DNA from: Qipengyuania sp. JC766
GTDB taxonomy: Bacteria; Pseudomonadota; Alphaproteobacteria; Sphingomonadales; Sphingomonadaceae
NCBI RefSeq assembly: GCF_040717445.1
Contig: NZ_JBFEFL010000001.1
Span: 2,428,001-2,492,000 of the forward strand
DNA length: 64,000 bases
Direction: 5' to 3'
Within the stretch, counting starts at the first letter, position 1. Every line of letters starts with the position of its first letter. Shown piece by piece: positions 1-64,000 of this stretch. Both the position numbers and the translations under genes were made by a program. The notes beneath the pieces are model-generated. The model had not been told where the DNA came from and ran no database searches. It worked only from the letters and a program-made list of their open reading frames with translations.

Positions 1-3000
1 AACCAGATCACCCAACGCGTCGAATCCGCGGTGCGCTCGATCAACGGCGTGAAGACGATCAATTCGACCGCCAGCGAAGGCAATTCGAACACCTTCATCG
101 AGTTCGAGATCGGCATCGACCCGAACGATGCGGTGTCCGAAGTGAAGAACGCCGTCGACACGATTCGCGGCAGCCTGCCCGACGGCATTCTGGAGCCGCG
201 CGTCACCAAGGAGGAAATCGCCGGCGGTTTCCTCGGGGTCTATGCCGTCGAGGCGGACGACATGACGATCGAGCAGCTCAGCTGGTTCATCGACGATACC
301 ATCGCCAAGCAGCTCCTCGCGATCGAGGGCATGGCCGAAGTCAGCCGGTTCGCAGGCGTCGACCGCGAAATCGAGGTCATCCTCGACCTGCCCAAGATGC
401 AGGCCTTCGGCGTCACGGCCAGCCAGATCAACGCCGTCCTGCGCCAGACAAACGTCGACGCCGCGGGCGGCGCCACGGAAGTCGGCGGGACGCGCCAGTC
501 GGTCCGCGTCCTCGGCAGCACGGAAACCGCCTACGAACTGTCCCAGCGGCAGATCCAGCTCGGCAACGGCAATACGGTCAAGCTGGCCGATGTCGCGACC
601 GTGCGCGACGGCTACAGCGAGCGTACCTCGATCAGCAAGGTGCGCGACAAGGAAGTCGTCAACTTCGCCATCTCCCGCGCCAAGGGCGCGTCCGACGTCA
701 CCGTCTATTACGAGGCGATGGAGGTTATGGAGCAGATCGAGGCGGACAATCCGGGCATCACCTTCATCCCGCTGTTCAACACGGTCAAATACACCGAGGA
801 ACAGTACGAAACCTCCATGGCCGCGATGATCGAGGGCGCAATCCTGGCCGTCATCGTCGTGTTCTTCTTCCTGCGCGATTGGCGCGCCACCGCCATTTCC
901 GCGATCGCCATTCCGCTGTCCGCGATCCCGACCTTCTGGTTCATGGACTTGCTGGGGTTCAATTTGAACCAGCTGTCATTGCTGGCCTTGGCGCTGGTGG
1001 CGGGGGTGCTGGTCGACGATGCGATCGTGGAGATCGAGAACATCGTCAGGCACATGCGAATGGGCAAGTCCGCCTATCAAGCGTCCATCGATGCGGCGGA
1101 CGAGATCGGCCTGCCGGTCGTCGCCACCAGTTTCTGCATCGTCGCGGTGTTCCTGCCGGTGGGCCTGATGCCGGGCATTTCCGGGCAGTTCTTCAAGAAT
1201 TTCGGCATTACCGTGGTCATCGCGGTGCTGATGTCGCTGGCCGTCGCGCGGATGATCACGCCGATGCTCGCGGCCTATTTCCTGAAGGCCAAGGGCCATG
1301 CCTCGCATGGCGAAGGGCCGATGATGGACCGGTACATGGGCGTGCTCGGCTGGTCGCTCGATCGCGGCAAGATGTACGCCCGCCGCAAGGGGCTGGATGC
1401 CCCGCGGAACCGGTTCCTTTACGGGCTATCCTTCACCGCGGTGGTCATCGCCCTGATCATCCTGCCGATGCTGGTGTCCTTCGGCCTGCCCGGCGACGAC
1501 CAGAACCCGGGCATCCCGGGCGCCTTGCAGGCGATCCAGTCCCTTTCCGTGCCCGAACAGGTCGCGGGCGCGATCGGGGGCGCTCCGGACAGCTGGCTGC
1601 ACGGCTTCTTCCTCAAGACCTTCGAGTTCCTGGAATTCGGTGCGACCATTCTCGTCGCCTTCCTCGCCGGGCTCGTCTTTCTGAAACTGATCGGACTGCT
1701 GTTCGGGCGGATGGACGCCTGGCGCTGGCTGGAAGCGCGTTTCTACGACCACCGGGCATGGATGCTCATGGTGGGCTATTTCGCGCTGCTGCTGACCGTG
1801 CTGCTCTTCATGAGCGTGCCGCCGCAGTTCCAGCCGACCATCAACGACGACAACAGCCGGGTCGAGATCGAGATGGTGCCCGGCACCACGCTGGAGACGA
1901 CCGAGCGCGTTGCCGACCGCGTGGCCGCGATCCTCTACGAACAGCCCGAGGTGGAGCGCGCGCTGGAGCGGGTGCGCGAAGGCGCGGCCACCATCTTCGT
2001 GACGCTGAAGGCGGATCGCGAAAAGACCTCGATCGAATTCGAACGCGACCTCGCCCCTACGCTGGCGCAGATCCCGGACGCGCGGGTGCGCTTCCAGTCC
2101 CAGTCGGGCGGGTTCGGCAGCGGCCGCGACATGACCGTGATGCTGGCCGGGTCCGACCCCGAACTGCTGGAAGAAACCGCCGCGACGCTGGTCGAGCAGA
2201 TGCGGGGAATCGACATGCTGGTCGCTCCGCGCATCAGCGCGGACGTGAACCGGCCGGAAATCATCATCGAGCCGCGCGCGGACCTTGCGGCGGAACTGGG
2301 TGTCACCACCGCGGCGCTCAGCCAGACGATCCGCATCGCGACGCTGGGCGAGATCGAGCAGAACGCGGCCAAGTTCTCGCTTTCGGACCGCCAGATCCCG
2401 ATCCGCGTCAAACTGCCGGAGCAGTCGCGCGAGGACCTGACGACGATCGAGAACCTGCCCGTCCCCACGGCGAGCGGTGGCTCGGTGCCACTCGCGCGCG
2501 TCGCGGAAATCAGCTTCGGGTCCGGCCCGACCTCGATCCAGCGCTACAACCAGAACCGGCGCGTGCTCGTCGGTGCGGACCTTGCATCGGGCGTGGTGAA
2601 GGGCGAGGCGCAGCAGCGGATCGACCAGCTGCCGATCCTGCAGGACCTGCCGCAGGGCGTCATTCGCGATGTCGTGGGCGAAGACGAATGGCAGCAGGAA
2701 CTGATGAACAGCCTGACTGTCGCGATCCTGTCGGGCATCCTGCTGGTCTTCGCCGTGCTCGTCCTGCTCTACAAACGCCTGATGAGCCCGCTGGTAAACA
2801 TGACCTCGCTGGCGCTCGCGCCGCTCGGTGGCATCTTCCTGGTCTGGCTGGTCGGCCAGCCGCAGTCGATGCCGGTCTATATCGGCGTCCTGCTGCTCTT
2901 GGGCATCGTGTCGAAGAACTCGATCCTGCTGATTGACTTCGCGATCGTCGAGATGGAGAAGGGTACCCGCAAGTTCGACGCCATCATGGACGCAGGCCAC

Positions 3001-3357
3001 AAGCGTGCGCAGCCGATCGTGATGACGACGGTCGCGATGACCGCGGGGATGGTCCCGATCGCCCTGTCCGGCGTCCTGGGTTCCGGCGACGGCGCCTGGC
3101 GCGCGCCCATGGGCACCATGGTGATCGGCGGCCTGATCATGTCGACGCTGCTGACCTTGCTGATCGTCCCGGCCGGCTTCAGCCTGGCGGACGGCATCGA
3201 GAAGCGGCTTGGTCCGTGGCTGCGCACCCGCATGCTGACCTACCGTCCGGGAGACGGCGGAAAGCATGATGGTCCGTCCGGCACCTCGGATGAGCAGGGC
3301 GGCGCGGCCGTGCCCGCAGCGCGGCGGGACGATCCGGGGCCGCATCCCGCCGAGTGA
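1..3357 (+). CDS. RND efflux permease (HAE-1/AcrB-like), 5' truncated by window edge
   Basis: Inner-membrane resistance-nodulation-division pump subunit, which exports substrates using the proton gradient together with a periplasmic adaptor and an outer-membrane channel. The reading frame is open from base 1, and the first residues already lie in the first porter domain, so by comparison with AcrB roughly 50-60 N-terminal residues including TM1 are missing. The TM4 motif with paired aspartates (GVLVDDAIVEIEN, about 1003-1047) is the proton relay of this family. The TM10-TM12 block at the end is also typical (LLGIVSKNSILLIDFAI). The segment between TM6 and TM7 (about 1400-1750) is longer than in AcrB and appears to carry two additional hydrophobic helices. 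The C-terminal tail is hydrophilic and Gly/Pro/Ala-rich. The stop overlaps the GTG start of the next gene by 4 bases. The substrate cannot be told. Confidence 0.93.
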   Translation, partial: NQITQRVESAVRSINGVKTINSTASEGNSNTFIEFEIGIDPNDAVSEVKNAVDTIRGSLPDGILEPRVTKEEIAGGFLGVYAVEADDMTIEQLSWFIDDTIAKQLLAIEGMAEVSRFAGVDREIEVILDLPKMQAFGVTASQINAVLRQTNVDAAGGATEVGGTRQSVRVLGSTETAYELSQRQIQLGNGNTVKLADVATVRDGYSERTSISKVRDKEVVNFAISRAKGASDVTVYYEAMEVMEQIEADNPGITFIPLFNTVKYTEEQYETSMAAMIEGAILAVIVVFFFLRDWRATAISAIAIPLSAIPTFWFMDLLGFNLNQLSLLALALVAGVLVDDAIVEIENIVRHMRMGKSAYQASIDAADEIGLPVVATSFCIVAVFLPVGLMPGISGQFFKNFGITVVIAVLMSLAVARMITPMLAAYFLKAKGHASHGEGPMMDRYMGVLGWSLDRGKMYARRKGLDAPRNRFLYGLSFTAVVIALIILPMLVSFGLPGDDQNPGIPGALQAIQSLSVPEQVAGAIGGAPDSWLHGFFLKTFEFLEFGATILVAFLAGLVFLKLIGLLFGRMDAWRWLEARFYDHRAWMLMVGYFALLLTVLLFMSVPPQFQPTINDDNSRVEIEMVPGTTLETTERVADRVAAILYEQPEVERALERVREGAATIFVTLKADREKTSIEFERDLAPTLAQIPDARVRFQSQSGGFGSGRDMTVMLAGSDPELLEETAATLVEQMRGIDMLVAPRISADVNRPEIIIEPRADLAAELGVTTAALSQTIRIATLGEIEQNAAKFSLSDRQIPIRVKLPEQSREDLTTIENLPVPTASGGSVPLARVAEISFGSGPTSIQRYNQNRRVLVGADLASGVVKGEAQQRIDQLPILQDLPQGVIRDVVGEDEWQQELMNSLTVAILSGILLVFAVLVLLYKRLMSPLVNMTSLALAPLGGIFLVWLVGQPQSMPVYIGVLLLLGIVSKNSILLIDFAIVEMEKGTRKFDAIMDAGHKRAQPIVMTTVAMTAGMVPIALSGVLGSGDGAWRAPMGTMVIGGLIMSTLLTLLIVPAGFSLADGIEKRLGPWLRTRMLTYRPGDGGKHDGPSGTSDEQGGAAVPAARRDDPGPHPAE

Positions 3358-4637
3358 CCCGAACCGCGCAACAGGTTTCCGCCTTCGGCGGTGCCCCGCT
3401 TCCGCCTGACCGCGCGCGGCGCATGCGCATCGCCGCCACGCTCATGCTGGTGGCGATGGCCGTGCTGTTCTTCGGCTCCCGCCCCTTTCTGGAAGCACAC
3501 CCGGCTGTCGGCTATCTCCACGCCTTTGCCGAGGCTGCCATGGTCGGTGGGCTGGCGGACTGGTTCGCGGTCACGGCGCTGTTCCGGCACCCTCTCGGGC
3601 TGCCGATCCCCCACACCGCGATTATCCCGGAAAACAAGGACCGCATCGCCGACACGATGGCGCAGTTCCTGCGCGAAAACTTCCTGACGCCAGCGGTCGT
3701 AGCGCGCCGGATGCAGGCGATGAATGTCGCGGGCGCCGCGGGGGAGTTCCTGTCCCAGCCGCAATCGGGGGCTGGTACGCGGATCGGGGAAGGGGCGGCC
3801 GAACTGATGGCCGGCGTGCTGGAAGCCCTCGATCCGGAACGGCTCGGCGGGCAGGTGCGTGCCGGGCTCAAGACGCAGCTCGCCCGGCTCGAGATCGCAC
3901 CTTTGCTCGGCCAGATGCTGGAAGCGGCGATCGCGGACAAGCGGCACCTGCCGCTGATCGATGGTTTCGTGCGCTGGGCGGGCCTGACGCTCGAGGATAA
4001 CGAGCAGATGGTCCGCGACATGATCCACGCACGCGCCAACGCCCTGCTGCGCTTCACCGGGCTCGACGAGCGGCTGGCGAATTCCGTTCTCGACGGGCTC
4101 TACAAGCTTCTCGCCGAAGTGCTGGTGGACAAGGACCACCCCTTGCGAAACAAGATTGAGGAAGGGCTCGAAAGCATCGCCCGCGACCTGCAGCACGACC
4201 CGGCGACGCGGGAAAAGGTCGAGCGGATGAAGCGCGAGCTGCTGGAAAACCCGGCGGTGGCGGACTGGTGGCAGGGCGTGTGGGAGCGGCTGCGCCTCGG
4301 CCTCATCGACCTCGCGCGTCGCCCGGATGACCTTATGGGCGGCCAGATCGGCGAAATGGTACGCGAACTCGGCCTCGCCCTCTCGGGCGACCCGCGCATG
4401 CAGCGCCAGGTCAACCGCTTCGCCCGCCGCACCGCCGTCGGCGTCACCTCACGCTATGGGGGACAGATCGTGCGGCTGGTGTCCGAGACGGTGCGCCGCT
4501 GGGACGCGAGAACGATAACCGACCGCGTCGAGAACGCCGTCGGCCGCGACCTCCAGTTCATCCGCATCAACGGCACGCTTGTCGGCGGCCTTGTCGGCAT
4601 GACCCTGCACCTGATCGACCGGCTGGTGTGGGGGTAG
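3354..4637 (+). CDS. DUF445 family membrane protein (YjiN-like)
   Basis: Protein of 427 residues starting with GTG in a 4-base overlap with the RND gene, which suggests translational coupling. An N-terminal hydrophobic helix (about residues 24-43) is followed by a conserved glycine-rich stretch with GGLADWFAVTALFRHPLG, the hallmark of the DUF445/COG2733 family. A long helical middle region follows, and a C-terminal hydrophobic segment (LVGGLVGMTLHLIDRLVW) probably re-enters the membrane. The family is widespread in Gram-negative bacteria and its biochemical role is unknown. Placement behind an efflux pump suggests an envelope role, but this is inference. Confidence 0.85.
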   Translation: MTRTAQQVSAFGGAPLPPDRARRMRIAATLMLVAMAVLFFGSRPFLEAHPAVGYLHAFAEAAMVGGLADWFAVTALFRHPLGLPIPHTAIIPENKDRIADTMAQFLRENFLTPAVVARRMQAMNVAGAAGEFLSQPQSGAGTRIGEGAAELMAGVLEALDPERLGGQVRAGLKTQLARLEIAPLLGQMLEAAIADKRHLPLIDGFVRWAGLTLEDNEQMVRDMIHARANALLRFTGLDERLANSVLDGLYKLLAEVLVDKDHPLRNKIEEGLESIARDLQHDPATREKVERMKRELLENPAVADWWQGVWERLRLGLIDLARRPDDLMGGQIGEMVRELGLALSGDPRMQRQVNRFARRTAVGVTSRYGGQIVRLVSETVRRWDARTITDRVENAVGRDLQFIRINGTLVGGLVGMTLHLIDRLVWG

Positions 4638-4652
4638 TGATTGCACGCCTGA

Positions 4653-5585
4653 TCAATTGGGAATCGTGAAGAAAACCGCACCTTGGAAGATCGATTCTAT
4701 GGGAGTTCCCTCAGCGTTTAGCGCGGGAATCAATTCGGCCCTTTCCAACAACCGGTCGCAAACGATCCGATCGAACTCCTCGGGACGGGTCGAACGCTGA
4801 ATATTGCAACTAGTCGGTTTGCCCTCCTCGTCGACATTCAGCCTAAAATAAATCAGCCCTTGCATTCCTTTTCGGATCAGGTCGGTGGGGTAGTCGCTAT
4901 CTCGAACCCAGCCGAGACTGTCACCTTTAATCAAGACACGACGGGTCAGCGATCGATGGGCTTGGATATCAATACCCCACGTCGATATGAGATCATCGGT
5001 GCACTTCCTCATCGCCTTCATAGGCTCGCCAAGAGAACCGGTTTCAAGTACCACGCGACCACGACGTTTTGATTCAATGGCGACAAATTCTACCGCCGCT
5101 TCGTATTGCGGCGAAATTTGTTGGCCAAACAGGTCGAAGGGATTGCTCGGTTCCAGATCAGCGTCTGTTTTGGCGGTCTTGGCATCGCGGCTTTCCGGGT
5201 CTTCGACCTCGTCCAAGGTAGATCTGGAAATCATGAGTGCCGGTGAGAACCGGCCTAAATCGGCCTCGATGACATCTTCTTCTCGCAGCTCACCGCTTTC
5301 ACCGAATTGTATTCTGACATCAGAGCGAGCGAATTTCTCGAATGGTGCGCCCGCGACTACGATGGAAAAGTTGTCTCCAGGTTGGTATCGTTCGAGATAA
5401 AATAAAACCTTCTCATCACCCTCGCCAAACATCCGCGCGAGACGGCAGGCCCCCTCGGCGTAGTCCAAAGCCCACTCGGAAGACGGCTCCATATGTTTTT
5501 CCGTCTTAGCATTGGCGAGTGCGGAAAAAGAAACGGCGGCACCCATAGATACCGCCGTCGCAATAAGTCTGTATAAATAGATCAT
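4653..5585 (-). CDS. Secreted protein with TonB-like C-terminal domain, orphan
   Basis: Protein of 310 residues with a signal peptide (hydrophobic residues about 5-24, likely cleaved after ALANA). There is no retained N-terminal anchor and no proline-rich spacer, so it is not a conventional TonB. The last 85 residues resemble a TonB C-terminal domain. They begin GWVRDSDY and continue with a GLIYFRLNVDEEGKPTSC strand, the same pattern as the end of the TonB encoded at 45168-45944. The middle region (residues about 30-200) is not recognised. It is convergent with the DUF445 gene (15-base gap). Composition differs from the neighbours: 30 of 60 bases are G/C in 5341-5400, against roughly two thirds in flanking genes, so recent acquisition is possible. 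Function unknown. Confidence 0.75.
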   Translation of the reverse strand: MIYLYRLIATAVSMGAAVSFSALANAKTEKHMEPSSEWALDYAEGACRLARMFGEGDEKVLFYLERYQPGDNFSIVVAGAPFEKFARSDVRIQFGESGELREEDVIEADLGRFSPALMISRSTLDEVEDPESRDAKTAKTDADLEPSNPFDLFGQQISPQYEAAVEFVAIESKRRGRVVLETGSLGEPMKAMRKCTDDLISTWGIDIQAHRSLTRRVLIKGDSLGWVRDSDYPTDLIRKGMQGLIYFRLNVDEEGKPTSCNIQRSTRPEEFDRIVCDRLLERAELIPALNAEGTPIESIFQGAVFFTIPN

Positions 5586-5624
5586 CCGACAAGATTACGC
5601 GTCGGAGTTGCGGTATTCAAGTTG

Positions 5625-6554
5625 TCAGAGCTTCTCCGTCAGCTCCGGGACCGCCTTGTAGAGGTCCGCGACCAGGCCGATGTCGGCGACCTGGAAGATC
5701 GGGGCGTCCTCGTCCTTGTTGATGGCGATGATGGTCTTGGAATCCTTCATGCCGGCGAGGTGCTGGATCGCGCCGGAAATGCCGATGGCGATGTAGACTT
5801 CCGGGGCGACGATCTTGCCCGTCTGGCCGACCTGGTAGTCGTTGGGGACGTAGCCCGCATCGACTGCGGCGCGACTGGCACCGACACCGGCATTCAGCTT
5901 GTCCGCCAGCGGGTTGATGATCTGTTCGAAGGTCTCGCCATCCTTGAGCGCGCGGCCGCCGGAGACGATGATCTTGGCGCTGGTCAGTTCGGGGCGGTCG
6001 CTTTCCGCGAGTTCCTGGCTGACGAAGCTGGACGTGCCGGCATCGCCGGGGCCCGAGACGTCCTCCACCGATGCGGAGCCGCCTTCCGCTTCCGCCTTGT
6101 CGAAGGCGGTGCCGCGCACCGTGACGACCAGCTTGGCATCCGAGGATTCCACGGTCGCGATGGCGTTTCCGGCATAGATCGGGCGAGTGAAGGTCTTGTC
6201 GCCTTCCACCGAGAGGATGTCGGAAATCTGCATCACGTCGAGCAGGGCGGCGACGCGCGGGGCGATGTTCTTGCCCGTGGTCGTGGCCGGCGCGACGAGC
6301 GCGTCGTAGCCTTCCATCACCTTGGCCACCAGCGGGGCGACGTTTTCGGGCAGCTGGTGCCCGTAGGCGGCATCGTCCGCCTTCAGTACCTTGCCAACGC
6401 CTGCGATCTTGGCTGCGGCGTCCGCGGCGGCGCCGCAGTTCTCGCCCGCGACCAGCGCGTCGACATCGCCGAGCTTGCCGGCAGCGGTCACCGCCGCCAG
6501 CGTCGCGTCGGCGACGGTTTCGTTGTCGTGTTCGACCAGAACGAGTGTCTTCAT
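5625..6554 (-). CDS. etfA: Electron transfer flavoprotein subunit alpha
   Basis: The 309-residue FAD-binding subunit of the EtfAB heterodimer. The dimer collects electrons from acyl-CoA and other dehydrogenases and passes them to ETF:ubiquinone oxidoreductase. The start [12 protein letters not shown] is standard for the family, and an AGGAA Shine-Dalgarno precedes the ATG. The C-terminal FAD domain shows [20 protein letters not shown] and the [16 protein letters not shown] motif. Length is normal. It lies 58 bases downstream of etfB, giving the usual etfBA operon order. Confidence 0.97.
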
Positions 6555-6612
6555 CGGTTCATTCCTTCATGCCGGGCCGCCTGCGGGCGATCCCCGTGAT
6601 CCAAATGCTGGC

Positions 6613-7359
6613 TCAGACGATGCCGAGCGCCTTCATCTTGGCGACGAGCGCATCGACGTCCTCGACCTTTTCGCCGGCCTGCCGCACGGGCGGTTCGGCG
6701 ACCTTTGTGGTGGTGAGGCGCGGCGCGATGTCGACGCCGTAATCGGACGGCGCCTTGGTATCGAGCGGCTTCTTCTTCGCCTTCATGATGTTGGGCAGCG
6801 AAGCGTAGCGCGGCTCGTTCAGGCGCAGGTCGGTGGTGACGATGGCCGGCATGGTCAGCTTGACCGTTTCCAGGCCGCCGTCGATCTCGCGCTTCACGGT
6901 GACGCTGTCGCCGTCGATCTCGACCTTGTTAGCAAAGGTGCCCTGCGGGCGCTCCATCAGCGCGGCCAGCATCTGGCCGGTCTGGTTGCTGTCGTCCGAA
7001 ATCGACTGCTTGCCCAGCATTACGATGCCGGGCTGTTCCTCGTCCGCGATGGCCTTCAGGATCTTGGCGACGGCCAGAGGCTCGACCTCTTCGTCCGTCT
7101 CCACCAGGATCGCCCTGTCCGCACCCATGGCGAGCGCCGTGCGCAGCGTTTCCTGCGCCTTGGCCGGGCCGATGCTGACGGCGATGATTTCTTCCGCCTT
7201 GCCGGCTTCCTTGATCCGGATGGCTTCCTCGACCGCGATCTCGTCGAACGGGTTCATGCTCATCTTGACGTTGGCAAGGTCCACGCCGGTGCCGTCGGCC
7301 TTGACGCGCGGCTTGACGTTGTAATCGATCACCCGCTTCACGGGCACGAGGATTTTCAT
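6613..7359 (-). CDS. etfB: Electron transfer flavoprotein subunit beta
   Basis: The 248-residue beta subunit, which binds AMP and docks partner dehydrogenases. The N-terminus [20 protein letters not shown] and the segment [16 protein letters not shown] are diagnostic of EtfB. The recognition-loop region (around [13 protein letters not shown]) carries the expected basic stretch. It is the first gene of etfBA. A purine-rich GAAAGGAC precedes the ATG. The 194-base divergent gap to the ExoD-family gene must hold the promoter, but I could not pick a convincing -35/-10 pair. Confidence 0.97.
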
Positions 7360-7553
7360 GGGGCGAAAGTCCTTTCTTCAGGGCAAAAATCGGCGCGAAG
7401 CTGCGCCTTTCTAAACGAATGCGTGGGGCAGACATTGCGTTCCGAACGGCGCAGGTCAAGCCTTCCGCGAGGCGTGGCGGGAGCAAACGCGCGTGCCGTA
7501 GCGTTAGGTGATCGGATCGGGGGCGCTGTCCCCGCAACAGGGGTGCGCAAACC

Positions 7554-8162
7554 ATGTCCGAGAACCCGAAAACAGTCGGCGAAATCCTCGATGCGCTGGA
7601 GGAAAAGGCCGGAAGCGAGGACGAGGTTTCGATCGGCGACGTGGTCGAAACCTTCGGCAACAGGTCCTACGGGCCTTTCCTGCTCGTCCCGGCACTGATC
7701 GGGGTCTCGCCCGTCGGCGGCATACCCGGGGTTCCCACCATCCTGGCGATCATCGTCGGCCTGTTCGCGGTCCAGATGGTGTTCGGCCGGCGGAAGCTCT
7801 GGCTGCCGGCCGTGCTGAAGGATCGCGCGGTGGACGGCGAGAAGCTGGCCGGTGCGGCGGACAAGATGCGCGGCGTGGGCAAATGGCTCGACAAGGTGTT
7901 TCGCGAACGGATCGAATGGGTCACGGCGGACCCGGCGCCGCGGATCGCCGCCATCATCGTGACCCTGATCTGCGTGTCCGTGCCGCCGCTCGAACTGCTG
8001 CCCTTCGCAGTTTTCGCCCCGATGACCGTCGTCGCCGCATTCGGCCTCGCATTGCTGGTGCGTGACGGGCTGCTGATGCTGATCGCCTTCGTCGGCAGCG
8101 CCGCCGTGTTCGTGCTGGCGGCTTACTCCCTGCTGGGCGGCAGCGGAGGTGGGGGCGGCTGA
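7554..8162 (+). CDS. ExoD-family membrane protein
   Basis: Protein of 202 residues matching the ExoD/exopolysaccharide-synthesis family (PF06055). It has a soluble N-terminal helix, then the conserved [20 protein letters not shown] loop with its glycine/proline signature, and about four hydrophobic segments (residues roughly 42-75, 120-145, 145-165, 170-195). The family was named from a Rhizobium exopolysaccharide and alkali-tolerance mutant, and its molecular activity is not established. The C-terminus ends in a short Gly run. It stands alone, divergent from etfB and convergent with sucC across a terminator. Confidence 0.85.
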
Positions 8163-8173
8163 GGCCGGACACG

Positions 8174-8210
8174 AAAAAGGGGCGAAACCTCGCGGCCCCG
8201 CCCCCTTTTA
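8174..8210. terminator. Probable bidirectional terminator between ExoD-family gene and sucC
   Basis: An A5-G4-C-G left arm (8174-8184) can pair with a CG-C5-T4 right arm (8199-8209), with one bulged C. The arm ends provide a T-tract for rightward transcripts and, in reverse complement, for leftward transcripts. It sits in the 64-base convergent gap. Confidence 0.6.
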
Positions 8211-8226
8211 AAATGTCCCTGACGGG

Positions 8227-9441
8227 TCAGGCCGCTTTCTTGACCTCGGCCACGATCTTCTTCGCGGCGTCGCCCAGATCGTCGGCGCTGACGATGGGGA
8301 GGCCGGAATTCTCGAGAATTTCCTTGCCCTGCTCCACATTGGTGCCTTCCAGGCGGACCACCAGCGGGACGGACAGGTTCACGTCCTTCGCCGCCTGGAC
8401 GATGCCGTTGGCGATCACGTCGCACTTCATGATCCCGCCGAAGATGTTGACCAGGATACCCTCGACCGCCGGGTCCTTGAGGATGATCTTGAACGCGGCG
8501 GTGACCTTCTCGGTGGTGGCACCGCCGCCCACGTCGAGGAAGTTGGCCGGGAAGGCGCCGTTCAGCTTGATGATGTCCATCGTCGCCATGGCGAGGCCGG
8601 CGCCGTTGACCATGCAGCCGATATTGCCGTCCAGCTTGATGTAGGCGAGGTCGTATTCGCTCGCTTCGACTTCGGCCGGGTCTTCCTCGGTCTCGTCGCG
8701 CAGTTCCTCGATGTCCTTGTGACGGAACAGGGCGTTGCCGTCGAAGCTCATCTTGGTGTCGAGCACCAGCAGCTTGGCGTTGCCGCTGTCGTCGGGCTTG
8801 GTTTCGACCAGCGGATTGATCTCCAGCATCTCGCAGTCCATCGCCATGAAGGCGGAATAGAGCTGCTTGGCGAGCTTCTGCGCCTGCTTGTTGAGGTCGC
8901 CTTCCAGCTTCAGCGCGAAAGCCACCGCGCGGCCGTGATGGGGCATGAAGCCCTGCGCCGGGTCGATGGTGATGGTGGCGATCTTCTCGGGCGTGTGGTG
9001 GGCCACTTCCTCGATGTCCATGCCGCCTTCGGTGGAGACGATCATGGCGACTTCGCCGCTGGCGCGGTCCACCAGCATGGAAAGGTAGTATTCCTCGGCA
9101 ATGTCGACGCCGTCGGTGACGTAGAGGCGATTGACCTGCTTGCCTTCGTCGCCGGTCTGGATCGTCACCAGCGTGTTGCCGAGCATTTCCTCGGCATCCT
9201 TGCGCACGTCGTCCAGCGAATGGGCCAGCCGTACGCCGCCCTTGGCATCGCCCGCCAGTTCCTTGAACTTGCCCTTGCCACGGCCACCGGCGTGGATCTG
9301 CGCCTTCACCACGTAAAGCGGTCCGGGCAGCTTCTCGGCTGCGGCGACCGCTTCGTCCACGGTGAGAGCGGCGTGCCCGGCGGGAACGGCGATGCCGTGC
9401 TCGGACAGGAGTTCCTTGGCCTGGTATTCGTGGATGTTCAT
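8227..9441 (-). CDS. sucC: Succinate-CoA ligase (ADP-forming) subunit beta
   Basis: TCA-cycle enzyme that converts succinyl-CoA to succinate with nucleotide phosphorylation. The beta subunit carries the ATP-grasp fold. The start [16 protein letters not shown] is the canonical N-terminus and gives 404 residues, close to the usual length, although the frame stays open further upstream. Visible motifs are [20 protein letters not shown] (ATP-grasp), [10 protein letters not shown]-type active-site strand ([12 protein letters not shown]) and [20 protein letters not shown] near the C-terminus. sucD is not adjacent in this window, so the alpha subunit must lie elsewhere, which is not uncommon in this group. 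Confidence 0.96.
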
Positions 9442-9544
9442 CGAATCTCGATCCTTGGCTGGAGAGAAGGGGAAGTCGGCGCGCCTGTAAGCATGGATCG
9501 CCGCGCTTGCAAAGTGGCTGTGTTCATCCCAACAGCGCTGCGAC

Positions 9545-10336
9545 ATGATCGACCGTTCCCGACTTCGTGAAATCCTTGCCGAGGCAGGCCGGATCGCGAT
9601 GTCGCGCTGGCCCGGGGCGGGCAATTCGGTGGAAAGCTGGGAGAAGGAGCCGGGCAGCCCGGTGTGCGAGGCGGACCTGATGGTCGACGCCTTCCTGAAG
9701 CGCGAGCTATCGCAATTGCTGCCGGCGGCAGGCTGGCTGTCGGAAGAAGCGGCGGACAATGCCGAACGGCTGCGCAAGGGGCTGATCTGGCTGGTCGATC
9801 CGATCGACGGCACGCGCGATTACCTGCGCGGGCGGTCCGGATGGGCCGTGTCCGTCGCGCTGATCAGCGCGGGGCGGCCGCTCATCGGCCTGCTGGAAGC
9901 GCCCGCGCGCGAGGAACGCTGGGAAGCGGAAGCCGGGCAGGGCGCGCTGCGCAATGGCGAAAAGCTGGCGGCATCGACGCGCGAGAAACTGGCGGGCGCG
10001 CGCATTCCGGCCGATTCGCTGGCGAAGGCGGACCGGATCCTCGCGCCGGTGGAAAAGCTCAACTCGATCGCGCTGCGCGTGGCGATGGTGGCGGCCGGGC
10101 AGGCGGACATCCTCGCGACGCTGCGCTGGGGATTCGAATGGGACATCGCCGCCGCCACGCTGATCGCGCGCGAGGCGGGGGCGGAAGTGAGCGATGCCTT
10201 CGGCAACCGATTTTCCTACAACAAGCCGGTGCCGCGCGCCTTCGGACTCCTCGTCAGTGCGCCGCGGATCCATGCAGCCGCGATCGCGCATTTCGCGGAG
10301 CGGGCGGCGAGCCTTTCGGCCAAGGTGCCGGACTGA
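9545..10336 (+). CDS. Inositol monophosphatase-family enzyme, probably 3'(2'),5'-bisphosphate nucleotidase (CysQ-like)
   Basis: Protein of 263 residues with the Mg/Li-sensitive phosphatase fold. The metal-binding motif VDPIDGT lies at residues 84-90, and the C-terminal [14 protein letters not shown] motif supplies the last metal ligand aspartate. An acidic pair follows WLSEE (about 64-68). Within the superfamily, the [10 protein letters not shown] continuation after DPIDGT is closer to CysQ, which recycles PAP from sulfate assimilation, than to inositol-1-phosphatases. Substrate assignment from sequence alone is uncertain. It is divergent from sucC and convergent with an OmpA-type gene across a strong terminator. 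Confidence 0.82.
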
Positions 10337-10364
10337 CCCTTCGGGACGAGGATGCCGCACGCAA

Positions 10365-10392
10365 AAAGGGCCGGCGTCGCCGCCGGCCCTTT
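10365..10392. terminator. Bidirectional intrinsic terminator
   Basis: Perfect 12-bp inverted repeat (AAAGGGCCGGCG at 10365-10376, its complement at 10381-10392) with a 4-base loop. It lies between the convergent CysQ-like and OmpA-type genes. The arm ends supply short T-runs in both directions. Confidence 0.8.
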
Positions 10393-10415
10393 CCGTTAGC
10401 TCATCAAAGACTGGA

Positions 10416-11108
10416 TCAGTTCTGGGCGGCGCGAACGTCGTCCTGGCTGATCGGCGTGATCTTGATTTCCACGCGGCGGTTGAGCGGCTCGTTCACGCCG
10501 TCGGCGGTCTGGACGCGCAAATATTCGGTCTGTTCGCCGAAGCCTTGGGTCGCCATGCGGGCCCGGCTGACGCCGCGCGAGGCGAGGTAATCGGCCACGG
10601 CCTGCGCGCGCCGGTTCGACAGCGCCTGGTTGGTGCTGGGCGAACCGGTCGTGTCGGTGAAGCCGTACACGTCGATCAGGCTGTTCGGATAGCGCTGGAG
10701 GCTGGAAGCGACGTCGTTCAGGATCGACTGGAAGTTGCCGCCGATCGCCGCCGAGCCGGTGGCGAAAGTGATGTCCGGCATGCGCACCAGGATCGCGTCC
10801 TGGTCGCCGATTTCCTCGACATCGACGCCGGTACCGGCAGTCGCTTCGTCGAGCTCGCGGATCTGGTCGTCGAACTGGTCGCCGATGACCGCGCCCGCGG
10901 TACCGCCGATGCCGGCGCCGATGATGCGGGCGGCGGTGCTGCCGCCGATGAGGTCGCCCAGCAGGTAGCCGAGCGTACCGCCCAGCGCGCCGCCTGCGGC
11001 GGTGCGGCTGAAGGTGCGCTCACCCGTATTGGGATCGGTGACGCAGGCCGAGAGGCTGACCAGCGACATGGCCGCGGCGCCGGAAAGGAGCATTTTCGAT
11101 TTTATCAT
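10416..11108 (-). CDS. OmpA-family outer-membrane lipoprotein with glycine-zipper
   Basis: The chosen ATG at 11108 gives 230 residues starting MIKSKMLLSGAAAMS. A lipoprotein signal ends in LSAC, so the mature N-terminal Cys is about residue 22. A glycine-zipper stretch (GGALGGTLGYLLGDLIGG then GAGIGGTAGAVIG) follows, and then a C-terminal OmpA/MotB peptidoglycan-binding domain. That domain contains IDVYGFTDTTGSPSTN and ends in the NRRVEIKI signature. The protein probably tethers the outer membrane to peptidoglycan and resembles YiaD/Pal-type lipoproteins. An in-frame upstream start exists at 11150 but would bury the signal peptide. Confidence 0.88.
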   Translation of the reverse strand: MIKSKMLLSGAAAMSLVSLSACVTDPNTGERTFSRTAAGGALGGTLGYLLGDLIGGSTAARIIGAGIGGTAGAVIGDQFDDQIRELDEATAGTGVDVEEIGDQDAILVRMPDITFATGSAAIGGNFQSILNDVASSLQRYPNSLIDVYGFTDTTGSPSTNQALSNRRAQAVADYLASRGVSRARMATQGFGEQTEYLRVQTADGVNEPLNRRVEIKITPISQDDVRAAQN

Positions 11109-11253
11109 AGGTAAATCCCCGAATCTGTATTTGCGAACAGGCACGCCCACCCGCGCCCACGATCAACACGCGATCGGGCGGAGCGTTCCGGAAGGCAGCG
11201 GGCATGGCGAATTTTTCCGCGCGAAGCCGCGGCGATGTGCTAGCGGGGCGGGC

Positions 11254-12567
11254 GTGACACCTTTTCCCTGGACCGACGTCCTCATCATCGCCTTCCTGAT
11301 CGTGCTCAACGGCATCTTCGCCATGTCCGAGCTCGCGATCGTCTCCGCGCGCACCGCGCTGCTCGAATCGGCGGCGGACAAGGGCAGCAGCGGCGCGCGC
11401 ATCGCCAAGGAGCTGGCGGCGAACCCGGGCAAGTTCCTGTCCACCGTCCAGATCGGCATCACCCTGATCGCGATCCTGACCGGCGCGTTCTCCGGCGCCA
11501 GTCTGGAAGGCCCGGTGGGCGAGCGGCTGGCGGCCCTCGGCGTGCCGGAGGAATATGCGGGCGAGACCGCCTTCATCGGCGTCATCGCGCTCACCACCTA
11601 TTTCAGCGTCGTGGCGGGCGAGCTGGTGCCCAAGCAGCTGGCCCTGCGCGCGGCGGTGCCGATCTCCATCCTGATGTCGCGCCCGATGGCGTTCCTCGCC
11701 ACCGTGGCCGCGCCGCTGGTCTGGCTGCTCGATGCCTCGTCCAACTTCCTCATCCGCCTGCTGCGCCTGCGCCCCTCGGGCCAGTCGAGCGTGACGGCGG
11801 AGGAACTGCACATGCTGTTCGCGGAAGCCACGCGCTCGGGCGTGATCGAGGAAGAGCAGAGCCAGATCCTGGCCGGCGTGGTCCGGCTGGCGGAACGGCC
11901 GGTGCGCGAGCTGATGACGCCGCGCACGGAAATCGACTGGATCGACGCCGACGCCTCGCTCGAACAGCTGCGAACCACCATCGACGAGAGCCCGCATTCG
12001 CTGCTGCCGGTGGCGCAGGGTTCGCCGGACAAGATCCTGGGCGTGGTCAAGGTGCGCGAGGTGCTGGCGCGCATGGTCGGGGGCGAGGCGGTCGACCTGC
12101 AATCGCTGATGCGCAAGGCGGAGGTCGTGCCGGACCAGCTGGACGCGATGGACGCGCTGCGCGTGCTCCAGCAGTCGGATGTCGCCATGGCCATGGTGCA
12201 CGACGAATACGGCCACCTGGACGGGATCGTCACGCCGGTGGACCTGCTGACCGCGCTGGTCGGCCATTTCGAGAGCGACCGCGACCAGGGCGATGCGCCC
12301 AGCGTGCTGGAGCGGCCCGACGGCACGCTGCTGATCTCCGGCAACATGGCGGCCGAGGACCTCGCCGACGCGCTCGGCCTCGATTACGACGAGGACCGCG
12401 AGTTCGCGACCGCGGCCGGCTTCGTGCTGTCGGTGCTGAAGAAGCTGCCTGTGGAGGGCGAGCGGTTCGAATACCAGTCCTGGCGGATCGAGGTGATCGA
12501 CATGGACGGGCGGCGGATCGACAAGCTGCTGGCGACCCGCCTCGTGCCCGAGGACCCCGTTATCTAA
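11254..12567 (+). CDS. CNNM/CBS-domain membrane protein (CorC/TlyC-type, hemolysin family)
   Basis: The GTG at 11254 gives 437 residues beginning with a membrane segment (DVLIIAFLIVLNGIFAMSEL), the standard N-terminus of the CNNM (DUF21) domain. Four membrane segments occupy residues about 5-150. Two CBS domains follow (residues about 205-330, with the RPVRELMTPRTEIDW signature), then a C-terminal CorC_HlyC domain. Family members have been linked to Mg/Co efflux and, historically, to hemolysin activity; the transported ion is not predictable. The reading frame extends upstream over the OmpA-type gene promoter region, which I regard as non-coding. Confidence 0.88.
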   Translation: MTPFPWTDVLIIAFLIVLNGIFAMSELAIVSARTALLESAADKGSSGARIAKELAANPGKFLSTVQIGITLIAILTGAFSGASLEGPVGERLAALGVPEEYAGETAFIGVIALTTYFSVVAGELVPKQLALRAAVPISILMSRPMAFLATVAAPLVWLLDASSNFLIRLLRLRPSGQSSVTAEELHMLFAEATRSGVIEEEQSQILAGVVRLAERPVRELMTPRTEIDWIDADASLEQLRTTIDESPHSLLPVAQGSPDKILGVVKVREVLARMVGGEAVDLQSLMRKAEVVPDQLDAMDALRVLQQSDVAMAMVHDEYGHLDGIVTPVDLLTALVGHFESDRDQGDAPSVLERPDGTLLISGNMAAEDLADALGLDYDEDREFATAAGFVLSVLKKLPVEGERFEYQSWRIEVIDMDGRRIDKLLATRLVPEDPVI

Positions 12568-12572
12568 CGGGG
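12555..12572 (+). terminator. Stop-codon-spanning hairpin after the CNNM/CBS gene
   Basis: CCCCGTT and AACGGGG can pair around a 4-base ATCT loop, and the TAA stop is inside the structure. The hairpin is followed by CCTTCTATC, a poor U-tract, so termination is possible but weak. Confidence 0.35.
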
Positions 12573-12593
12573 CCTTCTATCTAACGGAGCCTT
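12561..12593. repeat. Imperfect tandem duplication (17-base period) at convergent gene ends
   Basis: TATCTAACGGGGCCTT (12561-12576) is repeated as TATCTAACGGAGCCTT (12578-12593), 15 of 16 bases identical. The first copy overlaps the stop codon of the CNNM/CBS gene. It looks like a local slippage or duplication event. Confidence 0.7.
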
Positions 12594-12596
12594 TGC

Positions 12597-13007
12597 CTAG
12601 CCCGGAATCGCCGTCTGGCTGTTCGCGCCGTCACCTTCGGGCGCGGCCAGGATGTCGCGCGTCACGGCGCCCTTGGACACGGTGTTGGTCTGCGGATCGC
12701 CCACTTCGCTGCGGATGCCCGGATCGGCGGTGCCGGCGCGTTCCAGCGCGGCTTCTTCCACGTCGCTGCGCTCTACAGGGCCGAACAGCGCTTCCAGCGC
12801 CTGTTCCGAAGCGGTGCCTTCGGTCGGACGCGGGGCGCCGGGATCGGGCGGGACCAGGTTGAAATCGGGCGGGACGACCAGCGGCGCCTGGCGCGACACG
12901 GCGAATTCGTCCGGCCGTTCGCGGCCGATGATGCCGTTGCCCGCGCCGCACGCGGTCAGCACGGGCGCGAGCCCGGCGATGATCAGTAGGGTGGCTTTGG
13001 TACGCAT
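12597..13007 (-). CDS. DUF3035 lipoprotein, BamF-like
   Basis: Small lipoprotein of 136 residues with lipobox LTAC (Cys20), followed by the family signature RERPDEFAVSRQAPLVVPPDF. The RxPDEF block is the hallmark of PF11233, described in Caulobacter as BamF, an alphaproteobacterial accessory subunit of the beta-barrel assembly machine. The rest is low complexity, rich in Pro, Glu and Ala. It follows lspA after 3 bases, and LspA is the enzyme that would cleave its own signal peptide. It is the last gene of the long leftward operon. Confidence 0.85.
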   Translation of the reverse strand: MRTKATLLIIAGLAPVLTACGAGNGIIGRERPDEFAVSRQAPLVVPPDFNLVPPDPGAPRPTEGTASEQALEALFGPVERSDVEEAALERAGTADPGIRSEVGDPQTNTVSKGAVTRDILAAPEGDGANSQTAIPG

Positions 13008-13010
13008 GGT

Positions 13011-13544
13011 TCAGCTCTCCGCAGCGGAAAGGTCCGCCGTCTCTGCTTTCTCGCCCGCCTTATCGCGTGTGAGGAAGGATCGGGCAAGGATGATGAGGAC
13101 GCCGATGGTGATGGCCGCATCGGCAACGTTGAAAATCAGGAACGGGCGGAACTCCCCGATATGGAGGTCCGCGTAATCGAGCACGTATCCGTACTGGTAG
13201 CGGTCGACGATATTGCCCAGCGCCCCGCCCAGGATCAGCGCGAGGCCGAAGATGTCGCCCATCGCCTTTTCGCGCAGCATCCACACGGTCACGACCAGCG
13301 CGATGAGTCCGGTCACCGCGATCAGCAGCCAGCGCGTTTCGGGCGATGTCGCCTCGAACATGCCGAGGGAGACGCCGTAATTGTGGACGCGGGTGAAGTC
13401 GAAGAACGGCAGCAGGTCCAGCTTGTCGCCTTCCTGCTTCAGGCCGAGCGGCCCGTCGACGAGGTTCTTGATCACCTGGTCGACCGCGAAGATGACCAGC
13501 GCGATGGCGATGCCGACGATGCGGTTGCGGGTCAGGATCCTCAC
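13011..13544 (-). CDS. lspA: Lipoprotein signal peptidase
   Basis: Signal peptidase II, an inner-membrane aspartic protease that cleaves prolipoproteins after lipidation. The GTG at 13544 overlaps the ileS stop by 4 bases (GTGA) and gives 177 residues. Four hydrophobic segments are visible. The catalytic aspartates lie in GGALGNIVDRYQYGYVLDY (first Asp) and IFNVADAAITIG (second Asp), both canonical motifs. A charged C-terminal extension (RDKAGEKAETADLSAAES) follows TM4. Confidence 0.95.
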   Translation of the reverse strand: MRILTRNRIVGIAIALVIFAVDQVIKNLVDGPLGLKQEGDKLDLLPFFDFTRVHNYGVSLGMFEATSPETRWLLIAVTGLIALVVTVWMLREKAMGDIFGLALILGGALGNIVDRYQYGYVLDYADLHIGEFRPFLIFNVADAAITIGVLIILARSFLTRDKAGEKAETADLSAAES

Positions 13545-16405
13545 GATGCGGCGTCCATTCCGGCGACCACGCTTTCGCACCGGTCGCACAGCGCGCCGTC
13601 CTGCGGCACTTCGGGCAGCAGGCGCCAGCACCGGCCGCACTTGGCATTGTCTGTCGGGGTCACGCTCACGGCCTCTCCCTGTTCGCGGGCGACTGACGCG
13701 GTGATGAACAGTTCGGCGAGCTGTTCGTCGGTGAAGCCGTCCGGCACCGCGCCCGCGGGCACGGTGACTTCGGCTTCCAGCCCGGACCGGATGGTCTTTT
13801 CCCGGCGCAGCGGCTCGATCGCTTCCATCACGTCTTCGCGCAAGTCGCGCAGGGCCGCGAACTTCTGCGCCAGCGCATCGTCCTGCCAGTCGGCTGGGAT
13901 CGGGTGCCATTCTTCCAGGTGGATGCTGCCGCGATCGGGGAAGCGGGTGTTCCACACCTCCTCCGCCGTGAACACCAGCACCGGCGCGGCGTAGCGGACC
14001 AGCGCCTGGAACACGATGTCGAACGCCGTGCGCGTGGCGCGCCGCTCCAGGCTGCCGGGCGCATCGCAATACAGCCGGTCCTTGCGGATATCGAAGAAGA
14101 AGGCGCTGAGGTCCTCGTTCGCGAAATCGACCAGCGCGCGCACATAGGCGTCGAAATCGTAGGCCGCGATGCAGTGGCGCAGATGCGCGTCGAGCCGCGC
14201 CAGCCGGTCGAGGACGTAGCGTTCCAGTTCCGGCATGTCCGCCGGATCGACCGCTTCGGCCTCGTAATCGAACCCGCCCAGCGCGCCGAGCAGGTAGCGG
14301 AACGTGTTGCGCAGCTTGCGGTACTGGTCGCCCACGCCCTTCAGGATCTCGTCCCCGATGCGGTGGTCTTCGGTGAAGTCGACGCTCAGCGCCCACAGCC
14401 GCACGATGTCCGCGCCGTACTGCTCCATCACGGTCAACGGGTTGACCGTGTTACCGAGCGATTTCGACATCTTGCGTCCGTCCGCCGCCATGGTGAAGCC
14501 GTGGGTCAGCACCTGGTCGTAAGGCGCGCGGCCGCGCGTGGCGCAGCTTTCCAGCAGGGACGACTGGAACCAGCCGCGATGCTGGTCCGATCCTTCGAGG
14601 TAGAGATCGGCGGGCCAGCGCTGTTCGGGCCAGCGCCCGCTTTCCAGCGTGAAGACGTGGGTGCAGCCCGAATCGAACCAGACGTCGAGGATGTCGGACA
14701 CCATCTCGAACTCGGCCGGATCATGATCGGAGCCGAGGAATTCGCCCTTGCGGTCCTCGCGCCAGGCATCGACGCCTTCGGCGCGCACGGCATCCACCAC
14801 GCGGGCATTGACGGCCGGGTCCTGGAGGTAGGAACCGTCCGCGCGGACGAACAGCGTGATCGGCACGCCCCATGCGCGCTGACGGCTCAGCACCCAGTCC
14901 GGGCGGCCTTCCAGCATGGAACGCAGGCGGTTCTCGCCGCGCGGCGGCACGAAATCGACCCGGTCGATCTCCGCCAGCGCCCGGCCGCGCAGCGTGCCGC
15001 CGCCATCCAGTTCGCGGTCCATCGGCACGAACCATTGCGGCGTGCAGCGATAGATGACCTTGGCCTTGGACCGCCAGGAATGCGGGTAGGAGTGCTTGTA
15101 ATCGGCGCTCGCGCTCAGCAGCGCGCCCGCGTCGGCAAGGTCCGAACAGATCGGCCCGTCCGGCGCGTTGAAATTGGGGTTGATGACCGCGCGGCGTCGT
15201 TCCTTGCCGTCCGTATCCAGATCGTCCGCACCCAGCCAGGGCCAGTCGTCGCGATAGCGCCCGTCGTCCATGACCGCGAACACAGGTTCCAGCCCGGCGG
15301 TCCGGCACAGCGCGAAGTCGTCCTCGCCATGGTCGGGCGCCATGTGGACGAGGCCCGTGCCGCTGTCGGTGGTGACGAAATCCCCGGCGAGCAGCGGGCG
15401 GGGGCGACGATAAAAATCCGACTGCGCTTGAAGATTGTGCATTGGATGCCGGGCAAGGCTGCCTTCAAGGTCCGCACCGCTGAAGCGTGATCGCACCTCG
15501 ACTCGACCGTCTTCAGCCTGATTTTTCACGAACTTTTCTGCGTGTGGGATACAAGCCTCTGCTACAACGTAACGTCCTAGCGTTCCGCCCAGGTCATCGC
15601 TGAATGCATCAAGCAAGACATACTGAACGTCCGGCCCATAGGCCAAAGCCTGGTTCACCGGGATCGTCCACGGCGTGGTGGTCCAGATCACCGCGTGCGC
15701 GCCGACAAGTTCCGGGATCGGGCTCTCGACGATCTCGAATGCCACGTCGATCTGCGTGGAGGTGATGTCCTCGTACTCGACCTCGGCTTCGGCCAGTGCG
15801 GTCTTTTCCACCGGGCTCCACATCACCGGCTTCGCGCCGCGATAGATGTTGCCCGCCTCGACGAACTTCATCAGCTCGCCCACGATGGTCGCCTCGCTGT
15901 CGAAATCCATCGTCAGGTAGGGATGGTCGAAATCGGCCATCAGGCCGAGGCGCTTCAGCTGCTCGCGCTGCACGTCCACCCAGTGCGCGGCATATTCGCG
16001 GCACTCGGCGCGGAACTCGGCCGGCGGGACCTCGTCCTTGTTGCGCTTCTTCTTGCGGTACTGTTCTTCCACCTTCCATTCGATGGGCAGGCCGTGGCAG
16101 TCCCAGCCGGGCACGAAGGGCGCGTCCTTGCCCAGCGCGCTCTGCGTGCGCACCACCATGTCCTTCAGGATGCGGTTCAGCGCATGGCCGATATGCATGT
16201 CGCCATTGGCGTAGGGCGGGCCGTCGTGGAGGATGAACTTCTCGCGGCCCTTGCGCGTCTCGCGCAGCCGTTCGTAGAGCTTTTCCTGCTGCCAGCGCGC
16301 AAGGATGCCCGGCTCCTTCTGCGGAAGGCCGGCCTTCATGGGAAAATCGGTCTTCGGCAGGAAGACGGTGTCCCGGTAATCTCGCTGTGCTTGGTCGTCG
16401 CTCAT
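13541..16405 (-). CDS. ileS: Isoleucine-tRNA ligase
   Basis: Class I aminoacyl-tRNA synthetase of 954 residues, normal for bacterial IleRS. HIGH is at residues 71-74 (DMHIGHALNR) and KMSKS at about 645-649. The C-terminal zinc finger has paired CxxC motifs (CGRCW and CDRC). The CP1 editing domain is present and includes SGTGLVHMAPDHGEDDF. About 75 codons within CP1 (roughly 15405-15625) have lower GC and different codon choice from the rest: 65 of 120 bases G/C in 15481-15600 against 41 of 60 in 15661-15720. The gene follows ribF after 75 bases and overlaps lspA by 4 bases. Confidence 0.97.
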   Translation of the reverse strand: MSDDQAQRDYRDTVFLPKTDFPMKAGLPQKEPGILARWQQEKLYERLRETRKGREKFILHDGPPYANGDMHIGHALNRILKDMVVRTQSALGKDAPFVPGWDCHGLPIEWKVEEQYRKKKRNKDEVPPAEFRAECREYAAHWVDVQREQLKRLGLMADFDHPYLTMDFDSEATIVGELMKFVEAGNIYRGAKPVMWSPVEKTALAEAEVEYEDITSTQIDVAFEIVESPIPELVGAHAVIWTTTPWTIPVNQALAYGPDVQYVLLDAFSDDLGGTLGRYVVAEACIPHAEKFVKNQAEDGRVEVRSRFSGADLEGSLARHPMHNLQAQSDFYRRPRPLLAGDFVTTDSGTGLVHMAPDHGEDDFALCRTAGLEPVFAVMDDGRYRDDWPWLGADDLDTDGKERRRAVINPNFNAPDGPICSDLADAGALLSASADYKHSYPHSWRSKAKVIYRCTPQWFVPMDRELDGGGTLRGRALAEIDRVDFVPPRGENRLRSMLEGRPDWVLSRQRAWGVPITLFVRADGSYLQDPAVNARVVDAVRAEGVDAWREDRKGEFLGSDHDPAEFEMVSDILDVWFDSGCTHVFTLESGRWPEQRWPADLYLEGSDQHRGWFQSSLLESCATRGRAPYDQVLTHGFTMAADGRKMSKSLGNTVNPLTVMEQYGADIVRLWALSVDFTEDHRIGDEILKGVGDQYRKLRNTFRYLLGALGGFDYEAEAVDPADMPELERYVLDRLARLDAHLRHCIAAYDFDAYVRALVDFANEDLSAFFFDIRKDRLYCDAPGSLERRATRTAFDIVFQALVRYAAPVLVFTAEEVWNTRFPDRGSIHLEEWHPIPADWQDDALAQKFAALRDLREDVMEAIEPLRREKTIRSGLEAEVTVPAGAVPDGFTDEQLAELFITASVAREQGEAVSVTPTDNAKCGRCWRLLPEVPQDGALCDRCESVVAGMDAAS

Positions 16406-16480
16406 GGAACGAGCGCCGTTAGGCGAATTGTGCCGTGTAGGAAAGAGTTTCGCCCGACCCCGTCCGAAGGCGCGCCGGAA

Positions 16481-17410
16481 CTAGGAACCGAGCAGCCGGC
16501 GCGCTTCGGCGCAGTCCCGGTCCATCTGCGCCACCAGCGCTGCGATGCTGTCGAATTTCCCTTCGGGCCGGATGAAATGATGGAACGCGACTTCGATTTC
16601 CTGGCCGTAGAGATCGCCGGAAAAGTCGAAGAAATACGGCTCCAGCAATTCCTTGGGCGGCTCGAACTGCGGGCGCAGGCCGATATTGGCGGCGCCTTCC
16701 AGCTCCTGCCCGGTGGCGAGGATGCGCCCGGTGACGGCATAGATGCCGTAGCGCGGGCGCAGGTAGTTCTCGATCGCGAGGTTCGCGGTCGGGTAGCCGA
16801 TCTCGCGCCCGCGCTTGTCGCCATGCTCCACGATCCCGCGAATGGCGAAGGGGCGGGTGAGGAGGTGCGCGGCGGTCTGCGGATCGCCCTGGCGCAGCGC
16901 CTCGCGGATGCGGCTGGAGGATACCGGCGCCTCGCCGTCCGCCACCGGGTCAACCACCTGCGTCTGGAGGCCGAGCGCGCCGCCATGCTCGCGCAGCAGC
17001 GCCACATCGCCATTCGCGCCCTGCCCGAAGGTGAAATCCCCGCCGGTGACCACACCGTGCGCGCCCAGCCGTTCGCACAGGATGCGGCCGATGAAATCCT
17101 CCGCGCTCGTCCCCGCCAGTTCCGCGTCGAAGTGGAACACCAGCATCGCGGTCGCCCCGGCGGCGAGGTAGAGTTCCTGCCGCTGCTCCAGCGTGGTCAG
17201 CCGGAAGGGCGGGACCTCGGGCCGGAAGAAGCGGACCGGGTGCGGATCGAAAGTGGCGACGATGCTGGGGCGGCCTTCCGCCTGCGCCCACGCGATCGCT
17301 GCGCCCGCCACGGCCTGGTGGCCCTTGTGGAATCCGTCGAAATTGCCGAGCGCGATGATCGCGCCGCGCAGCGAATCGGGAACCGGCTCGCGATGGTCGA
17401 GCCACCTCAC
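16481..17410 (-). CDS. ribF: Bifunctional riboflavin kinase/FAD synthetase
   Basis: Converts riboflavin to FMN and FAD. The GTG at 17410 overlaps the folA stop by 4 bases and gives 309 residues. The N-terminal adenylyltransferase domain has IALGNFDGFHKGHQ and the ATFDPHPVRFF motif. The C-terminal riboflavin-kinase domain contains the GYPTANLAIENYLRPRYGIY flavin/ATP-binding signature and ends in the usual QMDRDCAEARRLLG helix. The downstream user of FAD in this window is EtfA. The frame stays open upstream, but that extension overlaps folA deeply and is rejected. Confidence 0.95.
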   Translation of the reverse strand: MRWLDHREPVPDSLRGAIIALGNFDGFHKGHQAVAGAAIAWAQAEGRPSIVATFDPHPVRFFRPEVPPFRLTTLEQRQELYLAAGATAMLVFHFDAELAGTSAEDFIGRILCERLGAHGVVTGGDFTFGQGANGDVALLREHGGALGLQTQVVDPVADGEAPVSSSRIREALRQGDPQTAAHLLTRPFAIRGIVEHGDKRGREIGYPTANLAIENYLRPRYGIYAVTGRILATGQELEGAANIGLRPQFEPPKELLEPYFFDFSGDLYGQEIEVAFHHFIRPEGKFDSIAALVAQMDRDCAEARRLLGS

Positions 17411-17922
17411 GGCGCGTCGCTCCCGCCTGTCGACCGCAGGTAGGTGACGTAGGAATAGGCCGGCGTGTCGCCTTCGGCCGGGAAGTCCTCGCGCGCCCGG
17501 GCCTCCCATTCGCTGCCCAGCGGCTTCATGAAGGTGTCGCCCTCGAAATCGGCATGGACCTCGGTCAGTTCGACCCGGTCGGCCAGCGGGCGGAACACGT
17601 CGTAGACCGCCGCGCCGCCGATAACCGCGATTTCTCCGGTTTCATTGTTTCGCCGTGCAAGATCGAGCGCTTCTTTCGCACTTCGCGCGACCTCCGCGCC
17701 GGTGCTGTCCCACCGCTCGCGCCGGGTCAGGACGATGTGCCGGCGCCCGGGCAGGAGGCCGGGAAGGCTCTCGAAGGTCTTGCGGCCCATAATCATCGGG
17801 CGCCCCATGGTCAGTGCCTTGAACCGCCTGAGATCGGCGGGAATCCGCCACGGAATGTCGCCGTCCCTGCCGATCACGCCGTTGTTCGCGCGGGCATAGA
17901 CCAGGAATATGTGCCCGCTCAC
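17407..17922 (-). CDS. folA: Dihydrofolate reductase
   Basis: NADPH-dependent reduction of dihydrofolate to tetrahydrofolate. The protein has 171 residues with NNGVIGRDGDIPWRIPADLR (substrate and nicotinamide site, conserved Trp and Asp), GRPMIMGRKTFESLPG and the IGGAAVYD motif. It overlaps purK upstream and ribF downstream by 4 bases each. Folate one-carbon units feed the purine pathway served by the neighbouring purEK. Confidence 0.95.
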   Translation of the reverse strand: MSGHIFLVYARANNGVIGRDGDIPWRIPADLRRFKALTMGRPMIMGRKTFESLPGLLPGRRHIVLTRRERWDSTGAEVARSAKEALDLARRNNETGEIAVIGGAAVYDVFRPLADRVELTEVHADFEGDTFMKPLGSEWEARAREDFPAEGDTPAYSYVTYLRSTGGSDAP

Positions 17923-18986
17923 GCCTGCGCTTCGTCCCAGCCCAGCCGCGTCAGGTGCCCCATCTTGCGCCCCTCCCGCGCCCGCGCCTTGCCATACAGG
18001 TGCAGGTGCACCAGCCCGTCCGAAAGCCGTTCATGCGCCGTATACGACTGTTTTCCCACGATATTTTCCATCTCGACCCGCGGCGCGATCGTCCGGGTAT
18101 CCCCCAGCGGCAACCCGCAAATGGCCCGGATGTGGTTCTCGAACTGGCTCGTCGCCGCGCCCTCGATCGTCCAGTGGCCCGAATTGTGGACCCGCGGCGC
18201 CATCTCGTTGAAGACCGGCCCCTGCCGCGTGGCGAAGAACTCCAGCGTCAGCACACCCACGTAATTGAGCGCGTCGGCGGTCTGCTTCGCGATCTCGCGC
18301 GCCTCGGCCACGTGCCGCGTGACGCTCGCAGGCGCCGGCAGGACCGAACTGACGAGCATGCCGTCCTCATGCGTATTGCAGGAACTGTCCCAGAAGCGGA
18401 CCTCCCCGTCCCGTCCCCGCACCAGAATGACCGAGAATTCCGCGTCGAACTCGACCTTGCCCTCGTAAACGCAAGGCGCCGCCGGCATCGAAAGGCCTTC
18501 GACATCGTGCGCGCTGTCCAGCGGCCACTGGCCCTTGCCGTCATAGCCGTCCCGCCGGGTCTTGAGGATGCCCGGCGTACCGATCCGCTCGACCGCCTCC
18601 TCAAGATCGGCGCGCGTCTCGACCGATGCGTGCGGCGCCGCGCGTCCGCGCAACTGCTCCACGAAACGCTTTTCCGCCAGCCGGTCCTGCGCGGTTTCCA
18701 GCGCCCGGGGATGCGGGGCGAGACGTTCTGTCATGGGCTGGATCGGCTCGACCGGGACGTTCTCGAATTCCCAGGTGATGACGTCGCATTTCTGCGCGAA
18801 CGCCGCCATCGCCGCCGCATCGTCCCACTTGTTCTGGAACACGTCGTGGCACACGTCGCCGACCACGTGGTCTTTCTCCGGCGTATAGGCGATGCAGCGA
18901 TAGCCGAGCTGAATCGCGGCCATCGCCAGCATCCGCCCCAGCTGTCCTCCGCCAAGGATGCCGATGGTGCTGCCCGGGACGATCAT
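17919..18986 (-). CDS. purK: 5-(carboxyamino)imidazole ribonucleotide synthase
   Basis: ATP-grasp enzyme of de novo purine synthesis that makes N5-CAIR from AIR, bicarbonate and ATP. The protein has 355 residues with an N-terminal [20 protein letters not shown] nucleotide-binding loop. ATP-grasp motifs follow, with [13 protein letters not shown] at the lid, and the [17 protein letters not shown] substrate motif comes near the C-terminus. It overlaps purE by 4 bases upstream and folA by 4 downstream. Confidence 0.96.
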
Positions 18987-19471
18987 GCCCCTGCCGGCCT
19001 CTCGGTCACGGCTTCGCTGCGCGCCTGGCGCCAGGCCTTGAGGCGTCCGGCGATGGCATCGTCGTACGTCGCGAGTATCGCAGCTGCCAGCAGTCCGGCA
19101 TTCGTCGCGCCGGCCTCGCCGATCGCGAGCGTGCCCACGGGAATACCTGCGGGCATCTGCACGATGGAAAGAAGGCTGTCCTGACCCGAAAGCGCCTTCG
19201 ACTGCACCGGAACGCCCAGCACGGGGAGGTGTGTCATGGCGGCGATCATGCCCGGCAGGTGCGCCGCGCCCCCTGCGCCCGCGATGATGGCCTTGAAGCC
19301 GGCGTCCGCCGCGCCCTTGGCAAAGTCCGCCATGCGATCGGGCGTGCGGTGGGCGGACACGATGCGGTCATCGTGTGCGATCTCGAGCTCGTCCAGCACA
19401 TCCGCCGCACACTTCATGGTCGGCCAGTCGGACTGGCTGCCCATCACGATGGCAATCATCGGGTTCCCCAC
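18983..19471 (-). CDS. purE: N5-carboxyaminoimidazole ribonucleotide mutase
   Basis: Class I PurE of 162 residues, which rearranges N5-CAIR to CAIR after PurK. The motifs [10 protein letters not shown] and [12 protein letters not shown] bind the substrate phosphate and hold the catalytic Ser/His. [16 protein letters not shown] is also canonical. An alternative ATG five codons in (MIAIVMGSQ) is equally plausible. It is separated from gpmA by only 2 bases and is translationally coupled to purK. Confidence 0.95.
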
Positions 19472-19473
19472 GC

Positions 19474-20160
19474 CTAGCGGTCCTTCAGGTAGGAGCGTTC
19501 GCCCGGCTGCATCGCGTCATCGAATTCGTAGATGATCGGCTGGCCGGTCGGAATCTCGAGATCGGTAATCGCGTCGTCGGAAATGCCCGAAAGATGCTTG
19601 ACCAGCGCGCGTAGCGAATTGCCGTGAGCGGAAATGATGACCGTCTCGCCGCTGGCGAGAACGGGCAGGATCGCCTCTTCCCAATAGGGCAGAACCCGTT
19701 CGATCGTCAGCTTCAGGCTTTCCGCCTTCGGTACCTCGATACCGGCGTAACGGGGATCGGCGGAAAGATCGAATTCGCTTCCCGCTTCCATGCCGGGCGG
19801 CGGCGTATCAAAGCTGCGGCGCCAGATATGAACCTGCTCGTCGCCGTGACGGTCGCGGGTCTCCTGCTTGTTGAGGCCCGTCAGCCCGCCATAATGCCGC
19901 TCGTTCAGGCGCCAGTCCTTCGTTTCGGGTATCCAGAGCCGGTCGCACGCTTCCAGCGCCAGGTGCAGCGTGCGGATCGCGCGCGTCTGGAATGACGTGA
20001 AGGCAACGGTGGGCAGAACGCCCTTATCGCGCAGCAGCGCGCCGGCGGCCTGCGCCTCGTCGACGCCCTTGTCCGTCAGGTCGACATCCCACCAGCCGGT
20101 AAACCGGTTGGCGAGGTTCCATTCGCTCTGGCCGTGGCGGACGAGGATGAGTGTCGGCAA
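19474..20160 (-). CDS. gpmA: 2,3-bisphosphoglycerate-dependent phosphoglycerate mutase
   Basis: Glycolytic and gluconeogenic interconversion of 3- and 2-phosphoglycerate. I chose the TTG at 20160. It lies just after a GGAGCAG Shine-Dalgarno and gives 228 residues with the family start (M)[14 protein letters not shown], while the ATG at 20187 would add a non-conserved extension. Catalytic His9 is in [23 protein letters not shown] and the second histidine in [10 protein letters not shown] are present. It is an unusual leading gene for a purine/folate/flavin operon. Confidence 0.93.
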
Positions 20161-20193
20161 GCTCTGCTCCTTTGGCTGCGGGAGCACGGTCCG

Positions 20194-20337
20194 TTAGCCT
20201 TGCTTGTCGTCCTTGGGAAGCCTCTGCGCCTCGGGAGTCGCGGTAGCGCGCTGCTGCGCCTTGCGCCGGCGCAGGTTCTCGCGCAGCTTGGCCGCCAGTC
20301 GTTCCTCGCGGCCGGTCTTGTCGTTTGCGTCGCTCAT
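20194..20337 (-). CDS. Small basic hypothetical protein (47 aa)
   Basis: A short ORF, MSDANDKTGREERLAAKLRE and onward, rich in Arg, Lys, Gln and Ala. It is predicted helical, with no membrane segment or signal peptide. It ends 33 bases before the gpmA start on the same strand, so it probably opens the leftward operon. I recall similar 45-60-residue proteins ending in KAQQRA-type tails in sphingomonads, but no function is known. The reading frame extends upstream over the tRNA-Thr gene, and that extension is not credible. Confidence 0.6.
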   Translation of the reverse strand: MSDANDKTGREERLAAKLRENLRRRKAQQRATATPEAQRLPKDDKQG

Positions 20338-20393
20338 GGGTGACAGGATGCCGCCAAACCGCGCCGCGCTCAAGCGGGTCCGGTTTTCTCCGG

Positions 20394-20422
20394 TTGACTT
20401 TTGTCCGCCCCGCGCCAATAGC
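20394..20422 (+). promoter_or_regulatory. Probable housekeeping-sigma promoter for tRNA-Thr
   Basis: TTGACT (20394-20399) and AATAGC (20417-20422) are separated by 17 bases. The predicted start is about 20429, some 22 bases before the mature tRNA 5' end. Confidence 0.55.
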
Positions 20423-20450
20423 GCGCGCCTGCCGCAATCGGGGCTCCCGT

Positions 20451-20525
20451 GCTGCTGTAGCTCAGTGGTAGAGCGCACCCTTGGTAAGGGTGAGGCCGAG
20501 AGTTCAATTCTCTCCAGCAGCACCA
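20451..20525 (+). tRNA. tRNA-Thr (anticodon GGT)
   Basis: The acceptor arm GCTGCTG pairs with CAGCAGC, followed by discriminator A and an encoded CCA. The D-arm contains AGCTCAGTGGTAGAGC. The anticodon stem CACCC/GGGTG encloses a TTGGTAA loop with GGT at positions 34-36. The T-arm is GAGAG-TTCAATT-CTCTC. It reads threonine ACC and ACT codons. Confidence 0.97.
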
Positions 20526-20593
20526 TCATCTAGCCGCGAAAATCCCGCATCCCGGCGGCCAAAATCCGCTTGCGGTGCCGGATTGCAGACCCC

Positions 20594-21094
20594 ATGCGGA
20601 TGTGCATGGACGAAACCGCCGTCGAACCTGCCGATCCCGATGCGTTGACGCAACTCGATCCGCGCTATGTGACCGTCTCGCGCATATCCACCGCGCTCGG
20701 ATCGATCCCGTTCCTGATCGGCGCCGCCGTCGCGGAAATCTTCCAGCCATTCTATCCCGGTATCGTCCTGGGTCCGGTCGCGCTCATCGTGCTCCTGCTC
20801 GTGCTGCGCGTCCCTCAGCGTCGGTGGATGGCGCGCGGATACCAGATGGGCGAGGACCGGCTGCGGGTCGTGCGGGGTATCCTTTGGCGGTCCGATACGA
20901 TCGTGCCCTTCGGGCGGGTACAGCATATCGACGTCGATCAGGGCGTCCTGGAACGCGCTTACGATCTCGCCACGCTCACGGTCCACACCGCCGGGGTCCA
21001 TAACGCTTCGGTGCACTTGCCGGGGCTCGCGCATGAAGACGCGCTGGCGATGCGCGAGACGATCAGGGCGCACATCAAGCGCGAGACCCTGTGA
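20594..21094 (+). CDS. Membrane PH-like domain protein (bPH2, YdbS-like)
   Basis: About 166 residues with two hydrophobic segments (roughly residues 35-75) followed by a single bPH2 domain (PF03703). The domain contains DRLRVVRGILWRSDTIVPFG and RVQHIDVDQGVLERAY, the typical signature. The start is uncertain, since ATGs at 20594, 20600 and 20606 are all in frame and none has a clear Shine-Dalgarno. It overlaps the larger PH-domain gene by 4 bases (GTGA). In Bacillus the homologous YdbS-YdbT pair confers resistance to antimicrobial peptides; the role in this group is unknown. Confidence 0.82.
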   Translation: MRMCMDETAVEPADPDALTQLDPRYVTVSRISTALGSIPFLIGAAVAEIFQPFYPGIVLGPVALIVLLLVLRVPQRRWMARGYQMGEDRLRVVRGILWRSDTIVPFGRVQHIDVDQGVLERAYDLATLTVHTAGVHNASVHLPGLAHEDALAMRETIRAHIKRETL

Positions 21095-22635
21095 ACGACC
21101 CGATCGCAAGCGACCGCGGAGGCGAAACCGCATTGGCCGATGACGCGGACGACGTGCTGCCGCAACGGACCGCACCGCTCAGCGTTCTGGCGGGCTCTGC
21201 CAAATCCGTTCAGAATGCGATCCTGCCCTTCGCATTCATCGCCTTCAGCCAGCGTGACAATCCGTTCGGAATCGGTTTCGCGGTCCTGATCGCCCTCGTG
21301 ATCGTGGGCCTCGGTATCCTGTTCAGCTACCTGCGCTGGACCCGGCTGACTTACAGGCTGGGGGCCAACGACATACGGGTCGAAAGCGGGATACTGTCCC
21401 GCGCGGCCCGGTCCGTACCGTACGAGCGGATTCAGGACGTCAGCCTCGAGCAGAGCTTCGTGCCGCGCTTGCTGGGCCTGGTCGAGGTGAAGTTCGAGAC
21501 GGGTGCCGGCGGCGGTGACGACCTGACGCTTGCCTATCTGCGGGAGGAACAGGCCGAAGCGCTGCGGGAAGTCGTTCGCGAACGGCGGGACAGGGAAGTG
21601 GTGCCAGCGACGGCGGACGGGGAAGCCTCGGGCGAGCCCGATCCGGTCCTCTTCTCGATGGGACCCGGAAGGTTGCTGGTCTATGGCCTTTTCAGTTTTT
21701 CGCTTGCGGTGGTCGCTGTCCTGTTCGGCCTGACGCAGCAATTCGAAGCAGTGCTGCCGTTCGAACTGTGGGACTTCGATGCATGGGAAGACCGGCTGGC
21801 GGGGTCGGGCGCATGGCTGTCCGGTCTGGGACCCACCGCGCAGATCGTGGGCGGGGCGATCGCCATTCTATCGCTGATCGTCGTCGGCTTCGTCACCGGT
21901 ATCGTGCGCACCTTCCTGAGGGATTGGGAATTCCGGCTCGAGCGGACCGCCAAGGGCTTCCGGCGCCGGCGTGGGCTGCTGACCAAGACGGATGTCGTCA
22001 TGCCCGTCCACCGGGTGCAGGCGGTCCAGATCGGGACTCGCATCCTGCGCCGGCAGTTCGGCTGGCACGGCCTCAAATTCGTAAGCCTTGCGCAGGACAG
22101 CGGATCCTCCAGTCACGATGTCGCGCCATTCGCCAAGCTCGCGGAGATCGACCCGATCATCCGGGCCGCCGGGTTCGAACCACCCGCTGGTGATCTCGCC
22201 TGGCAGAGGCCGAGCGGGGCTTATCGCGTGGACAAGGCGCTTCTCGGCTTTCTTTCCATGGCTGTAGTCGCCGCGGTCACTTGGGTCTTCGCACCATTCT
22301 TCTGGATCGCGCTCATCCCGCTCGCGGTCGGCGTCTTCATTGCGTTTCGCGAAGCCTTCGTCTGGCGATACGAGCGCAACGCGCTGTGCGAACGTCAGCT
22401 TTTCCAGCGCAGCGGCTGGCTGGCGCCGGATACGCGGATCGCCAACCGCGTGAAGCTGCAATCGGTGGAGATTTCGCAAGGACCGCTGGCCCGCAAGCGG
22501 GGATACTCGACGCTTCATCTGGGCCTCGCCGGTGGCAGCTTCGACCTTCAGGGCCTGCCCGTTGCGCGGGCACGGGAATTGCGCGACGCGGTCCTCGCGA
22601 GCATCTCGCGCACCGATTTTTCCGAGCTGGTCTAG
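21091..22635 (+). CDS. Membrane protein with multiple PH-like (bPH2) domains, YdbT-like
   Basis: Protein of 514 residues starting with GTG, coupled to the small PH-domain gene. It has three bPH2 modules, each after a pair of hydrophobic helices. The modules are marked by ARSVPYERIQDVSLEQSFVP (about residue 110), TKTDVVMPVHRVQAVQIG (about 300) and TRIANRVKLQSVEISQGPLA (about 450). This repeated architecture is that of YdbT. Together with its partner it probably forms a membrane complex affecting envelope or peptide tolerance. Its stop codon is shared head-on with the GNAT gene (CTAG at 22632-22635). Confidence 0.85.
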   Translation: MNDPIASDRGGETALADDADDVLPQRTAPLSVLAGSAKSVQNAILPFAFIAFSQRDNPFGIGFAVLIALVIVGLGILFSYLRWTRLTYRLGANDIRVESGILSRAARSVPYERIQDVSLEQSFVPRLLGLVEVKFETGAGGGDDLTLAYLREEQAEALREVVRERRDREVVPATADGEASGEPDPVLFSMGPGRLLVYGLFSFSLAVVAVLFGLTQQFEAVLPFELWDFDAWEDRLAGSGAWLSGLGPTAQIVGGAIAILSLIVVGFVTGIVRTFLRDWEFRLERTAKGFRRRRGLLTKTDVVMPVHRVQAVQIGTRILRRQFGWHGLKFVSLAQDSGSSSHDVAPFAKLAEIDPIIRAAGFEPPAGDLAWQRPSGAYRVDKALLGFLSMAVVAAVTWVFAPFFWIALIPLAVGVFIAFREAFVWRYERNALCERQLFQRSGWLAPDTRIANRVKLQSVEISQGPLARKRGYSTLHLGLAGGSFDLQGLPVARARELRDAVLASISRTDFSELV

Positions 22636-22925
22636 GCCCTGAGGTCGGCCCACTCCGGATTGTCGTCGAACTTGGCCGCGACGTAGGAACATTGCGGATC
22701 GATCTTGAACCCCTGCTCGCGCGCATCGGCGACCAGCGCATCGACGAGTTGTCCGGCGATGCCGCGCCCGCCGATTTCCCGAGGAACGATGGTATGCGTG
22801 GCGATCCGGACATCGGTGCCGCGCGGCTCCCAGTCGAGATGGCCCCGACTGTCGCTGTCGGCCGGCTCTGCGACGTAGCGGCCCCCGTTGTCGCGAACTT
22901 CGTGGCGGATGGTGACGTCGACCAT
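22632..22925 (-). CDS. Small GNAT-type N-acetyltransferase (YidJ/Gcn5-related, COG2388)
   Basis: Protein of 97 residues starting MVDVTIRHEVRDNGGRYVAE. The central IATHTIVPREIGGRGIAGQL matches the acetyl-CoA pyrophosphate-binding loop (R/Q-x-x-G-x-G/A). The C-terminal IDPQCSYVAAKFDDNPEW is the signature of the very short COG2388 acetyltransferases. The substrate is unknown. It is convergent with the PH-domain gene and divergent from the threonine aldolase gene (49-base gap). Confidence 0.85.
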   Translation of the reverse strand: MVDVTIRHEVRDNGGRYVAEPADSDSRGHLDWEPRGTDVRIATHTIVPREIGGRGIAGQLVDALVADAREQGFKIDPQCSYVAAKFDDNPEWADLRA

Positions 22926-22974
22926 GGCGATCCTCCTTCTTGCGCAGAACGAGCGTCCCGCTAGGGCCGTTCCC

Positions 22975-23982
22975 ATGAGTGCAAGAGCCCAGTTCCTGTC
23001 CGACAATGCCGCGGCCGTCCATCCGAAGGTGTGGGAGGCATTGCGGCGGGCCGACGAGGCCGATTCGCCCTATGACGGCGATGCAATTAGCCAGCAGCTC
23101 GACGAGGCGATGACCGACCTCTTCGGCCGGGAATGCACGGCGCTCTGGGTGGCGACCGGCACTGCGGCCAACTGCCTGGCGCTCGCGACGCTGTGTCCAC
23201 CCCATGGCGCGGTCGTCTGCCATCGCGAGGCACATATCGAGATGGACGAGGCAGGTGCGCCCGGCTTCTTCCTCCACGGCGCCAAGCTGTTGCTTGCCGA
23301 GGGCGAGCACGCCAAGCTCACTCCGGATGCGGTGCGCCGCGTGGTGGAGCCTATCCGGGACGACGTGCACCAGGTCCAGCCCCATGCCGTCAGCGTCACA
23401 CAGGCGAGCGAGTACGGTTGCAGCTATCGCCCCGAGGAACTGCGCGCATTGCGCAACACGTGCGACGAGCGCGGTCTCGGCTTCCATGTCGACGGCGCGC
23501 GCTTCGCGAATGCGGTGGCGTTCCTGGGATGCAGCGCGGCGGACGCGATCGGCGGGGCGGATGCCTTCAGCTTCGGTTTCGTCAAGAATGGCGCGATGAA
23601 CGCGGAAGCGATCGTATTCTTCGATCCGGAGGCTGCCGGGCTGGCGCGCTACCGGCGAAAGCGGGCAGGGCACCTGCAGTCCAAGGGACGGTTTCTGGCG
23701 GCGCAGGTGCTGGCGATGCTGGGGGACGATCTCTGGCTAGACAATGCACGATCGGCCAATTCCGCGGCCCAGGCGCTGAGCGCGCACGCCGGCGAACGGC
23801 TGCTGCATCCGGTGGAAGCGAACGAGGTCTTCCTCGCCTGCACGCCCGCCGAGCGGGATGCCCTGCGCGCGCAGGGCTTCGGTTTCTACGACTGGGGTGC
23901 GCGGGCGGCCCGGTTCGTGACCGCCTGGGATACCCGGCACGAGGATGCCGAGGCGCTGGGTCTCGCGATCGCGAACCTATGA
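22975..23982 (+). CDS. Low-specificity L-threonine aldolase
   Basis: PLP-dependent fold-type I enzyme that cleaves threonine or allo-threonine to glycine and acetaldehyde. The protein has 335 residues. The PLP lysine is Lys204 in AFSFGFVKNGAMNAEA. The upstream HVDGARFANAVAFLG motif holds the PLP pyridine-binding aspartate, and the N-terminal WVATGTAANCLAL motif holds the phosphate site. The related beta-eliminating lyases are an alternative, but spacing and motifs favour threonine aldolase. The stop overlaps the next start (ATGA), so it is coupled to the EamA transporter. Confidence 0.87.
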   Translation: MSARAQFLSDNAAAVHPKVWEALRRADEADSPYDGDAISQQLDEAMTDLFGRECTALWVATGTAANCLALATLCPPHGAVVCHREAHIEMDEAGAPGFFLHGAKLLLAEGEHAKLTPDAVRRVVEPIRDDVHQVQPHAVSVTQASEYGCSYRPEELRALRNTCDERGLGFHVDGARFANAVAFLGCSAADAIGGADAFSFGFVKNGAMNAEAIVFFDPEAAGLARYRRKRAGHLQSKGRFLAAQVLAMLGDDLWLDNARSANSAAQALSAHAGERLLHPVEANEVFLACTPAERDALRAQGFGFYDWGARAARFVTAWDTRHEDAEALGLAIANL

Positions 23983-24920
23983 CCACGAGCGACGGCGCGA
24001 GCCTGTGGGAGCCGCGCAACCTCCTGCCGTTCCTGCTGGTAAGCGTCATCTGGGGCGGAACATGGCTGGTCATCCGCGACCAGCTGGCCACCGTTCCGGC
24101 GCAATGGTCGATCACCTACCGTTTCGTGGTCGCGGCCGCGGGCATGTTCCTGCTGGCCGCGTTCCGGGGCGAGAGACTGGTACTCGACCGCAAAGGGCAG
24201 GGCTGGGCGCTGGTGCTGGGCGTGCTCCAGTTCACGCTCAACTTCACTTTCGTCTACAACGCCGAGCGGTTCATCACCTCGGGTCTGGTCGCGGTCATGT
24301 TCGCCTTGCTGGTCGTGCCGAACGCGGTCCTGGGGCGACTGCTGCTGGGTCAGGCGATCACGCGGGCGTTCGTGACCGGATCCTGCGTCGCAGCCGTGGG
24401 AGTGGGGCTGCTGTTTCTCCAGGAATGGCGCGCTTCGCCCGCTACGCTGACCGAGGTCCTGCTCGGGGCCGGGCTGACGGTGGGGGGAATCCTTGCGGCG
24501 AGCTTCGCCAATATCGCGCAGGCGATGGAGGGGGCGAAGCGCCAGCCGTTCCTCACCTTGCTGGCATGGTCGATGCTGTGGGGCGTCGGAATCAATGGCG
24601 CGATGGCGCTGGTGACCGCCGGGCCGCCCACTTTCGATCCGAGGCCGTCCTACCTCCTTGGGATCGTCTATCTCGGCCTGCTGGGATCGGTGGTTACGTT
24701 CCCGCTCTATTACGGGCTCGTCCGCAAGGTTGGGGCGGGGCAGGCGGCCTATTCGTCCGTTATCGTGCCCGTCGTCGCAATGATCCTGTCCACGCTTTTC
24801 GAAGGCTATCGCTGGGACTGGCTGCCCGCCGCGGGGGCGGTCCTCACGCTGACCGGGATGGTGGTCGCACTGCGCGGGCGCAAGGCGGCCCCGCCACCGC
24901 GCGCTACGCCCGAGCCATGA
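23979..24920 (+). CDS. EamA/DMT-superfamily transporter
   Basis: Protein of 313 residues with ten predicted membrane helices arranged as two EamA repeats. The first helix carries VSVIWGGTWLVIRDQLATVP, the signature of RhaT/YdcZ-type exporters. Coupling to an amino-acid aldolase suggests export of an amino acid or related metabolite, but this is only contextual. It overlaps the 3' end of the opposite-strand epimerase gene by 17 bases. Confidence 0.87.
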   Translation: MTTSDGASLWEPRNLLPFLLVSVIWGGTWLVIRDQLATVPAQWSITYRFVVAAAGMFLLAAFRGERLVLDRKGQGWALVLGVLQFTLNFTFVYNAERFITSGLVAVMFALLVVPNAVLGRLLLGQAITRAFVTGSCVAAVGVGLLFLQEWRASPATLTEVLLGAGLTVGGILAASFANIAQAMEGAKRQPFLTLLAWSMLWGVGINGAMALVTAGPPTFDPRPSYLLGIVYLGLLGSVVTFPLYYGLVRKVGAGQAAYSSVIVPVVAMILSTLFEGYRWDWLPAAGAVLTLTGMVVALRGRKAAPPPRATPEP

Positions 24921-25689
24921 GGTCGCGCAGCCCTTCGCGATAGGTCGGGAAGCGCGGCTGCCAGCCGAGCACGCGTTTCGCCTTGCCGGTCGCGACCCTG
25001 CGATTCTCCGCGTAGAAGCCGCGCGCCATCTCGGACAGGCCCGCCTCGTCCATGGTCTGGAGCGGGGGCGGCGGGACGCCGAGCAGTCGGCAGGCCTCTT
25101 CGGTCACTTCATTGCCGCTCGCCGGTAGATCGTCCGCCAGGTTGTAGGCCCCTGCCAGCGCCTGCGTTTCGATGGCCGCGAGAACACCGGACACGATATC
25201 CTCGACATGGACGCGGCTGAAGACCTGCCCGGGCATGTCGATCCGGTGCGCCTTGCCCTCCTTTACCCGCTCGAGCGCGCTGCGCCCCGGGCCGTAGATC
25301 CCCGGCAGACGGAAAACATGCGCGCCCGCATCGAGCCAGCGCGAATCGCACCGGGCCCGGGCCCCGCGCCGCCCGCCGCCGATCGGCGCGCTCTCGTCCA
25401 CCCACGCACCGTCCTGATCGCCAAAGACGCCGGTCGAGGACAGGTATCCGAGCCACCGTCCGCCCGGCAAATCGCCATAGGCATCGAGCACCGGGTCGCT
25501 TTCGTCGGCTGGCGGCACGCTGGACAGAACATGCGATGCCCGCTCAACAGCGGTGCGAACCGCGTCCGTATCTCCGAAATCGATCGTTCCGTTGCTCCCG
25601 GTCGCTTCGACTTGCCAGCCCTTCGCGGTGAGCGCATCGGCGATCCGGCCGGCCGTGTATCCGAGGCCGAAAATGAACATCTTTGCCAT
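24904..25689 (-). CDS. NAD(P)-dependent epimerase-like protein (YeeZ-type extended SDR)
   Basis: Protein of 261 residues starting MAKMFIFGLGYTAGRIADAL. The first strand has a GxGxxG-like dinucleotide loop. GRWLGYLSSTGVFGDQDGAW, FRLPGIYGPGRSALERVKEG and SRVHVEDIVSGVLAA match the YeeZ group of sugar-nucleotide-epimerase-like proteins. The catalytic Tyr-x3-Lys of classical SDRs is replaced: GARARCDSRW occupies the usual YGxSKxxAE position, so canonical dehydrogenase or epimerase chemistry is doubtful. It is divergent from pepN (52 bases). Confidence 0.8.
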   Translation of the reverse strand: MAKMFIFGLGYTAGRIADALTAKGWQVEATGSNGTIDFGDTDAVRTAVERASHVLSSVPPADESDPVLDAYGDLPGGRWLGYLSSTGVFGDQDGAWVDESAPIGGGRRGARARCDSRWLDAGAHVFRLPGIYGPGRSALERVKEGKAHRIDMPGQVFSRVHVEDIVSGVLAAIETQALAGAYNLADDLPASGNEVTEEACRLLGVPPPPLQTMDEAGLSEMARGFYAENRRVATGKAKRVLGWQPRFPTYREGLRDLMARA

Positions 25690-25741
25690 CCGGTGCTTGT
25701 GACCGGTTGATCGCCGCAGGGAAAGCACCAAGAAGGTAAGC

Positions 25742-28396
25742 ATGGATATCGCCCGCACCCCCTCCACCCCCGAAGGCAACCCGGAACTGGCAGACGCCGC
25801 GCCCGAACCGAAGGAGCCGCCCGTCATCCGGCGGGAGGATTACGAGCCCTTCCCTTGGCTCGTCCCGCAAACCGCGCTGGACTTCGGCCTCGGGCTGGAG
25901 CGCACGAAAGTGGTCGCCCGCCTCACCGTTGAGCGCAATCCGGCCGCCGAGCCGAGCGCCACGATCCACCTCAATGGCGACGGGCTGGAGCCGCTGGAAG
26001 TCGAAATCGACGGAACGCCGACTCTCGAATGGTCGCTCGAGGACGGGGACCTCCTCCTGTCGCTCCCGGGCGAGAAGCACGAGGTGAGGATCGTCACCGA
26101 GATCGATCCTTCGGCCAACAGCCAGCTCATGGGCCTCTATGCCTCGGGCGGCATGCTGTGCACCCAGTGCGAGGCGGAAGGGTTCCGGCGGATTACCTTC
26201 TTCCCGGACAGGCCCGACGTGCTGTCCGTATACACCGTGTCGATGCGCGGCCCGAAGGACCAGTTCCCGATCCTGCTTTGCAACGGCAACGAAACCGCGA
26301 GCGGCGAAACCGAGGACGGCCTGCGCTGGGCCGACTGGCACGATCCCTGGCCGAAGCCGAGCTACCTTTTCGCGCTGGTGGCGGGTGACCTGGTCGCGAA
26401 GTCGGGCACGTTCACCACGATGGGCGGACGCGAGGTGGAACTCAACGTCTGGGTGCGCGAAGGCGACCTGGACCGGACCGATCATGCGCTCGAATCGCTC
26501 CGACGTGCCATGAAATGGGACGAGGAGACTTTCGGGCGCGAGTACGATCTCGATCTCTACAACATCGTCGCCGTGTCTGACTTCAACATGGGCGCGATGG
26601 AGAACAAGGGTCTCAACGTCTTCAACACCAAATACGTGCTGGCCGATCCGGAAACCGCGACGGACGGCGACTTCGACGCGGTCGAAGGGGTGATCGCGCA
26701 CGAATATTTCCATAACTGGTCCGGCAACCGGGTGACTTGCCGCGACTGGTTCCAGCTGAGCCTGAAGGAAGGCTTCACCGTCCTTCGCGACCAGCTCTTC
26801 AGCCAGGACATGCAGGGCGAGGCGGTCAAGCGGATCGAGGACGTGCGCGTGCTGCGCAGCGTTCAGTTCCCGGAGGACAGCGGGCCGCTCGCGCATCCGA
26901 TCCGGCCCGATTCCTTCCGCGAAATCAGCAATTTCTACACCGCGACCGTCTACAACAAGGGGGCCGAGGTCATCCGAATGATGCGGACCATGGCGGGCGA
27001 GGAGCGGTTCCGGAAGGGCACCGATCTCTATTTCAACCGCCATGACGGCGAAGCGGCGACGTGCGAGGATTTCGTCAGCGCGATCGAGGATGGCGCCGGT
27101 CTCGACCTGCAGCAGTTCCGCCTGTGGTATTCGCAGGCCGGTACTCCGAAGGTCTCGGTCGATCTCCGCCACTCCGGCAGCACGGCCACACTGGCGCTGC
27201 GCCAGGTGGTGCCGCAGACCCCCGACCAGTCCGACAAGAAGCCCATGCCGATCCCCCTCAGGATCGCCCTGTTCGACCGGGAGACCGGGCGGCACGGGGG
27301 CGAGGAAGTGGTCGTGCTTGACGCAGCGGAAGGCGAATGGACCTTCGAAGGGTTCGACCGGGCGCCCGTCCTGTCGATCAATCGCGGTTTTTCCGCGCCG
27401 GTGTCGATCGAACGGCGCATCGAGGAGGCGGATCTCGTGTTCCTGGCGGCGAAGGACGACGATCCCTTCGCGCGCTACGAAGCCATGCAGGAACTCGTAA
27501 CCGGGCATCTGGTCGCCGCGGCGAAGGGAGAGCTTTCCGACGATGCGCGCAGCCGGGCGCGGGATTTCATCGGGGAGGCTTTCGGCGCGATCCTCGCAGA
27601 TGAAGCGCTCGATGACCAGATGCGCGGCGAACTGATGATGCTTCCGACCCAGACCTACGTCACGGAGCAGTTCGACCAGGCCGATCCGCAGCGTGTCTTC
27701 GAGGAGCGGGAAGCACTGAAGCGCACACTGGGCGAACGGTTCGTTGAGGAACTGCGCGCGATGCACGATCGCGCTTCGTCGGTGCCCTACAGCCTCGACG
27801 CAGAGGCCCGCGGTGCGCGCAAGGTGAAAACCCTTGCTCTCAGTTTCCTCGCCGCCGCCGATCCGGCGGACGGCGCGCAGCGTGCCGAGCGGCAATACGA
27901 AGCCGCGGACAACATGACAGACCGGCAGGGCGCCCTGATGGTGCTGACCGGACTGGAAGGACCGCAGAGGACCCGCGCGCTGCTCGATTTCTACGAGCGT
28001 TACCGCGACAATCCGCTGGTCATCGACAAGTGGTTCGCGCTGCAGGCGACTTCGCTGCACCCCAAGGTGATCGAGCATGTGAAGGCGCTGGCCGAGCACC
28101 CAGACTTCACCCTGCGCAATCCCAACCGCGTGCGCTCGCTCTACATGGCGTTCGCCGGCAATCCGCATGGCTTCCACGCCGCCGATGGGGAGGGGTACCG
28201 GCTGGTCACCGACCTCGTGCTGGAACTCGATCCGATCAATCCGCAGACCGCGGCGCGCTTCGTCCCTTCGCTGGGGCGCTGGCGGCGGATCGAACCGGGC
28301 CGTGCCGCGAAGATGCGCGCGGAGCTGGAGCGGATCGCCGAAGCGCCGAGCCTGTCGCGCGATACGTACGAACAGGTGACCCGCAGCCTTGGCTGA
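25742..28396 (+). CDS. pepN: Aminopeptidase N (M1 family)
   Basis: Zinc metallopeptidase of 884 residues that removes N-terminal amino acids from peptides in the cytoplasm. The exopeptidase motif GAMEN is at residues 284-288. The zinc site HEYFHNWSGNRVTC starts at His320 (HExxH), with the downstream KEG glutamate ligand about 19 residues later. The DUF3458 region (Ig-like domain and C-terminal ARM repeats) follows, as in the E. coli PepN type. Full length with no signal peptide. It overlaps pgeF by 8 bases. Confidence 0.96.
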   Translation: MDIARTPSTPEGNPELADAAPEPKEPPVIRREDYEPFPWLVPQTALDFGLGLERTKVVARLTVERNPAAEPSATIHLNGDGLEPLEVEIDGTPTLEWSLEDGDLLLSLPGEKHEVRIVTEIDPSANSQLMGLYASGGMLCTQCEAEGFRRITFFPDRPDVLSVYTVSMRGPKDQFPILLCNGNETASGETEDGLRWADWHDPWPKPSYLFALVAGDLVAKSGTFTTMGGREVELNVWVREGDLDRTDHALESLRRAMKWDEETFGREYDLDLYNIVAVSDFNMGAMENKGLNVFNTKYVLADPETATDGDFDAVEGVIAHEYFHNWSGNRVTCRDWFQLSLKEGFTVLRDQLFSQDMQGEAVKRIEDVRVLRSVQFPEDSGPLAHPIRPDSFREISNFYTATVYNKGAEVIRMMRTMAGEERFRKGTDLYFNRHDGEAATCEDFVSAIEDGAGLDLQQFRLWYSQAGTPKVSVDLRHSGSTATLALRQVVPQTPDQSDKKPMPIPLRIALFDRETGRHGGEEVVVLDAAEGEWTFEGFDRAPVLSINRGFSAPVSIERRIEEADLVFLAAKDDDPFARYEAMQELVTGHLVAAAKGELSDDARSRARDFIGEAFGAILADEALDDQMRGELMMLPTQTYVTEQFDQADPQRVFEEREALKRTLGERFVEELRAMHDRASSVPYSLDAEARGARKVKTLALSFLAAADPADGAQRAERQYEAADNMTDRQGALMVLTGLEGPQRTRALLDFYERYRDNPLVIDKWFALQATSLHPKVIEHVKALAEHPDFTLRNPNRVRSLYMAFAGNPHGFHAADGEGYRLVTDLVLELDPINPQTAARFVPSLGRWRRIEPGRAAKMRAELERIAEAPSLSRDTYEQVTRSLG

Positions 28397-29150
28397 GGCG
28401 CTCCGATCTGACCTGCTGGACCCGGTCCCGCACGGGTTCATGACCCGCAGGGGAGGCAAATCCGCCGGATCGGTCGCCGGCCTGCAGTGCGGGTTCGGCG
28501 CGGATGACGAGGAGGACAACGTCCGGGCGAACCGCGCGGCGGTAGTGGACGCGGTTTTGCCGGGCGGTATCTTGCTGACACCGTACCAGGTTCATTCGCC
28601 CGATGTCGCGATCGTCCGGCAATCTTACGAAGGCAGCGAGAGGCCGCGCGTGGACGCGCTGGTCACCGATCGCCCGGGCCTGCTTCTCGGCATCCTGACG
28701 GCAGATTGCGCGCCGGTCCTGTTTGCGGACCGGGAAGCGGGCGTGGTCGCGGCCGCGCATGCGGGCTGGCGCGGGGCCTTTGGCGGCGTACTAGCCAACA
28801 CGCTTGACGCGATGGAGACGCTGGGCGCGAAGCGGAGCCGCGTGGCGGCGGTCATCGGGCCGGCGATCGCGCAGCGGAGTTACGAGGTGGACAGCGGCTT
28901 TCGCGACCGTTTCCTGGATAAGGACGGGAGTTTCGACGCCTTCTTCGAGAGCGGGCGGGAGGGCCACTACCAGTTCGATCTGGCAGGCTTCGTGTGCCGC
29001 GCCCTGTCCGACGCTGGCGCGGGTGCCATCGCGGACCTGGCGCTCGACACCTATTCGGATCCGGAGCGATTCTATTCCTATCGCCTCTCCACCCATCGGG
29101 GGGAGAGCACTTACGGCCGGCAGATCAGCGTCATCGGCCTGCCGCGCTGA
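28389..29150 (+). CDS. pgeF: Polyphenol oxidase/purine nucleoside phosphorylase family (PgeF/YfiH)
   Basis: Protein of 253 residues with a TTG start overlapping the pepN stop by 8 bases. The three metal-ligand motifs of the family are all present: LTPYQVHSPDV (His), LTADCAPVLFADR (Cys) and AAAHAGWRGAFGG (His). Members were first called multicopper oxidases. They were later shown to act on purine nucleosides (human LACC1/FAMIN) and to edit peptidoglycan precursors in E. coli. YfiH genes near peptidases are common. Which activity applies here is open. Confidence 0.9.
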   Translation: MAEALRSDLLDPVPHGFMTRRGGKSAGSVAGLQCGFGADDEEDNVRANRAAVVDAVLPGGILLTPYQVHSPDVAIVRQSYEGSERPRVDALVTDRPGLLLGILTADCAPVLFADREAGVVAAAHAGWRGAFGGVLANTLDAMETLGAKRSRVAAVIGPAIAQRSYEVDSGFRDRFLDKDGSFDAFFESGREGHYQFDLAGFVCRALSDAGAGAIADLALDTYSDPERFYSYRLSTHRGESTYGRQISVIGLPR

Positions 29151-29195
29151 CCCGCGCGCGATTTGCGGGGACACTTGCGCCGCGGCGTACGGAAA

Positions 29196-29217
29196 GTGCC
29201 AAAAACACAGTTGGCAC
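29196..29217. repeat. Inverted repeat upstream of petABC
   Basis: GTGCCAA (29196-29202) and TTGGCAC (29211-29217) form a perfect 7-bp inverted repeat with an 8-base spacer. It lies in the 236-base pgeF-petA gap, 46 bases after pgeF and 170 bases before petA. No T-tract follows, so an operator is at least as likely as a terminator. The rest of the gap holds no ORF I would support. Confidence 0.4.
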
Positions 29218-29386
29218 ATCGGTCGATCCTGTCTATCAGCCCGACCAAACCGGCACCTGAAGGGGCCTCTCCACGCATACCCGCAAAAGGCGCGGCATGC
29301 ACCGTCCAGGGGGCAGAGGCAGGTCCGACGGTTCGGCGAAATCCAATTCCCGCATTGCGCGGGCGATTGCAGGACAAGACAGATCG

Positions 29387-29983
29387 ATGGCTGACACGAC
29401 AGGCACCAAACCCGAAGAAACCGTGGCGAGCGATCCGGCAACGGAGACCGCGCCGGGCATGCGCCGTCGTGACGTCCTCGGAATTCCGGCGGACGTGGCC
29501 GCGGTCAGCTTTGCCGGTGTCGGCGGCCTTGCCGTGCTCTACCCTCTGATCAGCCAGATGGCCCCGTCCGAGGACGTGCTGGCCGAAAGCACGACCGAGG
29601 TCGATACGGCCGGGATCGAGGCGGGCCAGTCTATCAAGGCGGTGTTCCGCAAGCAGCCGCTGTTCGTGAAGCGCCTGACCCCGGCGGAGATCGAGGCGGC
29701 GAATGCCGTGCCGACGTCGTCGCTGCGCGACGCGCAGACGCTGGAAGAGCGCACCGATCCTTCGCATCCGGACATTCTCGTGACCATGGGCGTGTGCACC
29801 CATCTCGGCTGCGTGCCGCTGGGCGCCGCCGAAGGCGAGAACAAGGGCGAGTTCGGTGGGTATTTCTGCCCCTGCCACGGCTCGCATTACGATACGGCCG
29901 GACGCATTCGCAAAGGCCCTGCACCGACCAACCTCGAAGTGCCCGAGTACAGTTTCTCAGGCGACGTGCTGCGTGTCGGATAA
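29387..29983 (+). CDS. petA: Ubiquinol-cytochrome c reductase iron-sulfur (Rieske) subunit
   Basis: Rieske subunit of the bc1 complex, 198 residues. The N-terminal RRRDVLG followed by a hydrophobic helix (residues about 30-55) is a twin-arginine-type signal retained as a membrane anchor. The 2Fe-2S cluster motifs are CTHLGC (Cys137, His139) and CPCHGS (Cys161, His164), with Cys142 and Cys163 as the structural disulfide. I chose the ATG at 29387 rather than the upstream in-frame start because family N-termini are short. It is the first gene of petABC, 16 bases before cytochrome b. Confidence 0.97.
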
Positions 29984-29999
29984 GTAAGAGAGAGCGATC

Positions 30000-31331
30000 A
30001 TGAGCTTCCCCTGGGCCCGCCAATACACTCCGGCCACCGGCTTCACCAAGTGGGTGGACGAAAAGCTGCCGCTGCCGCGTCTCGTCTACAATGCTGTCGG
30101 CGCCGGCTATCCGGTCCCGCGCAACCTGTCCTACATGTGGAACTTCGGCGTGCTCGCCGGCTTCTGCCTGGTTTTGCAGATCGTCACCGGGGTCGTCCTG
30201 GCGATGCACTACGCCGCCAACGGCGAAGTGGCATTCGCGACGGTCGAGCACATCATGCGCGACGTCAACTGGGGCTGGATGATGCGCTACATGCACGCCA
30301 ACGGCGCCAGCTTCTTCTTCCTCGTTCTCTATCTCCACATCTTCCGCGGGTTCTTCTACGCGTCCTACAAGGCGCCGCGCGAGATGATCTGGCTGCTGGG
30401 CGTGGTCATCTTCCTGCTCGCCATGGCGACCGCCTTCATGGGGTACGTGTTGCCATGGGGCCAGATGAGCTTCTGGGGTGCCAAGGTCATCACCGGCCTG
30501 TTCGGCGCGATCCCGCTGGTCGGCGAACCGCTGCAGGTGTGGCTACTGGGCGGCTACGCGCCCGACAACGCGGCACTGAACCGCTTCTTCTCGCTGCACT
30601 TCCTGCTGCCCTTCGTGATTGCGGGTGTCGTCATCCTGCACATCTGGGCGCTGCATATTCCCGGCTCGTCCAACCCGACCGGCGTGGAAGTGAAGAAGGA
30701 AAGCGACACCGTTCCGTTCCACCCGTACTACACGGCGAAGGACGGCTTCGGACTCGGCGTCTTCCTGATCATCTACGCGGTGTTCGTGTTCTTCATGCCG
30801 AACGTGCTGGGCCACCCGGACAACTACATCGAGGCGAACCCGCTCTCGACGCCCGCGCACATCGTGCCAGAATGGTATTTCTATCCGTTCTACGCCATCC
30901 TGCGCGCCTTCACCTTCGACTTCATCCTCCCGGCCAAGCTGTGGGGCGTGCTGGCGATGTTCGCGTCGATCCTGCTGTGGTTCCTGCTGCCCTGGCTGGA
31001 TCGTTCGCCAGTGCGCAGCGGCCACTACCGTCCGCTGTTCCGCAAGTTCTTCTGGTTCGGCCTGATCCCGACCATGGCGGCCCTGTTCTATCTGGGCGGT
31101 GCGCCGGCGGAGGAGCCGTACGTTATGTTCAGCCAGATCTTCACGGCCTACTACTTCCTCCACTTCCTGGTGATCCTGCCGATCATCAGCTCGATCGAAA
31201 AGCCCGAACCGCTGCCCTATTCGATCACCGAGGCGGTGCTCGGATCCGACAAGGACGAGGTTCGCGGCGAATATTCGGACGTGGATCCGGTACCGGCGGA
31301 CCGGCGCGGCGACGCGCTCCCGGCAGAATAA
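30000..31331 (+). CDS. petB: Cytochrome b of the bc1 complex
   Basis: Quinol-oxidising membrane subunit of 443 residues that carries hemes bL and bH. Signature elements are [20 protein letters not shown], the Qo-site PEWY motif ([19 protein letters not shown]) and paired histidines in helices B and D. About eight transmembrane helices are visible, with a hydrophilic C-terminal tail after the last one. It lies between petA and petC with 16- and 22-base gaps. Confidence 0.98.
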
Positions 31332-31353
31332 GGCTCAAGGAAAGACACACGCA

Positions 31354-32205
31354 ATGATCCGTATCGGTGCAATTCTTGTCGGCCTTGGCTTTACGTTGGT
31401 CGTTCTCATTTCCTTCGTCACCGGGTTCATCACCTGGTCGACGGAAGAGGTGGAGAAGGGGCCGGAATACAGCTTCCACGAGCATCCGCAGAACATCGCC
31501 TTCGCGCATGAAGGCCCGTTCGGCCATTGGGACACGCAGCAGCTGCAGCGCGGTTACCAGGTCTACAAGGAAGTCTGCGCGGCCTGCCACAGCCTGAAAT
31601 ACGTCGCTTTCCGCGATCTGGGCGAGCTCGGTTACTCCGAAGCCGAAGTCGCCGCCCTTGCGGCCGAATGGCAGGTCCCCGGCATCAATCCGGACACCGG
31701 CGAATCCGTCCTGCGCCCGGGCGAGCCGACGGACTATTTTCCGGATGTCTATCCGAATGCCGTCGCGGCCGCCGCGGCGAACAACAACGCCATTCCGCCC
31801 GACCTTTCGCTCATGACCAAGGCGCGGCACAACGGTTCTGACTACGTCGCATCGCTGCTTTCGGGCTACGAACCGGTGCCGGAAGAGCTCAAGGCGCAGT
31901 TCCCGAATTTCAACACGCCTGAAGGCCTGTATTACAATTCGTACTTCCCGTACCTCAACATCGCGATGGCGCCGCCGCTGACCCAGACCGGCCAGGTGAC
32001 CTATGCCGACGGGACGGAAGCGACGGTGGGGCAGATGGCGACGGATGTGGCCGCGTTCCTCACCTGGACCGCGGAGCCGACGCTGATCGAACGCAAGCAG
32101 ACGGGCTGGGCCACGCTTGCCTTCCTGCTGGTTGCCACGATCCTGGCCTATCTCGCCAAGCGGCAGATCTGGTCGGCGGTGAAGCCGAAGAAGGCGAAGG
32201 CCTGA
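31354..32205 (+). CDS. petC: Cytochrome c1 of the bc1 complex
   Basis: Protein of 283 residues with an N-terminal hydrophobic export segment (residues about 3-28), the heme c site CAACH at residues 75-79 and the axial methionine in PYLNIAMAPPL. A C-terminal transmembrane anchor (TLAFLLVATILAYLAKRQIW) is followed by a basic stop-transfer end. It accepts electrons from the Rieske subunit and passes them to soluble or membrane cytochrome c. It is the last respiratory gene of the operon, with apt following after 32 bases. Confidence 0.97.
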   Translation: MIRIGAILVGLGFTLVVLISFVTGFITWSTEEVEKGPEYSFHEHPQNIAFAHEGPFGHWDTQQLQRGYQVYKEVCAACHSLKYVAFRDLGELGYSEAEVAALAAEWQVPGINPDTGESVLRPGEPTDYFPDVYPNAVAAAAANNNAIPPDLSLMTKARHNGSDYVASLLSGYEPVPEELKAQFPNFNTPEGLYYNSYFPYLNIAMAPPLTQTGQVTYADGTEATVGQMATDVAAFLTWTAEPTLIERKQTGWATLAFLLVATILAYLAKRQIWSAVKPKKAKA

Positions 32206-32237
32206 TCGCTGGCAGCGCGTCATTGCCGGGGGGCGAC

Positions 32238-32774
32238 ATGTCCCCCGCCGACTTGAAAGCGCTGGTCCGCACGGTGCCGGACTTTCCGGAACCGGGGATC
32301 CAATTCCGCGACATCACCACGCTGATCAGCAGCGGTCCCGGCTTTGCTGCGAGTGTGCGCCTGCTGGCCGGACAAGCGAAGGCCGCCGGCGCCAGCGCCA
32401 TCGCCGGCATGGAAGCGCGCGGCTTCATCTTCGGCGCTGCCGTCGCTGCCGAACTCGGCATCGGGTTCCTGCCGGTACGCAAGCCCGGGAAGCTACCGAT
32501 CGCCACGCTCGGCATGGATTACGCCCTGGAATACGGGTCCGACCGTCTGGAGATCGATCCCGGCGCCGTTGTCGAGGGTGACCGTATCAGCATTGTCGAC
32601 GACCTGATCGCGACTGGCGGCACCGCTATAACTGCGACCGAATTGCTCCGGCAGGCGGGCGCGCAGATCGCGCATGCAGCCTTCGTCATCGATTTGCCCG
32701 ATTTGGGTGGCGCGACGAGGCTGCGGGACATCGGCATCGCCGTCGACAGCATCATGCAGTTCGAAGGGGACTGA
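32238..32774 (+). CDS. apt: Adenine phosphoribosyltransferase
   Basis: Salvages adenine to AMP with PRPP. I chose the ATG at 32238, which follows a GGGGGGCGAC purine stretch and gives 178 residues, the usual length. The in-frame TTG at 32223 is less likely. PRPP-binding loop ISIVDDLIATGGTA is near residue 120, and FRDITTLISSGPGF and GMEARGFIFG are family signatures. It lies close behind petC on the same strand and is probably co-transcribed. Confidence 0.95.
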   Translation: MSPADLKALVRTVPDFPEPGIQFRDITTLISSGPGFAASVRLLAGQAKAAGASAIAGMEARGFIFGAAVAAELGIGFLPVRKPGKLPIATLGMDYALEYGSDRLEIDPGAVVEGDRISIVDDLIATGGTAITATELLRQAGAQIAHAAFVIDLPDLGGATRLRDIGIAVDSIMQFEGD

Positions 32775-32775
32775 G

Positions 32776-32808
32776 GCCGATCTTTTTCTCCGAACCGGAT
32801 AGATCGGC
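32776..32808. repeat. Inverted repeat after apt
   Basis: GCCGATCT (32776-32783) and AGATCGGC (32801-32808) are exact complements with a 17-base spacer, starting 2 bases after the apt stop. No T-run follows, so termination is uncertain. It lies upstream of the antiporter gene and could be regulatory. Confidence 0.35.
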
Positions 32809-32880
32809 GCGCTTGTGTGTTAGGATGATCGTGAGGGTTACGGACACACGGCGCCGGGTCGCCGTGGAGGGGAGGGCGAA

Positions 32881-34737
32881 ATGGAAATAGCGATCGTTGT
32901 CGCCCTCGTCGGCGTGCTCGGCATCGGCGCCCAGTGGATCGCGTGGCGGACCGGGTGGCCTGCCATCGTACTGATGCTCGCAGCCGGTTTCCTTGCCGGG
33001 CCGGTTCTCAACATCTTCGATCCCGAACACGCCTTTGGCGAACTGCTCGAACCGATGGTCGCCATCGGCGTCGCGCTGATCCTGTTCGAAGGCGGGCTCA
33101 GCCTCGACTTCCGGGAATTGCGCCATTCGGGCGACGGGGTGCTACGTCTCGCCACGATCGGAGTGGCGATCGGCTGGCTGCTCGGCGCCCTTGCCGGATA
33201 CCACATCGCGCGGCTGGACTGGGCAGTGGCGGTGCTGTTCGGCGGCATCCTGGTGGTCACGGGGCCCACGGTGGTCATACCGCTTCTGCGGCAGGCCAAC
33301 GTGACGACCAGGCCGGCCTCGATCCTGAAGTGGGAAGCCATCGTGAACGATCCGACCGGCGCGCTCGCGGCCGTCATCGCGTACGAATACTTCCGCAAGA
33401 CTGCCGAATTCCCGGGCTCGACGATTTTCGAGATCGTTCCCCCGCTGATCATCGCGGCAATCGTCGCAGGTCTGATCGGTTACGGTGCCGCGCGCCTGAT
33501 CGCCTACACCTTCCCGCGCGGGCTGGTCCCCGAATACCTCAAGGTCCCGGTCCTTTTCACCGTCGTCGTGGCGGTGTTCGTCATCTCCAACCTGATCGAG
33601 CACGAGGCGGGACTGGTCGCGGTGACGGTCATGGGCGTCGCGCTGGCCAACATGAACGTCTCCAGCCTCCGGTCGATACATCCGTTCAAGGAGAATATCG
33701 CGGTCCTGCTCGTTTCTGGCATCTTCATCCTGCTGTCCGCCTCGCTGACGGTCGACGACCTGCAGGGCTTCAACTGGCGCTTCGGCCTGTTTTTGCTGGC
33801 ACTGCTGTTCCTCGTTCGCCCGGCGACCATCCTCCTCAGCCTGCTCGGCAGTTCTGTTCCGTGGAACGAGCGCCTGTTCCTCGCCTGGATCGCGCCACGC
33901 GGCATCGTGCTGGTGGCGATTTCCGGCCTGTTCGCCCTTCGCCTGGCCGAACTGGGGATCGAGGGCGGGCAGTTGCTGATCAGCCTGAGCTTCGCCGTGG
34001 TGGTGACCACGGTTGTCGCGCATGGGTTCACCATCAACCTCGTGGCCAAGCTGCTCGGCATCAAGGGATCGGAACGGCCGGGCTTGTTGATCGTCGGCAG
34101 CACGCCGTGGACGGTCGCACTGGCGAACGAGATGAAGGCGCTCGGCACGCCGGTCCTGATTTCCGATTCCAGCTGGCAGAGGCTGGCGATCGCCCGACAG
34201 AAAGGCATCGCCTTCTACCACGGCGAGATCCTTAACGAGGCGACCGAGCACAATCTTGACCTGACCCCGTACCAGGTGCTGGTCGCAGCCACGGATAACG
34301 AAGCGTACAACACGCTGGTGTGCAACGAGTTCGCGCACGAGATCGGCCGCGATTCCGTCTACCAGCTGGGCGAGGCCGGAACTGGTGACGACCGCCACGC
34401 CTTGCCCGAATCCCTGCGCGGCCGCGCCTTGTTCGAGAGCGGCTTCGGCGTCGCCGATGTGCAGCAGCGCCAGCAGATGGGCTGGGTCTTCCGCAAGACG
34501 AAGCTGTCGCAGGAATTCAATTTCGACGACGCGCAGCAGAAGCTGCCCGAATCGACGCACATGTTGTTGCTGCTGCGCGATGGCGGCCGCATGCGCTTCT
34601 TCACGCACGCGGCGCGTCCCGAACCGCGCGCGGGCGACATCATCATATCCTTCTCACCGCCCCAGCAGCGCACACCCGAAGAAGCGGCCGAACGCCGCAA
34701 GGGCAAGCGCAGCGATTCCGATCCTCAAACAGCCTGA
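32881..34737 (+). CDS. CPA1-family Na+/H+ (or K+/H+) antiporter with C-terminal TrkA-N domain
   Basis: Protein of 618 residues. Residues 1-385 form the Na_H_Exchanger membrane domain with about 12-13 helices. It includes ILFEGGLSLDF, GPTVVIPLLRQANV and the ion-site WEAIVNDPTGALAAV (Asn-Asp pair of electrogenic-type CPA1 members). Residues about 400-520 form a Rossmann-like TrkA-N/RCK domain starting GLLIVGSTPWTVALANEMKA, in which the classical GxGxxG loop is replaced by GSTPWT. The C-terminus (about 520-618) is hydrophilic. A nucleotide- or ligand-gated cation/proton exchanger is likely, with ion specificity undetermined. Confidence 0.88.
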   Translation: MEIAIVVALVGVLGIGAQWIAWRTGWPAIVLMLAAGFLAGPVLNIFDPEHAFGELLEPMVAIGVALILFEGGLSLDFRELRHSGDGVLRLATIGVAIGWLLGALAGYHIARLDWAVAVLFGGILVVTGPTVVIPLLRQANVTTRPASILKWEAIVNDPTGALAAVIAYEYFRKTAEFPGSTIFEIVPPLIIAAIVAGLIGYGAARLIAYTFPRGLVPEYLKVPVLFTVVVAVFVISNLIEHEAGLVAVTVMGVALANMNVSSLRSIHPFKENIAVLLVSGIFILLSASLTVDDLQGFNWRFGLFLLALLFLVRPATILLSLLGSSVPWNERLFLAWIAPRGIVLVAISGLFALRLAELGIEGGQLLISLSFAVVVTTVVAHGFTINLVAKLLGIKGSERPGLLIVGSTPWTVALANEMKALGTPVLISDSSWQRLAIARQKGIAFYHGEILNEATEHNLDLTPYQVLVAATDNEAYNTLVCNEFAHEIGRDSVYQLGEAGTGDDRHALPESLRGRALFESGFGVADVQQRQQMGWVFRKTKLSQEFNFDDAQQKLPESTHMLLLLRDGGRMRFFTHAARPEPRAGDIIISFSPPQQRTPEEAAERRKGKRSDSDPQTA

Positions 34738-34751
34738 CCCCGCGAGTTACC

Positions 34752-35420
34752 ATGCAGACAAGAACCGCCCTCCCGCTCCTCGCCCTGGCAACCGCTTTCG
34801 GCCTCGCCGCCTGCGACCGTGAGCGCGAGGCACCCGCACCCGAACCGACGGCATCGGAAGAGCCCGAATCGACCCGGTCCATCATCCGCCCCGTCGAAGG
34901 CGAACCGGAAGCAACCGTGGACGAGGTTCTCGAGCCCCTGCAGGTAGTGGTCCAGTTCCCGGAAAGCGGGTTCGAGATTCCGCCGGCAGGTATCGAGAAA
35001 CTGCGAACGGCAATCCGGAGTGCGCAATTCGAGGCGGGCGGGCCGATTGTGATCGGCGGTCATTCGGATGCCGGCGGCAATGATGCGATCAACTTGCGCG
35101 TCTCGCGCCAGCGGGCCGAGGCGGTGCGCGACTGGCTGCTCGAAAACGGCGTCGCCGAAGGCAGGATGGAAGTCATCGCCTTCGGAGAGCAGAATCCGCT
35201 AAGGCCGAACGCACTGCCCAACGGTCAGCCCGATCCGCGCGGGCGCGCGGCCAACCGGCGGGCCGAAGTGACCATTGGCGAACCGGTCGAGGAACTCGAG
35301 CTGTCCGAAACGGACGGTCCGGCCACGCTGGTCGAGAAGCTTGCTGGCGACGGTCAGCAGGACGCTGCGCCCGAGGCAGAGGCGACGAGCGATCGCCCCG
35401 CGACACGACCGACCGAATAA
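34752..35420 (+). CDS. OmpA-family peptidoglycan-binding lipoprotein
   Basis: Protein of 222 residues with a lipoprotein signal ending LAAC (Cys21), an acidic Pro/Glu-rich linker (about 24-60) and an OmpA/MotB domain (about 65-178). The domain contains VIGGHSDAGGNDAINLRVSR and the closing NRRAEVTIGEP. The C-terminal 45 residues are low complexity, rich in Asp, Glu, Ala and Thr. It is 14 bases behind the antiporter gene, so co-transcription is likely. It probably anchors the outer membrane to the wall. Confidence 0.87.
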   Translation: MQTRTALPLLALATAFGLAACDREREAPAPEPTASEEPESTRSIIRPVEGEPEATVDEVLEPLQVVVQFPESGFEIPPAGIEKLRTAIRSAQFEAGGPIVIGGHSDAGGNDAINLRVSRQRAEAVRDWLLENGVAEGRMEVIAFGEQNPLRPNALPNGQPDPRGRAANRRAEVTIGEPVEELELSETDGPATLVEKLAGDGQQDAAPEAEATSDRPATRPTE

Positions 35421-35437
35421 GCGCGCTGCAAACCCCA

Positions 35438-35466
35438 TTGACGTAACGGCGTGTGCGGTGGCAATG
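35438..35466 (+). promoter_or_regulatory. Probable housekeeping-sigma promoter for tRNA-Gly
   Basis: TTGACG (35438-35443) and GCAATG (35461-35466) are separated by exactly 17 bases. The implied transcription start is a few bases before the tRNA 5' end at 35478. Confidence 0.5.
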
Positions 35467-35477
35467 CGCGCCGGAGC

Positions 35478-35551
35478 GCGGGTATAGCATAGTGGTAATG
35501 CTCCAGCCTTCCAAGCTGGCTAGAGGGGTTCGATTCCCCTTACCCGCTCCA
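35478..35551 (+). tRNA. tRNA-Gly (anticodon TCC)
   Basis: Acceptor arm GCGGGTA pairs with TACCCGC, then discriminator T and an encoded CCA. The anticodon stem CCAGC/GCTGG encloses CTTCCAA with TCC as anticodon. The T-arm GGGG-TTCGATT-CCCC is intact. It reads GGA and GGG glycine codons. Confidence 0.97.
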
Positions 35552-35572
35552 TCTTTCGAATGATCGCCGCAT

Positions 35573-36424
35573 TCAGACCGCCATATTATCGATGAGCCGC
35601 GTCCCCCCGATGCGTGCCGCGACGAGCAGTTTCATCGCGCGCTCCTGCACCGCTTCCAGTTCCTGGAGGCTTTCCGCATCGGCCAGGGCGGCATAGTCGA
35701 CCCGTTCGAAGCCGGCGCCAAGCAATTCGTCCTCCAGCATCTGCAAGGTCGGCAGCACTTCCTGCCCGTCCCGGATGCGCGCGATGGCTTCCTGCATCGC
35801 TCGCGGAAGGGTGGCGGCGGCGGCGCGGTTCTCCTGCGAGAGGTACCGGTTGCGGCTGCTCATCGCGAGCCCGTCCGCCTCGCGCACGGTCGGTACGCCG
35901 ATGATGTCGTCCGCATGGGGCCGCGACAGATCGAGGTCGCGGGCCATTCGCCTGATGACCGCGAGCTGTTGCCAGTCCTTCTCCCCGAACAGCGCGATAT
36001 CGGGGCGCACCTGATTGAACAGCTTGCAGACCACCGTGGCGACGCCGTCGAAATGGCCGGGCCGCTGCGCGCCGCAAAATCCCTCGCTCACTTCGGCAAC
36101 GCGGATCGTGCTTGCAAACCCTGCGGGATACATCGCGTCGACGCGCGGCGCCCAAAGCAGGTCGACGCCTTCACCTTCCAGCAGCCGGCTGTCCTCTTCC
36201 AGCTGGCGGGGATAGGCGTCCAAGTCTTCGTTCGGCCCGAACTGCGTCGGGTTCACGAAAATGGAGACCGCAATCCTGTCCGCCCGCTTCCTTGCTTCGC
36301 GCACCAGCGTGAGGTGACCGTCGTGCAGGGCGCCCATGGTGGGGACGAGCGCCAGTGTCTCGCCCGACGCGGTCAGGTCTTTTACGTGATTTCTCAACAC
36401 ATCGAGTTCTGCGGCGGTTTGCAA
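35573..36424 (-). CDS. panC: Pantoate-beta-alanine ligase
   Basis: Makes pantothenate from pantoate, beta-alanine and ATP. The TTG at 36424 follows a CGGAGGA Shine-Dalgarno by 8 bases and gives 283 residues, the usual length; the 36484 extension is not conserved in type. The HIGH-like motif is VPTMGALHDGHL, then SIFVNPTQFGPNEDLDAYPR and the KMSKS-like MSSRNRYL. It is divergent from mipZ (83 bases). Confidence 0.95.
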   Translation of the reverse strand: MQTAAELDVLRNHVKDLTASGETLALVPTMGALHDGHLTLVREARKRADRIAVSIFVNPTQFGPNEDLDAYPRQLEEDSRLLEGEGVDLLWAPRVDAMYPAGFASTIRVAEVSEGFCGAQRPGHFDGVATVVCKLFNQVRPDIALFGEKDWQQLAVIRRMARDLDLSRPHADDIIGVPTVREADGLAMSSRNRYLSQENRAAAATLPRAMQEAIARIRDGQEVLPTLQMLEDELLGAGFERVDYAALADAESLQELEAVQERAMKLLVAARIGGTRLIDNMAV

Positions 36425-36507
36425 CGGTCGGGTCCTCCGATAGGAACGAGGCTGGCTGCAAGCGTGGCGTGCGGCCCCATTCAAATCAAGCGACGGGAAA
36501 GCCTTTC

Positions 36508-37308
36508 GTGTCCGAACACCGCCCTCATCGTATCACCTTCGCCAACGAAAAAGGCGGCACCGGTAAATCCACCACCGCCGTGCATGTCGCCGTGGCGCTC
36601 GCTTATCAGGGCGCCCGCGTGGCGGCGCTCGATCTCGATCACCGGCAGCGTACGATGGACCGTTATTTCGAGAACCGGTCCGAGACCGAACAGCGGCGCG
36701 ATATCGCTCTTCCCGGGGCCATTTGCGAAGTCGTACCGGGCGGCGATATCGATTCCTTCGAAGCGACGGCAGAACGCTTCGGGGAAGGGGCAGATTTCCT
36801 CATCATCGACACACCGGGGCGGGACGATCCGCTGGCGCGCCATGCGGCGACGACGGCGGACACGCTGGTCACGCCGATGAACGACAGTTTCGTCGATTTC
36901 GACCTGATCGGGCAAGTCGATGCGGAAAGCTTTCGCGTGCGCAAGCTGAGTTTCTACGCCGAACTGATCTGGGAAGCGCGCAAGGCCCGCGCGATCGATC
37001 GGCGACAGGAGATCGACTGGGTCGTCGTTCGCAACCGCATCGGCCATGTCGAGGCGCGCAACCAGCAGCGTATCGAGCGGGCGCTGGGCGAACTGTCGAA
37101 ACGTGCGGGCTTCCGCACGGTGAAGGGCCTGTCCGAACGCGTGATCTATCGCGAACTGTTCCCGTCGGGCCTGACGCTGCTGGACAAGGGGCATCTGGGC
37201 GAACTGGGCACGAGCCATCTCGTCGCGCGTCAGGAGATGCGGACCTTGCTCGCCGGCCTGCATCTCAAGATCCCGCAGGAAAACCGCGCCGAACTGGAGC
37301 CCGCCTGA
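36508..37308 (+). CDS. mipZ: Division-plane positioning ATPase MipZ
   Basis: ParA/MinD-superfamily ATPase that forms bipolar gradients from ParB-bound origins and inhibits FtsZ assembly, replacing the Min system in many alphaproteobacteria. The GTG at 36508 gives 266 residues. The deviant Walker A is KGGTGKST at residues 15-22, the switch LDLDHRQRTMDRYFENR matches MipZ rather than ParA, and the Walker B-like FLIIDTPGRDD follows. No parB is present in this window. It precedes the J-domain gene by 3 bases. Confidence 0.93.
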   Translation: MSEHRPHRITFANEKGGTGKSTTAVHVAVALAYQGARVAALDLDHRQRTMDRYFENRSETEQRRDIALPGAICEVVPGGDIDSFEATAERFGEGADFLIIDTPGRDDPLARHAATTADTLVTPMNDSFVDFDLIGQVDAESFRVRKLSFYAELIWEARKARAIDRRQEIDWVVVRNRIGHVEARNQQRIERALGELSKRAGFRTVKGLSERVIYRELFPSGLTLLDKGHLGELGTSHLVARQEMRTLLAGLHLKIPQENRAELEPA

Positions 37309-37311
37309 CCC

Positions 37312-37602
37312 ATGGTCCGCATCGTCATCCTGTTGGCCGTCCTGATCGTGGTCTTCCGCTGGGTGACGGGACGCTGGCCGTGGTATTACCTGCGACGGAC
37401 CCGGAGCACGCCCGATCCGGTCGATCGGGCGCGCATGCTTCTGGGGATCGGCAAGAATGCGTCGCCGGCCGATATCCGCGCAGCCCACAGGCGCCGCGTG
37501 ACCCAGATCCATCCCGACCGTGGCGGATCCGCCCAGGATGTGCATGAAGCCGACGCCGCGCGCGATCTCCTGCTCGCGCAAACCAAGGAACGCCTGCCAT
37601 GA
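37312..37602 (+). CDS. Membrane-anchored J-domain protein (DjlA/PAM18-like)
   Basis: Protein of 96 residues with an N-terminal transmembrane helix (about 3-18) and a C-terminal J domain. The HPD tripeptide is at 67-69 within TQIHPDRGGSAQ. This one-helix-plus-J layout resembles mitochondrial Tim14/PAM18 and its alphaproteobacterial relatives, which stimulate a DnaK-type ATPase at the membrane. It sits between mipZ (3-base gap) and the phosphohexomutase gene (4-base ATGA overlap). Confidence 0.87.
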   Translation: MVRIVILLAVLIVVFRWVTGRWPWYYLRRTRSTPDPVDRARMLLGIGKNASPADIRAAHRRRVTQIHPDRGGSAQDVHEADAARDLLLAQTKERLP

Positions 37603-39002
37603 GCCACGATTTCGATCCCACCGTCCTTCGCGAATACGACATTCGCGGCATCATCGGAGAGACGCTCGGCCCCGACGATGCGCGCGCGATCGGACGCAGT
37701 TTCGCGACGCTGCTGCGGCGTGCCGGCGGGTCGAAAGTCGCGGTGGGATATGATGGCCGGGTCAGTTCGCCCATCCTGGAACACGCGCTGGTCGAAGGGC
37801 TGACGGCAAGCGGCTGCGATGTCCTGCGCATCGGAATGGGGCCCACGCCCCTCCTCTATTTCGCGGAAGCTTCGCGAGAGGCCGTGCATGGCGGCATCAT
37901 GATTACCGGCAGCCACAACCCGGCCAACTACAACGGCTTCAAGATGGTCTTCCAGGGACGCCCGTTCTTCGGTGCGGATATCCAGGAGATCGGCAAGCTG
38001 TCGGCGGACGGGGACTGGGACGACGGAACCGGCACGGTCAGCGAGGCCGATGTCAGCGAGGAATACCTGGACGCCCTCGTCGCCCCGCTATCCGAAATCG
38101 AGGAGGCGAACCTTGCCGGCCTGCGGGTCGGCTGGGATGCCGGCAACGGTGCGGCCGGTCCGATGCTGGCCCGCCTGACGGATCGCCTGCCGGGCGAGCA
38201 CCACCTGCTCTACACCGATGTCGATGGTGCCTTTCCCAATCACCATCCCGATCCCACGGTCGAGGCAAATCTCGAGGACCTGCGCACCCTCGTGGCGGAG
38301 AAGAGGCTCGATTTCGGCATAGCCTTCGACGGCGATGGCGACCGGATCGGCGCTATCGACGGGGAAGGGCGGATCATCTGGGGCGACCAGCTCCTGATGA
38401 TCTATGCCGAGGACCTGTTGAAGACTCGCCCGGGCGCGACCATCATCGCGGACGTGAAGGCCAGCCGCGCCCTGTTCGATCACGTGGCTGACCACGGCGG
38501 GAAGCCGGTCATGTGGAAGACCGGCCATTCCCTGATCAAGGCGAAGATGAAGGAAACCGGATCGCCGCTGGCGGGCGAAATGAGCGGCCACGTGTTCTTC
38601 GCAGACACCTATTACGGTTTCGACGATGCCCTTTACGCCGGTATCCGCCTGATGGCTGCGAGCGCCCGCCTGGGCCGCTCAGTCACCGAATTGCGCGGCG
38701 GGATGAAGGACATGGTCAACACGCCCGAAATGCGCTTCCGAGTGGACGAGAGCCGGAAGTTCGCCGCTATCGCGGAAGTCAGCGACCGACTGGCCGGTAC
38801 CGACGCGGACGTCGATGCGACCGACGGTGTGCGGGTCACGAACGACGACGGCTGGTGGCTGTTGCGCGCTTCCAACACGCAGGACGTCCTCGTTGCCCGC
38901 GCGGAAAGCGATACCGAAGCCGGTCTCCAACGCCTGATGTCGCAGATCGACGAGCAACTGGCACTTTCCGGACTGGAGCGCGGGCCACAAGCAGGGCATT
39001 AA
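37599..39002 (+). CDS. Phosphomannomutase/phosphoglucomutase
   Basis: Alpha-D-phosphohexomutase of 467 residues that interconverts hexose 6- and 1-phosphates for polysaccharide and nucleotide-sugar synthesis. The phosphoserine loop MITGSHNPANYNGFK has Ser105, and the Mg site DGDGDR is at residues 244-249. The sugar-binding loop is GEMSGHVFF, and the phosphate-binding RASNTQDVLVARAES is in domain 4. This is the AlgC/PgmG type. PgmG in Sphingomonas is used for sphingan synthesis, but the role here is inferred only from homology. Confidence 0.93.
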   Translation: MSHDFDPTVLREYDIRGIIGETLGPDDARAIGRSFATLLRRAGGSKVAVGYDGRVSSPILEHALVEGLTASGCDVLRIGMGPTPLLYFAEASREAVHGGIMITGSHNPANYNGFKMVFQGRPFFGADIQEIGKLSADGDWDDGTGTVSEADVSEEYLDALVAPLSEIEEANLAGLRVGWDAGNGAAGPMLARLTDRLPGEHHLLYTDVDGAFPNHHPDPTVEANLEDLRTLVAEKRLDFGIAFDGDGDRIGAIDGEGRIIWGDQLLMIYAEDLLKTRPGATIIADVKASRALFDHVADHGGKPVMWKTGHSLIKAKMKETGSPLAGEMSGHVFFADTYYGFDDALYAGIRLMAASARLGRSVTELRGGMKDMVNTPEMRFRVDESRKFAAIAEVSDRLAGTDADVDATDGVRVTNDDGWWLLRASNTQDVLVARAESDTEAGLQRLMSQIDEQLALSGLERGPQAGH

Positions 39003-39028
39003 GCGGCATTCGACACGGGGATTGGGTC

Positions 39029-40039
39029 ATGATTCGTTTGCTTCTCACCACGGGTGCCGCTGCATCGCTGTTCGCCTTCGTGCCGGCATCGGCGCAGGAG
39101 GAGGGGCAACCCCTTCCCGAGCTTCGGATCCCAGCTCCTGTCCCGATGCAGGTCCAGAACGAGGCGCCAGAAGCGGACTCCGAGGCCGCTGACGATTTCG
39201 AACCCTATGACGACGAATTCGACATGTCGGAAATGGACGACGAGCTCGTCGGCGAAATGGCAGGCCTCGCCATGCTCGGTGCGCTGTTCGATGCGCCCGA
39301 ACTGACGGCCGAGCAGGAAGCGCGCCTGCCGGCGGCCATGCAGGCGGTCCAAACCGCGTTTCCGGACGGCGTGTACAAGCAACTGCTCGACACCATGATG
39401 GGTAGCGAAGGCATGTTCGGCGGCTTGCTGGGCGAGGTGGTTGGCAGCGCAATGTCCCCCGGCGATCTGGCCGATGCGCTTGGCCGGGACGAACTTGCTA
39501 TGGAGAGCCTGTCGCAGGAGGAGCGCATCCGGCTAACCGAACTGCTCGACCCTGATTACGAGGAGCGGACGCAGAAGACGATGGACTCCGTCTTCGATAC
39601 GATCGGCGATGCGATGTCGTCGATGGAGCCGGCCCTGCGCGAAGGGTATGCCAAGGCCTACGCGACACGGTTCACGCAGGAGCAGCTGACCGAGATCAAC
39701 GCCTTTCTCGCGACCGATACCGGTGCCTATTTCGCGTCGCAGTCGATCCTGATGTCTGCCGATCCGCACGTGATGCAGGCCACGATGCAGGCCCTTCCGA
39801 CGATGATGGGCGCCTTGCCGGAGTTGATGATCGGTTTGGAAGGCGCCGTGGCGGACTTGCCGGAGCAGAAAACCTACGACGCGCTTACGGTAACGGAACG
39901 CGCGGAAATCGCCGAAATGCTCGGGATCGAGCTTTCGCAACTCGAAGCGGACATGCGGCGCGCCGAGAACCCGCCTGCTATAAGCACCATGTCTCTCGAC
40001 GAAGACGAGGAAGAGCTCGTAGACGAGGACGATATCTGA
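39029..40039 (+). CDS. Periplasmic DUF2059-domain protein
   Basis: Protein of 336 residues with a Sec signal peptide (cleavage near ASAQ), a Pro/Glu/Asp-rich linker and a helical body. The FTQEQLTEINAFLATDTGAY stretch (about residue 210-235) is the DUF2059 signature. An acidic tail (DEDEEELVDEDDI) ends the protein. The domain is common in proteobacterial secreted proteins with no known function. It is 26 bases downstream of the phosphohexomutase gene, so co-transcription is likely. Confidence 0.75.
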   Translation: MIRLLLTTGAAASLFAFVPASAQEEGQPLPELRIPAPVPMQVQNEAPEADSEAADDFEPYDDEFDMSEMDDELVGEMAGLAMLGALFDAPELTAEQEARLPAAMQAVQTAFPDGVYKQLLDTMMGSEGMFGGLLGEVVGSAMSPGDLADALGRDELAMESLSQEERIRLTELLDPDYEERTQKTMDSVFDTIGDAMSSMEPALREGYAKAYATRFTQEQLTEINAFLATDTGAYFASQSILMSADPHVMQATMQALPTMMGALPELMIGLEGAVADLPEQKTYDALTVTERAEIAEMLGIELSQLEADMRRAENPPAISTMSLDEDEEELVDEDDI

Positions 40040-40097
40040 GCATCCCGATTTCGTTCCTGTTCCGTCGCCACGAACCGGTCAGGCAGGCGCTCCTGCC

Positions 40098-42545
40098 ATG
40101 ACCGGGACCATACGGGTCCCGCACGAGATCGAGGCCTGGTTCGCAGGCCGCGACTGGCGTATCCGTTCGCACCAGCATGACATGTTCGCGGCCGCCCGAT
40201 CCGGCCGGCATGCACTTCTCGTGGCGGATACGGGGGCCGGGAAAACGCTGGCGGGTTTCCTGCCTACGCTGGCCGACTTCTGCCCCTCCGTGACGGGAGA
40301 GGTCGGACCGCCGGAAGGCCTGCACACGCTCTATGTCTCCCCATTGAAGGCGCTCGCGCACGATGTGCAGCGCAACCTTGTCGCACCTGTCGAGGAGATG
40401 GGCCTCCCGATCCGAATCGAGACACGCAGTGGCGATACGCCTTCCGACCGGAAGCGGCGACAGCGGGAAAAGCCGCCGCATATCCTCCTGACGACGCCTG
40501 AGTCGCTGTCGCTGCTCCTGTCCTATCCGGAAAGCTTCGACCTGTTCGCGTCGCTCAAGCGCATCGTGATCGACGAGGTGCATGCCTTCGCCACCGGCAA
40601 GCGGGGCGACCTTCTGGCGCTGGCTCTGTCACGGCTTCAGGCGCTTGCGCCCGCCATGCAGCGCGCGGCGCTGTCCGCCACCGTGGCCGATCCGGATGGC
40701 TACCGGGACTGGCTTGCACCCGACGGAGATGTCGACCGGGTGACGCTGGTGATCGGGGAGAAGGGCGCCGACCCGCAGGTCGATATCCTGTTACCGGACG
40801 AGGAACGCGTGCCGTGGGGCGGCCATGCGGCGACGTGGGCGATTCCGCAATTGATCGACCTAATCCGCGCGAACCGAACCACGCTGGTCTTCACCAACAC
40901 CCGTTTCCTGGCGGAGTACATCTTCCAGCACATCTGGGATGCCAATGAGGAGAACCTGCCGATCGGCATCCACCACGGATCGCTCAGCAAGGAAGCGCGC
41001 CGCAAGGTGGAAGGTGCGATGGCGCGTGGCGAGCTGAGGGCGCTCGTCGCGACCGCCAGCCTCGACCTCGGCGTCGACTGGGGCGATGTCGATTGCGTGG
41101 TCCAGATGGGAGCTCCCAAGGGATCGAGCCGCCTGCTCCAGCGGATCGGCCGGGCGAACCACCGGCTGGACCTGCCCAGCAGGGCTGTGCTGGTCCCCGG
41201 CAACAGGTTCGAGTTTCTGGAGGCCACTGCGGCGCGGGACGCCGTGGAAGAGGGCCAGCGGGATGGCGAGGACTTCCGGGCAGGTGGGCTGGACGTGCTC
41301 GCCCAGCACGTGATGGCGTGCGCATGTGCGGCGCCGTTCGACGAGGAAGCCCTGCTGAGGGAAATCCGGTCCTGCACCAGCTATGCCTGGGTCGACGAGG
41401 CCGTTTGGGACCGTGTGCTGAACTTCGTCGCCACCGGGGGCTACGCGCTGCGCGCCTACGACAAGTTCCGGCGCATCGTACGGGACCGCCTGGGCGTATG
41501 GCGCCTGGCCCATCCCGAACATGCCGCGAGGCACCGGCTGAATGCCGGCATCATCATGGACGGCGAAATGCTGACCGTGCGGTTCCGCAACGGTCGGCAG
41601 CTTGGCAGGGTCGAGGAACGCTTCGCTGCGCAGCTTTCGCCCGCCGATACCTTCGCCTTTGCCGGGACGAGCCTCGAGGTCGAGCAGGTCAAGGACATGG
41701 AAGTAATCGTGCGCGCATCGACGAAGAGCGCGATGATCCCGTCCTATGGCGGCGCGCGACTGCCATTGACGACCCATCTGGCGGACCGGGTCCGCGCCAT
41801 GCTGCAGGATCGGCCCGGATGGGCGCGCTTTCCCGACGACGTTCGCGAATGGCTGGAAATGCAGGACTGGCGCAGTCGGCTGCCCGGACCGGACGAGCTG
41901 CTGGTGGAAAGTTTCCCCCACGGCGGGCGGGAATACACGGTGTACTACACTTTCGAAGGATGGAACGCGAACCAGAGTCTGGGCATGCTCATCACCCGCC
42001 GCATGGAGGACAGGGGGCTGCTTCCGGGCGGCTTCGTGGCGAACGATTACTCGCTGGCCGTATGGGGGCTGCGGCCGGTGACCGATCCGGCACCGCTCCT
42101 GTCACCCGATATCCTGACGGAGGAATTCGTGGACTGGGTACAGGACTCCCAATTGCTGCGCCGCGCATTTCGCGAAGTGGCCGTGATCGGCGGGCTGGTG
42201 GAGCGCCAGCATCCAGGGAAGCGCAAGACCGGCAAGCAGGTGACCTTTTCGACCGACCTGATCTACGACGTGCTGCGAAAGCACGAGCCGGACCACCTGC
42301 TGCTGGAAGCGGCCTGGGCGGATGCACGGGCGCGCATGACGGATGTCGGCCGGCTCGGGGACCTCTTGGACAGGTCCGCGGACCAACTGATCCACGTGGA
42401 GCTAGACCGGGTCAGTCCGCTCGCCGTGCCGGTCATGGTCATGATCGGGCGGGAAAGCGTGCCGCAGGGCGCGGTCGACGACGAGTTGCTGCTGGAAGCG
42501 GAAAGCCTCGCCGATGCCGCGATGCGATCGGAAACGCTGGACTAG
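40098..42545 (+). CDS. Lhr-like DEXH-box helicase (ligase-associated DNA damage response type)
   Basis: Superfamily 2 helicase of 815 residues with Walker A ADTGAGKT (about residues 43-50), DEVH box (IDEVHAF), SAT motif (ALSATV) and motif VI QRIGRANHR. A long Lhr-type C-terminal region (winged helix and DUF4145-like core) follows. It matches the short Lhr class found in clusters with an ATP-dependent DNA ligase, a metallo-beta-lactamase exonuclease and a phosphoesterase. None of these partners is adjacent here. Its TAG stop is shared head-on with the third exbD (CTAG at 42542-42545). Confidence 0.88.
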   Translation: MTGTIRVPHEIEAWFAGRDWRIRSHQHDMFAAARSGRHALLVADTGAGKTLAGFLPTLADFCPSVTGEVGPPEGLHTLYVSPLKALAHDVQRNLVAPVEEMGLPIRIETRSGDTPSDRKRRQREKPPHILLTTPESLSLLLSYPESFDLFASLKRIVIDEVHAFATGKRGDLLALALSRLQALAPAMQRAALSATVADPDGYRDWLAPDGDVDRVTLVIGEKGADPQVDILLPDEERVPWGGHAATWAIPQLIDLIRANRTTLVFTNTRFLAEYIFQHIWDANEENLPIGIHHGSLSKEARRKVEGAMARGELRALVATASLDLGVDWGDVDCVVQMGAPKGSSRLLQRIGRANHRLDLPSRAVLVPGNRFEFLEATAARDAVEEGQRDGEDFRAGGLDVLAQHVMACACAAPFDEEALLREIRSCTSYAWVDEAVWDRVLNFVATGGYALRAYDKFRRIVRDRLGVWRLAHPEHAARHRLNAGIIMDGEMLTVRFRNGRQLGRVEERFAAQLSPADTFAFAGTSLEVEQVKDMEVIVRASTKSAMIPSYGGARLPLTTHLADRVRAMLQDRPGWARFPDDVREWLEMQDWRSRLPGPDELLVESFPHGGREYTVYYTFEGWNANQSLGMLITRRMEDRGLLPGGFVANDYSLAVWGLRPVTDPAPLLSPDILTEEFVDWVQDSQLLRRAFREVAVIGGLVERQHPGKRKTGKQVTFSTDLIYDVLRKHEPDHLLLEAAWADARARMTDVGRLGDLLDRSADQLIHVELDRVSPLAVPVMVMIGRESVPQGAVDDELLLEAESLADAAMRSETLD

Positions 42546-42964
42546 ATCGGACGGCCGAACTCCCGGTACTTCTCGTTGCCCACGAAGCCGAACTTCGTGA
42601 CCCCACTCGCCCTGATGGTCTTCATCGTACGGACTGAGATGTCATAGCTGGCGAGTGCCATCGGTTCGAACTGGAGCTCGGGTTCCACATCGAGTTGCGT
42701 GCTCGCTCTCAGAAGCGTGCTCAGCTGCGTGCCACCGACCGGCGTGCCGTTCCACAGGATGCGATCGCTCTCGTCGATCACGATCTTGTTTTTCAGAGGA
42801 TCGAGTGTGGGACGCGGGCAATCGGCACAATCCTGCGGCAGCTCTACGTCGACCGAGTGAGTGGCGACCGGAATGGTGATGATGAACATTATGAGGAGAA
42901 CCAGCAGGACGTCGATGAGGGGCGTCGTGTTCATTTCGCCCATGGGAGTGTCGAACTTGGCCAT
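42542..42964 (-). CDS. ExbD/TolR-family protein, third copy
   Basis: Protein of 140 residues with a short cytoplasmic N-terminus and one transmembrane helix. The proton-relay aspartate is Asp18 in MNTTPLIDVLLVLLIMFII. The periplasmic domain ends SGVTKFGFVGNEKYREFG and is very close to the copy at 43147-43587, pointing to duplication. It uniquely carries a CADC (CxxC) pair after the helix. A terminator at 43094-43119 separates it from the rest of the cluster, leaving room for its own promoter in 42965-43093. Confidence 0.9.
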   Translation of the reverse strand: MAKFDTPMGEMNTTPLIDVLLVLLIMFIITIPVATHSVDVELPQDCADCPRPTLDPLKNKIVIDESDRILWNGTPVGGTQLSTLLRASTQLDVEPELQFEPMALASYDISVRTMKTIRASGVTKFGFVGNEKYREFGRPI

Positions 42965-43093
42965 GATATCCTCCTGCAGTTTATGTCATGGTACTACATA
43001 ACACGATCATTACGGCTTTTTGGAGGCGGGAGATGACCGCCTGACTGATGGCGCTGCAGGACATATGATCGGTTCCCGAGATGAGCATACGAA

Positions 43094-43119
43094 AAGGGCG
43101 GGAATTTCTTCCCGCCCTT
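43094..43119 (-). terminator. Intrinsic terminator after exbD copy 2
   Basis: AAGGGCGGGA (43094-43103) pairs exactly with TCCCGCCCTT (43110-43119) around a 6-base loop. On the minus strand the right arm runs into CCCTTTTC. It lies 28 bases after the stop of the second exbD and before the third. Confidence 0.7.
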
Positions 43120-43146
43120 CGAGTGTTCCTGATTGGAAGCCGCGTC

Positions 43147-43587
43147 CTATTCGGACTTGCCGAAGGTCCGGTACTTCTCGTTGCCGACGAACCCGAACTT
43201 GGTCACGCCCGACGCCTTGATGATGTTGAGCGTACGGATCGAGAGATCGTAACTCGCGAGTGCTTCAGGCTCGTACTGAAGCTCGGGCTCCGGATCCATC
43301 TGCGTCGTGATCTGCAGGTTGCGGACCAGTTCGCCTTCCGAGATCGGGTTGCCGTTCCAGAGGATTTCGCCCGACTGCAACAGGATGATCTTGTTGCGAT
43401 CCGGTTCGATCTGGTCCGGCGGCGGAGGGGTGTTGTCCGGTTGCGGCAGGTCGATGTTCACCGCGTGCGTAGCCACCGGGATGGTGATGATGAACATGAT
43501 GAGGAGCACGAGCAGCACGTCGATAAGCGGCGTGGTGTTCATTTCCATCATCGGTTCGCCGTCGTCGCTACCGCCTGACATTGCCAT
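43147..43587 (-). CDS. ExbD/TolR-family protein, second copy
   Basis: Protein of 146 residues with one transmembrane helix. The critical aspartate is Asp23 in MNTTPLIDVLLVLLIMFII. A proline-rich periplasmic linker (DNTPPPPDQIEPDRN) follows, then a C-terminal domain ending KFGFVGNEKYRTFGKSE. It works with ExbB as the proton-driven motor that energises TonB. It is co-directional with exbD copy 1 (36-base gap) and followed by a terminator. Confidence 0.93.
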   Translation of the reverse strand: MAMSGGSDDGEPMMEMNTTPLIDVLLVLLIMFIITIPVATHAVNIDLPQPDNTPPPPDQIEPDRNKIILLQSGEILWNGNPISEGELVRNLQITTQMDPEPELQYEPEALASYDLSIRTLNIIKASGVTKFGFVGNEKYRTFGKSE

Positions 43588-43623
43588 GGGTTGGTCTCCT
43601 GAAAGTTCTCGTGTTCCGCCCGA

Positions 43624-44151
43624 TCAGCCTGGATCGACCGGATTGGAAATGAAGCCGACGGTGGGATAACCGGCGCGCTGGATGGTGTAGATCGTGCCGG
43701 CGATACACCGCCACGGAGCGTTGACGTCGCCGCGGATGTGAACCTGCGGGATCATTTCTGGGTTCTGAAGCAGCGCTTCGGCGCCGCCCGCCCTCTGCAC
43801 GAGACCGTCGAGACGATCGAACGAGCTCTGGTACAGTTCCTCGGACGTCACCGGAGTGGTGTTGTTGTAATAGATCCGGCATTCGCCATCGCGAGAGGCG
43901 CCCTGGTAGCCCTCCTGACCCGCGCTGAGCCCCTGGCTGTCGCTCGTCGAAACGGTCAGCAGGAGATTCTCGACCTTGTCTTCCGACTCGATGGTTTCGA
44001 GGATCGGGATCTCGAGCTTGTCGATCGTCTGGATTGCGACGGGAACGGCGATGAGGAAGATGATCAGGAGCACCAGCATGACGTCCACGAGGGGCGTCGT
44101 GTTGATGTCTGACATCGGGGCTCCTTCTTCCCCTCCGAGTGCAACTGCCAT
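43624..44151 (-). CDS. ExbD/TolR-family protein, first copy (long form)
   Basis: Protein of 175 residues. Asp23 lies in INTTPLVDVMLVLLIIFLI at the membrane helix. The periplasmic domain is longer and unlike the other two copies, with two cysteines (GECRIYY and PWRCIAGT) that could form a disulfide. It probably forms heteromeric stators with the second ExbD. It lies 99 bases downstream of exbB, after a strong stem-loop. Confidence 0.92.
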   Translation of the reverse strand: MAVALGGEEGAPMSDINTTPLVDVMLVLLIIFLIAVPVAIQTIDKLEIPILETIESEDKVENLLLTVSTSDSQGLSAGQEGYQGASRDGECRIYYNNTTPVTSEELYQSSFDRLDGLVQRAGGAEALLQNPEMIPQVHIRGDVNAPWRCIAGTIYTIQRAGYPTVGFISNPVDPG

Positions 44152-44202
44152 GTCTTACTTTCCTAACCTGATTGGCGCCTGAAGTTTATCCGCCTTTGAA
44201 GG

Positions 44203-44234
44203 CCGGGAGGTGCGCATCCTGTCGCACCTCCCGG
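44203..44234 (-). other. Intercistronic stem-loop between exbB and exbD
   Basis: CCGGGAGGTGCG (44203-44214) pairs perfectly with CGCACCTCCCGG (44223-44234) over 12 bp, with an 8-base loop. On the minus strand it is followed by CCTTCAAAGG rather than a U-run. It therefore looks more like a 3'-end stabiliser or attenuator than a full terminator. Confidence 0.6.
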
Positions 44235-44250
44235 TATCTCAGCCGGATGT

Positions 44251-45102
44251 TCAGGGCTTCTTCGGGGTGGTCGTGGTCGTGGTCGTCGCCGTGGGGCTCT
44301 TGACGGTACCCGCAGCAGTCGTGCCGGCCGGCTTAGCCGTGGCGGGGGCGGTCTTGGCAGCCTTCGAAGCCTGTTGGGTCGACGCACCGGTCATGAGGGC
44401 CGGCTTCACTTCACCGTTCGAGCTCATATAGGCGAGCAGGTCGGTCGAGAAACCGCTCAGACGCGCCGCGATCTTGCGGTTGCGGCTCTGCAGCCAGTTG
44501 TAGGCCATGACGGCCGGAACCGCGACGAGCAGACCGATGGCGGTCATGATCAGGGCTTCACCGACCGGGCCGGCGACCTTGTCGATCGAGGCCGAACCGG
44601 CGAGGCCGATGTTGATCAGGGCGCGGTAGATACCGATCACCGTACCGAGCAGACCGATGAACGGCGCGGTCGCACCGGTGGTCGCGAGGAACGGCAGGCC
44701 GCCGGCGAGCTTCGTGTTGATCGAGGCTTCCGAGCGGGCAAGCGAACCGTGAAGGTAATCGTGCGATTCGGTCTTGTCGGTCATCTTGCGGTGCTCGGCG
44801 TCGGCCTTGAGGCCATCGTCGACGAGCTGGCGCCATGCGCTGTTCTGGTCGAGCTTCTTCGCGCCTTCCGGGAGCGAATTGGCGCGCCAGAAGCTGGTCT
44901 GCACATCCTTGTACTGGTTCAGGATCTTGTTCTGTTCGAGCAGCTTCGTGATCAGGATGTAGAACGAACCGACGGACATGATGACGAGCACGGCCAGAAT
45001 CGACCACGCGATCGGGCCGCCCTGTTCCATGGCTTCCCAGAATCCGAATTCATTCACCACCTCGGTGTCCGCTCCTGCGGCAGTAAGCATTTCGATAATC
45101 AT
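44251..45102 (-). CDS. exbB: ExbB/TolQ/MotA-family proton channel protein
   Basis: Protein of 283 residues. Three membrane helices are visible (about residues 29-52, 138-163, 178-205), with the large cytoplasmic loop between the first and second. LGTVIGIYRALINIG and the GEALIMTAIGLLVAVPAVMAYN signature of PF01618 are present. It forms the pentameric channel around ExbD dimers that drives TonB. The C-terminal tail (residues about 240-283) is an unusual Ala/Lys/Thr/Pro-rich sequence ending in a seven-Thr run before PKKP. It is 65 bases downstream of tonB. Confidence 0.94.
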   Translation of the reverse strand: MIIEMLTAAGADTEVVNEFGFWEAMEQGGPIAWSILAVLVIMSVGSFYILITKLLEQNKILNQYKDVQTSFWRANSLPEGAKKLDQNSAWRQLVDDGLKADAEHRKMTDKTESHDYLHGSLARSEASINTKLAGGLPFLATTGATAPFIGLLGTVIGIYRALINIGLAGSASIDKVAGPVGEALIMTAIGLLVAVPAVMAYNWLQSRNRKIAARLSGFSTDLLAYMSSNGEVKPALMTGASTQQASKAAKTAPATAKPAGTTAAGTVKSPTATTTTTTTPKKP

Positions 45103-45167
45103 TGCGAGTTTCCTCTCAGGATAAAGGTCGGTTCAAGAGTTCAATCAAACAAACGTCTGACGGATGG

Positions 45168-45944
45168 TTACTGCGGGATTTGCCACTGAACGGTACCAGA
45201 AAAGGTTCCGTCGGTCCTGTTCCCGCTGCTGTCGGTAGCGGCATTGAACCGGGCACGGCTCTGCACCAAAGAGCAAGTCGCGTCTTTGAGGGTAGACGGA
45301 GCGCTACCGCCGGTGACCGAACATGAGGTCACACGTCCATTCGATCCCACATTGACGCGGAAGCTCACGGTCCCCTCATAATCGCGATTGATCCAGCTCG
45401 AGCGATAATCGCTGTCGCGCACCCAGCCGCCATTGCTGGGGGTCGGAGGCTTCGGCGGCGCGGCCGGCGGCGGCGGCGGCGGGCAGGTCGCACTGACCGG
45501 CACCGTCTGGCCGTTCGGGCACGTCTTGGTAGCCGGCGGCGGCGGCGGACAGGCCTGTCCGATCGGGACGACACGACCGTTCAAGCAAGTCTTGGACGTC
45601 GGCTCGTCACGCGGATTCGGATCGAAATTCGAGAAATCCGGCGGATCGGGCGTGAAATCACGCGGCGGCGGTGCTTCCGACAGGCGGTTCGGCTGCGGCG
45701 GGATGACCACCGGCTGCTCGACACTCTGCGGCTCGTCCGGCGGAGGCGGGGGAGGGGTTTCCTCCGGTTCCGGCTCTTCCGGTTCTTCTTCGATATCGAC
45801 CGTGGTCACGGTCTCCTGCACCTTTTCGAATGCGCTCTGTGCCAGGCCGGTAACCAGCAAGAAGCCGATACCCACGTGGATCAATCCGACGATGATCAAC
45901 GCGATAATCCTGTTGGAGCTCATCTCCTGGTCAGCATAGGCCAT
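45168..45944 (-). CDS. tonB: Energy transducer TonB with Cys-containing repeats in the spacer
   Basis: Protein of 258 residues with an N-terminal cytoplasmic stub and a transmembrane helix (about 13-34), placing the rest in the periplasm. An acidic/proline-rich spacer (about 51-115) comes next. Two 22-residue repeats with cysteines at 120, 132, 142 and 154 follow, and then a TonB C-terminal domain starting GWVRDSDYRSSWINRDYEGT. It couples the ExbB-ExbD motor to TonB-dependent receptors. Paired cysteines in the spacer are not a feature of classical TonB. It heads the leftward cluster. Confidence 0.92.
   Translation of the reverse strand: MAYADQEMSSNRIIALIIVGLIHVGIGFLLVTGLAQSAFEKVQETVTTVDIEEEPEEPEPEETPPPPPPDEPQSVEQPVVIPPQPNRLSEAPPPRDFTPDPPDFSNFDPNPRDEPTSKTCLNGRVVPIGQACPPPPPATKTCPNGQTVPVSATCPPPPPPAAPPKPPTPSNGGWVRDSDYRSSWINRDYEGTVSFRVNVGSNGRVTSCSVTGGSAPSTLKDATCSLVQSRARFNAATDSSGNRTDGTFSGTVQWQIPQ
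45462..45593 (-). repeat. Two 22-residue coding repeats inside tonB
   Basis: Residues 118-139 (KTCLNGRVVPIGQACPPPPP and AT) and 140-161 (KTCPNGQTVPVSATCPPPPP and PA) share the pattern K-T-C-x-N-G-x-x-V-P-x5-C-P5. They are tandem with no gap. Four cysteines could form two small disulfide loops. Confidence 0.85.
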
Positions 45945-46248
45945 TCGGTTGCATCACTCCGTTATCAGCGTCGCGTTCACTGCGACGTAGCTACCCAAAT
46001 GCAAGGTGCGAAACCCTGCGAAGTTCCCATCCCCTCCATCACGAACATTGCGCAAACGGAAGGGAGAACGCAACGTTCAAAGTTGCGCCCGGGCCATCGT
46101 CCCCACGACAGGCCCGGATTCCGCGGATCATTAGCCACCCGATTTCTATCCCGCAATCGCTTTTCCGGTTAACGTCGGATTCACGGCCGGGCAGGTGAAC
46201 TGCGCCGGAGGCGATTCGCCATAATTTTTCACCGAGCTGGGAAAACCC
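45945..46248. other. Divergent intergenic control region, tonB / hypothetical
   Basis: These 304 bases separate the divergent tonB cluster and the 46249 gene. They hold no credible ORF and no clear tRNA, repeat or terminator. The region must include promoters for both directions, but I could not assign a -35/-10 pair or a Fur-box-like palindrome with confidence. Confidence 0.6.
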
Positions 46249-47100
46249 ATGAATTTCAGACGGATGTTCTTTGTCCCTGCCTGTCTTGCCATTGTCGTCG
46301 GCTGTTCGACATTGCCGCTCGGTGAGGCGTCGGGACAGGAAATCCCCATGATGCCCCAGCCGACCTATGCCGATCTGGCAGGTCTGGTGGACGAGACCGA
46401 ACTGGTGGTCCGGGCTGAGATTCGCGACCAGATCCGCCTCGCTCCGGAACGCGCGCCGGACGTGGCTCCGGGGATGGCGCGCCTATATATAGAAGCGCGC
46501 ACGGGAGCCCTCCTCTCCGGATCGGTGCCGGTTGGCGAAACCCTGCGCTACCTTGTCGATGTACCGCTGAGGTCCGATGGCAAGGTGCCCAAGCTGAAGA
46601 AGCAGCAGGTCCTCCTCTTCGCCCGCCCCGTGCCCGGTCGCACGGACGAGCTGCAACTCGTAGAGCGTGACGCGCAGCTGGCATGGACGCCCGAACTGGA
46701 AAGCCGGCTCCGTCCGATCCTGGCCGACTTCATCGCGCCCGATGCCCCGCCGGTCATCACCGGCGTGAGCGAGGGGATGTCGATCGAAGGCAATCTTGCC
46801 GGAGAGACCGAAACGCAATTCTTCCTTTCGACAGAGCGAGGCGAACCGGTATCCCTTACCATCCTTCGGCGTCCCTCCGCACAGCCGCAATGGGGCGTTT
46901 CCTGGTCCGAACTCGTGGTCCAGTCCGACAGCGCGCCAGCACCGCGGACGGTGGGCTGGTATCGTCTGGCCTGCTCGCTTCCGCGAACCTTGCCGCAGGG
47001 GATCATGCTGACGGACGATGCCGCCGCCCGGCTGAGGGCGGAACGCGATTACGCTTTCGTGCTGGAACAGCTGGGATCCTGCGAGCGCAACCGGACCTAG
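46249..47100 (+). CDS. Hypothetical exported protein (possible lipoprotein)
   Basis: Protein of 283 residues with an N-terminal hydrophobic signal. The signal ends IVVGCSTLPLG, so lipidation at Cys19 is possible, or Sec cleavage near EASGQ. The body (residues 35-280) is mixed alpha/beta by eye, with ADLAGLVDETELVVRAEIRD near the start and two cysteines near the C-terminus (LACSLPRTLP and GSCERNR). I do not recognise a domain. It lies 58 bases upstream of hom on the same strand. Confidence 0.7.
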   Translation: MNFRRMFFVPACLAIVVGCSTLPLGEASGQEIPMMPQPTYADLAGLVDETELVVRAEIRDQIRLAPERAPDVAPGMARLYIEARTGALLSGSVPVGETLRYLVDVPLRSDGKVPKLKKQQVLLFARPVPGRTDELQLVERDAQLAWTPELESRLRPILADFIAPDAPPVITGVSEGMSIEGNLAGETETQFFLSTERGEPVSLTILRRPSAQPQWGVSWSELVVQSDSAPAPRTVGWYRLACSLPRTLPQGIMLTDDAAARLRAERDYAFVLEQLGSCERNRT

Positions 47101-47158
47101 GGGCCGTAGAAGACTTTCTGGTTCCCATCGGTCGGTGTTCGGCGCTACCGGCGCCGGC

Positions 47159-48478
47159 ATGTCGACCGAGAAAACGCCACTGCGCATCGCCATAGCCGGG
47201 CTGGGAACCGTCGGGACCGGCGTCATCCGGCTGATCGATTCGAACAGCGACCTGCTTGCCGAACGGGCGGGCCGGGCGATCGAGATCGTCGCCGTCAGTG
47301 CGCGAGAGCGCCATCGGGAACGCGGCGTCGCCATCGACCGGTTCGCCTGGGAAGACGACATGACCGCGATGGCACGGCGCGACGACGTCGATGTCGTGGT
47401 CGAACTGGTCGGCGGTTCGGACGGGCCGGCACTCACGCTGGCGCGCGATACACTTTCGGCCGGCAAGGGGCTGGTGACGGCCAACAAGGCGATGATCGCC
47501 CATCACGGGCTCGAACTCTCGCGCCTTGCGGAAAGCAAGGGCGCCCCGCTCGCTTTCGAAGCGGCTGTCGCGGGCGGCATCCCGATCCTCAAGGGCCTTC
47601 GCGAAGGCGCCGTGGCCAACCGGCTGACGCGTCTTTACGGCGTCCTGAACGGGACTGCCAATTTCATCCTGTCGAGCATGGAAGAAAAGGGTGCCGACTT
47701 CGCCGTAGCTTTGGAGGAGGCCCAGCGCCTCGGCTACGCCGAAGCGGATCCGGGCTTCGACATCGACGGCACCGATGCCGCGCACAAGCTGTCCATTCTC
47801 GCCGCGCTCGCCTTCGGGTCGGAGCTCGACTACGCGTCCGTCGCCACGCACGGAATAGATAGGGTGCGTGCGGCCGATATCGTGCAGGCGGACGCGCTCG
47901 GCTATGTCATCCGGCTCGTCGCAATGGCCGATATGGACGGTTCACGTGGCGACGGTGCTTCGCTCATGCAGGAAGTCCGCCCCTGCCTCGTCCCACGCGG
48001 GCATCCGCTCTCCCATGTGACGGGCGCGACCAACGCCGTGGTGGCCGAGGGCAATTTCGTCGGGCGGCTGCTGTTCCAGGGTGCGGGTGCCGGAGACGGC
48101 CCGACGGCCAGTGCGGTCGTCGCCGACCTCGTGGATATTGCGAGGGGGACCGCCGGGCACGCCTTCTCGATTACGGCGGACGCCCTGTCCCCGTCGCCTG
48201 CCGCCGATCGCGGCGCGCGCACGGGTCGCAATTACATCCGGTTCGCGGTCAAGGACCGGACCGGCGTGCTTGCGGAAATCACGGCCGCAATGCGCGATTC
48301 CGGCGTGTCGATAGAGAGCCTGATCCAGAAGGGCCGCTCCGACAATGGCGGAGAAGTGCTGGTCGCCATGGTAACGCATGATGGCGAATGGCGCTGCGTC
48401 GAGCAAGCGGTCGAAATCCTCAACAGGTCCGAGGATCACACCGCCGAACCCCTCGTCATGCCGATCCTGGGAGCCTAA
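47159..48478 (+). CDS. hom: Homoserine dehydrogenase
   Basis: NAD(P)H-dependent reduction of aspartate semialdehyde to homoserine, the branch point to threonine and methionine. The protein has 439 residues from the ATG at 47159. The Rossmann loop is GLGTVGTGV, the catalytic domain has AAVAGGIPILKGLREG and GVLNGTANFILSSME (substrate and catalytic Lys region), and a C-terminal ACT domain (about 350-430, FAVKDRTGVLAEITAAMRDS) is expected to give threonine feedback control. The stop overlaps the opposite-strand gene by 4 bases. Confidence 0.95.
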   Translation: MSTEKTPLRIAIAGLGTVGTGVIRLIDSNSDLLAERAGRAIEIVAVSARERHRERGVAIDRFAWEDDMTAMARRDDVDVVVELVGGSDGPALTLARDTLSAGKGLVTANKAMIAHHGLELSRLAESKGAPLAFEAAVAGGIPILKGLREGAVANRLTRLYGVLNGTANFILSSMEEKGADFAVALEEAQRLGYAEADPGFDIDGTDAAHKLSILAALAFGSELDYASVATHGIDRVRAADIVQADALGYVIRLVAMADMDGSRGDGASLMQEVRPCLVPRGHPLSHVTGATNAVVAEGNFVGRLLFQGAGAGDGPTASAVVADLVDIARGTAGHAFSITADALSPSPAADRGARTGRNYIRFAVKDRTGVLAEITAAMRDSGVSIESLIQKGRSDNGGEVLVAMVTHDGEWRCVEQAVEILNRSEDHTAEPLVMPILGA

Positions 48479-48999
48479 CCCTCCGGCTCCGGATCGCGCG
48501 CCACAGGATTATCGACCGGCTCGGATTGCGGGGTGGGCGCATTCGGATCGTCCAGCGGTACGAGTCCGTGTCCTACGCGGTCCGCGTCCGATCCCGGCGG
48601 TGTATCGGGCAGTGACGCGAAATCGATGATGTAGGCAGGCGGCTTCGGACAGGGCGGGATGAAGCAGCCGCGCGCAACGACCGGACCGGGATATTTCGGC
48701 TCCAGATCGGGCGCGCGCGGCAGGCCGTCATCGGTGTTGATACCCAGTTCGGTATCGGACGCGATGCGATACTTTTCCGGATCGTCCGGCCTCCTCGCGC
48801 ACACGACGATCGTACCGTCCTCGCCGGGATCGCATCGTGGCGCGGGCTTGGGGGGAGGAGGGCCGTAGGCCTCGCGCGCCGCGTCCAGAACCTCCTGCGT
48901 ATTAGAATCGGGCTCTGCGGGCTCGGATTGCGCAAAGGCCGGGCTGCCCGCGCACAGCGAGGCCAGCATTGCCGCCACGGCCATTCTCGACATTGCCAT
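48475..48999 (-). CDS. Hypothetical secreted proline-rich protein
   Basis: Protein of 174 residues with a Sec signal (cleavage near SPAFAQ). A Pro-rich segment (YGPPPPKPAPRCDPGEDG) is followed by the short IVVCARR motif, a pattern I associate with small secreted proteins of sphingomonads. A GCFIPPCPKPPAYIIDF block near residue 110 follows, and the tail is acidic. Four cysteines are in the mature part, two of them in the CFIPPC pair. Function unknown. It lies convergent to hom (4-base overlap) and divergent from glpX (61 bases). Confidence 0.65.
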   Translation of the reverse strand: MAMSRMAVAAMLASLCAGSPAFAQSEPAEPDSNTQEVLDAAREAYGPPPPKPAPRCDPGEDGTIVVCARRPDDPEKYRIASDTELGINTDDGLPRAPDLEPKYPGPVVARGCFIPPCPKPPAYIIDFASLPDTPPGSDADRVGHGLVPLDDPNAPTPQSEPVDNPVARDPEPEG

Positions 49000-49060
49000 G
49001 AGGCCCCCCTAAGCGACTTGCGCGAAGCCCCGAGACAACCGGTAAAGGATTGAACGCCCC

Positions 49061-50044
49061 ATGAATGCCCATGACGCAGCGACCGAAAGCCAGCTCGATA
49101 GGGTCCTCGTCCTCGAACTCGTGCGAGTCACGGAGGCTGCGGCCGTCGCGGCGGCCGACTGGATCGGACGCGGCGACGAAAAGGCGGCCGATGCCGCCGC
49201 GGTCGAGGCCATGCGGCGCGCGTTCGACAAGCTGTACATGGACGGCACGGTGGTGATCGGCGAGGGCGAGCGGGACGAAGCGCCCATGCTCTATATCGGC
49301 GAGAAGGTCGGCGGTGCTCCCGGCAAGGGCCCGCGCATCGACATCGCGCTCGATCCGCTGGAAGGTACCACTATCACCGCCAAGGCCGGGCCCAACGCTC
49401 TCGCCGTCCTCGCCGCCGCGGAAGAAGGCTGCCTTCTCAACGCGCCCGATACCTACATGGACAAGCTGGCCATCGGTCCCGGTTATCCGGAAGGCATCAT
49501 CAGCCTCGAGAAGAGCGCGACCGAGAACGTGACGGCCCTGGCCGAGGCCAAGGGCGTGGCTCCGAACCTCATCAATGTGTGCGTCCTGGACCGGCCGCGG
49601 CACTCGGACATCATCGCGGAACTGCGATCGCTGGGATGCGGGGTCACCTTGATCGGGGACGGAGACGTGGCAGGCGTCATCGCGACGACCGATCCTGACA
49701 CCACGATCGACATGTATATGGGCCAGGGCGGCGCACCGGAAGGCGTGCTGGCTGCGGCGGCGCTGCGATGCGTGGGCGGACAGTTCAACGGCCGGCTGGT
49801 CTTCCGGAACGAGGATGAAAAGGCGCGGGCGCGCAAATGGGGTATCGAGGATCTCGACAGGATCTACCTGCTCGAAGATCTCGCGAAGGGGGATTGCATC
49901 TTCGCGGCGACCGGCGTCACGTCCGGGTCTCTGCTGGACGGCGTGAAGATGCTGCCGGGCGGGGTCATGACCACCGACAGCGTCGTGATGCGCGCCAGCA
50001 GCGGCACGGTCCGCTGGATCCGGGGCGAGCACCGGATCGGGTGA
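49061..50044 (+). CDS. glpX: Class II fructose-1,6-bisphosphatase
   Basis: Gluconeogenic enzyme that hydrolyses fructose 1,6-bisphosphate, Mn-dependent type. The protein has 327 residues with VVIGEGERDEAPMLYIGEKV (metal site glutamates) and DIALDPLEGTTITAKAGPNA (the DPxxGTT motif of the superfamily). TGVTSGSLLDGVK lies near the C-terminus. In related genomes glpX often follows hom; here a reverse-strand hypothetical gene intervenes. Confidence 0.95.
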   Translation: MNAHDAATESQLDRVLVLELVRVTEAAAVAAADWIGRGDEKAADAAAVEAMRRAFDKLYMDGTVVIGEGERDEAPMLYIGEKVGGAPGKGPRIDIALDPLEGTTITAKAGPNALAVLAAAEEGCLLNAPDTYMDKLAIGPGYPEGIISLEKSATENVTALAEAKGVAPNLINVCVLDRPRHSDIIAELRSLGCGVTLIGDGDVAGVIATTDPDTTIDMYMGQGGAPEGVLAAAALRCVGGQFNGRLVFRNEDEKARARKWGIEDLDRIYLLEDLAKGDCIFAATGVTSGSLLDGVKMLPGGVMTTDSVVMRASSGTVRWIRGEHRIG

Positions 50045-50134
50045 AATAGCGGGACGCGTCACTGTTGCATTCGCATGACAAAGGCTAAGCCCCGCGCGAA
50101 CCGATTCGTGCTTCAGCCGGGGAAAACGATCTTC

Positions 50135-51070
50135 ATGAAACTGATGGCCGCCAACTCCAATCTCCCGCTGGCCCGGGCGATTGCAGCCTATCTCGAAATG
50201 CCGCTGTGCGATGTCAGCGTGCGCCGGTTCGCGGACGAGGAAATCTTCGTAGAAATCCACGAGAACGTGCGGGGCGAGGATGCTTTCGTCCTCCAGTCCA
50301 CCAGCTTCCCGGCGAACGACAACCTCATGGAGCTGCTGATCTGCGTCGATGCGCTCAAGCGCGCCTCGGCCCGGCGGATCACCGCCGTGGTGCCGTATTT
50401 CGGCTATGCCCGGCAGGACCGGAAACCCGGGCCGCGGACGCCGATCAGTGCCAAGCTGGTCGCCAATCTGATCACCGAAGCCGGTGCCGATCGCGTGCTG
50501 GCCGTCGATCTGCACGCCGGGCAGATCCAGGGATTCTTCGATATCCCGACGGACAATCTTTACGCGGCGCCCGTCATGGCGGCCGATATCCAGGCCCGCT
50601 ACGGCGATCAGCAACTGATGGTCGTCAGCCCCGACGTGGGCGGCGTGGTGCGCGCGCGGGCGCTGGCCAAGCGGCTCGACAATGCCCCGCTCGCCATCGT
50701 CGACAAGCGGCGCGATCGTCCGGGCGAATCCGAAGTGATGAACATCATTGGCGAGGTGAAGGGTCGCCACTGCATTCTGATCGACGATATCGTCGACTCG
50801 GGCGGTACGCTCTGCAATGCGGCTTCGGCCCTGCTGGAAGCCGGTGCGAGCTCTGTCGCCGCGTATATCACGCACGGTGTCCTGTCGGGCGGCGCGGTCG
50901 CAAGGGTCGACGGCTCCGAACTGACCGAACTCGTCATCACCGACACGATCCGGCCGCTCGACGCAGTGCTGGACAGCGAGAAAATCCGCATTCTCACGAT
51001 CGCACCGCTGATCGGCGAGGCGGTTCGCCGCATCGCGGACGAAAGCAGCGTGAGCTCGCTGTTCGACTAG
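50135..51070 (+). CDS. prs: Ribose-phosphate pyrophosphokinase
   Basis: Makes PRPP from ribose 5-phosphate and ATP, feeding the purine genes and apt in this window. The ATG at 50135 ([20 protein letters not shown]) gives 311 residues, the usual class I length. The in-frame ATG at 50075 would add 20 basic residues and cannot be excluded. Motifs are [20 protein letters not shown] (catalytic flexible loop region), [19 protein letters not shown] (pyrophosphate/ATP) and the PRPP loop [17 protein letters not shown]. Confidence 0.95.
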
Positions 51071-51076
51071 GTCCGC

Positions 51077-52090
51077 CTATGGCTGGCGCAGCTGAGCGCC
51101 GGTCTTCCGGCGACCCCAGGGCGGGGCATCGTCCGGCCCCAAACGCTCCAGCTCTTCCAGCCGCCGCGATTGCCGATGTTCCAGGTTCATCGTCATGATC
51201 GGCGGCTTCGCCGCGGCGAAACGCTTCGGCGTCTGGCGGAAAAAGGCGGTGAATTCCCTGATGAGGTGGGACTGGTCGGAATAGCGGGCGATGACCTCTT
51301 CCGCTTCCTGCTCGTCCGCCACCCCGCATAGCTGCGCCCCCAGATCGAGCGCGCGGGCCCTGCGCAAAACCTGCTTCGGGGTAAGCCCGAAGTCACGCTT
51401 GATGCGCCGCTCAAGTTGCCGCACCCCGATGCCGTGGCTTTCCGCAAAGCCGGAAATAGACATGTTCGGATCGGTAAAGGCGCCAAGGTCGAAAGCCGTC
51501 GTGACAGCGTCGGGATGCCGCGGTTGCCTTCGTTCGATGAGATCGGTGAGAATGCCTTCGATGATCTCGAACGCGCGGTCCGGTCTCATCTCGGCATCTT
51601 TCAGTTCGTGGAACTCTTCCAGTTCAAGGCCCATCGCCCTGACCGATTCGATCCGGTCGACGATCGTGTCCGCGTGAAGCCCCGTCAGGCAATGCAGGGC
51701 ACCGGCTCGCACGCTCACGCCGAGGACGAGTATCGGACCCGTCGATTTGCATGGCATGGCCTGGGACTGGGGCCCGACAAGGTAAATCCTGTTGGCAAAC
51801 TGGACTTCGCCGTCTTTCGTGGCGAGGCTCCACTGCGCGCCCGTGAACAGGCGCAGCGTGGCCGTGTCGTTGCAGAAGCTGCAATCGAGCGCGCTCTTGC
51901 CGTGCCATGCCACGTTGGTCGCATGAATCCTGCTGAACCAGGGGCGCAGTTCCGGTTTGAGCTGCCTGTGATAGGAAAGCGGGATCCCGTCGGGCGTCGA
52001 ACCGGTGTTGAGTTGCGCTTCGCCTGTTGCCGTGCTTTCGAACCGCACGTCGTCTTCCCCTATGCAGCTGGTCATTTCTCGGATGGCCAT
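51077..52090 (-). CDS. AraC-family transcriptional regulator
   Basis: About 337 residues. The C-terminal 100 residues form an AraC/XylS double helix-turn-helix: SISGFAESHGIGVRQLERRI is the first helix pair, and IARYSDQSHLIREFTAFFRQ, with the typical F-R-x-T-P-K-R-F ending, is the second. The N-terminal two thirds is a sensor domain I cannot assign. The start is uncertain: ATG at 52090 is used here, and TTG 52147 and ATG 52075 are alternatives. It ends 6 bases after prs (tail to tail) and is divergent from the phosphatase and SDR genes, which it may regulate. Confidence 0.85.
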   Translation of the reverse strand: MAIREMTSCIGEDDVRFESTATGEAQLNTGSTPDGIPLSYHRQLKPELRPWFSRIHATNVAWHGKSALDCSFCNDTATLRLFTGAQWSLATKDGEVQFANRIYLVGPQSQAMPCKSTGPILVLGVSVRAGALHCLTGLHADTIVDRIESVRAMGLELEEFHELKDAEMRPDRAFEIIEGILTDLIERRQPRHPDAVTTAFDLGAFTDPNMSISGFAESHGIGVRQLERRIKRDFGLTPKQVLRRARALDLGAQLCGVADEQEAEEVIARYSDQSHLIREFTAFFRQTPKRFAAAKPPIMTMNLEHRQSRRLEELERLGPDDAPPWGRRKTGAQLRQP

Positions 52091-52122
52091 CGAACTGCAG
52101 TCGATCTTTGTTAGGAATACCT

Positions 52123-52947
52123 TTGAGCAGAAAGAAGTTTCCCGCAAGTCCCGTTGGAAAGGGCGGCGTCGACCGTGACATCGAGCTGGCCGAGCGCCTT
52201 GCCGATGCGGCCGGTGCGATCATCAGGCCGGCCTTTCGTGCCGACTGGAAAGACGAGCGCAAGATTGACGCGTCGCCCGTAACGGACATCGACCGTGCCG
52301 CGGAAGCGGCCATGCGCGCGATCATCGAAACGGACCGTCCCGATGACGGCATCATCGGGGAGGAATACGGGACGCTGAACGAGAATGCCGGGCGGCAATG
52401 GGTGCTTGACCCGATCGACGGGACGATCAGTTTCATGGCCGGCCGCCCGATCTTCGGGACGCTTGTCGCGCTGATGCAGGACGGCTGGCCGGTGCTGGGC
52501 ATCATCGACCAGCCGATCGCGGGCGAGCGCTGGGTCGGGGCAATCGGGCGTCCGACGACCTTCAACGGGCAGCCTGCAAAGGCGCGCAGTTGCGCGGCGC
52601 TGGACTCCGCCGTTCTCGCGACCAGCAGCCCGCATTATTTCGGCGCGTCCGAGGCGGAAGGCTACATGGCTCTCGCATCGGCGGTCGGCGGCAATGCCAA
52701 GCAGGCGATGATCATCTATGGCGGGGATTGCTACAATTACGGCCTGCTCGCCTCGGGTCATCTCGACATCGTGTGCGAGGCGGGTCTGTCGCTCTATGAC
52801 TACGCGGCGCTCGTACCGGTTGTGGAAGGGGCCGGCGGGACGATGAGCGACTGGCAGGGCAATCCGCTCGACGCGCAAAGCGACGGCACGGTCATCGCTC
52901 TCGGAGATCCCGCCAGGCTGGAAGACGTGCTGGAGGCGATGGGTTAG
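52123..52947 (+). CDS. Inositol monophosphatase-family enzyme, probably histidinol-phosphatase (HisN type)
   Basis: Protein of 274 residues from a TTG at 52123 with a weak AGGA Shine-Dalgarno. The Mg-dependent phosphatase motif is VLDPIDGT at about 94-101, preceded by GIIGEEYG (metal glutamates) and followed by YDYAALVPVVEGAGGTMSDW (C-terminal metal aspartate). DPIDGTISFMAGRPIFGT matches the HisN subgroup of histidinol-phosphatases better than SuhB/CysQ. It is followed after 3 bases by an SDR gene. Biosynthetic (histidine) or catabolic (sugar or inositol phosphate) use is not settled by context. Confidence 0.82.
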   Translation: MSRKKFPASPVGKGGVDRDIELAERLADAAGAIIRPAFRADWKDERKIDASPVTDIDRAAEAAMRAIIETDRPDDGIIGEEYGTLNENAGRQWVLDPIDGTISFMAGRPIFGTLVALMQDGWPVLGIIDQPIAGERWVGAIGRPTTFNGQPAKARSCAALDSAVLATSSPHYFGASEAEGYMALASAVGGNAKQAMIIYGGDCYNYGLLASGHLDIVCEAGLSLYDYAALVPVVEGAGGTMSDWQGNPLDAQSDGTVIALGDPARLEDVLEAMG

Positions 52948-52950
52948 GTC

Positions 52951-53724
52951 ATGCCGAAAGAAGCAACGATACGCACGATTGTCATCACGGGTGGAGGCGC
53001 CGGCATCGGGCGTGCCAGCGCGCATTACTTCCTGGAGAGGAACTGGCGCGTCTGCGTGCTCGACAAGGACGAGGATGCGCTTGCCGAGATGAGGCAAGCC
53101 CATGCGCGCTCCGAATTGCTATGCCTTGGCTGCGATGTCGGTCGGGAGGATGACGTCGGGGAAGCCTTTGCCCAGATCGCCGACTGGCTCGGCGACGGCC
53201 CGCTCGACTGCCTCGTCAACAATGCCGGAATTGCCGATCCCTATTGCGGACCGCTGGAGGACCTCCATCTCGGCGACTGGCAGCGGTGGATCGATGCAAG
53301 CCTGACGGCCGCATTCCTGTGCAGTCGTTCCGCCATCCCATTGCTGCGGCGGGCAGACCGGACGAGCATTGTGAATATCTCCTCCACCCGCGCGATCATG
53401 AGCGAGGAGAACACCTTCGCCTATTCCGCCGCCAAGGGTGGGCTCGACGGCTTGACGCATGCGATGGCCGTCTCGCTCGGGCCGCAGATCCGGGTAAACG
53501 CCGTGCTCCCCGGCTGGATAGAGACCGGCCCCTGGCAGAAGGAAGCAGACCGCACCGACGGAGCGCACCGACCGGTGGACCGGGACCAGCATCCGGCAGG
53601 GCGGGTCGGCCGCCCCGAGGATATCGCGCAGACGATCGAGTTCTGCATCGAGTCCGGCTTCGTGACGGGTCAGCAGATCGTCGTCGACGGCGGGATGACG
53701 CGAAAGATGATTTATGCCGGCTGA
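52951..53724 (+). CDS. SDR-family oxidoreductase 1
   Basis: Classical short-chain dehydrogenase of 257 residues. The cofactor loop is [11 protein letters not shown] (residues about 13-23), followed by LVNNAGIAD, the catalytic Ser in NISSTRA, and YSAAKGG with catalytic Tyr and Lys. The closing motif is [17 protein letters not shown]. An acidic residue after the second strand (LDKDEDAL) suggests preference for NAD over NADP. The substrate is probably a sugar or polyol. The stop lies 8 bases inside the next gene. Confidence 0.87.
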
Positions 53725-54463
53725 GCAGCGCCTTTCCGGCAGGATCGCGCTGGTTACCGGCGCCTCGCGCGGCCTCGGGTTCGAGATCGCGAAGCGGCTG
53801 GTGACGGAAGGTGCCCAGGTCTGGATGAATGGCCGCGACGCAGACGGACTGCGGCGGGCGGCGGACGATATCGGGGCGGGCGCCCTGCCGATCGCCTTCG
53901 ACATCTGCGATGATAAGGCCACGGCGGGGGCGTTCGACACAATCGCCAGCGAGACCGGTCTCGACATTCTCGTCAACAATGTCGGCAACAGGGATCGCCG
54001 GAATATCGCAGAGCTGCGCCGGCCGGACTTCGAGGCCCTGCTGCGCAGCAATCTGGTCGCCCCGTTCGATCTTGCGCGCAGGGCGGCGCCCTTGATGGAA
54101 GCGCGCAAGTACGGGCGCGTGATCAACATCACTTCGATCGCCGCGGAAATCGCCCGCGGGGACGTGCTATACACGGCGGGCAAGGGCGGACTTGCCGCGA
54201 TGACCCGCGCTTTGGCGGCGGAGCTTGGCCCGCGCGGGATCACGGTCAACGCCGTCGCGCCGGGCTATTTCGCGACCGAAGCCAATTCGGAAATGGTCGA
54301 GGACGAGACCGTCACCGCGCATCTGGAGCGCCGCACCTCGCTCGGGCGCTGGGGCAGGCCGGACGAGATCGCGGGCGCGGTGGCCTTTCTCGCCTCGCCT
54401 GATGCCTCCTATGTGACGGGCCAGTCGATCGCCGTCGATGGCGGCTATCTGAGCCACTTCTGA
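53714..54463 (+). CDS. SDR-family oxidoreductase 2 (gluconate 5-dehydrogenase-like)
   Basis: Protein of 249 residues that overlaps the first SDR gene by 11 bases. Motifs are [24 protein letters not shown], Ser in NITSIAA, YTAGKGG with catalytic Tyr/Lys, and [27 protein letters not shown] after the second strand, with Arg, fits NADP use. The sequence resembles 5-keto-gluconate or 3-oxoacyl reductases; the substrate is not certain. The two overlapping SDRs with differing cofactor signatures may carry out coupled oxidation and reduction. Confidence 0.86.
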
Positions 54464-54476
54464 GCGCGCAACGCGC

Positions 54477-54503
54477 TTGCATTCTAGCGCCAAACCGCTA
54501 TGT
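54477..54503 (+). promoter_or_regulatory. Candidate promoter for rpmI-rplT
   Basis: TTGCAT (54477-54482) and CTATGT (54498-54503) have a 15-base spacer; 16 bases if the -10 is read as TATGTG. It is the only -35/-10-like pair I see in the 132-base gap before rpmI. It would give a leader of about 85 bases. Confidence 0.4.
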
Positions 54504-54538
54504 GGCGCGGCTTCACCGACACATGAATCGGAGACCGG

Positions 54539-54560
54539 CCTGGCGACAAGGGCTGCCAGG
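54539..54560 (+). other. Leader hairpin upstream of rpmI
   Basis: CCTGGC (54539-54544) and GCCAGG (54555-54560) can pair within the presumed rpmI leader. L20 represses this operon through leader structures in some bacteria; whether this hairpin is such a site is inference. Confidence 0.3.
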
Positions 54561-54595
54561 GCTGGTCCTATGTGTCTCTGACCAAGGAGATGAAA

Positions 54596-54802
54596 ATGCC
54601 CAAGCTGAAGACCAAGAGCGGTGTGAAGAAACGCTTCAAGATCACCGCCAATGGCAAGGTCAAGCACGGTGTTGCCGGCAAGCGCCACCGCCTGATCAGC
54701 CACAATGCGAAGTATATCCGCCAGAACCGCGGTACCGACGTGCTGGCCGAAGCCGACACGAAGGTCATCAAGAAGAAATGGGCCCCGTACGGGCTCGACT
54801 GA
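54596..54802 (+). CDS. rpmI: 50S ribosomal protein L35
   Basis: Basic protein of 68 residues, [20 protein letters not shown] onward, matching L35 throughout, with [18 protein letters not shown]. The ATG at 54596 is preceded by AAGGAGATGAAA, and the in-frame start 24 bases upstream is not used by the family. It forms a pair with rplT (25-base gap). infC, often the first gene of this operon, is not adjacent. Confidence 0.97.
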
Positions 54803-54827
54803 TTCACCGCGCTAAAGGAGATATACC

Positions 54828-55187
54828 ATGCCACGCATCAAGCGCGGGACGACCACCCGCACCAAGCACAAGCGGCTTCTGGAACAGGCGAAGGGCTATC
54901 GCGGCCGTCGCAAGAACACCATTCGCATCGCGCGTCAGGCCGTCGAAAAGGCGGGCCAGTACGCCTATCGCGACCGCAAGATCAAGAAGCGCAATTTCCG
55001 CGCTCTCTGGATCCAGCGCATTAACGCGGCCGTGCGCGCCGAAGGCCTGACCTATTCGCAGTTCATGCACGGCGTTAAGCTCGCCGGCATCGAACTCGAC
55101 CGCAAGGTCATGGCCGACCTCGCCATGAACGAGGAAGCCGCGTTCAAGTCGATCATCTCGCAGGCCAAGGACGCGCTTCCGGCCTGA
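54828..55187 (+). CDS. rplT: 50S ribosomal protein L20
   Basis: Protein of 119 residues, the standard length. The N-terminus is [20 protein letters not shown], then [20 protein letters not shown] and the C-terminal domain with [17 protein letters not shown]. The Shine-Dalgarno AAAGGAG lies just upstream. L20 binds 23S rRNA early in assembly and autoregulates its operon in several species. A strong terminator follows. Confidence 0.98.
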
Positions 55188-55212
55188 TCCCGAGACCGTT
55201 TCGAAAAGAGGA

Positions 55213-55246
55213 AGCGCCATCCCGCCCGGGTTGGCGCTTTTTCTTT
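55213..55246 (+). terminator. Intrinsic terminator after rplT
   Basis: AGCGCCA (55213-55219) pairs with TGGCGCT (55232-55238), followed by TTTTTCTTT. It lies 26 bases after the rplT stop and separates the ribosomal genes from pheST. Confidence 0.85.
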
Positions 55247-55276
55247 GCCCGCCATTCGTCTAGCGAGCCTCCCGAT

Positions 55277-56446
55277 ATGAGCACCGAACAGGAAACCAAA
55301 GTCACCGACACGCTGGAGCGGCTGCACCGCGCCGATAGCGTCGAGGATGTCGAAGCCATCCGGGTAGAGGCGCTGGGCAAGCAGGGCTGGCTCAACCAGC
55401 TGATGAAGACGCTCGGCAAGATGAGCCCGGACGAGCGCCAGACCGAGGGGCCGCGCCTGCAGGGGATGCGGGGGCGGGTGGCCGAGGCGATCGAGGATCG
55501 CAAGGCGGTGCTGGAAGCGGCGGCGCTGGAAGCGCAGCTGGCGCGCGAGACGGTGGACCTGACGCTGCCCGCGCCCGAGACGCCGCGCGGCACGGTCCAC
55601 CCGGTCAGCCAGGTCATGGACGAACTGTCTGAAATCTTTGCGGATCTCGGCTTCTCCGTCGCCACGGGGCCGGAGATCGAGGACGACTGGCATAACTTCA
55701 CTGCGCTCAACATGGCCGAGACCCACCCGGCCCGCGCGATGCACGATACCTTCTATTTCCCCGACACGCGCCCCATGGCGAGTGTACACGCGGATGCGGA
55801 AGAAGCGCTCGATGGTACGCCGGACGCAGGCCTGAACGCCGGTGCGGCGCGTATGCTGCTGCGTACCCACACCTCCCCGGTCCAGATCCGCGGGATGAAG
55901 GAGCAGGGCGCGCCCATCCGGATCATCGCGCCGGGCCGCGTGTATCGCAGCGACAGCGACGCAACGCACACGCCGATGTTCCACCAGATCGAAGGGCTGG
56001 TGATCGACGAGGGGATCCATCTCGGCCATCTCAAGTGGACGCTGGAAACCTTCCTCAAGGCGTTCTTCGAGACCGACGACATCGTCCTGCGCCTGCGCCC
56101 CAGCTACTTCCCCTTCACCGAGCCGAGCGTGGAAGTCGATGTCGGCTATTCGCGCGACGGTGCGCGCCGGGTCGTGGGCGGCAATGGCGATGCGCCTGGC
56201 CATGAATGGATGGAGTTGCTGGGCAGCGGGATGGTCAATCGCCGCGTGCTCGAATTCGCCGGCGTCGATCCGGACCGCTATTCGGGCTTCGCGTGGGGCC
56301 TGGGTGTCGACCGTCTCGCCATGCTCAAATACGGGATGGACGATCTGCGCGCCTTCTTCGACGGCGACTATCGCTGGGCGGGCCATTACGGCTTTTCCCC
56401 CTTCGACCAGCCGACCCTTTCCGCCGGTGTGGGAGCGCGCGCATGA
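55277..56446 (+). CDS. pheS: Phenylalanine-tRNA ligase alpha subunit
   Basis: Class II synthetase catalytic subunit of 389 residues, some 30-40 longer than typical because of an insert around residues 165-200 ([20 protein letters not shown]). The N-terminal coiled coil is followed by [20 protein letters not shown] and [20 protein letters not shown]. Motif 2 follows ([20 protein letters not shown]), and motif 3 ([17 protein letters not shown]) binds ATP. It overlaps pheT by 4 bases. Confidence 0.97.
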
Positions 56447-58836
56447 AGTTCTCGCTCGAATGGCTGACCTATTTCCTCGAGACCGACGCCTCGGTCGAGG
56501 AGATCGCCGACGCGCTGAACCGCATCGGCCACGAGGTCGAGGGGATCGACGATCCGGCGGACAGGCTGGAAGGCTTCCGCGTGGCCGAAGTGCTGACCGC
56601 GAAGCCGCATCCCGATGCGGACAAGCTGCAGGTGCTGACGGTCGATACGGGGGAAGGCGATCCGCTGACCGTGGTGTGCGGCGCGCCCAATGCGCGCGCC
56701 GGCATGAAGGGCGTGCTGGGTCTGCCTGGCGCGGTCGTGCCCGCCAACGGCATGGAGCTTCGCAAGAGCGCCATCCGTGGCGTCGAATCGAACGGCATGA
56801 TGTGCTCCGTGCGCGAGCTGGAGCTTGGCGACGAGCATGACGGCATCATCGAATTGCCGGACGATGCGCCGGTCGGGCAGAGCTTTGCGCAATATCACGA
56901 TGCCTCGCCCGTGTTCGACGTGGCGATCACGCCCAACCGGCCGGACTGCATGGGCGTGGCCGGCATCGCGCGCGATCTCGCGGCGGCGGGTCTCGGCACG
57001 TTCAAGCCGGTCGAGGTGGAAGCGATCGCGGGCGATTTTGCCTGTCCGGTCGAGATCCGCACGGACGATCCGGAAGGATGCCCCGCCTTCTACGGCCGCG
57101 TCATGCGCGGCGTGGACAATACCGGGCCTACGCCCGACTGGATGAAACGCCGGCTGGTCGCCGCAGGCCAGCGGCCGATCTCCCCCGTGGTAGACATCAC
57201 CAACTACCTGATGCTCGCCTTCGGGCGCCCGGCCCACGCCTACGACCTTGCAAAGCTGAGCGGCCCGGTGGTCGCCCGCCGTGCAAAGGACGGCGAAAAG
57301 GTAGAGGCGCTGAACGAGAAGACCTACACGCTCGACCCTACCATGACAGTCATCGCGGACGACAACGGCGTGCACGACATTGCCGGGATCATGGGCGGCG
57401 AACATTCGTCCGTCACCGAGGGCACGACCGACCTCCTCCTTGAGATCGCCTATTTCGATCCCGAGCGGATCGGCGTGACCGGCCGGAAGCTGGGCCTCGC
57501 CTCCGATGCGCGTACGCGGTTCGAACGCGGTGTCGATCCGGCTTTCCTCGACGATGGCCTCGCCATCCTGACCTCGCTCATCCAGCGCATCTGCGGCGGT
57601 GAGGCGAGCGAAGTGGTGCGCGCCGGATCGCCGCCGGCGGAGCCGATGGTGCTGTCCTTCGACCCGGCCCTCACTGCGCGGCTGGGCGGCGTGGAGATTG
57701 CCGAGGACCGCCAGCGTGCGATCCTGCAATCGCTCGACTTCGAGGTTGCGGACGACTGGACCGTCACGGTCCCGCTGCGGCGCCACGACGTCGAAGGCCC
57801 GGCCGACCTGGTCGAGGAAGTCGTTCGCATCCACGGGCTGGACAAGGTGGAAAGCGTTGCCCTGCCGCGTGTGGAAGGGGTGGCGCGTCCCACCGCCACG
57901 CCGTTGCAGATGATGGAGCGCAAGGTCCGCCGCGCTGCTGCGGCACGCGGGCTCAACGAAGCGGTGACCTGGTCCTTCCTGCCGGTGGCCGATGCCGAAC
58001 ATTTCGCCGACGGCGCGCAGCTATGGGTGCTCGACAACCCGATCAGCGAGGACATGAAGGCGATGCGGCCATCGCTGCTGCCGGGCCTGATCGGCGCGGC
58101 GAAGCGCAATGCCGACCGCGGCGCCCCGGGGGCGCGGCTGTTCGAAGTGGGGCGGCGCTATTTCCGCGGGGCCGACGGAGCCAGCGACGAGAAGCCGACG
58201 CTCGGCGTGGTCCTCTCGGGCGAGAAGACGCCGCGCGGCTGGCAGGCGGGCAAGGCGGCGGCCTTCGATGCCTTCGACGCCAAGGCAGAAGCGATGGCCC
58301 TGCTGGATGCGGCCGGTGCGCCGGTCGCGAACCTGATGGTATTCGGGGAGGCGGGCGACCAGTTCCATCCCGGCCAGTCCGCGACGCTGCGGCTGGGCCC
58401 GAAGAACGTGCTCGCCCGGTTCGGGGCACTGCATCCCGCGACGCTGAAGGCCTTCGACATGGACGGGCCGGTGGTTGCGGCGGAAATCTATCTCGACGCG
58501 ATCCCGATGAAGAAGGGCGCTTCGGGCTTCGCCCGCGCCGCATACGCGCCGCCGGCCCTCCAGGCCGTCAAGCGCGATTTCGCCTTCCTCGTCCCCGAAG
58601 GACTGGCCGCGGGCGAGCTGCTGAAGGCCGTGCGCGGTGCGGACAAGAAGGCGATCGTGGACGTGCGCGTGTTCGACGTCTTCGCCGGGCAGGGCGTTCC
58701 GGAGGGCCGCAAGTCGGTGGCACTGGAAGTCACGCTCCAGCCGGGCGAGAAGAGCTTCACCGACGAGGAAATCAAGGCCGTGAGCGAGCGCATCGTCGCG
58801 GCCGCGGGCAAGCTGGATGCGGAGTTGCGCGGATGA
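56443..58836 (+). CDS. pheT: Phenylalanine-tRNA ligase beta subunit
   Basis: Protein of 797 residues, full length. Domains in order are the N-terminal start [13 protein letters not shown], a tRNA-binding OB fold (about 40-150, with [20 protein letters not shown]), the B3/4 editing domain (about 210-390), the B5 DNA-binding-like domain, a catalytic-like core and a C-terminal anticodon-binding FDX-ACB domain (last 95 residues, starting near [17 protein letters not shown]). It is translationally coupled to pheS and, downstream, to an SDR gene. Confidence 0.97.
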
Positions 58837-59582
58837 AGACGGCTTTTGTGACGGGCGCCACCGCCGGGATCGGCGAGGCCACGGTCCGCACACTGGTGCA
58901 GGCCGGTTGGCGCTGCGTCGCCACCGGGCGTCGCAAGGAACGGTTGGACGCGCTGGTCGATGAGCTCGGGACGGACAAGGTCCATCCCGCGCAATTCGAC
59001 GTGCGCGACGAAGCGGCAATGGATGCCGCGATCGACGCTTTGCCCGATGAGTTCGCGCAGGTGGACCTGCTGGTCAACAATGCCGGGCTGGCGCAGGGGC
59101 TGAACCCCGCGCAGGAAGCGGATCTTGCCGACTGGCAGACGATGATCGACACCAATGTGACCGCGATGGTGAAGATCACCCGCAAGCTGCTGCCGAAGCT
59201 GATCGAGCGCAAGGGCGCGATCATCGCCATCGGATCGGTCGCGGGCAGCTACGTCTATCCGGGCGGCAACGTCTATGCCGGGTCCAAGGCGTTCGCCAAT
59301 CACTTCACGCTGGCCCTGCGCGCGGACCTGCACGGCACCGGCGTGCGCGTGACCAGCATCGAGCCGGGCATGGTGGAAACCGAATTCACGCTGGTGCGCA
59401 CGGGCAGCCAGGAAAAGTCCGATGAGCTCTATCGCGGGTCCGACCCGATGACCGGGCAGGACATCGCCGACACGATCCGCTGGATCGCCGAACTGCCGCC
59501 GCATCTCAACGTCAACCGGCTGGAATTGATGCCCGTCAGCCAGGACTTCGCCGGCTTCCGCGTGGCGCGCGCGGCCGACTGA
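58833..59582 (+). CDS. SDR-family oxidoreductase 3 (YdfG-like)
   Basis: Protein of 249 residues with the start [20 protein letters not shown] and an NADP-type basic loop (TGRRKERLDAL). LLVNNAGLAQGLNP, Ser in IGSVAGSYVYPGG and catalytic YAGSKAFANHF follow. Overall it resembles YdfG, which reduces 3-hydroxypropionate semialdehyde and oxidises L-allo-threonine. The 4-base overlap with pheT means it is translated from the pheST message, an odd partner for a synthetase and possibly conserved only in this lineage. Confidence 0.88.
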   Translation: MKTAFVTGATAGIGEATVRTLVQAGWRCVATGRRKERLDALVDELGTDKVHPAQFDVRDEAAMDAAIDALPDEFAQVDLLVNNAGLAQGLNPAQEADLADWQTMIDTNVTAMVKITRKLLPKLIERKGAIIAIGSVAGSYVYPGGNVYAGSKAFANHFTLALRADLHGTGVRVTSIEPGMVETEFTLVRTGSQEKSDELYRGSDPMTGQDIADTIRWIAELPPHLNVNRLELMPVSQDFAGFRVARAAD

Positions 59583-59638
59583 TTTTCTCCGTCGCGCGGC
59601 CCGGAAGGCCCGCATGACGGAAAGCCAACAGAGAACCG

Positions 59639-61162
59639 ATGACTTCCAACCGCCGCACATTCGCGATCATTTCGCACCCCGACGCGGGCAAGACCACGCT
59701 GACCGAAAAGCTGCTGCTGACCGGCGGCGCGATCCATCTTGCGGGCGAGGTGAAGGCGCGCGGGCAGGCGCGGCGGGCGCGCAGCGACTGGATGAAGATC
59801 GAGCAGCAGCGCGGCATCTCGGTCACGTCCAGCGTGATGACCTTCGAGCGGGACGGTATCACCTTCAACCTGCTCGACACGCCGGGGCACGAGGATTTCT
59901 CCGAGGATACCTATCGCACGCTGACCGCGGTCGACAGCGCGGTGATGGTGATCGACGCGGCCAAGGGGATCGAGCCGCAGACCCGCAAGCTGTTCGAGGT
60001 GTGCCGCCTGCGCAGCGTGCCGATCATCACCTTCGTCAACAAGGTGGACCGCGAAGGGCGCCCGGTCTTCGAACTGCTGGACGAGATTGCGGACATGCTG
60101 GCGCTGGACGTCAGCCCGCAGATGTTCCCGGTGGGCATGGGCGGCCAGTTCGAAGGTGTGCTTGATTTCGCCAGCGGCGCGGTGGCGCGTCCGGAAGGGC
60201 CGAGCAAGGAATTCCAGGGCCGGCGCGATGCCGATCCGGAACTGCCGCAGGAAGTGGCCGACAATGCCGAGCTGGCGCAGATCGGCTATCCCGAATTCGA
60301 CCTCGACGCTTTCCGTAACGGCGACCTGACGCCGGTCTATTTCGGCAGCGCGCTCAAGAATTTCGGCGTGACCGAACTGATCGAGGCGATCGCCCGGCAC
60401 GCCCCGCCGCCGCGCGCGCAACCCGCCGACGCGGGCGAGGTCAGCCCGGAACGGGACGAGGTGACCGGCTTCATCTTCAAGGTGCAGGCCAACATGGACC
60501 CCAACCACCGCGACCGCATCGCCTTCATGCGGCAGGTGTCGGGCACCTTCAAACGGGGGATGAAGCTGACGCCGAGCGGGCTGGGCAAGCCGATCGCGGT
60601 GCATTCGCCGATCCTGTTCTTCGCGCAGGACCGGGAGATCGCCGATACGGCGGTGGCGGGCGACATCATCGGCATCCCCAACCACGGCACGCTGCGGGTG
60701 GGCGACACGCTGAGCGAGAAGAACGAGATCCGCTTCACCGGCCTGCCCAATTTCGCGCCGGAAATCCTGCGCCGGGTCCAGCTGAAGGATCCGACCAAGA
60801 CCAAGCAGCTGCGCAAGGCGCTGGACGACCTGAGCGAGGAAGGCGTGATCCAGGTCTTCTATCCTGAGATCGGCGCGCAGTGGATCGTGGGCGTGGTCGG
60901 CCAGCTGCAGCTCGAAGTGCTGATCGCGCGGCTGTCGGCCGAATACAAGGTGGAAGCGGCGCTGGAAGCCGCGCCATTCGCGACCGCGCGCTGGGTCACC
61001 GGCGAGCAGGCGGCGCTGGATGAATTCGAAAGCTTCAACCGCGCGAACCTCGCCAAGGACCGCGACGGCGATCTCGTGTTCATGGCGAAGAGCCCGTGGG
61101 ACGTGGGTTACCAGGAGGAAAAGAACCCGAAGCTCAAATTCTCCGCCACCAAAGAACGGTAA
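59639..61162 (+). CDS. prfC: Peptide chain release factor 3
   Basis: Translational GTPase of 507 residues that recycles RF1/RF2 after peptide release. The G-domain motifs are AIISHPDAGKTTLTEKLL (G1), GISVTSSVM (switch I), LDTPGHEDFSEDTYRT (G3) and FVNKVDREG (G4). The RF3-specific C-terminal domain is present through QIGATVYPEIG-like EGVIQVFYPEIGAQWIVG. It is a little shorter than E. coli RF3 (529). Confidence 0.95.
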   Translation: MTSNRRTFAIISHPDAGKTTLTEKLLLTGGAIHLAGEVKARGQARRARSDWMKIEQQRGISVTSSVMTFERDGITFNLLDTPGHEDFSEDTYRTLTAVDSAVMVIDAAKGIEPQTRKLFEVCRLRSVPIITFVNKVDREGRPVFELLDEIADMLALDVSPQMFPVGMGGQFEGVLDFASGAVARPEGPSKEFQGRRDADPELPQEVADNAELAQIGYPEFDLDAFRNGDLTPVYFGSALKNFGVTELIEAIARHAPPPRAQPADAGEVSPERDEVTGFIFKVQANMDPNHRDRIAFMRQVSGTFKRGMKLTPSGLGKPIAVHSPILFFAQDREIADTAVAGDIIGIPNHGTLRVGDTLSEKNEIRFTGLPNFAPEILRRVQLKDPTKTKQLRKALDDLSEEGVIQVFYPEIGAQWIVGVVGQLQLEVLIARLSAEYKVEAALEAAPFATARWVTGEQAALDEFESFNRANLAKDRDGDLVFMAKSPWDVGYQEEKNPKLKFSATKER

Positions 61163-61177
61163 GCGGCCCCTCCCGGC

Positions 61178-61682
<505 letters not shown>

Positions 61683-61708
61683 TCCGCGCGCTCTACAGGA
61701 GGGAATCC

Positions 61709-63040
61709 ATGACATTTCGCACTATCGCGGGCGCGGCGGCTATCGCCTGCGGCTCGCTTTTCGCCACCGCGGCCATGGCCGCCGCCCCGGCAGCGCCTGC
61801 CGTACCCAATCCCGGGAACAATGCCTGGATGATGACGGCCACCGTCCTCGTCATGCTAATGATCCTGCCGGGCCTCGCGCTGTTCTACGGCGGCCTGACC
61901 CGCTCCAAGAACATGCTTTCCACCATGACCCAGATCGGCGCGACCGCCGCTCTGGCGATGATCATCTGGGTGATGTGGGGCTTCAGCCTCGCCTTCGGGG
62001 ACACCGCCTACGAAGGGCCGCTCGGCCTGTTCATCAGCGGCGGCAGCCTGTTCCTCGCAGGGACCGACGCGTCCAGCACGGCCGCGACCTTCACCGACGA
62101 GGTCATCAGCAAGTACGTCTTCATCAGCTTCCAGATGACCTTCGCCGCGATCACCGCCGCGCTGATCCTGGGTGCGACGGCGGAGCGCCTGAAATTCGGC
62201 GCCCTTATGCTGTTCGTGCCGATCTGGCTGACGATCGTCTACTTTCCCATTGCGCACATGGTCTGGGCTACGGGCGGCCTGCTGTTCGAAGACGGTGCGC
62301 TCGACTTTGCGGGCGGCACGGTGGTCCATATCAACGCCGGCGTGTCCGGCCTGGTGCTCGCCTACCTCCTCGGCAAGCGCCGTGGCTGGCCGGCCGAACC
62401 GATGATGCCGCACAGCCTGACGCTGACCATGGTCGGCACGGGCCTGCTGTGGGTGGGCTGGTTCGGCTTCAACGCCGGCTCCGCGCTCGAAGCCGACGGA
62501 TCGGCGGGCCTCGCCATGATCAACACCTTCGTCGCGACGGCTGCCGGTGCGCTGACCTGGATGGTGATCGAGCGGATGGCAGGCCACAAGGGATCGGCGC
62601 TCGGCTTCTGCTCGGGCGTGATCGCAGGCCTCGTCGCCGTAACGCCCGCTGCGGGCAACAGCGGCCCGTTCGGCGCAATCCTGCTCGGCATCGTGTCGGC
62701 CGCGGTCTGCTACGTCTTCGTCGCCAAGGTGAAGATGAAGTTCGGCTACGACGATTCGCTCGATGCCTTCGGTATCCACGGCATCGGCGGCATCGTCGGC
62801 GCGATCGGGACGGCAGTGGTCTACCAGCCCTTCCTGGGTGGCCCGGGCGACGGGTCGACCGCGCTGGGCGCGCAGCTCTGGGTGCAGATATTCAGCGTGC
62901 TGGTCACGATTGCATGGGCCGGAATCGGGACGCTCATCGCCGGGTTCATCGTCAAGGCGACGGTCGGCCTGCGGGTGGACGAGGAAACCGAGGTCGAAGG
63001 CCTCGACATCCGCGAACACGGAGAGCGCGCCTACAACTGA
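61709..63040 (+). CDS. amtB: Ammonium transporter
   Basis: Ammonium channel of 443 residues with a cleavable signal peptide (residues 1-24, AMAAAP) and eleven membrane helices. The Amt signature region includes GLALFYGGLTRSKNMLSTM. The twin pore histidines lie in GGTVVHINAGVSGL and DAFGIHGIGGIVGA. The cytoplasmic C-terminus (RVDEETEVEGLDIREHGERA) is the GlnK-contact segment. A strong AGGAGGG Shine-Dalgarno (61698-61704) precedes the ATG. It is 26 bases behind glnK under the same sigma-54 promoter and followed by a terminator. Confidence 0.97.
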   Translation: MTFRTIAGAAAIACGSLFATAAMAAAPAAPAVPNPGNNAWMMTATVLVMLMILPGLALFYGGLTRSKNMLSTMTQIGATAALAMIIWVMWGFSLAFGDTAYEGPLGLFISGGSLFLAGTDASSTAATFTDEVISKYVFISFQMTFAAITAALILGATAERLKFGALMLFVPIWLTIVYFPIAHMVWATGGLLFEDGALDFAGGTVVHINAGVSGLVLAYLLGKRRGWPAEPMMPHSLTLTMVGTGLLWVGWFGFNAGSALEADGSAGLAMINTFVATAAGALTWMVIERMAGHKGSALGFCSGVIAGLVAVTPAAGNSGPFGAILLGIVSAAVCYVFVAKVKMKFGYDDSLDAFGIHGIGGIVGAIGTAVVYQPFLGGPGDGSTALGAQLWVQIFSVLVTIAWAGIGTLIAGFIVKATVGLRVDEETEVEGLDIREHGERAYN

Positions 63041-63127
63041 TCGAAGAGGTTCGGTGGGGCCGGGGCATCCTCTCCCGTCCCGGCTCCGCCGCACGACCGA
63101 CGTTCCTCCTGCGAACGCTGCCTTTCC

Positions 63128-63162
63128 CGGCCGGGGCGCCCTGCGCTCCGGCCGCTTTTTTT
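63128..63162 (+). terminator. Intrinsic terminator after amtB
   Basis: CGGCCGG...GCGC pairs with GCGC...CCGGCCG with a G-T mismatch between the two stem blocks and a CCT loop, followed by seven T. It is a classic rho-independent signal for the glnK-amtB message. Confidence 0.88.
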
Positions 63163-63165
63163 GTG

Positions 63166-63432
63166 TCAGCCAAGAGGGCGTTTCTGTCTCCAGATGGCTC
63201 CGATCACCAGCGCGGCACCGACAATGTAGGCGAAGTTCTCGATCGGCGTTTGGCCCGAGTTAAACAGCTGGGCGCAAACGGATCCAACGACGACGCATAA
63301 CGCGCCGAAAACGGCCTGCCCTTCCTGCAATTGCCGGAACAAGACATGTCGAAAAATTGCGAATGTCAGAATAGCAGAAAGGGCGCCGGTGGTGACGAGA
63401 ATGAAGATTGGAATTGGCGATATGTCATTCAT
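63166..63432 (-). CDS. Small hypothetical membrane protein
   Basis: Protein of 88 residues with three hydrophobic segments (about 8-27, 42-57 and 64-80) separated by short charged loops (FRHVLFRQLQEG). It has no recognised domain. GC is lower than surroundings (30 of 60 bases in 63361-63420). The start overlaps the stop of the GMC oxidoreductase gene by 4 bases (ATGA on the minus strand), so it is probably translated together with it. Confidence 0.6.
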   Translation of the reverse strand: MNDISPIPIFILVTTGALSAILTFAIFRHVLFRQLQEGQAVFGALCVVVGSVCAQLFNSGQTPIENFAYIVGAALVIGAIWRQKRPLG

Positions 63433-64000
63433 GATCGCTCCGCCGCCAAAACAAAATCGGCGCAGCGCTCGCCGATCATGATGCTCGGCGCATTAGTGTT
63501 GCCGCTGACGAGACGCGGCATGACCGAAGCGTCGGCGATCCACAGCCTTTCGACCCCGCGAGCCTTCAGCGTCGGATCGACGACCGAGTCCGCGTCCGAG
63601 CCCATGCGGCACGTACCGACCGGGTGATAGACGGTGTCCGCGCGGTTGCGGATCAGCTCGTCCAGCGCCGCGTCGTCATCGAGTTCGATGGGATAGCGAT
63701 CCTGCGGTTCGTAATCGGACAGGGGCGGCGCGGACGCGATCCGGTGGCTGAGGCGAACCCCGGCACGCAGGACGGCCAGGTCGCGCTCATCGCTCAGGAA
63801 GGCGGGATCGATTCGCGGCGGATCCGCCGCGTCCGGAGAGTCGAGGCCCACGCTGCCGCGGCTTTCCGGGCGCAGGACGCAGACATGGAGGGAAAAGCCG
63901 TGGCCCTTCACCTTCTGCCGCCCGTGATCCTCCAGCATGGCGGGCACAAAATGCCACTGCACGTCGGGTGCCGGCGCATCGGGCATGACGGTCCAGAACC
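63429..64000 (-). CDS. GMC-family oxidoreductase, C-terminal part (truncated by window edge)
   Basis: The last 190 residues of a glucose-methanol-choline (FAD) oxidoreductase. The frame is open to the window end, with FWTVMPDAPAPDVQWHFVPA as the first visible segment. The GMC C-terminal domain includes HVCVLRPESRGSV and the catalytic His in DTVYHPVGTCRMG, with the Asn/His pair closing as SGNTNAPSIMIGERCADF. The N-terminal FAD-binding domain lies beyond base 64000. Choline dehydrogenase-like alcohol oxidation is likely, but the substrate is unknown. Confidence 0.9.
   Translation of the reverse strand, partial: FWTVMPDAPAPDVQWHFVPAMLEDHGRQKVKGHGFSLHVCVLRPESRGSVGLDSPDAADPPRIDPAFLSDERDLAVLRAGVRLSHRIASAPPLSDYEPQDRYPIELDDDAALDELIRNRADTVYHPVGTCRMGSDADSVVDPTLKARGVERLWIADASVMPRLVSGNTNAPSIMIGERCADFVLAAERS

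Follow-up and report, generated by a model that had tools for sequence, protein, structure and literature searches.

A TonB C-terminal domain on a predicted soluble two-domain periplasmic protein encoded between etfA and a DUF445 gene in Qipengyuania sp. JC766 and its relatives

The gene at 4653..5585 (-) of the window, the whole 64-kb stretch of Qipengyuania sp. JC766 DNA that was analysed, is a real ORF whose 310-aa product joins a signal-like N-terminus and an IalB/MotY-N-like domain to a TonB C-terminal domain, and the best reading of its sequence is that the protein is not an energy transducer. Rather, we propose a soluble, disulfide-locked periplasmic two-domain adaptor, a function that we consider evenly balanced between right and wrong. 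TonB is the rod that powers nutrient import, and TonB domains are usually taken as the sign of an energy transducer; here, the TonB domain sits on predicted exported, anchorless proteins that are under purifying selection and possess a signature of their own as well as a second domain. Naming these genes 'energy transducer TonB' would therefore be misleading, and the family may offer a small system in which to study the role of a TonB domain that has no motor. The TonB domain itself is already known; its combination with this N-terminal domain appears not to have been described, and a literature search covering titles and the starts of abstracts, with most subscription papers outside its scope, returned no description of such a family.

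The protein was aligned with 35 homologs, giving a set of 36 members in which some homologs are tandem copies from one genome. PF03544 (TonB_C) was the single Pfam match of the window copy, covering residues 231-306 with 28.9 bits against a cut-off of 24.6, whereas the score against TIGR01352 (24.5 bits) remained under the cut-off of 27.1; these are the two profiles with which the sequence-only reading had suggested checking the tail, and the first of them bears out its TonB character. All 36 members matched PF03544 in a Pfam scan, six also matched TonB_2 weakly, and seven other Pfam families matched one member each with E values of 0.16 or worse. The likeness of the tail (residues 223-310; 4656..4919, -) to the TonB of the same window (45168..45944, -), which had been pointed out earlier, was confirmed (E = 1.1e-11, 34% over 86 aa), and the TSC common to them is visible in both sequences. 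This second protein is an anchored TonB with a PF03544 match, an anchor histidine and a spacer of 32% Pro, and it is accompanied by an ExbB-type gene (44251-45102, -) and an ExbD-type gene (43624-44151, -), with matches to PF01618 and PF02472 in 43624..45102.

At the other end of the protein, residues 1-26 (5508..5585, -) read as a signal-peptide-like segment, with a putative cut between ..ALANA and KTEK. An [AVS]xA cleavage-like site within residues 13-44 was present in 34 of the 36 members, so that the 'cleavable signal' described before holds as far as the site is concerned, while the cleavage itself is what we infer from it. There is no second hydrophobic segment that could be a retained anchor: the best 19-mer beyond residue 45 scores 0.68 in the window copy, and the hydropathy maximum over 19 residues in this region is 1.55 in any of the 36 members. 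The Pro-rich spacer is missing as well, because Pro makes up 4.5% of residues 27-225 and, across the family, 6.5% on average and 9.6% at most of the part between the N-segment and the TonB domain, compared with 13-45% in 18 TonB-type proteins that bear the anchor histidine. At the level of sequence, these data support the earlier description of a free periplasmic TonB-type domain having neither anchor nor spacer.

Residues W38, C47, F53, C195, Y232, P233, G255, C260, F271, C276 and P287 are invariant in the 36-member alignment. The first four of these lie in the N-terminal domain (residues 28-222; 4920..5504, -), which has no Pfam match, while the TonB domain includes the invariant YP, C260 and C276 together with the motif CxIQxxS/T. 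Mean pairwise identity among the members was highest for the TonB domain (49%), followed by the two parts of the N-domain (35-37%), the signal region (21%) and the loop that separates those two parts (16%). The dN/dS values were 0.06-0.16 for the TonB domain versus 0.16-0.26 for the N-domain in the same five pairs; they are rough, as these pairs are the five of the eight closest in which both domains were estimable, involve only four sequences and have synonymous sites near saturation. The stronger conservation of the TonB domain relative to all other parts, together with its lower dN/dS, points to a conserved ligand. Since the cysteines are invariant and, in the AlphaFold2 model, each domain has one cysteine in a strand and the other in a helix, C47 would pair with C195 and C260 with C276, each disulfide locking one domain. 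For the periplasm of Novosphingobium, an even cysteine number is reported in 53 of the 55 proteins found (PMC3608174).

The AlphaFold2 model built from the window protein and 23 relatives had a mean pLDDT of 83.5 and a pTM of 0.76, and the N-domain alone reached 88.7 and 0.83, respectively. The C-part of the model matched TonB C-terminal domains (6i97_D, Z 9.1, rmsd 2.3 over 90 residues). The modelled N-domain was closest to Bartonella IalB (3dtd; Z 10.2, rmsd 2.9 over 125 residues) and to the 8z5n chain of the LPHT ring, presumably MotY, with Z values of 9.5 for the N-domain alone and 9.1 for the full-length model; the first match beyond these two scored Z 6.1. MotY itself (2zf8) gave Z 8.5 with the full-length model and was not among the matches listed for the N-domain alone. 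All these Z values are VIA-align re-scorings of Foldseek candidates, and for the N-domain they compare a predicted model with candidates that came from weak Foldseek matches: Foldseek alone gave no clear match for this domain, and IalB was not among the 50 matches listed.

The predicted fold of the N-domain thus appears similar to that of IalB and MotY in a way that does not amount to family membership. Sequence kinship with IalB was considered and rejected, as hhalign comparisons with 17 proteins of relatives that match PF06776 (probability 0.4%) and with two others found nothing; furthermore, no PF06776 match was seen in the 36 members at E values up to 1, and a PDB profile search with the N-domain yielded nothing credible. 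Beyond the predicted fold, the IalB alignment and ours share an invariant Trp ahead of the first Cys that is invariant, and in both the last Cys follows a conserved Gly at a distance of 12 residues, but IalB (PF06776, 3dtd) shows no sequence-profile kinship to the N-domain, and the protein studied here adds a TonB domain. With MotY (2zf8; 8z5n), the likeness extends from the predicted fold to the plan, an N-terminal module followed by a C-terminal docking domain; however, the C-terminal domain is peptidoglycan-binding in MotY and TonB-type here. In MotY, association with peptidoglycan is reported to be stabilised by the C-terminal domain, and association with the basal body by the N-terminal one (PMC3872333).

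The protein resembles TonB (PF03544/TIGR01352, including the anchored TonBs of this genome) in its PF03544 match and in its structural match to TonB C-terminal domains, but it differs in lacking the membrane anchor, the motor-contact histidine and the Pro-rich spacer, in having an additional N-terminal domain and in the separation of the C-terminal domains in a tree. In the published description of TonB and TolA, an anchoring helix contacts the motor through its SHLS motif, a further region spans the periplasm, and the C-terminal domain achieves binding by strand addition (PMC12204202). With a histidine within the hydrophobic N-segment as the criterion, rather than the full SHLS, none of the 36 members was positive, as compared with 18 of 21 TonB-type proteins (L014, L001 and L026 being the three without the histidine; this set differs by one from that of the tree). 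The place of TonB's periplasm-spanning region, often Pro-rich, is taken by a predicted folded domain in the AlphaFold2 model. In the TonB-domain tree, which rests on few columns, the 36 members split from 21 TonB-type domains (100/97); likewise, the C-x-I-Q-x-x-S/T motif occurred in 29 of the 36 members and in none of these 21 domains. The Cys-x15-Cys spacing is a feature common to both, being found in 35 of the 36 members and in all 21 domains of the sphingomonad TonB-type proteins.

Asp235 aligns with arginine 166 of E. coli TonB, which we take to be a receptor contact under that number. Arg was present at this position in none of the 36 members and Lys in four, which weakens the version of our proposal in which the domain docks on a TonB box. 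Weak matches to the MxcH-type receptor model NF038079 were obtained for 26 of the 36 members, and in the two that were inspected the TonB domain aligned to model positions 10-85, suggesting a TonB-like domain on a protein other than the anchored TonB. The protein is, however, different from these receptors in having no receptor barrel and a score of 24 against a cut-off of 925. Taken together, the missing anchor and the missing motor-contact histidine make it unlikely that ExbBD drives the protein.

Other TonB-like proteins were noticed alongside. A second TonB_C protein without the anchor histidine is encoded in the same genome (L001:862-1788, contig C1, about 1978974-1979900); it has 309 aa and a signal-like start, its N-part is different (W..C, then GS..A...C, by eye), and its TonB domain groups with the TonB-type domains. 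Kinship of this protein with the one studied here was considered; used as a query, its N-part gave matches in three of 59 genomes, one being its own genome, and two of the matches were weak. A Pro-rich, anchored, TonB-like frame (L005:1447-2262, contig C1, about 1652500) scored 24.3 bits against PF03544 in the genome search (25 with neighbours), but a Pfam scan of this frame by itself gave nothing at E 1e-4. In relatives, TonB_C proteins of unusual layout carry the domain near the N-terminus (L018, L031) or behind a different N-part (L026).

In the proposed mechanism, the protein of about 300 aa would be translated from a leaderless mRNA that starts at the gene's own promoter, exported and then cut free in the periplasm, where the two putative disulfides (C47-C195 and C260-C276) would lock its domains. 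The TonB domain would dock by strand addition on an extended peptide, for instance a TonB box or some other partner in the outer membrane or cell wall; a second envelope partner would be held by the IalB/MotY-N-like domain, and ExbBD would probably not drive the process. By analogy, such an adaptor would resemble MotY in plan, its MotY-N-like module being followed by a C-terminal module for docking. In its favour we counted the PF03544 match in 36 of 36 members, the four invariant cysteines, the good domain models, the higher conservation and lower dN/dS of the TonB domain, the conserved position with its tandem copies, the promoter pattern and the absence of the histidine from all 36. Against it stand the likeness to IalB/MotY being one of predicted fold only, the window copy falling under the TIGR01352 cut-off, the lack of Arg at the R166 position, the six of 20 junctions without the gene, which show that it is not kept everywhere, and the in-frame stop in one copy (G018). 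A wider claim, which we put forward tentatively and would expect to fail somewhat more readily than to hold, is that these proteins form a lineage-specific class of soluble TonB-domain adaptors, in which an IalB/MotY-N-like module is fused to a specialised TonB domain (CxIQxxS/T, disulfide-locked); the genes would be kept up through tandem duplication beside etfBA and expressed from a leaderless promoter, and the proteins would dock at the outer membrane without ExbBD. If true, the adaptor class would represent a branch of the TonB domain that has dispensed with the motor.

Three other functions were weighed against the adaptor. The sequence-only reading had suggested a negative regulator, whose free TonB domain competes with the anchored TonB for TonB boxes and thereby throttles TonB-dependent import. 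A decoy of this kind is not favoured, and we regard it as unlikely: although the C-terminal domain is a genuine TonB one by sequence and model, and anchored TonBs that could be its competitors are encoded in the genome, the domain of the family splits from the TonB-type domains, has its own motif and carries no Arg at the E. coli R166 position, and the conserved second domain would be superfluous in a simple decoy. A cell-wall or structural protein unconnected with TonB-dependent receptors, its TonB domain attaching to peptidoglycan or to itself and its N-domain organising some envelope structure, is a possibility of some weight, though still a doubtful one. It agrees with the MotY-like plan, given the peptidoglycan association of MotY's C-terminal domain (PMC3872333), and with the report that the TonB-like SjdR affects septal peptidoglycan in Anabaena (PMC8262864), but the C-terminal domain of our family is TonB-type, and SjdR, having a transmembrane domain and a truncated C-terminus (PMC8262864), is a loose parallel. 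Finally, the protein might be a substrate-binding helper whose TonB domain grips either a protein that is being imported or one particular receptor, in the manner in which FusB, a TonB homolog, directly binds its ferredoxin substrate (PMC7593965). The C-terminal domain of FusB is indeed among the structural matches of the C-part; nevertheless, we consider this role improbable, as FusB is an inner-membrane, energising TonB homolog (PMC7593965) while the present protein has no anchor, and no receptor was found among the Pfam-checked neighbours. The soluble two-domain adaptor is the reading that we prefer.

The gene had been described as an orphan in an isolated position, and neither description held. 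It starts 39 bp past etfA (5625..6554, -; PF01012, PF00766) on the same strand, and its end lies 15 bp from that of the convergent DUF445 gene (3354..4637, +; PF04286); the gene further upstream (6613..7359, -; PF01012) is presumably etfB, named by its position. With the first 220 residues as the query (E <= 0.001), 127 of the 347 genomes from the same taxonomic family gave matches (own included; no second species of the window's genus is in the set), spread over 50 of 96 genera; single genomes had as many as eight, some of which are pieces of one gene. A profile search reached 337 of the 347 genomes, its weaker matches being mostly TonB-type domains as judged by E-values.

DUF445 was also present in 337 of the 347 genomes. 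Pairing of the two genes used the best 150 matches per query, which covered 113 genomes with a family member, 149 with DUF445 and 91 with both (own included) and left out 22 genomes with family matches and 58 with DUF445 matches. In at least 74 of these 91 genomes (own included), a homolog lay within 3 kb of DUF445, as compared with 0.36 genomes expected by chance, and the nearest one was convergent and downstream in all 74; in the remaining 17, among the matches listed, the homolog was farther from DUF445 or on another contig. Members beside DUF445 were also seen by eye in the profile search in uncounted genomes, e.g. G159, G214, G344 and G337, so 74 is a low count.

The sequence-only reading had proposed comparing presence and absence at the DUF445-etfA junction across relatives, and the outcome was divided. 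Among 20 stretches past DUF445, 12 picked for having the gene and eight for seeming to lack it, 12 had the gene between EtfA and DUF445, present as one copy or two, either full-length or broken, while six had EtfA and DUF445 without the gene. The 12 included G314, which had been picked as lacking the gene and carried two copies and an 89-aa piece, G018, with its in-frame stop, and G016, where the contig ended inside EtfA. Of the other two stretches, G139 had two copies beside DUF445 and no EtfA within the stretch, and in one the contig ended too soon. Three tandem copies adjoin DUF445 in G222 and G329. Overall, the locus layout is etfB-etfA-[0 to 3 copies]-convergent DUF445 and is often conserved as judged from the sequences; the place is conserved and the presence is patchy. 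Across 25 loci (the window's own among them, and some genomes represented twice), the median gap between etfA and the gene was 48 bp; two gaps measured 1.2 and 2.5 kb.

Where the gene was missing, the etfA-DUF445 junction was a variable spot (L111, L112, L114, L115, L118), and the gap of the six empty junctions was either nearly nil (G232) or filled with other sequence and ORFs. Three of these ORFs were scanned and gave a GNAT acetyltransferase (L115), an amidohydrolase (L112) and a sigma-70 region 2 match just under the cut-off (L118). Decaying copies were also observed, namely the 89-aa third piece in G314 (L117:7536-7802) and the copy with an in-frame stop in G018 (L100:249-1127).

The low GC content that had been noted was confirmed, whereas the acquisition read from it was not. 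The gene has 52.1% GC, the lowest among 46 selected window ORFs (median 65.6%; the list is approximate, its ORFs having been picked greedily by length and GC3), and a GC3 of 0.553 as compared with 0.86-0.90 in DUF445, EtfA and EtfB and a median of 0.81 for the selected ORFs. Besides this GC and a GC3 unlike the neighbours', a recent foreign origin, which is a claim about origin and not about function, could appeal to the patchy presence of the family and to distances that do not follow those of EtfA. However, the same place and orientation in at least 74 of 91 genomes speak against it, no homolog was more than 45% identical, either in full-length alignments or among the long matches listed, and GC was below that of the own flanks in 32 of 35 homologs (mean difference 3.8 points; some are tandem copies of one genome). 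Lower GC is therefore a family trait and no mark of recent arrival, with the window copy as its extreme, 12 to 16 GC points below DUF445, EtfA and EtfB. Acquisition as the simplest reading was rejected because of the conserved position and the family-wide low GC; the recent foreign-gene reading is largely contradicted, the gene is probably not a recent import, and we give this origin very little credence.

Distances between homologs showed no significant correlation with those between EtfA proteins (Mantel r 0.12, p 0.23, 17 loci). The homologs are fast evolving, with a mean identity of 37% over the 17 loci as compared with 86% for EtfA, so this test has little power. The missing correlation counts against plain vertical descent and may reflect exchange or paralogue replacement at the spot.

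Transcription of the gene probably begins at a promoter of its own, which would give a leaderless mRNA, and is thus unlikely to depend on read-through from etfBA. The putative promoter, TTGAAT-17-TAATCT-6-ATG (5586..5620, -), lies directly past the etfA stop, and the pattern with exactly 6 nt before ATG has a single occurrence in the 64-kb window, at this gene. The general form TTGN3-N15..18-TANNNT-N5..7 before the start codon was found in 22 of 52 distinct family upstreams (own included), as compared with a mean of 0.18 in shuffles that preserve base composition only and with none of 57 control upstreams, which come from EtfA, EtfB and DUF445 only; these statistics are optimistic, because the pattern was framed after the sequences had been viewed. 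TANNNT alone, 5-7 nt before the start, occurred in 26 of the 52 (2.4 in shuffles) and ended exactly 6 nt before the start in 22, while 30 upstreams did not fit the full pattern. A sigma-70 scan of 4400-5800, which demands 9 of 12 E. coli consensus bases, called no promoter, and our literature search found no paper on leaderless mRNA in Sphingomonas. Zymomonas, which we take to belong to the same order as the window's organism, does have such transcripts. There, 119 of 2,675 TSS-gene pairs are reported as leaderless (PMC7566282). In a separate study, TTG in the -35 element is described as overrepresented in most taxa studied, and the T ending the -10 element as often missing in Alphaproteobacteria (PMC8407463). 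If the pattern is right, start codon and transcription start become one testable prediction.

Inverted repeats surround the -10 element and the start in the window (5585-5606) and at homologous places, with arm sequences that vary between genomes, and a terminator scan lists a stem at 5606-5585. The mean z of a hairpin over the start region was -0.78 in 18 upstreams with the -10 element, -1.55 in 13 without it and +0.32 in 56 controls. This start-region hairpin may be an etfA terminator that overlaps the promoter.
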